Positions 1 through 32,508 of a stretch of 32,508 bases of DNA are shown in pieces. The position numbers were made by a program, and so were the translations under genes. Source of the stretch: Acetobacteraceae bacterium. Lineage in GTDB: Bacteria; Pseudomonadota; Alphaproteobacteria; Acetobacterales; Acetobacteraceae. The stretch lies in contig PKZM01000101.1 of NCBI GenBank assembly GCA_003133065.1, positions 8,044 to 40,551 of the forward strand. Direction: 5' to 3'. The notes below the pieces were generated by a model. It made no database searches and was not told the origin of the DNA. It was given only the letters and a program-made list of their open reading frames with translations. Position 1 is the first letter of the stretch. Each line of letters begins with the position of its first letter.

Positions 1-14
1 GAGAGCGCACAGAC

Positions 15-48
15 AAAAGTTTTTTGGTTCTTTTTTTCAAAAAAGAAC
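15..48. repeat. AT-rich palindromic repeat, unit 1 (single, orientation A)
   Basis: The unit has an AAAAGTTTTTTG lead followed by a perfect stem, GTTCTTTTTT against AAAAAAGAAC. It sits directly upstream of the histidine kinase gene and is followed by the CTTCTTTCTT outer tail that several copies share. It belongs to a family of 18 units in this window. Orientation A means the stem follows the AAAAGTTTTTT lead on the plus strand; B is the reverse complement. Confidence 0.9.
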
Positions 49-94
49 TTCTTTCTTGTTTCCTCTTTCTCCTCCAGCAACCGGAGGCTGAAGT

Positions 95-2554
95 GTGACC
101 GAGTACGGCCACCTTGGATTTCTTGATGGCGGCGGAGAGGCAGGCGCACTGATCCGCGGGCACGATTGGGCCCGCTCACCGCTGGGCACGCCCGATACCT
201 GGCCGCAGAGCCTGCGCACGGCCGTGCGGCTGATGCTGAATACGCGCCACCCGATCTTCCTGTTCTGGGGACGCGAGCATCTCTGCTTCTACAACGATGC
301 GATTTCGTCCTCGATGGGCGCGCAACGCCGCGCGACCGCGATCTGCCGCCCGGGGCGGCAGGTGTGGGCCGAGATCTGGCACCTGATATCGCCAGAGATC
401 GATAAGGTGATGGCGGGGGAAGGCTCCACCTGGCATGAAAACCGGCTGGTGCCGATCACGCGCGATGGCCGTCTGGAGGATGTGTTCTGGACCTACAGCT
501 ATAGCCCGCTCGACGACGAGACGGGATCCGCCGGCGTGGGCGGGGTGCTGGTGATGGTGACGGAAACGACCGCGCAGGTGCAGGCGGCGAACCGGCTGGC
601 GCAGGACCGGGCGCGCCAGCAGCAATTGCTTCAGCAAATGCCTGGATTTGTCGCGGTGCTCGCCGGACGCGAGCACGTGTTCGAATACGTCAACGACGCG
701 TATGTGGACATTTCGGGCAAGCGGGCATTTCTCGGCCGTACAGTGCGGCAGGTGTTCCCCGAGCTCGAGGGCCAGGGGTTCTTCGAGTTGCTGGATCAGG
801 TTTATGCGACCGGCGTGGCCTATGCCGCGCGGGCCACGCCGATCCGGCTCGCGGGCGAGGATGCTGCACGTTTCATCGACCTGCTCTACGAGCCGACGCG
901 GGACGCGGCCGGCAGCGTGACGGGCATCTTCGTGGGCGGCTATGACGTGACGGATCGCGTGCGCGCCGATGCGCGGCTGCGCGATACGATGGCGTTGTTG
1001 CAGATCTTCACCGAAGCGGTGCCGGGCGTCGTGTATGCCAAGGATCGCGACGGGCGCATGCTGGTTGCCAATCGCGGCACCACGGAGCTGATCGGCAAGC
1101 CGGCCAGTTTTTATATCGGCCGCACCGATACCGAATTTCTCGATGATGCGGTGCAGGCCCGTACCGTCATGGAGACCGACCGCCGCATCATGGAGAGTGG
1201 TGTTGCCGAACAGATCGAGGAGGATGTGCGGCTTGCGGACGGCACGCCGGCGGTGTGGCTTTCCACCAAGGCGCCTCTGCGTGGCGAGGGCGGGGCGGTG
1301 ATCGGGCTGATCGGCGCCTCGGTGGATATCACGGCGCGCAAGCGGGCGGAGGCGGCGCTGCGGGACAGCCGCGAAGAGTTGCGGCAGTTGAACGAGACCT
1401 TGGAGGGGCGTGTGGCCAGGGCCATCACCGAGCGCGAGCACGTGCAGGAGGCGTTGCGCCAGAGCCAGAAGCTGGAGAGCATGGGGCAGCTCACGGGCGG
1501 CGTGGCGCACGACTTCAACAATCTGCTGACGCCGATTATCGGCAGCCTGGACATCCTGATGCGGCGCGGCCTGGGTGATGCGCGGGAGCGACGGCTGATG
1601 GATGGTGCCATGCAGGCAGCCGAGCGTGCCAAGACGCTGGTGCAGCGGCTGCTGGCCTTTGCGCGCCGGCAGCCGCTGCAGCCGATCCCCGTGGATTTGA
1701 CGCAGCTGATCGGCGGCATGGCGGCGCTGGTCGGCAGCACCGTGGGTCCGCGGGTAAAACTGCACGTGGAGGCACCTGGGGGCTTGCCGCCTGTGCGGGC
1801 AGACCAGAACCAGTTGGAGATGGCCATCCTGAACCTGGCGGTGAACGCGCGCGATGCCATGCCCGATGGGGGGCGGCTGACGATTGCCGCGGCACCGGCA
1901 CGGTTGGGCGTGGGTGACGCCACCCGAGCAGCGCCCGGCGATTACGTGCGCCTGGTGGTGGCCGATACCGGCATCGGCATGGATGAGGCGACCGTATCGC
2001 GCGCAGTTGAGCCGTTCTTTTCCACGAAGGGGATCGGAAGGGGCACCGGCCTGGGCCTGTCGATGGTGCACGGCCTGGCCGCGCAGCTTGGCGGCGCGCT
2101 GTCGATCAGCAGCCGGCCAGGTGCCGGCACCAGCGTGGAGCTATTGCTGCCAGTGGCGCTGCCGGAGGCTGCCGAGGCGAGGCCGGCAGAGGCGGAGCAT
2201 GATGGATTGATGGCGGGGACGGTGCTGTTGGTGGATGACGAGGATCTCGTCCGTGCCTCCACGGCGGACATGCTGACCGAGCTGGGTTATGCGGTGATCG
2301 AAGCGAGCTCGGCAGAGGCTGCATTGACGCTGGTGGATGGTGGATTGGCACCCGACATCGTGGTGACAGACCATCTGATGCCGGGGCTGACCGGCACGGA
2401 TCTGGCGCGCGCGCTGCATGAGCGGCGGATTGCGCGGGTTCTGATCGTGTCGGGCTATGCGGAGGATGAAGGGGTAAGCCCGGATCTACCGCGGCTCAAC
2501 AAGCCGTTTCGCCAGACCGAACTGGCCGCCGCGCTGGCCGGGGTCGGGGCTTAG
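95..2554 (+). CDS. PAS-domain hybrid sensor histidine kinase with C-terminal receiver
   Basis: This is a predicted cytoplasmic signalling protein of 819 residues with no evident membrane segment. Three PAS-like regions lie at about residues 20-160, 175-290 and 300-415, followed by a short coiled linker. The HisKA box is GGVAHDFNNLL with phospho-acceptor His472. The HATPase domain carries the N box NARDA (about 584-588), DTGIGMD (624-630) and GTGLGLS (650-656). A receiver domain fills about 709-815, with VLLVDDED, acceptor Asp759 in VVTDHLMPG, and the conserved Lys in NKPF. The start is GTG at 95, chosen because GGAGG at 83-87 lies seven bases upstream. Such kinases autophosphorylate and pass phosphate to their own receiver. 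The input signal and output partner cannot be read from the sequence, and no separate response regulator gene is adjacent. Confidence 0.95.
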   Translation: MTEYGHLGFLDGGGEAGALIRGHDWARSPLGTPDTWPQSLRTAVRLMLNTRHPIFLFWGREHLCFYNDAISSSMGAQRRATAICRPGRQVWAEIWHLISPEIDKVMAGEGSTWHENRLVPITRDGRLEDVFWTYSYSPLDDETGSAGVGGVLVMVTETTAQVQAANRLAQDRARQQQLLQQMPGFVAVLAGREHVFEYVNDAYVDISGKRAFLGRTVRQVFPELEGQGFFELLDQVYATGVAYAARATPIRLAGEDAARFIDLLYEPTRDAAGSVTGIFVGGYDVTDRVRADARLRDTMALLQIFTEAVPGVVYAKDRDGRMLVANRGTTELIGKPASFYIGRTDTEFLDDAVQARTVMETDRRIMESGVAEQIEEDVRLADGTPAVWLSTKAPLRGEGGAVIGLIGASVDITARKRAEAALRDSREELRQLNETLEGRVARAITEREHVQEALRQSQKLESMGQLTGGVAHDFNNLLTPIIGSLDILMRRGLGDARERRLMDGAMQAAERAKTLVQRLLAFARRQPLQPIPVDLTQLIGGMAALVGSTVGPRVKLHVEAPGGLPPVRADQNQLEMAILNLAVNARDAMPDGGRLTIAAAPARLGVGDATRAAPGDYVRLVVADTGIGMDEATVSRAVEPFFSTKGIGRGTGLGLSMVHGLAAQLGGALSISSRPGAGTSVELLLPVALPEAAEARPAEAEHDGLMAGTVLLVDDEDLVRASTADMLTELGYAVIEASSAEAALTLVDGGLAPDIVVTDHLMPGLTGTDLARALHERRIARVLIVSGYAEDEGVSPDLPRLNKPFRQTELAAALAGVGA

Positions 2555-2582
2555 AGCCTGGCCAATCCCCCCTGAGAAGACC

Positions 2583-2686
2583 AAAGTTTTTTGGTTCTTT
2601 GTTTCAATAAGGAACGTGGAGGGGTGCGGTGACGGTCGAGCGCAGAAAGACTGTTCTTTTTTGAAAAAAAGAACCAAAAAACTTTT
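2583..2686. repeat. Repeat units 2 (degenerate A, 2583-2615) and 3 (B, 2653-2686)
   Basis: Two units of the AT-rich family lie between convergent genes, the kinase and the nucleoside hydrolase. Unit 2 is decayed: its stem arms are GTTCTTTGTTT and AATAAGGAAC. Unit 3 is a perfect stem, GTTCTTTTTT against AAAAAAGAAC, followed by CAAAAAACTTTTG. Their order is A then B, the opposite of most pairs in the window. The location suggests the pair could act as a transcript 3' end, but there is no GC stem plus U tract. Confidence 0.85.
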
Positions 2687-2749
2687 GGATTTTCAGATTT
2701 GGCCGTTGGAGGCCTGGCGGGTCGTTGGCGGAGGCGGGAGTCGGTATGC

Positions 2750-3700
2750 CTAAAATAGAAGCGCTTTTCGCCCCTCTTCGGCCGGCGCCGCGTGTGCCAA
2801 GACACCTGCCAGAACCTCCCTGACCCATTTGAGGTCGCCGCCGGTCACGATTTCCACCTGGGTGCGCCCGGACAGGGCGATGCTGGTGCGCCCGCGCCTG
2901 GCCCCTGCGCAATCCACCTCCACCGTGCCGCTCAGGCGGTAAAACCGGTCGGGCATCATGGCCGCCAGCACGGCAATGGAATCGTGCGGGAAGCATCCAT
3001 CGATCGCATCCGAGCTGCGATAGAAATCCATGTATTTCAGATGGGAATCGCACAGCAGTGCGGTGAGCAGCGTGGTGCCGGCTTGGCCGAAGGCGGCGAT
3101 CATGGCACGCGGCAGCACCACCTTGCGGCATACATCCAACGGCACGAGGGTGACCGGAATGCCCAGACCCAGCGTGGCGCGCAATGCGTGCGGGTCGCAG
3201 AAGGCGTTGAACTCGGCCATCGGGGTGATGTTGCCATTATCGAAAAACACGCCCGACATCAGCACGATCCGCGCGACGGCAGACTTGCCGTACCAGGCCA
3301 CAAGGTCGGGGATGTTGGTGGCGGGGCCAAGGCCGATGAGCGTGACTTTGCCGCTGCGCGCTGGCGGCGGATCGGCCAAGCGGGCCACGTGCTGTTCGGA
3401 GATCTGTGCCAGCAGCGCGGGATCCACGGCATGGATGGCGCCACCCATGCCGTCTTCGCCATGAACCTGGATGGCGTTGCGCAAGGTGCCATCCACGGCC
3501 CGCGCGGCCCCCTGCAGGATGGGCCAGGACTGCGTGTGGCCGAGCAAGGCCCTGAAGATCAGGGCATTGCGGGTGGCAACATCCACCGGCACGTTGCCGA
3601 ATATGGTGGAAAGGGCCGCGACGGAGGCGAGCACACGGTCCGCCAGCAGCAGGGCTAGCCCGTCATCTACGCCCATGTCCGTATCGATATGATACATCAT
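2750..3700 (-). CDS. Inosine/uridine-preferring nucleoside hydrolase
   Basis: The 316-residue product belongs to the nucleoside hydrolase family, which splits ribonucleosides into base and ribose in purine or pyrimidine salvage. The calcium and ribose-binding start motif is visible as IDTDMGVDDG (residues 5-14, the family's DTDxGxDDA). STIFGN, LGPATNIPDL, the segment GNITPMAEFN followed by DP, and the HDS motif near the C-terminal third follow in the right order, and the length is typical. I chose the ATG at 3700 because AGGGAGG (3710-3716) lies nine bases upstream. A GTG at 3709 would directly abut that site. The gene is divergent from a LysR regulator, which may control it. Substrate preference cannot be assigned. 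Confidence 0.92.
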   Translation of the reverse strand: MMYHIDTDMGVDDGLALLLADRVLASVAALSTIFGNVPVDVATRNALIFRALLGHTQSWPILQGAARAVDGTLRNAIQVHGEDGMGGAIHAVDPALLAQISEQHVARLADPPPARSGKVTLIGLGPATNIPDLVAWYGKSAVARIVLMSGVFFDNGNITPMAEFNAFCDPHALRATLGLGIPVTLVPLDVCRKVVLPRAMIAAFGQAGTTLLTALLCDSHLKYMDFYRSSDAIDGCFPHDSIAVLAAMMPDRFYRLSGTVEVDCAGARRGRTSIALSGRTQVEIVTGGDLKWVREVLAGVLAHAAPAEEGRKALLF

Positions 3701-3796
3701 GGCATCCACCCTCCCTGTTTTTCCACCGCAACGGTATGGCGCGCGTCACTGTTGGGCGGCGTTTATCGGGGAATTTTGCTTCTATTGGCGGGCAAA

Positions 3797-3823
3797 GGAA
3801 AGTCTTCTTTCCCCCGTTGCAAC
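3797..3823. promoter_or_regulatory. Inverted repeats in the divergent LysR/nucleoside hydrolase promoter region
   Basis: GGAAAG-TCTT-CTTTCC (3797-3812) is a perfect six-base inverted repeat, and GTTGCAAC (3816-3823) is a perfect eight-base palindrome. Both lie in the intergenic space between the divergent starts at 3700 and 3878, where a LysR regulator would usually bind. This is a candidate operator only; no canonical T-N11-A site stands out. Confidence 0.35.
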
Positions 3824-3877
3824 ACGAGAGCTGCCGGATCCTCGCGGCGCGGGCGAAAAGAGGATAATAGGCTGATC

Positions 3878-4795
3878 ATGCTGGATTGGGACGATTTGCG
3901 GTTCTTTCTGGCTCTGGCCAGGCATGGCAGCCTTTCCGCGGCCGCGCGGGAGCTTCACGTGGCCCAGTCCACCATGGGGCGTAGACTTGCCTCGCTGGAG
4001 GCGAGCCTGGGCGTTCGGCTGGTGAACCGCACGCCGGACGGCTACATCCTCACCGAGGCCGGCACCGGCGTGCGCACGCGCGCCGAGCGCCTGGAGGAGG
4101 AGGCCGCGGCACTGGAGCTTGCCGTGGGCGGCCGCGATACGCGCATGGCGGGGTCGGTGAGGATAACCTGCGCGGAGACTGTCGCCACCCATATCCTGGC
4201 ACCCTGTTTCGCCCCGCTCCACGCGCGGCAACCCGATATCATGATCGAGCTGATTCCGAGCCCACGCGAGCTCAGCCTTTCCATGCGGGAGGCGGACATA
4301 TCCTTGCGCCTGAAACGGCCCGACCAGCACGATCTGGTGGTTCGCTGCGTCGGCGGCCTCGGATTCGGGCTGTTTGCGAGCCCCGGCTATCTGGAACACC
4401 ATGGCGTGCCAAACTTCGCGGCCGGCTGCTCCGGCCATTATCTCGTCACTCAGGTGGAGATGGAGGACATCCAGGACGCCGCCCAGACCGCCTGGTTGGC
4501 CGATCAGGCGCCGCGTGCGCGCGTATCACTTCAAACCACGAGCCACGAGGCGGCGGTGAGCGCGGCGATCCATGGCGCCGGTCTTGCGTGCCTGGCGCGC
4601 TTTCGGGCCGACCCGGAACGCGGCCTGGTTCGTCTGGCCGTTGCAGCGCAGATTCCGCCGGCCGAGATGTTCCTCGTTGTGCATCGTGACAACCGCCAGA
4701 CGCCGCGAATCCGGGTGGCCCTGACCCATATCACCACATGGATGCACCGGTGTGCGGGTGAATTGCTTCCCGCCGAGGGCACGGGCCACGCCTGA
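3878..4795 (+). CDS. LysR-family transcriptional regulator
   Basis: The 305-residue product starts with the LysR winged helix-turn-helix (about residues 4-62, DDLRFFLALARHGSLSAAAR with LEASLGVRLVNRT). A type 2 periplasmic-binding-like effector domain follows (about 90-290). An open frame continues upstream to 3689. The ATG at 3878 is chosen because family members begin one or two residues before the DLRxF motif and because AAAAGAGGA lies at 3856-3864. Its neighbour on the opposite strand is the nucleoside hydrolase, with 177 bases between the two starts. This classic LysR arrangement suggests that it controls that gene and itself. The effector is unknown. Confidence 0.92.
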   Translation: MLDWDDLRFFLALARHGSLSAAARELHVAQSTMGRRLASLEASLGVRLVNRTPDGYILTEAGTGVRTRAERLEEEAAALELAVGGRDTRMAGSVRITCAETVATHILAPCFAPLHARQPDIMIELIPSPRELSLSMREADISLRLKRPDQHDLVVRCVGGLGFGLFASPGYLEHHGVPNFAAGCSGHYLVTQVEMEDIQDAAQTAWLADQAPRARVSLQTTSHEAAVSAAIHGAGLACLARFRADPERGLVRLAVAAQIPPAEMFLVVHRDNRQTPRIRVALTHITTWMHRCAGELLPAEGTGHA

Positions 4796-4817
4796 AGCGG
4801 GGCTCACTCCACCCGCT
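4796..4817 (+). terminator. Weak hairpin after the LysR gene
   Basis: AGCGGG and CCCGCT form a six-base stem around a ten-base loop immediately after the TGA stop. No U tract follows, so termination is uncertain. Confidence 0.3.
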
Positions 4818-5101
4818 GCACGCGAACCAGCTTGGTGAATTCCTGCCGCGCTTGCCGCGCATGGTGCGCCGCAACTTTGGGCACGCGTAATTTTCTTTCG
4901 CAACACCGGATCTGCCGCGACACAAATCCGGCGCCCGGGTTGAATAAAGTATCCGTAAAAAATAGATCGCGGATTAAGGGCCGGCGGCAAGTTTAATGTA
5001 AATGCAGGCATACAAGCCATGCGTTGTGCTGCGCTGCAACTTAGTAATCATACCCTCATTCTTAGCCCCACACTTACGTTGCTTGCGAAAGGATTTGCGT
5101 C
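4796..5101. other. Intergenic region of about 306 bases without a recognised gene
   Basis: The stretch between the LysR stop and the small ORF at 5102 contains an AT-rich segment (about 4940-5000, including TTGAATAAAGTATCC and AAAAAATAGATC). That segment could hold a promoter for the small plus-strand ORF. No RNA gene or conserved protein is visible. Confidence 0.5.
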
Positions 5102-5317
5102 ATGAGTTTTGCTACACTGGTCGACAGCCCGGGGCGGTCGGCCGAAACGAAGCTGAGCCGTGCGGCGCCGCCGCGTGGTTTGCCAACACTATCCGGCCCG
5201 GCCGCGGTACCGTCCGTCTCCTGGTCAGTTGTCAACGTCCTGCAGGTCACCCTGCTGGTTGGCCTGATGTCCGGCCTCAGCCTGGGCCTGTGCATGGTTT
5301 TCGCCGCGCCCTTCTGA
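5102..5317 (+). CDS. Small putative single-pass membrane protein (71 aa), unknown
   Basis: This short open frame is preceded by AAAGGA at 5088-5093, eight bases before ATG, a good ribosome binding site. The first 40 residues are polar and rich in Ser and Pro. Residues about 44-68 (NVLQVTLLVGLMSGLSLGLC) form one strongly hydrophobic segment, and only three residues follow it. I do not recognise a family. It stands alone between the LysR gene and the convergent DUF885 gene. A tail-anchored or small membrane peptide is plausible, but it could be a chance frame in GC-rich DNA. Confidence 0.45.
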   Translation: MSFATLVDSPGRSAETKLSRAAPPRGLPTLSGPAAVPSVSWSVVNVLQVTLLVGLMSGLSLGLCMVFAAPF

Positions 5318-5326
5318 TCTCCGGCC

Positions 5327-5355
5327 AGGGGAGGGGGCCGTGCGCCCTCTCCCCT
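5327..5355. terminator. Candidate bidirectional hairpin between convergent genes
   Basis: AGGGGAGGGGG (5327-5337) and CCCTCTCCCCT (5345-5355) pair with one mismatch around a seven-base loop. The hairpin lies between the small plus-strand ORF (stop 5317) and the minus-strand DUF885 gene (stop 5362). It has no U run, so it is only terminator-like. Confidence 0.4.
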
Positions 5356-5361
5356 CGCGGA

Positions 5362-7227
5362 TCAGCCTTTGCCGCGCCTCTCGGCCGCGATCCACGCGTC
5401 CACGCGCTGCTCCAGCACCGCAAGCGGTACGGCCCCCTCGTCCAGCACAACATCGTGGAACGCCCGCTCGTCGAAGCCGTCCCCCAGCTTTGCCTCCGCG
5501 CGATGCCGTAGCTCCATGATCTTCAACTCGCCGATCTTGTAGCCCAGCGCCTGCCCTGGCCACGCGATATAGCGGTTCACCTCATTCTGCATGTTCGTCT
5601 CGGCCAGCGCGGTATTCTCCCGCAGGCAGGAAAGCGCCTGATCCCGGCTCCAGCCTTTCCAGTGGATACCCACATCCATCACCAGCCGGCACGCCCGCCA
5701 CATCTCCATCGACAGCATGCCGAATCGCTCAAACGGCGTGCGATACACGCCCATCTCCGACACAAGCTGTTCCGCGTACACGGCCCAGCCCTCCACGAAC
5801 GCGGTGATCTCCCAATCCTGCCGGAACGCGGGGTACCCCGTCAGTTCCTGCCCCAGCGCGATCTGGATATGGTGTCCCGGCGCCCCCTCATGCGCCACCA
5901 GTGCGGGCAATTCATATAGCGGCCGCTGGTCCAAATGCGACGTGTTGATCATCAGCCCGCCGGCCGCGCCCTGCTGCGGGCTGCCAGGAAAATACCGCGC
6001 GCTGGTATAGCCCTCCTCGATCGCCGCCGGCACCGCGCGCACGCCATAGCTCAGCCGCGGCAGCTTGCCGAAATGCCGCGGCAGCTCGGCGTCCACCATC
6101 TTCGCAAGCCGGCTCGCCTTTTCCAGCAGCGCCTCCCGCGTGGCCACATAAAACCGTGGATCGCGCCGCAGCATCGCCTGAAATTCCGCGAAGCTGCCGG
6201 TAAATCCGCTGGCCTTGATCTGCACATCCATTGCCGATCGTATGCGTGCGATCTCCGATTGGCCGATCGCGAAAATCTGGTCCGGGGTCAGATCGGTCGT
6301 CGTCTCCCGCCGCACCAGATACGCGTAATACGCCCGCCCATCCGGCAGTGCCGCGGCACCCAGGCTGGCCCGGCTCTGCGGCATGTACGCATGGGCGAAA
6401 AATTCAGCGAGTTTGCGTTCTGCCGGTTTCACCTCGCCCGCGACGATCGCCAACGCCTGCGCCCGCAGCGCGTCGCGTGTCTGCGCAGGCACGCTCTGCG
6501 GCAGCGTCGCCAGCGGCGCCAGCAACGGATCGGCGGCCGCCGGCACGGCCGCCTGCGCCGCCGTCGTACGGGAAGCGGTTTCAGTCGTCAGCCTCGGTTG
6601 CACGAACCCCGTGGTCAGCCCGCGCCGCATGTTTGCCGTCTCGGTCGCGTAATAGGCGGGCAGGGTGTGAAGCCGCGCCAACCAGGCCCGCGCGTCGGCA
6701 ACGCTGCGCAGCACGGTCGCGTCCGCGGCATAGGCGGGCGTCACGAAAAACCCCTCGTCGCTGGTGAACGGTATTCGGTTCTCGTCGAACGCCACGCCGC
6801 GCAGATCGATATCCATCCGCCACGCCAGCAGATCGCGGTTCAACCTGTCTTCGCCGGCAAGCGCGCCCGGCCTGATCGCCGCCAGCCGGGCGTTCAGTGC
6901 CGCCAGCCGCGCCATGCGCGCCTGCACCGCCGCCGGCGAATCATCCGGCCACCGCCGCGCCGCTTCTGTGTCCCCGCGCGCGGCAGCGCCGATCGGATCA
7001 GCCTCCGTCAGCCAGGAATTGTAGTCGCGCAAGATGCCGTCCAGGGGGGCGGCATGGGCTGAACCGCAAAAGAAAAGGAAGAAGATGTTCTTTTTTGAAA
7101 AAAAGAACCAAAAAACTTTTGTTCCTGTGCCTACGCTGCCGGCGAGCCTCGCACCAACAGTTAAGAGTTTTTTGCTTCTTTTTTTCAAAAAAGAAGACCT
7201 TTCTTTCTTAGTTTCCAAACCGCACAT
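5362..7227 (-). CDS. DUF885-family putative secreted metallopeptidase with repeat-derived N-terminus
   Basis: The body (about residue 57 onward) is a DUF885 protein. The signature VAHEGAPGHHIQIALGQ matches the family's zinc-peptidase-like HExxPGHHxQ motif, and the second conserved region around EGWAVYAEQL is present. The odd part is the N-terminus. The only in-frame start codons upstream of the mature region are ATG 7227, TTG 7218 and TTG 7188, and all lie before or inside an inverted pair of AT-rich repeats (7087-7197). A TTG at about 7035 would give a form without a signal peptide. The repeats encode KVFWFFFSKKN, which runs straight into IFFLFFCGSAHA then APLDG, a plausible signal peptide with an AHA cleavage site. 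The protein therefore seems to use repeat sequence as its leader. Function as a peptidase is inferred from the family; the exact start is uncertain. Confidence 0.85.
   Translation of the reverse strand: MCGLETKKERSSFLKKRSKKLLTVGARLAGSVGTGTKVFWFFFSKKNIFFLFFCGSAHAAPLDGILRDYNSWLTEADPIGAAARGDTEAARRWPDDSPAAVQARMARLAALNARLAAIRPGALAGEDRLNRDLLAWRMDIDLRGVAFDENRIPFTSDEGFFVTPAYAADATVLRSVADARAWLARLHTLPAYYATETANMRRGLTTGFVQPRLTTETASRTTAAQAAVPAAADPLLAPLATLPQSVPAQTRDALRAQALAIVAGEVKPAERKLAEFFAHAYMPQSRASLGAAALPDGRAYYAYLVRRETTTDLTPDQIFAIGQSEIARIRSAMDVQIKASGFTGSFAEFQAMLRRDPRFYVATREALLEKASRLAKMVDAELPRHFGKLPRLSYGVRAVPAAIEEGYTSARYFPGSPQQGAAGGLMINTSHLDQRPLYELPALVAHEGAPGHHIQIALGQELTGYPAFRQDWEITAFVEGWAVYAEQLVSEMGVYRTPFERFGMLSMEMWRACRLVMDVGIHWKGWSRDQALSCLRENTALAETNMQNEVNRYIAWPGQALGYKIGELKIMELRHRAEAKLGDGFDERAFHDVVLDEGAVPLAVLEQRVDAWIAAERRGKG
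7087..7197. repeat. Inverted repeat pair: units 4 (B, 7087-7120) and 5 (A, 7164-7197)
   Basis: This is a composite element of about 111 bp. Unit 4 has the G-type stem (GTTC with GAAC) and unit 5 the C-type stem (CTTC with GAAG). The spacer, read on the minus strand, contains GCTCGCCGGCAGCGTAGGC. It matches the spacers of the pairs at 15998 and 29724 in the opposite orientation. The element lies at the 5' end of the DUF885 gene and is translated in frame with it. Confidence 0.92.
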
Positions 7228-7422
7228 CAGCGGGGCGGCTGGTAATACCTGGCGAAGCGGCGCAGAGGTGACATGCCGCCTGCTTTACCACAGCGCCCTG
7301 GCCCGCGCCCGCCCGTATATGACGGCAGTGCGCCGGGATTCTGCATGATTTCGTATGCAACCATTGTATTTGGTTGTATGCATCCCTCGTCCCGCTACCG
7401 TACATATGCTCAAACAGGACAC

Positions 7423-8643
7423 ATGAGTATCGACGCCACGGAAGGCCGTCGCCCGCGTGCGACATCCCTGCGCTATCTCGCGGAAGCCGAGCTTGCTCAT
7501 GCCGGCGCCGGGCTGGCCTTTCCGTCCGATCTGGAGGCGCGCTATCGCGCCGACACCAATGAGGACCGTGCGCGGCAATTGCGGTCGGTCAGCTTGGTCG
7601 GCGCCCTGATCTATGTCTGTGTCTGCCTGCTGCTCAATGCCTTCGTCATTCCGAATCCGCTCTGGCGGAACGTGACTATCCAGAATGTGGTGACCCCCGC
7701 CCTAGGGCTGGCGATCGGCTGGCGGTACTTCCGCCCGGGTGTTGCGTTCGCGCGGCGCGAGGCAGCCGCCCTGGCCGGCTCCCTGATTTACACGGTCTCG
7801 GTCATTCTGGCGGTGTATTTCAATCCGCCTGAGGCCGCGGCGCAGAACCTGATGCTGGTGATTCTGCCGCTGAATTTCGCCCTGGTCTTTGCCCGGCTTC
7901 CGTTTGCCTATGCGATCGCGCTGGTGGTGATGTCCCTGGCCTTTCATACGCTGGCGGTGCTGGCGCGCCCCGATATGCCTGCCGCCGCGCGCGGCTTTCC
8001 GATCGGCTTTGTCGCGGCCGTTTGCATCCCCTCGCTCTACTGTGCCTATGGGCTGGAGCGTGCCTTCCGCCGCGACTACCTGCATCGGCTTCTGCAACGC
8101 TTGCAGATTGAGGCGCTGTCCGCCGAAAACGATGTCCTGGCACGGCTTTCTGCCACCGACGCACTGACAGGTGCGGCCAATCGCCGCCGGCTGGATAGCG
8201 AGCTGAAACGGTTTTGCGCGGCCGGGGCGCCGGGCGGTGCGTTCATGTTGATCGATGTGGACGGCTTCAAGGCGTTCAACGATCGCCACGGGCACCTCGC
8301 CGGCGATGTGGTCCTGCGCGAACTTGCCGGATGCCTTACCGGTCAGTTGCGGCGGTGCGACCTGCTGGCAAGGTTCGGCGGCGAGGAATTTGCAGTCCTG
8401 CTGCCCGGTGTCTCCGGCCACGAGGCTCTGGATGCGGCGGAGCGTTTGCGCTTGGCTGTCGAGGCGCACCGGGTAGCGCTCAACGGTGATCTGCTGGGCG
8501 TGACCGTCAGCATCGGCATTGCCGACCTGGCCAGTTGTCCCGAACCCACCATTCTCCTAGGCGCGTCCGACGCCGCCCTTTACAGCGCCAAGAAAGCCGG
8601 CCGCAATCGGGTGTGCGCGGCGTGGCGGGAACCGGTCAGCTAG
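7423..8643 (+). CDS. Membrane-bound GGDEF diguanylate cyclase
   Basis: The 406-residue product has a short cytoplasmic start, four to six hydrophobic segments between about residues 55 and 210, and a C-terminal GGDEF domain (about 240-400). The active site is GGEEF at 319-323. The metal-binding LIDVDGFKAFND is present, and an RxxD inhibitory site (Arg310, Asp313) lies exactly five residues before GGEEF. Cyclic di-GMP synthesis with product feedback is therefore expected. No EAL domain is fused. The start at 7423 is chosen from ACAGGA at 7414-7419 just upstream; the frame stays open to 7273, but that extension is low-complexity. Cyclic di-GMP often governs exopolysaccharide, and polysaccharide genes follow 1 kb downstream, but a link is inference. 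Confidence 0.93.
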   Translation: MSIDATEGRRPRATSLRYLAEAELAHAGAGLAFPSDLEARYRADTNEDRARQLRSVSLVGALIYVCVCLLLNAFVIPNPLWRNVTIQNVVTPALGLAIGWRYFRPGVAFARREAAALAGSLIYTVSVILAVYFNPPEAAAQNLMLVILPLNFALVFARLPFAYAIALVVMSLAFHTLAVLARPDMPAAARGFPIGFVAAVCIPSLYCAYGLERAFRRDYLHRLLQRLQIEALSAENDVLARLSATDALTGAANRRRLDSELKRFCAAGAPGGAFMLIDVDGFKAFNDRHGHLAGDVVLRELAGCLTGQLRRCDLLARFGGEEFAVLLPGVSGHEALDAAERLRLAVEAHRVALNGDLLGVTVSIGIADLASCPEPTILLGASDAALYSAKKAGRNRVCAAWREPVS

Positions 8644-8716
8644 GCGCGCCTTAAGTAAGCGCTGCGCCTGCAAAAAATATGCGTCAGTCAAACGTCGCTC
8701 ACGTGAAGCCAAAAAA

Positions 8717-9523
8717 TCAGGCCTTGTTGCGTCGTCCGCGGACCGCCACCATCCCCAGCAATCCGGCCGCCAGCAAGCTCGCACTCATCGGCTCTGGCAC
8801 GCTCGTCTGCTGCACCAGCGACACATCTCCCAGCAGCACGACTGGCGGCTCGCCGGCTGGCGTGCCGACGGCCACGAATTGGAGCGCTTCTGACACGGCG
8901 GTCGCTACAAAGCTCATCGTCTGCAGCGTCCAGCCGGTGTAGCCGTGATTCGGGGTCGTCATCAGCGTCGAGGTCTGCGCCGTGCCGCCGCCCAAGGAGA
9001 CCTTCCACTGCTCGGTGGTCGGCCCGGTGAACGAAATCTCCTCTGAGGACGCCTGGTAGAATTGCACCACATAGCTCTGGCCAACCTGCAATCCTGTCAC
9101 TGTCTGCGACAGCACCGAGGTGTAGTTGGGGTCCCCGTCGATGGCCACCACGTTGCCGCCCAGCGGCGGCGCGATCGCCGTGCCGTTCCAGTAGAGCGCG
9201 TTATCACCGCCGCCATAGGCGTTATTGAATCCGCTGCCGGTCGAGGTGCCCATCAGGATCGACGATGGCGAATAATCGCCGCTGCATCCCTGGCTGGAGC
9301 ACGTGGCCGACCAGTTCGACAGTTGCGAGGTGCAGCTGCTGCCGCTGTTGACGCAGAGATATCCGCCGGCCCCCGTCACCGTCGTTGAGGTGAAGTTGCC
9401 GTTCTGCACCAGATTCACCGTCGTTGCCCGGGCCGGCTGCGCCATGGCCCAGCCGGCGAGGACCACAACCGCCACCACGCGCACCCAGCAGACTGCCGCA
9501 AGCCTCACGCTGATCGTTGTCAT
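8717..9523 (-). CDS. PEP-CTERM sorting-domain exported protein
   Basis: The 268-residue protein starts with a signal peptide (hydrophobic RVVAVVVLAGWAMA, then QPARA). A Ser/Thr/Gly-rich body holds four clustered cysteines (about 50-80) and a beta-sandwich-like carbohydrate-binding look. It ends in a canonical PEP-CTERM tail: SVPEP, hydrophobic SASLLAAGLLGMVAV, then RGRRNKA. Such tails are recognised by exosortase (EpsH/XrtA) at the inner membrane, and their genes typically occur in genomes that make exopolysaccharide. No exosortase is in this window. ATG 9523 is preferred because AGGA lies about nine bases upstream; the frame continues to 9592 without better support. Confidence 0.9.
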   Translation of the reverse strand: MTTISVRLAAVCWVRVVAVVVLAGWAMAQPARATTVNLVQNGNFTSTTVTGAGGYLCVNSGSSCTSQLSNWSATCSSQGCSGDYSPSSILMGTSTGSGFNNAYGGGDNALYWNGTAIAPPLGGNVVAIDGDPNYTSVLSQTVTGLQVGQSYVVQFYQASSEEISFTGPTTEQWKVSLGGGTAQTSTLMTTPNHGYTGWTLQTMSFVATAVSEALQFVAVGTPAGEPPVVLLGDVSLVQQTSVPEPMSASLLAAGLLGMVAVRGRRNKA

Positions 9524-9694
9524 TGTCACGGATCCTGTTCCCGGCGCGTTGCACACGACGCTCGTATCGTTGCCAAGGGCAAGGGCAGCCACCCTTCACC
9601 GATGTGATAGCAGATCTTTAAGCATACATATTTGGACCTGCCGAGACTTTTATAAGAATTTGCCGATCATGTCGACGCGTACTCCGGTAGGCCA

Positions 9695-9710
9695 GCCTGA
9701 TCCGTCAGGC
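9695..9710. terminator. Small stem-loop overlapping the GT61 gene stop
   Basis: GCCTGA-TCCG-TCAGGC is a perfect six-base stem with a four-base loop, and one arm contains the TGA stop of the minus-strand glycosyltransferase. No U tract follows on the minus strand. Confidence 0.35.
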
Positions 9711-11453
9711 AGTGAAACCCTCGAGCACCTTGAACAGGTAACGGAAACGCTCGGCATCCGGCGCTAGCCGGGGTCCCATGGGTGTTGCAACAGAGCGGCA
9801 GCCCATGAAGCCGTACACGTGGCCCAGTTTACCGCACAGCCGCCAGAAATCCGGTGCGAAGCCGCCTTCATCCACCAACTCCAGCACCTTGAGCCCTGGC
9901 GTGCTGAACACGAGGTGGCTCAGCCCGCCATGATGTGGGCTGACCACGAACGCTGCCTGACGGAACAGCTTGATCTGCTGGTCGAAGCCGAGATTGTCCA
10001 GTTCCACAGGCTCGAAGCCCTGCTGCAACAGGAAACGCTCCACATCGCCACGCTCCTCGATGCCGCCGGACTCCGTACGGATGAACAGCCGGCGCGTCGG
10101 CTCGCCCAGGCCATCATAGGCCAGTAGCGCGTGTTGACGAAACTCCGCCAACTGCGCCGCGGGCATGTCGTTGGCCGTGGGGCTGTCCATGAAAACCACG
10201 TCTTCCGCCAGCACGATGTCGGCCTCGCTCTGCACGGACGGCAGCCGGTTGTAGCCAAGCTGAACCAGCGTTTCGCGATGATTGAAGCGCGCCTCTGAAG
10301 CATGGCGGTGGTGGTGGTGCCCCCGATCGGTGTGCGCCGGCAGCAGCAGCCGCGTGCTGCGGGGCACGTTCCGGCTCAGCACGTCCAGGGCCGGCAAGGC
10401 ACCCGCCAGCCAGTCCGTGAAACAGTCCAGATGGCCGCCATAGAATACCATCAGCGGCCCCGGCACCCGCGGGGCCGTCGCCAGCGCATCGCGGTCCACC
10501 CAGTAACCATTCCCCCGCCGCGCGATCCCTGGCGGCAGGGAATGCGCCGTTTCCAGCGGCCCCATGTCGCAGGATGTGCCATCCTGATCGAATACCAGCC
10601 CCTCGCACCCGCGTGAGAGCACCACGAACTGGTTTGGCTCCCGCCGCAACCGGCACGTCTCCTGCACCAGACCGGTCGAGCCTGCCGGATGCCCGTTGAG
10701 AAACGCTTCGAAGGCCGCCCTGTCCTGGGCGCGTGCCATCACCGGCGGCGCGGCATAACGCGGGGGCGCTGGCGGCACGGTGAAACAGCCAAAATTGCCC
10801 CGGCTGAAAAGCTCCGGGGTGTCCAACATCTCGGGCGCCTTCCGCCGGGCGGCAAGTTGAAAATATTGCGACGCCATCATGTTTTGCGCCGACACGCCCG
10901 CCATCTCGATGCTCTCGGCGTCATCGTCGCCGGCCTGCAATACGAAGGAGGGCGGAGGGGCATATGCCACACTCGTGGCCGCCGCCCGCCGTGTGTGAGA
11001 AGCCAGCGGCAGCGTCGCCGGCAGATCTATCAGCAATGTCCCCAATTCCAGGCTAAACCCCGGCGCAATCCGGATGGCGGATTTTTCAACCCACTGGTTA
11101 TTCGGGCGAATACGCCAGCGATTGTTGAGAATGTGGCGCAGGTCGGCGACGTCACTCGGCGAAAGCAGGAGAAAACTCTGCCAGGGTTGTCCGTCCTCCG
11201 GCTCCAGGCTGAGCTCGTGGCGCGTTGGCGATGCGCTCAAGACGCCACTTGCGCCACACAGACGCATGACACGTGGCCGACCCGTCGGCTCGGCGGTCAG
11301 AACGCCCATACCCAGGTTCAATGGCAACGGGACATCGGGGTCGAACGTAAAGTCCGTCTCGTCGGCTGTGGTCAGCCATAAAGGCTCCTGCACCAGCCGG
11401 TTGCGAAGCTGGTCAACGCGAATGATAGCGCCGTGCCATGTCAGTATATTCAT
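9705..11453 (-). CDS. GT61 (DUF563) family glycosyltransferase with large N-terminal extension
   Basis: The protein has 582 residues if it starts at ATG 11453; a TTG start at 11525 is possible. The C-terminal 250 residues match the DUF563/GT61 pattern. This comprises a HLDCFTDW region, then RLFIRTESGG, ERFLLQQGFEPVELDNLGF, QIKLFRQAAFVVSPHHGGLS and HLVFSTPGLKVLEL. The family makes capsule, exopolysaccharide or lipopolysaccharide linkages. The first 300 residues are not recognised. A His-rich stretch, DRGHHHHRH, lies inside the catalytic half. It is transcribed alone, with AT-rich DNA upstream (11454-11639) as the likely promoter. Donor and acceptor are unknown. Confidence 0.82.
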   Translation of the reverse strand: MNILTWHGAIIRVDQLRNRLVQEPLWLTTADETDFTFDPDVPLPLNLGMGVLTAEPTGRPRVMRLCGASGVLSASPTRHELSLEPEDGQPWQSFLLLSPSDVADLRHILNNRWRIRPNNQWVEKSAIRIAPGFSLELGTLLIDLPATLPLASHTRRAAATSVAYAPPPSFVLQAGDDDAESIEMAGVSAQNMMASQYFQLAARRKAPEMLDTPELFSRGNFGCFTVPPAPPRYAAPPVMARAQDRAAFEAFLNGHPAGSTGLVQETCRLRREPNQFVVLSRGCEGLVFDQDGTSCDMGPLETAHSLPPGIARRGNGYWVDRDALATAPRVPGPLMVFYGGHLDCFTDWLAGALPALDVLSRNVPRSTRLLLPAHTDRGHHHHRHASEARFNHRETLVQLGYNRLPSVQSEADIVLAEDVVFMDSPTANDMPAAQLAEFRQHALLAYDGLGEPTRRLFIRTESGGIEERGDVERFLLQQGFEPVELDNLGFDQQIKLFRQAAFVVSPHHGGLSHLVFSTPGLKVLELVDEGGFAPDFWRLCGKLGHVYGFMGCRSVATPMGPRLAPDAERFRYLFKVLEGFTA

Positions 11454-11639
11454 CTGCCCAAACTCACCGCACGCCAGCCCAATCACCCATGCCGGGCGTT
11501 TAGAAAAAGATACTGGCGCCGGCAAGCCCTATAAACGAGCGAAAAGTCTCAAAACAGAGAATAAATCACATAATCGATGAGAAATGCGCCTGGTGTGACA
11601 TATTTACCTATACGTGAACCTCCTCGGGTATGCGGAAGC
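11454..11639. promoter_or_regulatory. AT-rich gap between fpr and the GT61 gene
   Basis: This 186-base gap is markedly more AT-rich than its surroundings (for example AATAAATCACATAATCG near 11561 and CATATTTACC near 11598). It probably holds the promoter of the minus-strand GT61 gene. No specific box is assigned. Confidence 0.35.
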
Positions 11640-12413
11640 CTATTTTTCAACGAACGCCTTCTCAATCACATATGCGCCCTGCCGGGTACCACTGCCTTCC
11701 ACCCAGCCCTCCTGGGCAAACCATGCGCCGAAATCGGCCAGCAGGGCCGGGCTGCCACACAACATGATGCGGTCCCGGGCGCTGTCCAGCGGTTGCAGGC
11801 CGAGATCGGCTTGCAGCCGGCCGGAGAACATCAGATCGGTAACGCGTCCCTGGTTGCGGAAGGGCTCGCGCGTGACCGTGGGATAGTAGAGCAGTTTGTC
11901 CTGGGTGAACTCGCCCAGGAACTCATGCGCGTGCAATTCATGCGCAATCTCTTCGTGATAGGCGAGTTCGGCGACCTGCCGGCACCCATGCACCAGCACC
12001 ACGCGCTCGAACGGCGCATAGGTTTCGGGGTCCTTGATCAGGCTCATGAAGGGTGCCAGGCCCGTGCCGGTGGCCAGCATATACAGTGTGCGCCCCGGCA
12101 GCAGGCTCTCGGCCAGCAGCGTGCCCACCGGCTTGCGCCCGATCAGCACCGTATCGCCTGGCTGGATATGCTGCAGGCGGGAGGTCAGCGGCCCATCCGC
12201 CACCTTGATGCTGAGGAATTGCAGCGTGTCCTCCCAGTTGGCACTCACCATACTGTAGGCGCGCAGCAATGGCCGGCCATCGACCATCAGGCCGATCATC
12301 GAGAACTGGCCGCTCTTGAAGCGGAAGGCGGGATCGCGGGTACAGGTGAAACTGAACAGCGTGTCCGTCCAATGATGCACGGTCAGCACGCGTTCCTCGA
12401 AAAATGCGCTCAT
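11640..12413 (-). CDS. fpr: Ferredoxin/flavodoxin-NADP+ reductase
   Basis: The 257-residue flavoprotein has the bacterial FPR layout. The FAD-binding motif RAYSM lies at about residues 51-55, and the NADP-binding GTGLAPFMSLI lies near 116-126. MLCGSPALLADF follows near 218, and the protein ends in an aromatic-containing tail, AYVIEKAFVEK, typical of the subclass found in Rhodobacter and Azotobacter. It exchanges electrons between NADPH and ferredoxin or flavodoxin in the cytoplasm and is often tied to oxidative stress or to supplying reduced ferredoxin. ATG 12413 agrees with the family start. It stands alone among polysaccharide genes. Confidence 0.95.
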   Translation of the reverse strand: MSAFFEERVLTVHHWTDTLFSFTCTRDPAFRFKSGQFSMIGLMVDGRPLLRAYSMVSANWEDTLQFLSIKVADGPLTSRLQHIQPGDTVLIGRKPVGTLLAESLLPGRTLYMLATGTGLAPFMSLIKDPETYAPFERVVLVHGCRQVAELAYHEEIAHELHAHEFLGEFTQDKLLYYPTVTREPFRNQGRVTDLMFSGRLQADLGLQPLDSARDRIMLCGSPALLADFGAWFAQEGWVEGSGTRQGAYVIEKAFVEK

Positions 12414-12420
12414 GTGTTGG

Positions 12421-12447
12421 TCGTCAGTCGTCAGTGATCAGTCAGTG
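12421..12447. repeat. Short tandem GTCGTCAGTCGTCAGT motif upstream of fpr
   Basis: Tandem seven-base-type repeats (GTCGTCA GTCGTCA GTGATCA GTCAGT) occur directly upstream of the fpr start. A related GTCGTC-rich run occurs at the start of the LolA-like gene near 24832-24862. Function is unknown. Confidence 0.5.
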
Positions 12448-12542
12448 GAGCAGGTATAAGCTGCGGCCCGCCTGCGCCAGGGGCAACGCCCAGAAACATG
12501 CCAGCTATCCGGCCCGGGCGTCCCGACGCGACTCTAAAAGAC

Positions 12543-12617
12543 CAAAAGTCTCTTGCTTCTTTTCGTCAGGAAAGAAGAAAGACCCTTCTTTCTTGAAAGA
12601 AAGAAGGCAAAGAACTT
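12543..12617. repeat. Diverged repeat units 6a (A, 12543-12578) and 6b (B, 12585-12617)
   Basis: Two C-type units (CTTC with GAAG stems) lie in A then B order with only about six bases between. Unit 6a reads CTTCTTTTCG-TCAG-GAAAGAAG and unit 6b reads CTTCTTTCTTGAAAGAAAGAAG. Substitutions in one arm are largely matched in the other, so the stems remain paired. They lie between the minus-strand GT4 gene and fpr. Confidence 0.8.
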
Positions 12618-12646
12618 TGACGACTTTAGAACCGCTGCCGGCGCAG

Positions 12647-13843
12647 CTAGGGCAATAAATCAATGAGCCGTGCGAGGATGGTGGCGGCGGCGGCGTGCCA
12701 GGTAAAACGCGCGGCGTGAGCGCGGCACGCGGCGCGCAGCGCCTCGCCCTCGCGGAGCCGCCGCGCCAGCATCTGCTCCAGCGCAAGGTGCATGCCGGCA
12801 GCGGAGAGCGGATCGAAATAGCTGCACAGATCGCCCCCCACCTCAGGGATGCTGGAACTCCAGGAAGCCACGCACGGCGTGCCGGCGGACAGGCTCTCCA
12901 GCACCGGCAGCCCGAACCCCTCGAACAGCGACGGATACAGAGTCGCCTGCGCGCCTGCCAGCAGCCGGTATTTGGCGCGGTCTCCCACGAAGCCGGGAAA
13001 CACGATCCGGCCGGCCGCCACCGCCGGCTCCAGCGCCTCCGGCAGCGCGTGTTGCTCCGCCAGCCAACCCATCTTGCCGGCGAAGACAAAACGGTGGCTC
13101 TGCAGCAGCGCCGGTGCCCGCGCCAGCATGTCGAACACCAGCATCACGTTCTTGCGCGGCTCCCGCGTGCCCAGGATCAGCAGATACGGCTCCGCTCCCG
13201 CCGGCGCCATCAGGTTGGCCGCATCCACCGCAAATCCCTCCGGCCACACCACGCCATTGGCCGTCACCACGGTCTTGGCAGGGTCAACGCCCAGGTAGGC
13301 CACCAGATCGTCCCGCGAGGCCGCCGACACCGTCACCACGAGGTCGTCCGACGCGATATCGGCCAGCAGCGCCTCCATGTGGTGATCCACATTCAGCTTC
13401 ATGTGGAAATACGGCAGCACCAGCGTCGAAAGATCGTGGAAAATGCTGCATTCGATATCGAAGGCGCGGCGTATCCGCTTCACCGACGGGAAGATTCCCA
13501 CCCGCGGTCCGCCGGCACCGCGCGAGAGTACCGGCAGCCGGCCGGCATCGGCGCGCCCCGCTGCGATCTCGCGGTTCAGGAACAGACCGGTCTGGCGCCG
13601 GAGCGCATCGGCCACCGCCTCGAACGCGATCAGCCTGTGATCAAGGAAGAAGTTCAGCCGCCCCGCCGGGAGCACCGATGCGAGCGCGGCGGCAAGCCCC
13701 ACCGCCACGACCGGGATCCCCGTCCATTGCGGATCGAGCAGCGGCGAGATGTCCACATACAGCGAGGCATCGCGTGCGGTCAGCCTTGCCGCTTCCCGCA
13801 CGAGGGCGTCCGTGTGCGGCGCCTGGGCCAGCAGCCCGCTCAT
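12647..13843 (-). CDS. GT4-family (group 1) glycosyltransferase
   Basis: This GT-B fold glycosyltransferase has 398 residues. The C-terminal domain carries YLLILGTREPRKN (about 218-230), FVFAGKMGW and the diagnostic nucleotide-sugar-binding segment around YPSLFEGFGLPVLESLSAG, then IPEVGG. The N-terminal domain has the SxxSRDDLV-type motif (SAASRDDLVAYLGV). It most likely adds a sugar during exopolysaccharide or lipopolysaccharide assembly on the cytoplasmic face. Its ATG (13841-13843) overlaps the TGA of the upstream unknown gene by four bases, so the two are translationally coupled and probably work together. Sugar specificity is unknown. Confidence 0.92.
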   Translation of the reverse strand: MSGLLAQAPHTDALVREAARLTARDASLYVDISPLLDPQWTGIPVVAVGLAAALASVLPAGRLNFFLDHRLIAFEAVADALRRQTGLFLNREIAAGRADAGRLPVLSRGAGGPRVGIFPSVKRIRRAFDIECSIFHDLSTLVLPYFHMKLNVDHHMEALLADIASDDLVVTVSAASRDDLVAYLGVDPAKTVVTANGVVWPEGFAVDAANLMAPAGAEPYLLILGTREPRKNVMLVFDMLARAPALLQSHRFVFAGKMGWLAEQHALPEALEPAVAAGRIVFPGFVGDRAKYRLLAGAQATLYPSLFEGFGLPVLESLSAGTPCVASWSSSIPEVGGDLCSYFDPLSAAGMHLALEQMLARRLREGEALRAACRAHAARFTWHAAAATILARLIDLLP

Positions 13844-15117
13844 CCCACAGAAATCCTGCCCCGCCTGGGCGCCCGCGCTTGCGCCGGCCTGCTGAACGGC
13901 ACCTTCCGAGGATCCGCCCGGCCCAGCGAAGCTGTCATTTCCAGAAGACCCGCCAATTGGCGTGGCGAGGGCATCCGCGCGGCGAAGGTGAGGGCGCCGC
14001 AGCGCGTATCCGCCTCCACCCAGAGCAGTTCATCCGCCGCCAGCAGCAGAGTACCGTCCGCCACCGCGCCGGGGTCGATCAGAATGGCGCGCACACCCAC
14101 TGCCGCCAGACGTTGCAGCGTCCACCACGCTTCCGGATCGTTGCCGTCCACCCAGGCGACGCGCGAGAGCCTGCGCAAGACGGCGAGCCCGCACGGTTCG
14201 GTCACGCGCGCCAGAAAAATATTGTCCAGCGTGCCGCCTGGATCGGCGGCCGCATCGCGCAGCCGCACCCCAAGGCCGCGGATGATGCCGGTTGGCCCGA
14301 GATAGTTGAATGGCAAGAGGACAATCTGGGGCCGATTGGCCTGACCGTCCCGCAGCAGGATCAGCCGCTCCAGCAACGCCGGCACGATGCTGCCGGGGTG
14401 ATCCAGGTTCCATGGCACCAGAACCGCATCCGGCGCGGCCTTGGCCGCCACGCGCAGTCGCGCTTCTCCTGCGGGCGACCGCACCGGGCCGGCCGCCCAC
14501 GCATCGGCCTGGAATTCACCCAAGCTGACGATATCCAGGCCCGGCATGGCGCCTTTGGCCGCCGGGGCGCCCCCCGCCGCCTCCGGTAGATCGGCCGCCA
14601 GACAGGTGGCCGGCAACACAGCAGCCGGGATCTCTCGCCCCAGTATGCCAAACGGGCGTACTATCTCCTGACCGTAGCTGAAGACATGTTGCACAGCGTC
14701 CGGCAGGATTCTGCCCGTGGCAAACGGGTGGTGGCTCGCGGTCAGCGGCGGCGCGCTGGCGGCTTCCGCAATCACCGCCGCATTGCGCGCGCCTTTGATG
14801 ACCCGCGCCGCGCGCACCCCGCCAAATCGCAGGTGAACAAACCCGGTGCCGCCCATCAATGGCATTCCCGCCGCGCGGCAGGCTGCCTCCAGACTCGCGA
14901 CACCGGGGAATATCTCCGGCACCGGCGCGTGGCACAGCCGGCCTTGCATCCCCGCCGCCGCCGCGGCGAAAGCCAGCAACTGCGATTCGCTGCCGAGAAG
15001 TATCTGCGGCAGGCGGGCACTGGCCAGATTCACAATCGCCGCATCGTGGCGCCGCCACGGACCGGGACAGCTCAGGATGATCGCCGATGCGTCGCCCCAA
15101 CCGTCCAAACCCTGCAT
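13840..15117 (-). CDS. Uncharacterised protein coupled to a glycosyltransferase
   Basis: The 425-residue protein (431 if GTG 15135 is used) has no family I can name. It is Ala/Gly-rich and has no signal peptide or membrane segment. Segments such as GVRAARVIKGARNAAVIAEA, VLVPWNLDHPGSIVPALLER and RVAWVDGNDPEAWWTLQRLA suggest a globular alpha/beta protein. Codon usage and the four-base stop/start overlap with the downstream GT4 gene support a real gene. The ATG at 15117 is the first after a G-rich leader; the GTG 18 bases upstream is an alternative. Its context implies a role in exopolysaccharide synthesis, perhaps as a glycosyltransferase-like or accessory enzyme, but this is inference. Confidence 0.8.
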   Translation of the reverse strand: MQGLDGWGDASAIILSCPGPWRRHDAAIVNLASARLPQILLGSESQLLAFAAAAAGMQGRLCHAPVPEIFPGVASLEAACRAAGMPLMGGTGFVHLRFGGVRAARVIKGARNAAVIAEAASAPPLTASHHPFATGRILPDAVQHVFSYGQEIVRPFGILGREIPAAVLPATCLAADLPEAAGGAPAAKGAMPGLDIVSLGEFQADAWAAGPVRSPAGEARLRVAAKAAPDAVLVPWNLDHPGSIVPALLERLILLRDGQANRPQIVLLPFNYLGPTGIIRGLGVRLRDAAADPGGTLDNIFLARVTEPCGLAVLRRLSRVAWVDGNDPEAWWTLQRLAAVGVRAILIDPGAVADGTLLLAADELLWVEADTRCGALTFAARMPSPRQLAGLLEMTASLGRADPRKVPFSRPAQARAPRRGRISVG

Positions 15118-15213
15118 CCGCACCCCCGCACCCACACCGGCGCCGCCAAGTTCCCACGAATCGCTGAGGGCGATAAGCGTCCGTCAGGGCTCGGCTGCGG
15201 AGTAAAGAAAGCA

Positions 15214-15337
15214 GTTCTTTTTTGAAAAAAAGAACCAAAAAACTTTTGTTCGTTGCTGAGTATGGGTGGCAGGCGTGTCAGATCAGGGGCAAGGGCAGGC
15301 GGGTAAGAGTTTTTTGCTTCTTTTTTTCAAAAAAGAG
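15214..15337. repeat. Inverted repeat pair: units 7 (B, 15214-15247) and 8 (A, 15305-15337)
   Basis: The pair lies between the divergent starts at 15117 and 15373. Unit 7 has a perfect G-type stem. Unit 8 is C-type, but its right arm ends in GAGG in place of GAAG, so its outermost pairs are lost. The spacer is about 57 bases and does not match the conserved spacer of the other pairs. Confidence 0.88.
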
Positions 15338-15372
15338 GTGCTTGCCTTTGGCTTCACCCGATTCGCTGGACC

Positions 15373-15990
15373 ATGATCGAAGGCCATATCGAAACCCTCT
15401 CGGCAGACGGCATCATCCATGGCTGGGTGCGCGATACGGACTCCGCCCGCCCTTGCCACATGCAGGTGCTCTGGAACGGCCGCATCATCGCGGAAGCCAT
15501 GGGTGACCGCTTCCGGCCGGACCTCCTCGCCCGACGCCTGGGCCATGGGCATTACGGATTTCAGGCCCGGTTGCGTCAGGCTCTGCCGCCCGGGCCCTGC
15601 GGCGTCATCATGTATCTCCCCCGCACCGGCATCAGCGCCGCCATGGCATTGATCGTGCCGCCTTTGGCGCCGTCCACGCCGGCGACCGTCGAGACGCTGC
15701 TGCTCATGCAGGCTGAATGGCGCCCCGCGGACCTGCTCGCGTCACCCGGCTGCCTGGACATGGATGCCAACCTGGCCCGCATGGGGTCCCCCCGCTTTGT
15801 GGATGGGGTGTTCCGCTTTGTGCTCGGCCGCTGGCCCTCCGCCGCCGAAGCGCGCCTCCATACCGAAAGCCTTGCCGCCGGCCGTATCACCGCCGGCGGC
15901 TTGCTGATCGAGTTGCTGCAATCACGCGAACGTGCCGACATCGAGGCGCCGTTGCTGTCCCCGTTCGACACGGACTTTCCATTTGAGTAA
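15373..15990 (+). CDS. DUF4214-domain protein of the exopolysaccharide cluster
   Basis: The 205-residue protein has two parts. Residues 1-70 (GWVRDTDSARPCHMQVLWNG, RFRPDLLARRLGHGHYGF) match a small beta domain often attached to glycosyltransferases and polysaccharide proteins. Residues about 139-190 (FVDGVFRFVLGRWPSAAEA, LLIELLQSRER) match DUF4214. There is no signal peptide. The start ATG 15373 has no good ribosome binding site, and a repeat unit ends 35 bases upstream. Similar proteins lie in extracellular polysaccharide loci, so a role in polymer assembly or sensing is inferred. The gene is co-directional with the next two. Confidence 0.8.
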   Translation: MIEGHIETLSADGIIHGWVRDTDSARPCHMQVLWNGRIIAEAMGDRFRPDLLARRLGHGHYGFQARLRQALPPGPCGVIMYLPRTGISAAMALIVPPLAPSTPATVETLLLMQAEWRPADLLASPGCLDMDANLARMGSPRFVDGVFRFVLGRWPSAAEARLHTESLAAGRITAGGLLIELLQSRERADIEAPLLSPFDTDFPFE

Positions 15991-15997
15991 GGAAGAC

Positions 15998-16107
15998 TCT
16001 TCTTTTTTAAAAAAAAGAAGCAAAAAATTTGCCGGTGCTGTCGCCGACTCGCCGGAAGCGTGGGCCAAAGTTCAAAAGTTTTTTGGTTCTTTTTTTCAAA
16101 AAAGAAC
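15998..16107. repeat. Inverted repeat pair: units 9 (B, 15998-16030) and 10 (A, 16074-16107)
   Basis: This is a 110-bp composite. Unit 9 is C-type (CTTC with GAAG) and unit 10 is G-type. The spacer holds GCTGTCGCCGACTCGCCGG then AAGCGTGGGCCAAAG, nearly identical to the spacer of the pair in the puf operon and to the inverted spacer at 7087-7197. It begins eight bases after the stop of the DUF4214 gene and ends 23 bases before the next ATG. Confidence 0.93.
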
Positions 16108-16130
16108 ATCTTCCTGATCTTAGGCCGTAA

Positions 16131-17300
16131 ATGACCCCCATCGCCTCCCGCCTCGTCAACGACCTCATGCTCGTCTCCGTTCTGGTGGCGGGGCAGGGGG
16201 CGGATGAGCTTGCCGACGCGCTCTCCCGCGAGGGCATATCCGCTGAAACCCTCTCCGGTTCGGACATCCCCGCCGGGGTCGATCTGGTGATCCTGCTCGT
16301 CTCCCCGGGTGACCTGGACGAGCCTGCGACCGAGGCTTTCGTGACCGATCTCGGCCGCGCCAGCGAACGCCTTCTGTTTGTACCGCTGCCGCTTGGCGGC
16401 GGTGCGCCCGCCCCCAGCCTGCCGGAACTGACGCGCTGGTTCGAACTGTTCGTGCAATTGGGCTACCAGCCTGTGGTGGATTTCGATGCGGGCTTCGTCG
16501 CCGCGGGTGCTTTTCTGGTGGATCGGGCCGCTATCGCCGCGGAGAGCGAACTGGCCGCCTTCGCCGAGCGCCTGCAATTCGGCCAGGAAGCCGCAACCGT
16601 GCAGCGGGAAGCGGTGCAGGAGGCCGATCGTGTCAGCCGGGCCGACCGCGATGCGCTGCGCGCCACGCTCGACGAACGCGAAGCCGATTTGCGGTCCGCC
16701 CAGGCGGAGCTCGCCGTCGCCCAGGCCGCATTGCGGGAGGCTACCGAGCAGGCCGTACGGGACGCCGCCGCGCTGGCCGCCGCGTCCGCCGCCGCTGCGG
16801 ATAATACCGGCTGGGAAGGCCTGCGGGCCTGGGTGCATCACGCCGTGCGCGATCCCGCGCGTGATACGCAGGCCGCGCTGGCCCGTGATCTGCCGCGCCT
16901 GAATGCCCTTCGTGGCGCCGCTGCCCCGGCGATTGAGATCCTCCAGCCGCCGCCGCCGCCAAAACCCGGCTTCTTCGCCTCCCTGTTCGGCCGCGCGGAC
17001 CCAGCACCCCCGCCACGCCCCTTCCCGCTGCTTGCCGAGACCGCGCTGGTGCGTGCCTGTCCGCTCTTCGACGCCGCCTGGTATATCGCCTCCAACCCCG
17101 ATCTGGCCGAGACGGCTGTCGATCCCGTGTTCCACTACGTGCTCGTCGGCAGCCTGCACGGTGCGGATCCAGGCCCCTGGTTCGACACCGCGGCCTATCT
17201 GCTGGACCACCCCGAGGCGCGCGAGGAAGGTACATGCCCGCTGCTGCATGCTATCCGCTCCGGCGCCGCTTCCGGTATCATCGCCGCGCTGCCGGGCTGA
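16131..17300 (+). CDS. Coiled-coil protein with tandem C-terminal polysaccharide-cluster motif
   Basis: The 389-residue protein has three parts. Residues about 12-130 are an alpha/beta region ending in WFELFVQLGYQPVVDFDAGF, which recalls the tail of a methyltransferase fold but lacks a visible SAM-binding glycine motif. Residues about 140-225 form a long Ala/Glu-rich coiled coil. After a Pro-rich linker (QPPPPPKPGFFASLFG), the C-terminus has two related repeats (FDAAWYIASNPDLAE, PVFHYVLVGSLHGADPGPWFDTAAYLLDHPEA). That pattern is common in glycosyltransferase and O-antigen proteins. The start is uncertain: ATG 16131 and ATG 16167 both lack a clear ribosome binding site. Confidence 0.75.
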   Translation: MTPIASRLVNDLMLVSVLVAGQGADELADALSREGISAETLSGSDIPAGVDLVILLVSPGDLDEPATEAFVTDLGRASERLLFVPLPLGGGAPAPSLPELTRWFELFVQLGYQPVVDFDAGFVAAGAFLVDRAAIAAESELAAFAERLQFGQEAATVQREAVQEADRVSRADRDALRATLDEREADLRSAQAELAVAQAALREATEQAVRDAAALAAASAAAADNTGWEGLRAWVHHAVRDPARDTQAALARDLPRLNALRGAAAPAIEILQPPPPPKPGFFASLFGRADPAPPPRPFPLLAETALVRACPLFDAAWYIASNPDLAETAVDPVFHYVLVGSLHGADPGPWFDTAAYLLDHPEAREEGTCPLLHAIRSGAASGIIAALPG

Positions 17301-17342
17301 TCCCCGATTGCCTGCGTGGACGCAATACGCAACGGTAGAGGC

Positions 17343-18050
17343 ATGATTCGGCCAAAACATCCTCTGGTTGCAGTTCTCGCTTCCCTACTGGCCTGTACCC
17401 CGCAGCCTGCGGCACACCATGCGGCACCTTCCGCCCCTGTGGCCGATGGTTCCCCCTATCGCGTTCAGGTCGGCGACATCCTTACCCTGCGCCTGTACAC
17501 CGCCCCGGAGCTGAACGAGGACATCGCGGTCCGCCCCGATGGCCGCATCACCACGACGCTCGTCCAGTCCCTTCCCGCCGCCGGCCGTACGCCGGACGAG
17601 ATCGCCGCCGACCTGCGCCAGGTCTATGCCCATGAGCTGAAGGACCCCGCCCTTACCGTGGAGGTGAAATCGCCCTCACCCTGCCGCATCTACGTGGCCG
17701 GTGAGGTCGTCAGCCCCGGCGAACTGGACACCCAGGGCCCTAACCTGACCCTCATGCAGGCCGTCGCCCGCGCCGGAGGCCTGCGCACCGACGGTGACCA
17801 GGACCATGTACTTATCCTCCGCCACGGCCCCGCCGACACGCCAATCGTGCTTGCTGCGGACTATCGCGGCGCCAGTAGCGGAACCGTGCCGGAGGCTGAT
17901 ATCCGCCTGGCCCCGTTCGACGTGGTCTATGTGCCCCGCACCGGTATCGGCCAGGCCTATATCTGGTTCAATCAGCATTTTCAGCAATTTGTGCCGGTAA
18001 GCTGGGGATTTTCATATAACGTCAACCCGGTCGTGAACAACAAGCCGTAA
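17343..18050 (+). CDS. Wza-like polysaccharide export outer-membrane lipoprotein
   Basis: The 235-residue product starts with a lipoprotein signal (LVAVLASLLAC, lipid-modified Cys at about residue 18). It continues with the Poly_export domain (YRVQVGDILTLRLYTAPELNEDIAVRPDGRI in pieces, about 39-105). An SLBB-type domain follows (RIYVAGEVVSPGE, LTLMQAVARAGGL, DVVYVPRTGIG). Members form the outer-membrane channel or its periplasmic part that exports exopolysaccharide. The C-terminus (IWFNQHFQQFVP) is a conserved amphipathic stretch. The start ATG 17343 is set by the signal sequence; the GTG at 17316 would add nine residues. It follows the coiled-coil gene by 42 bases and is likely in the same operon. 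Confidence 0.92.
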   Translation: MIRPKHPLVAVLASLLACTPQPAAHHAAPSAPVADGSPYRVQVGDILTLRLYTAPELNEDIAVRPDGRITTTLVQSLPAAGRTPDEIAADLRQVYAHELKDPALTVEVKSPSPCRIYVAGEVVSPGELDTQGPNLTLMQAVARAGGLRTDGDQDHVLILRHGPADTPIVLAADYRGASSGTVPEADIRLAPFDVVYVPRTGIGQAYIWFNQHFQQFVPVSWGFSYNVNPVVNNKP

Positions 18051-18080
18051 GTGTTCCAACTCTTGCCGACGCCCGGCGCC

Positions 18081-18710
18081 TCAAGCCCCCGCAATCGCGG
18101 CGTTCATCGCCCGCACGCCCGCTGCCGACCCCTCCGGATGGCGCCACACCGCGCCGATCACCGCGAGGAAATTCGCCCCGGCGCGTACCAGCGACGCACA
18201 ATTCTGCGCATCGATGCCGCCAATCGCCACCACGGGCAGTTCCATCAGTTCCGCCCACCAGCTCAAGACCTCGATATCCGCGCGCTGCCCCGTCTCCTTC
18301 GTGCCGCTGTCGAAAAAACTGCCGAAGGCGACGTAATCGGCGCCCTCCTCGCCGGCCCGCAGCGCCAGATCGCGGCTGCCATAGCAGGACACGCCAAGCT
18401 GCAGCCCAGGACCGAGCACCTTGCGCGCCGCCCCCGGCGCCAGATCCTCCGCGCCCACGTGGGCGCCGTCGCATCCGGTTTGCACCGCGAGGTCCGGCCT
18501 GTCGTTGAGGATCAGCGCCACGCCACGCGACTGCGCGATCGGCCGTACCAGATCCACGGCACGGCAGATCTCCTCGTCCGCCACATCCTTCAGCCGTAGC
18601 TGCAGCGCCGCCACATCCCCCGCATCGAGAGCTGCCTTGAGCTGCTCTGGGAAATCCGGGTCCAGCATCGGCGGCGTAATCAGATACAGGCTGCAATCAT
18701 ACGTACGCAT
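18081..18710 (-). CDS. thiE: Thiamine-phosphate synthase
   Basis: The 209-residue TIM barrel joins HMP-pyrophosphate and the thiazole phosphate to make thiamine phosphate. Visible motifs are LQLRLKD (about 37-43), [21 protein letters not shown] (about 66-86), [11 protein letters not shown] and VVAIGGI. The usual GxSTH segment reads GVSCY here, a local divergence. The start ATG 18710 fits the barrel's first strand (YLITPP). The gene lies 91 bases downstream of fbaB on the same strand, with one AT-rich repeat in between. An fbaB-thiE neighbourhood is common in acetic acid bacteria and relatives. Confidence 0.92.
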
Positions 18711-18734
18711 ACCCAGTTCCACGCCTCTGAAAGT

Positions 18735-18769
18735 CAAAAGTTCTTTGCTTCTTTCTTTCAAGAAAGAAG
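18735..18769. repeat. Repeat unit 11 (single, orientation A)
   Basis: This is a C-type unit, CTTCTTTCTTTCAAGAAAGAAG, preceded by CAAAAGTTCTTTG. T-to-C changes in one arm are matched by A-to-G changes in the other, so the stem stays paired. It sits between fbaB and thiE on the minus strand. Confidence 0.87.
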
Positions 18770-18801
18770 GCCCCGCGCAGCGGCAAGATGGCGCCCGTGG
18801 C

Positions 18802-19731
18802 CTACGCCGTGGGTGGGCTTTTGTAGATCGAGATGATCTGGTCCAGCAGGTCCATGGCTTCGGCGCGTGGGCGTTGGAACGTGTTACGGCCGATGATGGC
18901 GCCGTTGGCGCCGCCGTTGCGGATGCCCTGGATGTCGGCCAGCAGCGCCTTCTCGTCGGCGTTATTCTCGCCGCCGGAGAACACCACGATGCGCCGCCCG
19001 TTGAAGCAGCATTGCACCACATGGCGCACCCGCTCCTCCATCGTCGCGCGCGGGATTTCCAGCGACTCATACACTTTCGCGCTCGGCGGAAACCCCAGAT
19101 GCGCGGTGGGCGGCTTCACCTTGATGATATGCGCGCCCATCAGTGCCGCCATATGCGCCGCATAGGCGCATACATCCACCGCCGTCTCCGCCGCCTTGTC
19201 CAACAGCGGGCCGCGCGGGTAGCTCCACACCACCACGGCCAGGCCAGCCGACTTGGCTTCCTCGCTCAGCTCCCGCAGCTCGTTCATCTGCTTGAAGCAG
19301 TATTCGCTGCCCGGATAGATCGTGAACCCGATCGCCGAGCACCCCAGGCGCAGCGCGTCGGACACCGACCCGGTGACCGCCTGATCCTTCTCGGTAGCCA
19401 GCGAGTTGCTGGAATTCAGCTTCAGGATCAGCGGGATCTGCCCTGCGAAGGTGCCGGCCCCGGCCTCCAGCATGCCCAGCGGCGCCGCATACGCGGAAAG
19501 CCCCGCATCGATGGCAAGCTGAAAGTGATAATGCGGGTCATATGCGGCTGGATTGGGCGCGAAGCTGCGGGCCGGCCCATGCTCGAAACCCTGATCCACG
19601 GGCAGGATCACCAGCTTGCCGGTGCCGGCCAGGCGGCCCTGCATCAGGATGCGCACCAGGTTGGCCTTGCTGCCCGGATTGTCGCTCTCGTAATGCGAAA
19701 GGATATTGGCGACTTCAGGTGTAATCGTCAT
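18802..19731 (-). CDS. fbaB: Class I fructose-bisphosphate aldolase (DhnA/archaeal type)
   Basis: The 309-residue Schiff-base aldolase cleaves fructose 1,6-bisphosphate to two triose phosphates in glycolysis, gluconeogenesis and the Calvin cycle. Visible motifs are [13 protein letters not shown] (about 42-54), the segment HIIKVKPP with the likely Schiff-base lysine, [15 protein letters not shown], and the phosphate-binding GRNTFQRP near the C-terminus. ATG 19731 is preferred because GGAG at 19741-19744 is then nine bases away; ATG 19740 would abut it. A run of ten G (ten C on the coding strand) at 19745-19754 lies immediately upstream of this ribosome binding site. Confidence 0.94.
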
Positions 19732-19744
19732 CGCTGTCATCTCC

Positions 19745-19754
19745 GGGGGGGGGG
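19745..19754. repeat. Homopolymer tract of ten G (C10 on the fbaB strand)
   Basis: The run of ten identical bases lies in the leader of fbaB, next to its ribosome binding site. Such tracts slip during replication, so length variation is possible. Confidence 0.85.
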
Positions 19755-19786
19755 TGACGCCGCAATAGCCGAAGCCCGCGCCTGTG

Positions 19787-20212
19787 TCACCCGCCCAAGC
19801 CATCCGCGGCGGGGCCCAGCCAGGCATCAAGGCGCCGCAGCGCACCGCCTGCGGCCAGATCCAGCGCAGGTGGCGCCTGCGCCCATAGCACCCCACCGCA
19901 GTGCCGCGTGCGCTCCGCCAGGTCGGTCCAGACGCGCGGGTCTGCCCGGAGGATGAGCATCGTCTGCCCGGCGCGCAAAGCCTCCAGCGCCCGGCCGGGC
20001 GATGCCCCGCAATCCAGAATATCATGACACAGGCAGCCCGGATGCGCGGCCCGCGCGGCCGTTGCCAGCGCCCGCCACCAGCCCACGCCCGCATAAACCC
20101 CGGCCCCCTCCGCCGACAGCAACGTCACAGGCCGTCCCGCCGACCCCGCCGCCTGCACGGCCGCCCGCGCCATCTCCAAGCCATGAACGATCACCGCCGG
20201 CGCAAGCTGCAT
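19787..20212 (-). CDS. Conserved hypothetical protein upstream of fbaB
   Basis: The 141-residue product is Ala-rich and globular with no signal peptide. Its first half (VIVHGLEMARAAVQAAGSAG, VTLLSAEGAGVYAGVGWWRA) and CHDILDCGASPGRALEALRAG have the look of a conserved alpha/beta protein. I have no family name or function for it. It precedes fbaB by 55 bases on the same strand, suggesting one transcript. A perfect inverted repeat lies right at its start codon, and no ribosome binding site is obvious. Confidence 0.7.
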   Translation of the reverse strand: MQLAPAVIVHGLEMARAAVQAAGSAGRPVTLLSAEGAGVYAGVGWWRALATAARAAHPGCLCHDILDCGASPGRALEALRAGQTMLILRADPRVWTDLAERTRHCGGVLWAQAPPALDLAAGGALRRLDAWLGPAADGLGG

Positions 20213-20227
20213 GCTTGACGTTCAAGC
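20213..20227. promoter_or_regulatory. Inverted repeat abutting the start codon of the gene at 20212
   Basis: GCTTGA-CGT-TCAAGC is a perfect six-base inverted repeat directly next to the minus-strand ATG, in the divergent spacer before the zapA-side operon. It could be an operator or a start-site hairpin. Confidence 0.35.
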
Positions 20228-20339
20228 CTTTGCGGGCTTTCTCTTCAAGCCTGTTCGAAGTAGCAGAGTCGTCGGTGCCCAGCCGGGCCCGTCCCGGGGC
20301 GCTGGTCTGCCCTGCCGCCCACGCGCTGTAAGGACCACG

Positions 20340-20525
20340 ATGGCCGACGGGACACATACGCGGGCCGATGAAGCGGCGCGGCTGGAAGCCGCGCTGGACC
20401 GTATTGCACGGTCAAAGCCCGGCGCCACATCCGCACCAACCCCGCCGCAGCGTGACCTTGCCGCCCGCCTGGACGCCCTGATCGCCGACCTGCGCGCCGC
20501 ACTCGGCATCACCAGGCCCGACTGA
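20340..20525 (+). CDS. Small protein upstream of zapA (61 aa)
   Basis: The start ATG 20340 has AAGGA at 20330-20334. The product is polar, with a helical second half (RDLAARLDALIADLRAALG). It ends 26 bases before zapA and is likely the first gene of that operon. Small helical proteins are commonly found just upstream of zapA in alphaproteobacteria. Its function is not known to me. Confidence 0.65.
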   Translation: MADGTHTRADEAARLEAALDRIARSKPGATSAPTPPQRDLAARLDALIADLRAALGITRPD

Positions 20526-20551
20526 CGCGCCAAAACCCCGAAAGGACCGCC

Positions 20552-20878
20552 GTGGCCCAGCTCACCATCAAGATCAACGGCTACGCCTACACAGTCGGCT
20601 GTGATGACGGCCAGGAACGCCATCTTCTGCAAATGGCGGCCGATGTGGAAACCCGCATCGACAGCATCAAGGCGCTCGGTGGCCAAAGCGGCGAATCCCG
20701 CCTGCTTGTCCTCGCCGCCCTGCTGATGGCCGACGAACTTCACGACCAGCGTGTCACGCTGAATAATCTTACCTCCGAACTCTCCCGCATCCCGCAGGCC
20801 GAAGCCGAAAGCAAACGGCGCCTGGCGCGCCTTGCCGATCGTGCCGAAGAGATTGCACAGAGCCTCGAGCAGCCCTAG
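20552..20878 (+). CDS. zapA: Cell division protein ZapA
   Basis: The 108-residue protein has the ZapA pattern: a beta hairpin start (LTIKINGYAYTVGCDDGQE), then VETRIDSIKALGG, LLVLAALLMADEL and a long C-terminal coiled coil. It bundles FtsZ filaments at the division site. The start is GTG 20552 with GAAAGGA at 20540-20546. The position just before 6S RNA and 5-FCL is the usual proteobacterial order. Confidence 0.93.
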   Translation: MAQLTIKINGYAYTVGCDDGQERHLLQMAADVETRIDSIKALGGQSGESRLLVLAALLMADELHDQRVTLNNLTSELSRIPQAEAESKRRLARLADRAEEIAQSLEQP

Positions 20879-20884
20879 ATACGG

Positions 20885-21045
20885 ATGGCGGAGCTGCTGG
20901 GTGCGTCAGGCAATTCATCCCCGGGGCCGATAAGCATCCCTCCGGGGGCTGGCGCTGTCGTGATCCTGGTCACGGTATCTGGTTCCCACCTGCACAAGCA
21001 GGCTCTGGGGGGTGAGACGCCAACGGCTTTGGCGGCTCCGTGCAT
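20885..21045 (+). ncRNA. ssrS: 6S RNA
   Basis: 6S RNA mimics an open promoter and holds the housekeeping RNA polymerase in slow growth. Between zapA and 5-FCL the DNA can fold into one long irregular hairpin. CGGAGC (20889-20894) pairs with GCTCCG (21035-21040) and extends through GU pairs. GCGTC (20903-20907) pairs with GACGC (21016-21020). A central open region is flanked by CATCCCC on one side and GGCTCTGGGGGG on the other. The segment TGGTTCCCACCTG resembles alphaproteobacterial 6S sequences. Synteny zapA-ssrS-5-FCL is the classic location. The ends are approximate. Confidence 0.82.
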
Positions 21046-21069
21046 GACTTTCAGGAAGGAAGAAAGAAT

Positions 21070-21103
21070 CTTCTTTTTTGAAAAAAAGAAGCAAAAAACT
21101 TTT
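21070..21103. repeat. Repeat unit 12 (single, orientation B)
   Basis: This is a C-type unit (CTTCTTTTTT with AAAAAAGAAG) preceded by the purine-rich outer tail AGGAAGGAAGAAAGAA. It lies between the 3' end of 6S RNA and the start of 5-FCL, occupying the place where the ribosome binding site would be. Confidence 0.92.
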
Positions 21104-21116
21104 GTCTATTGCTGAA

Positions 21117-21653
21117 ATGAAGGCTGGGCTCAGGCGAGAGGCGCTCGCCAGGCTGCAAGGGGGCGATCCGGGCGCGGGCGACCTGCTCGCGCGCGTTATT
21201 CTCGCCAATCTCACAATAACCGGCAACGCCATCATCGCCGGCGTGTGGCCCCTGGGCGGGGAAATGGACCTGCGCCCGCTGATGCACAGCCTGCACGCGC
21301 GGGGCCACACAATCGTTCTTCCGAAAACCCCGGCCCGCGGCAACCCGCTCAGCTTCCGTACCTGGCAACCAGGCTGCGCCATGATCCCCGAACGCTTCGG
21401 CACATTCTGCCCGGATGGCGAGGAAGCCATCCCCGACCTGCTCTTCGTGCCGCTCCTCGCCTTCGACCGCGCCGGCCGCCGCCTCGGTTATGGCGGCGGG
21501 TACTACGACCGCACGCTGGAAGCCCTGCCGGGCCGCTCCGCCATCGGGTTCGCCTATGCCGCCCAGGAAATCCCCGCCGTTCCCGCTGAAGCACACGATC
21601 GCCTGCTAAACGCCATCGCAACCGAGCGGGAATTCATCCATATACTGAGATAG
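21117..21653 (+). CDS. 5-formyltetrahydrofolate cyclo-ligase
   Basis: The 178-residue enzyme converts 5-formyl-THF to 5,10-methenyl-THF with ATP. The signature near the C-terminus is LGYGGGYYDRTL, and LLFVPLLAFDRAG precedes it. GVWPLGGEMDLRPLM is the substrate region. The ATG at 21117 fits family length but has no ribosome binding site. The frame is open through the repeat, with in-frame TTG codons at 21078 and 21102, so initiation inside the repeat is possible. It lies downstream of 6S RNA and 23 bases before the ymdB-like gene. Confidence 0.93.
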   Translation: MKAGLRREALARLQGGDPGAGDLLARVILANLTITGNAIIAGVWPLGGEMDLRPLMHSLHARGHTIVLPKTPARGNPLSFRTWQPGCAMIPERFGTFCPDGEEAIPDLLFVPLLAFDRAGRRLGYGGGYYDRTLEALPGRSAIGFAYAAQEIPAVPAEAHDRLLNAIATEREFIHILR

Positions 21654-21661
21654 ACTATCTC
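21647..21661. promoter_or_regulatory. Perfect palindrome between 5-FCL and the ymdB-like gene
   Basis: GAGATAG-A-CTATCTC is a seven-base perfect inverted repeat around one base. It overlaps the 5-FCL stop codon and ends 15 bases before the next ATG. It could be an operator or simply a translational hairpin. Confidence 0.35.
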
Positions 21662-21676
21662 AAACGAAAGCCATTC

Positions 21677-22489
21677 ATGCGCATCCTCTTCCTCGGCGAC
21701 ATCGTCGGCCGCGCCGGCCGCGACGCCGTCGCTGCCGCATTGCCCCGCCTGCGGGAAAGCCTGCGCCTGGATCTCGCGATTGTGAATGTGGAGAACGCCA
21801 GCCATGGCTTCGGCTGCGCGCCCAATATGGCGGAAGATCTGTTCGCCGCGGGTGCTGACGTGCTTACCCTGGGCAACCACGCCTGGGATCGCCGCGAACT
21901 TGCCGGCTATATCGAAACCCGGCCGCGTCTGATCCGCCCCATCAACTTCCCCCCCGGCAGCCCTGGCCATGGCTCCGTTGTGGTAGACCTGGACGACGGC
22001 CGCCGTGCCCTGGTGCTACAGGCCATAGGAAGGCTGTTCATGGAACCCAGCGACGATCCCTTCCGCCTGACCGCAGAACTGCTCGGGCGCCACCGCCTCG
22101 GCGTGACCGTGCAGGCTATCGTCGCGGACCTGCACGGTGAAGCAACCTCCGAGAAAATGGCCTTCGCCCACTCATTCGACGGCAGGCTCTCCCTTGTCGT
22201 TGGCACCCACACCCATTGCCCCTCGGCCGACCACCACATTCTGCCCGGCGGTACGGCCTTCCAGTCCGACGCCGGCATGTGCGGCGACTACGACAGCGTG
22301 ATTGGCATGGACAAGGCCGTTGCTTCCGCCCGCTTCTGGCGCCGCATCCCCGGTGAACGCCTGGCACCTGCCGAAGGCGAAGCCACCATCTGCGGCGTGT
22401 TCGTTGAAACCGCCGACCAGACCGGCCTGGCGCTGCGCATCTCTCCCATCCGCGTCGGAGGGCGCCTCTCCCAAGCCATGGCCAGCTGA
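21677..22489 (+). CDS. YmdB/TIGR00282-family metallophosphoesterase
   Basis: The 270-residue protein has the calcineurin-like set: FLGDIVGRAGR (about 5-15), NVENASHGFG (about 37-46), LTLGNHAWDRRE (64-75) and VVGTHTHCPSAD (about 174-185). DIVGRxGR, ENxxxG and GTHTHV-like segments are typical of the YmdB family, with 2',3'-cyclic nucleotide phosphodiesterase activity in Bacillus. It follows 5-FCL closely, a frequent arrangement in alphaproteobacteria. The physiological substrate here is unknown. Confidence 0.92.
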   Translation: MRILFLGDIVGRAGRDAVAAALPRLRESLRLDLAIVNVENASHGFGCAPNMAEDLFAAGADVLTLGNHAWDRRELAGYIETRPRLIRPINFPPGSPGHGSVVVDLDDGRRALVLQAIGRLFMEPSDDPFRLTAELLGRHRLGVTVQAIVADLHGEATSEKMAFAHSFDGRLSLVVGTHTHCPSADHHILPGGTAFQSDAGMCGDYDSVIGMDKAVASARFWRRIPGERLAPAEGEATICGVFVETADQTGLALRISPIRVGGRLSQAMAS

Positions 22490-22622
22490 CGCAGCTTTCG
22501 CCGGGAGGAGGCGCTCCAACCCCGCAACTTATACAGCCGCGCATCGTTCACCACCCAAGTGACACCCCCGGCGCGCCTTGGCGCGCGCAGCAACAGCCCG
22601 GGTGCATTGTGGGACAACTCGC

Positions 22623-23006
22623 ATGTTCAGCGCAGATCGGCGCGGCCTTATCGGCGCGCTATCGATGGCCGCTTGCATTGCCATGGCGCCTGTGGTCGCG
22701 GCGGCAGCACCCCATGGCGGCGGTGGCGGCCATGGCGGCGGCGGTGGTGGTCGCGGTGGCGGCGGCGGCCATTATGGCGGCGGCGGCGGCCGTGGCGGCT
22801 ACGCGCGCGGTGGCGGCGGCGGGTATGGCGGGCGTGGATATGGCGGCGGAGGCTTTATCGGCGGTGCCGTGATCGGGCTTGGCGCCGGGGCGCTGGCGAG
22901 CTGTGCCTACGGATACCCGTCCTACTACTGCGCCCCACCCGGGGCCTATTACCCGCCTGGCCAGCCTTACTACGCAGCACCCCCCGGCGCCTATTACCCT
23001 TACTGA
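22623..23006 (+). CDS. Gly-rich exported protein
   Basis: The 127-residue protein starts with a signal peptide (FSADRRGLIGALSMAACIAMAPVVAAAA). A Gly/His/Tyr-rich low-complexity body follows (GGGGGHGGGGGGRGG type, about residues 30-75). A glycine-zipper hydrophobic segment (GGAVIGLGAGALAS) and a Tyr/Pro-rich tail with two APPGAYYP-like repeats end the protein. A glycine zipper suggests outer-membrane or periplasmic association. The start ATG 22623 is preferred over upstream starts because of the signal peptide. It lies 34 bases before a Spy-like gene and is probably co-transcribed with it. Confidence 0.75.
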   Translation: MFSADRRGLIGALSMAACIAMAPVVAAAAPHGGGGGHGGGGGGRGGGGGHYGGGGGRGGYARGGGGGYGGRGYGGGGFIGGAVIGLGAGALASCAYGYPSYYCAPPGAYYPPGQPYYAAPPGAYYPY

Positions 23007-23040
23007 CCCGCCCGCACCCTGAACGCCGAAGGAAAACGCC

Positions 23041-23526
23041 ATGACCCTCCGTCATTTCCGCGATGCCGCGCTCGCCCTGACCCTCGCCTTTCCCGCCGCC
23101 GCCATTGCCGCGACGCCCGCGGCGATGACCCAGGCCCACCCTGAGGTGGCGGTTGCATCGCCCGCCTTGCCGAAGGACATGGCCCTGAAGGTGGAGCAGC
23201 ACATCCACACGCTGCACGCCCAGCTTGCCATCACCGCCGCCGAGCAGCCGCAATGGGATCAGTTCGCCCAGGTGATGCGCGACAATGCAGCCCAGATGGG
23301 CCAAACCATCGAGGGCCGCGGCGGCCGCATGGCGCGGATGAACGCCGCCGAAAACATGCAATCCTACGCCACGCTGGCGCAGGTGCACGCCGACAACATG
23401 ACGAAGCTCTCAGCCAGTTTCGGCACGTTGTACAGCGCTCTCAGCGAGGAGCAGAAGCACCTCGCCGACACGATCTTCCGCAACGACCACCCGCATCACG
23501 AGGCGCTGCGCAAACATACCGGCTGA
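23041..23526 (+). CDS. Spy/LTXXQ-like periplasmic protein
   Basis: The 161-residue protein has a signal peptide (LALTLAFPAAAIAA then TPAA). A mostly helical body follows, with LHAQLAITAAEQPQWDQF and LYSALSEEQKHLADTIF, a degenerate form of the paired LTxxQ motifs. The family includes Spy and CpxP, periplasmic chaperone or stress proteins. AAGGAAAA at 23030-23037 precedes the ATG. Specific function is not known. Confidence 0.78.
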   Translation: MTLRHFRDAALALTLAFPAAAIAATPAAMTQAHPEVAVASPALPKDMALKVEQHIHTLHAQLAITAAEQPQWDQFAQVMRDNAAQMGQTIEGRGGRMARMNAAENMQSYATLAQVHADNMTKLSASFGTLYSALSEEQKHLADTIFRNDHPHHEALRKHTG

Positions 23527-23586
23527 AACAGGCCCTTTTCCTGTATGGTTAGTCGCAGCATGAGCGGTTTGTCTTTTCCTGGCGGC

Positions 23587-23991
23587 CTAAAGCCGCGCCC
23601 GGCGAACGGGGGAGATGGCCGCGTGCGCGGTCTTGCAGAAGGCAAGGCATAACTGGCCGCGATAGACCTCAAGCGACTTCGTGGCGCTGGCGGGCAACGG
23701 AATCTTCTGCGCCCGGCAATACAGGATCAGCGCGGCGGCAAGATCGGCACCATCCACGGTCAGCCGCAACTTGCGGGGAAAATCAGGCAGCCTCATGGCG
23801 TCGTCAGGCTGCCCAGCTTCATCCTCGATTGTGATGGAGAAGCGCGCCGGAGACCCGGCGCCACATCGCTCCGGTCCGCAATCGGTGATGACGCCTGGCG
23901 GCACGGCGCGGCCCACCTTGCGGAAATAGGTTCCGATGGCTTCCACCACTTCGGGGCGCTGAAAGAGAATGTAGCGTATCTCGGACGGCAC
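23587..23991 (-). CDS. Hypothetical protein (134 aa)
   Basis: A GTG start at 23991 gives a soluble protein with no signal peptide. It has recognisable helix/strand alternation (YILFQRPEVVEAIGTYFRKV, KLRLTVDGADLAAALILYC, SATKSLEVYRGQLCLAFC). I do not recognise the family. It is convergent with the Spy-like gene and separated from the next minus-strand gene by a repeat pair. Composition and length support a genuine gene. Confidence 0.65.
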   Translation of the reverse strand: MPSEIRYILFQRPEVVEAIGTYFRKVGRAVPPGVITDCGPERCGAGSPARFSITIEDEAGQPDDAMRLPDFPRKLRLTVDGADLAAALILYCRAQKIPLPASATKSLEVYRGQLCLAFCKTAHAAISPVRRARL

Positions 23992-24117
23992 AGGGTTACA
24001 GTGGGCTCATACCACGGCAGCCTGGCACAGAGTGATTACCAAGTGCTGATGGCCCGGCCGAGGTCTGTCGGGCGCCGCCCATCACGCCGCGCTTTTCCTT
24101 CTGAAAGACAGCAAAGC

Positions 24118-24228
24118 CTTCTTTTTTGAAAAAAAGAAGCAAAAAACTTTCGCGACTTTAGGCGGGTGGCTGGGCTGGCACGCGACTCAACAGGCAAGAG
24201 TTTTTTGGTTCTTTTTTCAAAAAAGAAC
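24118..24228. repeat. Inverted repeat pair: units 13 (B, 24118-24150) and 14 (A, 24196-24228)
   Basis: This is a 111-bp composite of a C-type unit and a G-type unit. The 45-base spacer (CGCGACTTTAGGCGGG at its start) differs from the conserved spacer but shares CGACTTTAG with the sequence after unit 6b. It lies between the LolA-like gene and the hypothetical gene, both on the minus strand. Confidence 0.9.
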
Positions 24229-24237
24229 GTCCTTCCT

Positions 24238-24864
24238 CTACACGCCGGGCGGTGCGAACAACCCCGGCGACAGGGCTGCACGCGTATCCAGATCCCCCAG
24301 AGTCAGCGTCAATTGGCGCGCATATGGGTCCGTCACCGTCACGGCCTCAAGCCGCCAGGGCGCCTCGCCCAGGGTCAGTGTCAGGCTGCCCTGAGAGGCC
24401 TCTCCTGTCTTGACCACGGTCATCTGAACCGCTCCGGGAAAATGCTGCACACCCGTCACTGTCACTGGTCCAGAGAGGCTGATCTGCGGCGCGAGCAATA
24501 TGCCGAGCGGCGTGCGGCTGAGCGGCTGGGTGGTGATAGCCCCGCTCCCCCTATCCAGCATCGTCACCCGCCCGCCGCTGATCACCATCACCCGGCTACC
24601 CGCTCCGGCATAATCCACCCGCAGATGGCCCGGCCGGTCCAGCCAGACCAGGCCGCTGCCGCCGCCAAACGCTCCGGACTGCACGAACCGCGCTTCGAAT
24701 CGCGTCAGGCCGTTCAAATACGCGCTCGCGCCCGCGATCTCCGCCCGATCCGCCCCCGAGATGACGGGCCCCTGCGGATTCACGCACCCAGCCGATAGCA
24801 GCACCAACAGCGCCGCCCACCGCCATTCTGACGATTGGCGACGGACGACGGACGACGGGATCAT
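24238..24864 (-). CDS. LolA-like outer-membrane lipoprotein-sorting protein, itself a predicted lipoprotein
   Basis: The 208-residue protein has a lipobox, LLSAGC (Cys about residue 27), so it should be lipid-anchored, unlike classical soluble LolA. The body matches the LolA-like beta half-barrel: ASAYLNGLTRFEARFVQSG, GLVWLDRPGHLRVDYAG, the run into PLSRTPLGILLA, then LTLGEAPWRLEAVTVTD. The role would be in lipoprotein or lipid trafficking across the periplasm. Its ATG (24862-24864) overlaps the TGA of glucokinase. The first codons contain a GTCGTC tandem run that encodes SSVVRRQSS. Confidence 0.85.
   Translation of the reverse strand: MIPSSVVRRQSSEWRWAALLVLLSAGCVNPQGPVISGADRAEIAGASAYLNGLTRFEARFVQSGAFGGGSGLVWLDRPGHLRVDYAGAGSRVMVISGGRVTMLDRGSGAITTQPLSRTPLGILLAPQISLSGPVTVTGVQHFPGAVQMTVVKTGEASQGSLTLTLGEAPWRLEAVTVTDPYARQLTLTLGDLDTRAALSPGLFAPPGV
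24832..24862. repeat. GTCGTC-rich tandem motif at the start of the LolA-like gene
   Basis: On the plus strand GACGGACGACGGACGACGG repeats a seven-base unit. It falls on the first codons of the LolA-like gene and the glucokinase stop, and resembles the motif at 12421-12447 upstream of fpr. Confidence 0.5.
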
Positions 24865-25826
24865 GCGCGCTCCCTGGCGAACGCGGCCGCTGCGCCGAAC
24901 AGACCCGGCTCCGGATGGGTGATGAGTTTGACCGGTGTTGATGCCAGCATCGTCTCCATTCGCCCCTTGGCGGTAAACCGGCTGGCAAAACCGGATCCGG
25001 CCAGCACGTCGGCGATGCGCGCGCCCACACCCCCGCCGATCACCAGCGCATGCGCCCCCTGCGCCAGCACGATATCCCCTGCGACGCTGCCAAGCGACAT
25101 GCAGAAGCGCTGCAGCGCCATCGCCGCACTGCCATCGGAGCCATCGAGCGCGGCTGCCCAGAGTTCCCGGTCGTCCATCGGGCGGATCGCGCTTCCATCC
25201 AGCATGGCGAGATGATCGTAGATATTGCGCAAGCCTGGGCCCGAACACATCCGTTCCGCCGAGACCCGAAGGAACCGGGCGCGCAACGTGGTGAGTATGG
25301 CATCGTCGATCGCGTCGACGGGGGCGAAATCGATATGGCCGCCTTCCGTCTCCATGACGTAGTAGGTATCGCGGGTGCGCAGCACGTGGGCGACACCGAG
25401 CCCGGTGCCCGGCCCCAAGATGCCGATCACACCCTCCTGCGGCAACGCACGGTCCGGCCCGGTGATGTGGCGCAGATAGGTGCCGGGCAGTTGGGCCACG
25501 GCATGACCCACCGCGCCGAAATCATTCACCAGCGTGAGCAGGTCGATCCCCAGTTCGTCGGCCAGAGCGGTGGGCCGCAGCACCCACGGGCTGTTCGTGA
25601 GCTTCAGCACATCGCCCGTGATCGGGCACGCCACCGCCAGCGCGGCGGCGCGGGGCAGGGCGTGGCCGGCCCGCGCCGCATAGGCCTGCCAGGCTTGTTT
25701 CAGGCTGGCATAGTCGCCGGTGCGCAGGATCACCGCATCGCCCAGCGAACGGACCGTGCCGGATTCAACCGAGGCGATGGCGAAGCGCACATGCGTTCCG
25801 CCGAGATCGACCGCCACCACATCCAT
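24861..25826 (-). CDS. glk: Glucokinase (COG0837 type)
   Basis: The 321-residue enzyme phosphorylates glucose with ATP. Phosphate and sugar motifs appear in order: AVDLGGTHVRFAI (4-16), ACPITGDVLKLTNSPW, LVNDFGAVGHAV, GILGPGTGLGVA, ETEGGHIDFAP, and ERMCSGPGLRNIYDHL. GGAGGAG upstream of ATG 25826 sets the start; the frame is open to 25931 through a repeat unit but that is an artefact. The gene lies directly downstream of the puf terminator on the same strand and shares a four-base overlap with the LolA-like gene. Confidence 0.93.
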   Translation of the reverse strand: MDVVAVDLGGTHVRFAIASVESGTVRSLGDAVILRTGDYASLKQAWQAYAARAGHALPRAAALAVACPITGDVLKLTNSPWVLRPTALADELGIDLLTLVNDFGAVGHAVAQLPGTYLRHITGPDRALPQEGVIGILGPGTGLGVAHVLRTRDTYYVMETEGGHIDFAPVDAIDDAILTTLRARFLRVSAERMCSGPGLRNIYDHLAMLDGSAIRPMDDRELWAAALDGSDGSAAMALQRFCMSLGSVAGDIVLAQGAHALVIGGGVGARIADVLAGSGFASRFTAKGRMETMLASTPVKLITHPEPGLFGAAAAFARERA

Positions 25827-25881
25827 GTCTCGCGCTCCTCCAGCCTCCCCACGACAACGCCCAAAGCGGACGCCATCGCCC

Positions 25882-25915
25882 AAAAGTTTTTTGGTTCTTT
25901 TTTTCAAAAAAGAAC
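25882..25915. repeat. Repeat unit 15 (single, orientation A)
   Basis: This is a perfect G-type unit followed by the outer tail ATTCTTCCTTTT. It lies between the puf operon terminator and the glucokinase ribosome binding site. Confidence 0.93.
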
Positions 25916-25939
25916 ATTCTTCCTTTTGCATTCACCAAC

Positions 25940-25971
25940 AAAAAAGGCCAGAGGCGACTAAGCCCCTGGCC
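25940..25971 (-). terminator. Intrinsic terminator of the puf operon
   Basis: On the minus strand GGCCAG ... CTGGCC forms a GC-rich stem, extended by GG/CC with one mismatch, and is followed at once by six U. The plus strand has a CGTTTTC tail on the other side, so it may work both ways. It lies 24 bases after the pufC stop. Confidence 0.85.
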
Positions 25972-25995
25972 CGTTTTCTTCTGCCGCCTGATTGC

Positions 25996-27108
25996 CTAAT
26001 GCGGCGGTGTTGGCGCCGCCGGGGCGGTTGGGGCTGCTGCCGCTGGCGGCTCCACCGCCGCTGTCGGCGAGGCCGGAGGGCCCTGCAATTCCGGAAACGT
26101 CTTGACCATGCTCACGCCGAACAGTGGTTTATAGACGCCCTGATGACAGGTCGCGCAGTAGACTTTCGGGCTGTCGCCGAGCACGCCCTTTCTGTAGGCA
26201 GGGAATACGCTGTTCAGCGGATCGAGATAGTGGTTGTTCAGATCGCGCACCATCCGGATGCCGTACCATGCATTCACCCGTGCGGGCGAGCTTTCCGCCC
26301 AGTTGCCGAACGACCTGGTGTTATGGCAGTACGTGCAGTTGACCCCGAGCGACTGGCTGAAATGGATCATCAGCGCATAGGTCCATTCGGTCTCCTTGAT
26401 CGACGATAGATCGTCGGTCGGCAGCGCTGTGGTGCTCTGCACGCGGATGCTGTGATCCTGTTCCAGATACGGCGTGAACGGATCATAGGGCAGGGAGGAA
26501 TAATTGATTCGCTCCGTCGGGTGGGCCATCCCTGTTTGCGTTTCCGCCAGTCCGCCGGCCGATTCCGGGCCGGGGTTGTTGAACCAGATGTTCTTCGGCA
26601 CGGGATTGCCGCCATGGCAGGTGTAGCAGGTAACACCCACATTCTGCACATGGCTCTGCCAGTTGCCGTTGATGTTCTGCGTCATCTGGATCATGCGGCG
26701 CGCGACGATCTTGGTGTAGTTGGCATCGTCGGCCATGTTCGCCACGTTGTGGCAATAGGCGCAGCCTTGCTTGGGTGCCACCCAGTTGGTGATGCTCACC
26801 ATCAGCCGCGTGAACTGGCCGACGCTGAGATTGCCCAGAACGCGAACGTTCTTGTAGGCAACGGAGGCTTTCACGCCGGCGGCACTGGCTGGCGGAAGGC
26901 TTCTCGGCACCTTGGATGCCGCCTGCGCCGCCGCCAGTTCGGCCGGATCGTAGAGCTGGGCGATTGCCGTGCCCCGAAAGCCGCGCTGCACCGACGTGAT
27001 GGGCGGATGTTGCAGCTTGGTGAATGTGGTGATGCCGATCAGAGTCGCCGCCGTCACCCCAATCAGCGTGGCACCGTATATGATGCCCTGCTTCAAGTAG
27101 TCGCTCAT
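25996..27108 (-). CDS. pufC: Tetraheme reaction-centre cytochrome c subunit
   Basis: The 370-residue protein carries four CxxCH heme sites: CAYCH (116-120), CYTCH (161-165), CTYCH (258-262) and CATCH (318-322). It re-reduces the photo-oxidised special pair from the periplasmic side. The N-terminus has one hydrophobic segment ([21 protein letters not shown], residues 9-29) and no lipobox cysteine, so it is probably held by an uncleaved membrane anchor. A Pro/Ala-rich tail (about 345-370) follows the last heme. The ATG overlaps the pufM stop (ATGA), so the two are translationally coupled. Confidence 0.97.
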
Positions 27109-28085
27109 TTCGGTGCTCCCGGGAGTGTGGCGGGATCGATCACGGTGCCCCAGCTTGGCGGATAGACCGGCACCAGGCCGTGATGCGTGCCCCAAAGATA
27201 CCAGTTATCCACCACCGTGCCAGTCAGCAGGATGCCGAGGCCGCCCGAGAGTGGGCACAGCACCGCGAACCACCACGCCCAGCGATGGATGGATTCTGCC
27301 GTGGCGTTGAAACCCATCGTCCAGCGCCAGAACAGCCCGCCGCGTTCGAAGGCCGTGCCGCGATCGGCGATCTGGTCCAGTTCGCGCTCCGCACCAAAGC
27401 GGCTTGTGGCCAGAACGGTTGCGCCATGCATGGCGAAGAGCAGCGTGGAGCCGTAGAGAAATACGATCGAGAGCATATGGAAGGGGTTGTAGAAGAGATT
27501 GCCGTATCGCAGCGAAAACGCTGCGGTCCAGTCCAGATGCGGGAAGATGCCGAACGGAACCGCTTCCGCCCAGGATCCCATCAGCAGCGGCCGGATGAAG
27601 CCCAGCACCAGATACAGCCAGATGGCTGCGGCAAACGCCCACGCCGTGTGCGATCCCAGGCCCAGCGCCCGCGCCCGGCGGTAGATGCGCACCCACCAAA
27701 GCAGGATGGAGGTGGTGAGGAAAAACCCGGCCATAAGCCACCAGCCGCCCTCTGCCAGGGGTGGGAAATGCAGGCCGTAGGATGGGGCAGGGGGCTCCAG
27801 CGCCAGCCAGGGCAATTGCCGAAGGAACTGCACCGGATCCCAGTTCACGCTGGCCCACATGTTCAGGCCGATGATCTCGAACGCAATGAACCCGCAGATC
27901 AGCGAGGCCAGGCCCAGCGTGCCCAAATAGATCGGGCCTACCTGTGCATCGCCGAGGCGCCCGAAGAGGTGCACGAAGCCTGGTGTGCCGAGCCGGTTGT
28001 TCGGCCCGCGCCCTTCCAGGGGGGTACCGGCATAAATCGGCCCCCGCACCTGAATCCGCGTAAAAATGTTCTGATACTCGGCCAT
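27105..28085 (-). CDS. pufM: Photosynthetic reaction-centre M subunit
   Basis: The 326-residue protein has five membrane helices and binds half of the cofactors of the type 2 reaction centre. Key features are visible: accessory bacteriochlorophyll His in FGIFPHLDW, special-pair His in [10 protein letters not shown], the Tyr in [14 protein letters not shown] (M210 equivalent) and [11 protein letters not shown] near the quinone site. The C-terminal extension ([18 protein letters not shown]) is typical of species with a PufC cytochrome. GGAGG lies about ten bases before ATG 28085. A 90-base gap with hairpins separates it from pufL. Confidence 0.98.
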
Positions 28086-28106
28086 GACGCCGTGTCCTCC
28101 GAATTA

Positions 28107-28146
28107 GGCCGCGCTGCGGCCGGGCGATTTAGGCCGAGATCCGGCC
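28107..28146 (-). other. Two stem-loops in the pufL-pufM spacer
   Basis: GGCCGC-GCT-GCGGCC (28107-28121) is a perfect six-base stem. GGCCG (28132-28136) with CGGCC (28142-28146) is a five-base stem. Both are in the transcribed spacer between L and M and could affect message processing or relative expression. Confidence 0.6.
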
Positions 28147-28175
28147 GCCAAATTCACACATGGTCCGGTTTCGCC

Positions 28176-29003
28176 TCAGTGCGTCCAGATCGGCAGGTTC
28201 AGCCACCAGCTCCACCATTCCGGCCAGCCGCGCGTCCAGAACGGGCCGCTCAGGATGATGCACACGGCACTCCAGAAGCCGGCAGACAGGGCAAGGAACA
28301 AGCCCAGGCGATGAATGCCCAGCGTGCCGATCGAGTAGCCGATCAGATCACGGAAAAACGTGTTCTCGTGTTCCGCCGTCTTCATCACCTCGCCCTTGGG
28401 CGGGTTTGCGGCCGACAGCACCAGCGATCCATGCAGCGACAGCGCGAGGGTGGTGGTGAAGAAGAACGAAACCGCCAGCATATGCGCCGGATTATAGTGG
28501 AAATGCAGGTATTGGTAGCCGGTGTTGGAGACCCAATCCAGATGGCTGAGAATGCCATACGGAAAGGCCCATCCCCACGCGCCCATCAGCACCGGGCGGA
28601 TCACCTCCAGCGCCACATAGGCGAACACCGCCACGCCGTAGGCGAAGGGCACATGCAGCCCCATGCCGAGCTTGCGCGAGATTTCCACCTGGCGTAGCGC
28701 CCAGGAGCCGAACGCGCCGATGGCGCAGATGGTGATCACCTGCCACAGCCCGCCCTCCTTCAACGGCGCGAAACCCAGGCCGTAGGAGAGATCGGGCGGC
28801 GCGATATTGATGCGCCATATGTTCCACACGCCGCCGAGTGAGGCGCCGTACAGGATCAGCGCTGTTCCCAGTGCTGAGAAGAAGATCGTCGTGACCCCGA
28901 AGAACCCCACATAGAAGGGCCCCACCCAGAAGTCGAACAGGTCGCCACCGACCAGGGTGCCACCGCGGGTGCGGTATTTGGCCTCAAAACTTAGCATCGC
29001 CAT
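28176..29003 (-). CDS. pufL: Photosynthetic reaction-centre L subunit
   Basis: The 275-residue protein has five membrane helices. His154 (L153), His169 (L168) and His174 (L173) are present in ILSHLDW and HFHYNPAHM. Position L168 being His, not Glu, indicates magnesium bacteriochlorophyll. The quinone/iron region [21 protein letters not shown] is intact. An oddity is Gln at the position equivalent to GluL104 (WALRQVEIS in place of WALREVEI). The start ATG 29003 has GGAGGGT seven bases upstream. Confidence 0.98.
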
Positions 29004-29065
29004 CGATTGACCCTCCGGTCGAAACGCAAACCTTATGCTCGCACCGCATCACCCGGGGTGGCATC

Positions 29066-29119
29066 GGCGGCGGCTGGGTTGAGCAAACCTGCCGCCGCCA
29101 GAAGCGGCTTTCCCGCTTC
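29066..29119 (-). other. Two stem-loops between pufA and pufL
   Basis: GGCGGCGGC (29066-29074) pairs perfectly with GCCGCCGCC (29091-29099), with an extra inner GGTT/AACC. GAAGCGG (29101-29107) pairs with CCGCTTC (29113-29119). Both are in the 141-base intercistronic region. In Rhodobacter, hairpins at this same place protect the pufBA message and raise antenna over reaction-centre output. Confidence 0.75.
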
Positions 29120-29144
29120 GTGCCCCGTGGTGAAGCGCTCTGCC

Positions 29145-29330
29145 TTACTTCGCAGACGAGGGCAGGGGTGCCAATTGCTGGGCAACCATGCCGTGATGCG
29201 GGCCTTCAAGCCAGTTGAAGCGGTCCGTGCTGAGCAGGATGAAATGAATCAGCAATGCGAGCACGAACAGGAAAATCGACAGCGCGACGAGAACGCGGCG
29301 CGGGTCGAACAGCAGCCAAATGCGGAACAT
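29145..29330 (-). CDS. pufA: Light-harvesting 1 alpha polypeptide
   Basis: The 61-residue antenna protein has the textbook sequence [20 protein letters not shown] with [18 protein letters not shown]. Its membrane helix carries the bacteriochlorophyll-binding His in LLIHFILLS. With PufB it forms the LH1 ring around the reaction centre. The ribosome binding site AGGAG overlaps the pufB stop codon, and the gap to pufB is only 12 bases, so the two are coupled. Confidence 0.97.
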
Positions 29331-29342
29331 ATGTGTGCTCTC

Positions 29343-29564
29343 CTATCCGATCATCATTTTCACGGCGTTGATGCCATCCAGCATCGACGTCGTGTAACCA
29401 TTCGGCCCAGGCAGCCACGGCCTCCACTGCCACACCAGGAAGTGCGCGATGATGGCAACCACCACGAACCCGATGAAGCTGGTGAGAAAGATGCTGTGGA
29501 ATTCCTTGGCTTCGCTTTCCGTCAGCCCTGAGGCGGCGACGGGACGTTTTGTGACGTCCGACAT
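29343..29564 (-). CDS. pufB: Light-harvesting 1 beta polypeptide
   Basis: The 73-residue antenna protein has the beta signature [37 protein letters not shown] in pieces: a first His in EFHSIF and the bacteriochlorophyll His in [13 protein letters not shown]. The tail is longer than in many species ([18 protein letters not shown]). GGAGGT lies eight bases before ATG 29564. It is the first puf gene of the operon here. Confidence 0.97.
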
Positions 29565-29586
29565 TGTGTAGTACCTCCGTCCATCG

Positions 29587-29640
29587 CCGCGCTGATCCCG
29601 CGCGGCAGGGACCCCAGTTGCCGAACGCCGGCTTTGGGGT
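29587..29640 (-). other. Two stem-loops in the pufB 5' region
   Basis: CCGCGC (29587-29592) pairs with GCGCGG (29600-29605). ACCCCA (29611-29616) pairs with TGGGGT (29635-29640), with an inner GCCG/CGGC stem. They lie just upstream of the pufB ribosome binding site and would be part of its leader. They may protect the 5' end of a processed pufBA message. Confidence 0.5.
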
Positions 29641-29723
29641 TTCTCCGTCCGGCACTGCCGGGCGGTCTTGTGCGGGGGAGGGCGGCGAAGCCTGCGCGAC
29701 CCCCGGAACCAGAAAGAAAGAAT

Positions 29724-29834
29724 CTTCTTTTCTGAAGAAAAGAAGCAAAAGACTTTTGGGGCGCTGTCGCGGACTCGCCGGAAGCGTACGCCAAAGAGAC
29801 AAAAGTTTTTTGCTTCTTTTTTTCAAAAAAGAAG
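29724..29834. repeat. Inverted repeat pair inside the bchZ-pufB spacer: units 16 (B, 29724-29757) and 17 (A, 29801-29834)
   Basis: This is a 111-bp composite of two C-type units. The spacer GCTGTCGCGGACTCGCCGG then AAGCGTACGCCAAAG nearly matches that of the pair at 15998-16107. Flanks AAAGAAAGAAT and ATTCTTCCTT complete the inverted ends. It lies within the photosynthesis operon, 13 bases past the bchZ stop. Confidence 0.93.
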
Positions 29835-29847
29835 ATTCTTCCTTCGT

Positions 29848-31287
29848 TCATGCGCCCACCGTCGCCCTTACACGATCGGCGGAAACTCGACCCTCTCGCG
29901 CTGCCCGCGCATCCTGTTCCACGCGATCGCGCAGCCGTTTCGCCGCCGAAATCCGTACCAGGAACGGCTCGCTCGCCACCTTCTCGTCCAGTAGCGCCAG
30001 CGCATCGTCATCCCAAGGTGCCGCGTTCCACTCGGCGGTCTTGGCGAGGGTGGGATCCACCTTGTCCATCTCCGTGCCCAGCGGCAGGATGTGGAACAAC
30101 GCATCGAACAGCGCGTTGCAATATTCCTGAACGATGTAGGTCGCACCCGCGTAGCCCATATACGGCGTGCCCGTGGCCCGCCGGATGATCGCGCCGGGAA
30201 ACGAGGCGGGGATGAACATGCTGCGCCCGCCCAATTCGGCCGCATACATACGTTCATTGTAGCTGCCATAGAGCACCAGCGGGGGTGTCGCGCGCAAAGC
30301 CTGCCGCACCTTGGCATTATCGGGTTTTGTTCCCGCGGTGCGCGAGAACGCGAACGTGCACGGCACGCCGAGTTCATCTTCCAGGAATTGCCGCAAGCCC
30401 CGCGCGTAGGTCTCGGTCGCCACGACCGCGAACGAGGCGGTGGCGAAGAAGTCCTGCGTCACGCTGCGCCACAAATCCCAGATCGGTTTTATTGTTGTAT
30501 GCTTTTCCGCCTCGATGAACGGCTCCGGATCAATCCCCGTCAGCTCGCCCAGCGTCCGCAGAAAATTCGTCGTGGCAAAAATCCCGATCGGCGCCTGCAG
30601 ATACGGGCGATCCAGCGCCTCGCACAGTTTGCGGCCGAACTCGCGATACATGCAGATATTCACATCGGCATTGGGCAGCTTGGCCACATCCTCGATATGG
30701 CTGCCGAGCGGGAACACCACATTGATCTCGCAGCCGACACCTTCGACGAGACGACGGATCTCCGCCAGATCCGATGGCATGTTGAACGTGCCATAGATCG
30801 GCCCGATGATGTTCACGCGCGGCTTCACGCCCTCGGTGCGCGCCGGCCTGGGCTTGATGGCCTTCTTCGATCCGAATTCCGTCCACAGCCAGTAGATGGC
30901 GCGATCCGCTGCCTGCCACTGATCCTCATCGATCGTGCGCGGGATGAAGCGCAGCAGGTTGCTGCCCTCCGGCGTCACGCCGCCGCCGATCATTTCGGCG
31001 ATGCTGCCGGTTACCACCACCGCCGGCAGATCCTGATCGCCGGCAGAAGCTGCCCGCCGCATCGCACCCTCGGTGCCGTCCATCGAGAGGTTGTCTTCGG
31101 AAAGGCCCGTGACCACCACAGGAAGTTCGTGCGGCGGCAGGCCATCCGTATAATGCAGCACCGCGGTCACCGGCAGGTTTTCACAGCCGACCGGCCCGTC
31201 GATCACCACACGCAATCCGCGCACGGCGCTGAACGCGTATACCGCGCCCCAATATCCGCCCGCGCGATCATGATCGAGCACCAGCAT
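29848..31287 (-). CDS. bchZ: Chlorophyllide a reductase subunit Z
   Basis: The 479-residue nitrogenase-like protein is one of the catalytic pair (Y and Z) that reduces ring B of chlorophyllide a on the way to bacteriochlorophyll a. It starts with the family sequence [19 protein letters not shown], then [14 protein letters not shown] with a cluster-ligand Cys, and [19 protein letters not shown]. The ATG lies three bases after the bchY stop. The stop is followed by a 283-base spacer to pufB. Confidence 0.97.
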
Positions 31288-31290
31288 CTC

Positions 31291-32508
31291 TCAGGTCCCC
31301 ACCGCTTCCAGGGATTTCGCCTTGGCCAGCCTGGCTTTGCGCGTGCGTTCCCGCGCGCCCTGCGGTTCCACCGGCTTGCCTTTCCAGCCATAGCCGGAGG
31401 CATCGCCGGTGCCGACACCTTCAAAGAACGAAACCATCCGCCCGAAGCGGGCAGCACCCTTTGTCTGCGCCGCCACGATCGCTGCCAGGGCACCCGCGCC
31501 GGGTGCGCCGAACAGCGGCCGCGCGGAGACCATGTTGGTGTAGTAGAGCGCCGGGATGCCCAGCTCCTTGGCCTTCTGCACCAGCGGCGTGGTGCCGACC
31601 GCCAGGTCCGGGCGGACATCCATCATGGCGCAGAGATCCTGCTCCAGCGATGCGCGGTACTGCACATGTGTGCCGCGCGCTTCCAGCCAGGCGCGATCGG
31701 CCTCGCTCCATTCCGTGCGCGGGCATGCCGTGCCCACATAGGGAATCTCCGCGCCCGCCTCCATCAGCAGCCGTGCCACCAGCAGCTCCGATCCCTCATA
31801 TCCGGAAAGGGTGATGCGGGCCTTGATCGGATTGGCTGCAAGGGCGGCGGCAATTGCCGGCAACGCGGCCGCCTTCGCCGCATCCACCGCCGAATCTGGC
31901 CTGCCGGCAGCGCGGCCCACGGCCTCCAGCCACGCGGCCGTGCCCTCAATGCCCACCGGCGCCGATCCCACAACAGGCCGCCCCGCTGCGCGGAATTCGC
32001 GTACGGAGGCTGTGTAGAAAGGGTGTGCTGCGGCGGCTACGTCGCAATCCAGCGCCGCGTACAGATCGCGCCATTCGCGGCACGGCAGCACCGGCGCCAG
32101 CGCCATGCCCATCGGTGCCAGCAGCGCGCCCACGCCGGGCGGATCAGCAGGGAAAAACTCGCCCAGCATCGCAACCGTCGGCTTGTCCTGCAGCACGCGG
32201 GGCCGCGCCACGGGGCCTTGTTCCGCTTCCGTGCGCGCATATTTCAGCATCGCACCGGTCAGCACGTCCTTCGCTTCGGCATGCGTCGGCACGCCGAAGC
32301 CGGGCACGTCGATCCCGATAATGCGAACCCCATCGATGTGTTTGGGCAGCAGATCCAGCGGCACACCGGAGGCCGTGGGCACGCAGAGATTGATCACCAC
32401 CACCGCATCGTAATCGGCGGGTTTGGCGATATCGTGCACCGCGTTGCGGATATCCTCGAACAACTGGCCTTTTACGAGTGATTCGGAATTGAACGGCACG
32501 TAGCCCAC
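31291..32508 (-). CDS. bchY: Chlorophyllide a reductase subunit Y (5' end beyond the window)
   Basis: This is the C-terminal 405 residues of BchY, cut by the window edge; roughly the first 90-100 residues are missing. Family segments include VVVINLCVPTASGVPLDLLP, GVRIIGIDVPGFGVPTHAEAKD and the long stretch around ALYYTNMVSARPLFG. BchY pairs with BchZ to hold the catalytic iron-sulfur cluster and accepts electrons from BchX. The usual order bchC-bchX-bchY suggests those genes lie beyond the right edge. Confidence 0.95.
   Translation of the reverse strand: MGYVPFNSESLVKGQLFEDIRNAVHDIAKPADYDAVVVINLCVPTASGVPLDLLPKHIDGVRIIGIDVPGFGVPTHAEAKDVLTGAMLKYARTEAEQGPVARPRVLQDKPTVAMLGEFFPADPPGVGALLAPMGMALAPVLPCREWRDLYAALDCDVAAAAHPFYTASVREFRAAGRPVVGSAPVGIEGTAAWLEAVGRAAGRPDSAVDAAKAAALPAIAAALAANPIKARITLSGYEGSELLVARLLMEAGAEIPYVGTACPRTEWSEADRAWLEARGTHVQYRASLEQDLCAMMDVRPDLAVGTTPLVQKAKELGIPALYYTNMVSARPLFGAPGAGALAAIVAAQTKGAARFGRMVSFFEGVGTGDASGYGWKGKPVEPQGARERTRKARLAKAKSLEAVGT

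Follow-up and report, generated by a model that had tools for sequence, protein, structure and literature searches.

A palindromic repeat that may form part of signal peptides of exported proteins in an Acetobacteraceae bacterium

The DUF885 (PF05960) gene on the minus strand of the window, the 32,508-nucleotide stretch of Acetobacteraceae DNA analysed here, probably acquired its present leader by insertion of an Acetobacteraceae palindromic element, in frame, in its leader region, so that translation of the element now yields the n-region and the greater part of the hydrophobic core. The start codon would then lie upstream of or inside the element, with the c-region CGSAHA alone remaining of the native leader. 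Two properties would make the element tolerable: its location in a leader that is cleaved off, and outward frames that are open, basic and rich in F and L. This reading draws on the anatomy of the sequence, the absence of the element in orthologues, its recurrence in other genes, and one empty site, in a gene other than that for DUF885. Translation, export and cleavage of the repeat-derived DUF885 leader are predictions from the same sequence.

The longest canonical ORF (5362..7227, minus strand; 621 codons plus the stop) has an intact HEGAPGHH motif, and the PF05960 profile is covered over its full length (1-532 of 532, E 7.6e-156), including the HE-x-x-x-GHH motif of the family. Read on the minus strand, the frame is open from a stop codon upstream of 7227. 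The sequence-only reading that preceded this analysis had named ATG 7227, TTG 7218 and TTG 7188 as the only canonical in-frame starts 5' of the predicted mature N-terminus (A at 7050), and had noted that no ATG, GTG or TTG lies in the DUF885 frame between the repeat (7077-7206) and the predicted signal-peptidase site AHA/APLDG; both statements were confirmed. The next in-frame start after TTG 7188 is TTG ~7032, within the mature protein. If a leader is present and a canonical start is used, the arms of the repeat must be translated, whichever start it is.

The repeat is 130 bp long and consists of two inverted 44-bp arms and a 42-nt spacer, all on the minus strand in the reading of the gene. 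The upstream arm (7163..7206), in the inward orientation, matches the arm model, is read in frame and contains TTG 7188; it is followed by the spacer (7121..7162), also translated in frame and falling in the 40-44 nt class common to most -+ pairs, and by the downstream arm (7077..7120), which matches the arm model in the outward orientation, reads KVFWFFFSKKNIFF in frame and carries the palindrome GTTCTTTTTTTCAAAAAAGAAC. The pyrimidine tail of this arm (7069..7083), recognised by the tail consensus, codes for FFLFF, which makes up the bulk of the predicted hydrophobic core, and leads into the putative residual native leader CGSAHA (7051..7068), assigned by inspection, with the predicted signal-peptidase site before the A at 7050. 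Since IFFLFF comes from the pyrimidine tail, only CGSAHA looks native. By inspection and hydropathy, the parts of a putative Sec signal peptide, a basic n-region, a hydrophobic h-region and an A-x-A site, are all present; the hydropathy over IFFLFFCGS is 2.31, the core is short, and SKKN stands directly before it. The DUF885 copy of the element folds to a hairpin of ~34 bp (-67.1 kcal/mol, z -3.7) that buries TTG 7188 and leaves ATG 7227 outside the stem.

All 16 DUF885 orthologues compared, including two congeners at ~70% identity, are free of the repeat: each starts in frame with an ordinary leader, and the 400 nt before it contain no arm. The DUF885 gene itself shows no sign of decay or relaxed constraint: the ORF and the metal-site-like motif are intact, the ratio of changes at codon positions 1 and 2 to those at position 3 is 0.39-0.45 against the congeners, constraint on the first two positions equals that in the congeners, and its branch in the tree is not long. 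These data bear on an alternative that is unlikely, namely that the leader has been lost, with initiation at TTG ~7032 or some near-cognate codon (for instance, ATC ~7086), and that the repeat is simply intergenic and the enzyme cytoplasmic or dying. The repeat does normally lie in intergenic DNA, its hairpin would disrupt initiation, and TTG ~7032 is available in frame. However, this TTG is without a Shine-Dalgarno sequence, a start there would cut off the beginning of the mature protein, and the AHA/A site and hydrophobic run survive right before it. Leader loss is also at odds with the leaders kept in all orthologues, with an ORF that is intact and constrained, and with the same frame-preserving arrangement in many other genes, including LptE.

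For translation from upstream of or inside the element, the choice of start codon is less clear. ATG 7227 (7225..7227), a candidate retained native start 7 codons before the element and without a Shine-Dalgarno sequence, has an even chance of being the initiation codon, and TTG 7188 (7186..7188), within the repeat, a distinctly smaller one. An ATG at ~7274 (MSPLRRFA...), considered as the native start after a one-base shift, was suggestive by eye but found no support in any relative, and was set aside. Initiation at TTG 7188 would mean that the element brings both start codon and leader, with its purine tail as the Shine-Dalgarno sequence, which is the less likely possibility. The purine run pointed out in the sequence-only reading is indeed present 9 nt upstream of this TTG (AAAGG, with AAGG as the Shine-Dalgarno-like 4-mer); such 4-mers are in range for 242 of 496 arm-centre TTGs, versus 13% of random TTGs, and the leaders of loci L205, L276 and L062 are readable from arm-centre TTGs. 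Against this stand the hairpin, which buries TTG 7188, and the genes for ABC_trans_aux, a UrtB-like protein and the L276 peptidase, where a native start with a Shine-Dalgarno sequence lies 2-3 codons before the element.

The DNA upstream of DUF885 is not conserved, and the empty-site comparison comes from the ABC_trans_aux lipoprotein gene. In the congener G001, the unoccupied site is GCGATGAGGATTGCGCTG (short form GATGAGGATTGCGCTG), and in the source genome (G000) the arrangement is AAGTGAGGA-element-CTTTGCGCTG (short form GTGAGGA-element-TTTGCGCTG). The insertion is 132 bp, or 44 codons, and lies in frame two codons past the native start, which is kept upstream together with the second codon, with GGAG 6 nt before the start. 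By analogy, ABC_trans_aux is the best guide to DUF885, and would suggest an in-frame insertion just past the start and not a start-bringing repeat. The original proposal, that a repeat inserted in the signal sequence now supplies both leader and start codon, is strengthened in its first part by the repeat-free orthologues, by the similar arrangement in other exported genes and by the empty site. Its second part, the repeat as supplier of the start codon, finds no clear support: in most sister cases a candidate native start has been kept, 2-12 codons before the repeat, and three of these genes have a Shine-Dalgarno-like sequence with it. The position of ATG 7227 agrees with this pattern.

The same event appears, from sequence, to recur in other exported proteins of the source genome, about a dozen of them or more. 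Genes were scanned for an arm leading in frame into a hydrophobic stretch and an A-x-A or lipoprotein site, where neither ATG nor GTG intervenes; 19 of 257 genes qualified in their own frame, versus 7 and 3 in the other two frames (10 of 514; Fisher p = 4e-4), a recurrence that speaks against the single accident that had been envisaged for DUF885. Gene calls and the signal-peptide heuristic were made with in-house scripts, and on these calls the excess is estimated at ~14 genes in 36% of the genome, or ~40 genes if extrapolated. Candidate families include LptE, CcmH, the ABC_trans_aux lipoprotein, an aspartyl protease, a GDSL lipase and a UrtB-like, probable permease with a BPD_transp_2 domain, the gene for the last having AAGGAGG and then GTG 3 codons before the element. 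The orthologues of LptE, a protein that many Gram-negative bacteria cannot do without, are free of the element. In the case of CcmH, the leader has the element in G000 and in the congener G001 (L282), in different reading frames, while CcmH of the congener G002 and others has a plain leader; the difference in frame may reflect independent insertion, or a shifted frame that was kept open.

Outside the source genome, a leader of the isolate Acidiphilium sp. PA reads TTG-KKRTKKLLLAGAVLLALSGC/AVQPD, and an LptM-like lipoprotein lies behind an element in an Acetobacteraceae bin. The frame control across a mixed 770-kb sample of other genomes gave no excess (3 versus 2 and 3), and the evidence outside the source genome therefore consists of single cases. 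An orthologue test of forced translation near elements yielded few informative cases in 365 kb of G002. A separate observation concerns locus L210, where an ABC permease-like gene (12197-12943, minus strand) has no ATG, GTG or TTG between the element and the first membrane segment; a near-cognate start or a frameshift is possible there.

The source genome is about 90% complete, in 230 contigs, and looks like a metagenome bin; the flank past the upstream arm could be misjoined at the repeat. A misassembly in which unrelated flanks were joined at this high-copy repeat, the leader being elsewhere than the enzyme in the cell, is nevertheless very improbable. About a thousand exact copies in so fragmented a genome would favour such errors, but the key junction, from arm tail through CGSAHA to the mature protein, spans less than 60 nt and would fit in single reads, and the in-frame pattern recurs across many genes, as well as in the genome of an isolate.

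In-frame insertion, the preferred reading, may be favoured in leaders by what the element happens to encode. Outward-read arms are 91-97% stop-free in each frame, and their peptides contain 41-47% F/L/I/V/M and 20-23% K/R, compared with 18% and 16% in random DNA here; a basic-then-hydrophobic stretch occurs in 20-38% of arms versus 5.5% of random DNA. Because the outward frames are open, basic and rich in F and L, a gene-facing insertion often encodes a peptide resembling an n-region and an early h-region. A cytoplasmic protein would permanently carry such an insertion, whereas one in a leader would be cleaved away. On a broader scale, it is an evenly balanced proposition that this high-copy repeat repeatedly rewrites signal peptides genome-wide, in tens of genes including LptE and CcmH, by virtue of the outward frames of its palindrome and pyrimidine tail, each of them mostly open, basic and F/L-rich; its centre, TTTTTTGAAA, would also offer a latent TTG start and a TGA stop at gene borders.

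The repeat family has an arm core of AAAAGTTTTTTGSTTCTTTTTTTCAAAAAAGAAS followed by a pyrimidine tail, and its arms are AT-rich within a 65% GC genome. An initial 419 kb of the source genome held 187 arms, and 1.49 Mb held 653 arms forming 427 elements, among them 165 inverted outward pairs, 203 solo arms and 57 inward pairs; outward pairs have spacers of two narrow size classes, 40-48 and 56-58 nt. The repeat pair is thus a real one, as first read, and well outside what chance would give, in a family that numbers over a thousand copies: the exact 22-bp palindrome is present in 998 copies in the source genome, versus 0 for the reversed control. Exact counts are 245 in G001, 7 in G002 and 0-221 in other Acetobacteraceae, and none was found in 40 genomes from other families of the class; among the 100 genomes checked, the palindrome is confined to Acetobacteraceae. 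Copy numbers of 998, 245 and 7 within one genus point to strong expansion or loss. Plasmid records gave two distant matches, from Pseudoroseomonas, with no annotated gene beneath; the literature text searched held no mention of the element's DNA or peptides, and an Rfam search of the window returned no family besides 6S RNA.

The elements normally lie at gene 3' ends, just past stop codons. In the 1.49 Mb, their median distance from the stop codon is 3 nt, 330 of 1186 genes have an arm within 30 nt of the 3' end, and convergent gaps hold 104 elements per 151 as against 38 per 147 for divergent gaps. The stop codon falls inside an arm in 89 of the 1186 genes; this stop is in many instances the central TGA of the palindrome (TTTTTTGAAA), and the element would in such cases rewrite C-termini too. 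Solo arms have no strand preference (48 versus 45), and the position of the elements would suit intrinsic terminators, with a hairpin and then a U tract at transcript ends. The family marks gene borders genome-wide, and may do so as a terminator or as a stabiliser of mRNA 3' ends. Further copies within the window, for the most part near the 3' ends of genes, lie at 14-60, 2580-2687, 12543-12619, 15201-15350, 15986-16119, 18712-18781, 21057-21104, 24105-24241, 25858-25927 and 29711-29846. A 6S RNA at 20888-21042 on the plus strand (RF00013, 69.1 bits) adjoins one copy, and ~25996-32508 carries what are, judged by eye only, puf/bch-like photosynthesis genes, with reaction-centre L, M and cytochrome subunits and a light-independent protochlorophyllide reductase.

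Translation of palindromic repeats is not unique to this family. The Rickettsia palindromic elements (Ogata et al. 2000), as described in reviews (PMC2229807, PMC10969869), are palindromic, 105-146 bp long, and lie in frame in many protein genes. The Acetobacteraceae element resembles them in its in-frame position in protein genes with the ORF maintained, and in its absence from orthologues, as evidenced by the ABC_trans_aux empty site and by DUF885 and LptE orthologues without it. The Rickettsia elements, compared here by description, belong to another lineage, and the conserved proteins whose ORFs they occupy are diverse. For the Acetobacteraceae element, leaders and gene ends are the places where insertions were looked for and found. 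In Yersinia, a palindromic sequence (RU-2) forms residues 1-30 of the predicted signal peptide of YPO1552, homologues of which in other genera have unrelated leaders (Delihas 2007, PMC2759123). That case concerns one small exported protein, whereas the present one concerns several conserved envelope proteins and includes an empty site and a frame control. What seems to be added to these precedents, translated repeats in Rickettsia and one Yersinia leader, is another element family and the repeated use of it in leaders.

With regard to its mode of spread, the element shares with REP/REPIN (BIME) sequences its location at gene 3' ends and its short palindromic arms, which stand alone or form inverted pairs of fixed spacing. 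It differs in having AT-rich arms in a 65% GC genome and in that no RAYT (Y1_Tnp, PF01797) gene was matched in the ~90% complete source genome, control genomes being positive. As in MITEs, it is short and nonautonomous-looking and has terminal inverted repeats, with arms that pair over 34 bp, and its copy number differs strongly between congeners; unlike them, no parent transposase was identified and no target-site duplication was detectable in 163 paired elements, where shared flanking k-mers of 4-7 nt matched the shuffled expectation and 8-mer matches numbered two versus 0.4 expected. The DUF885 element has TGCGGTT on either side, but this was rejected as such a duplication, as a 7-mer match arises in ~2% of shuffles and no duplication shows up among the 163 elements.

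Gene callers may misplace starts in Acetobacteraceae. Beyond annotation, many conserved envelope proteins of a single genome seem to have repeat-derived leaders, a natural series that can be set against congeners without them. Two questions become testable on it: how much freedom there is to rewrite the n-regions of signal peptides, and whether it is the chance content of their frames that turns noncoding repeats into protein.
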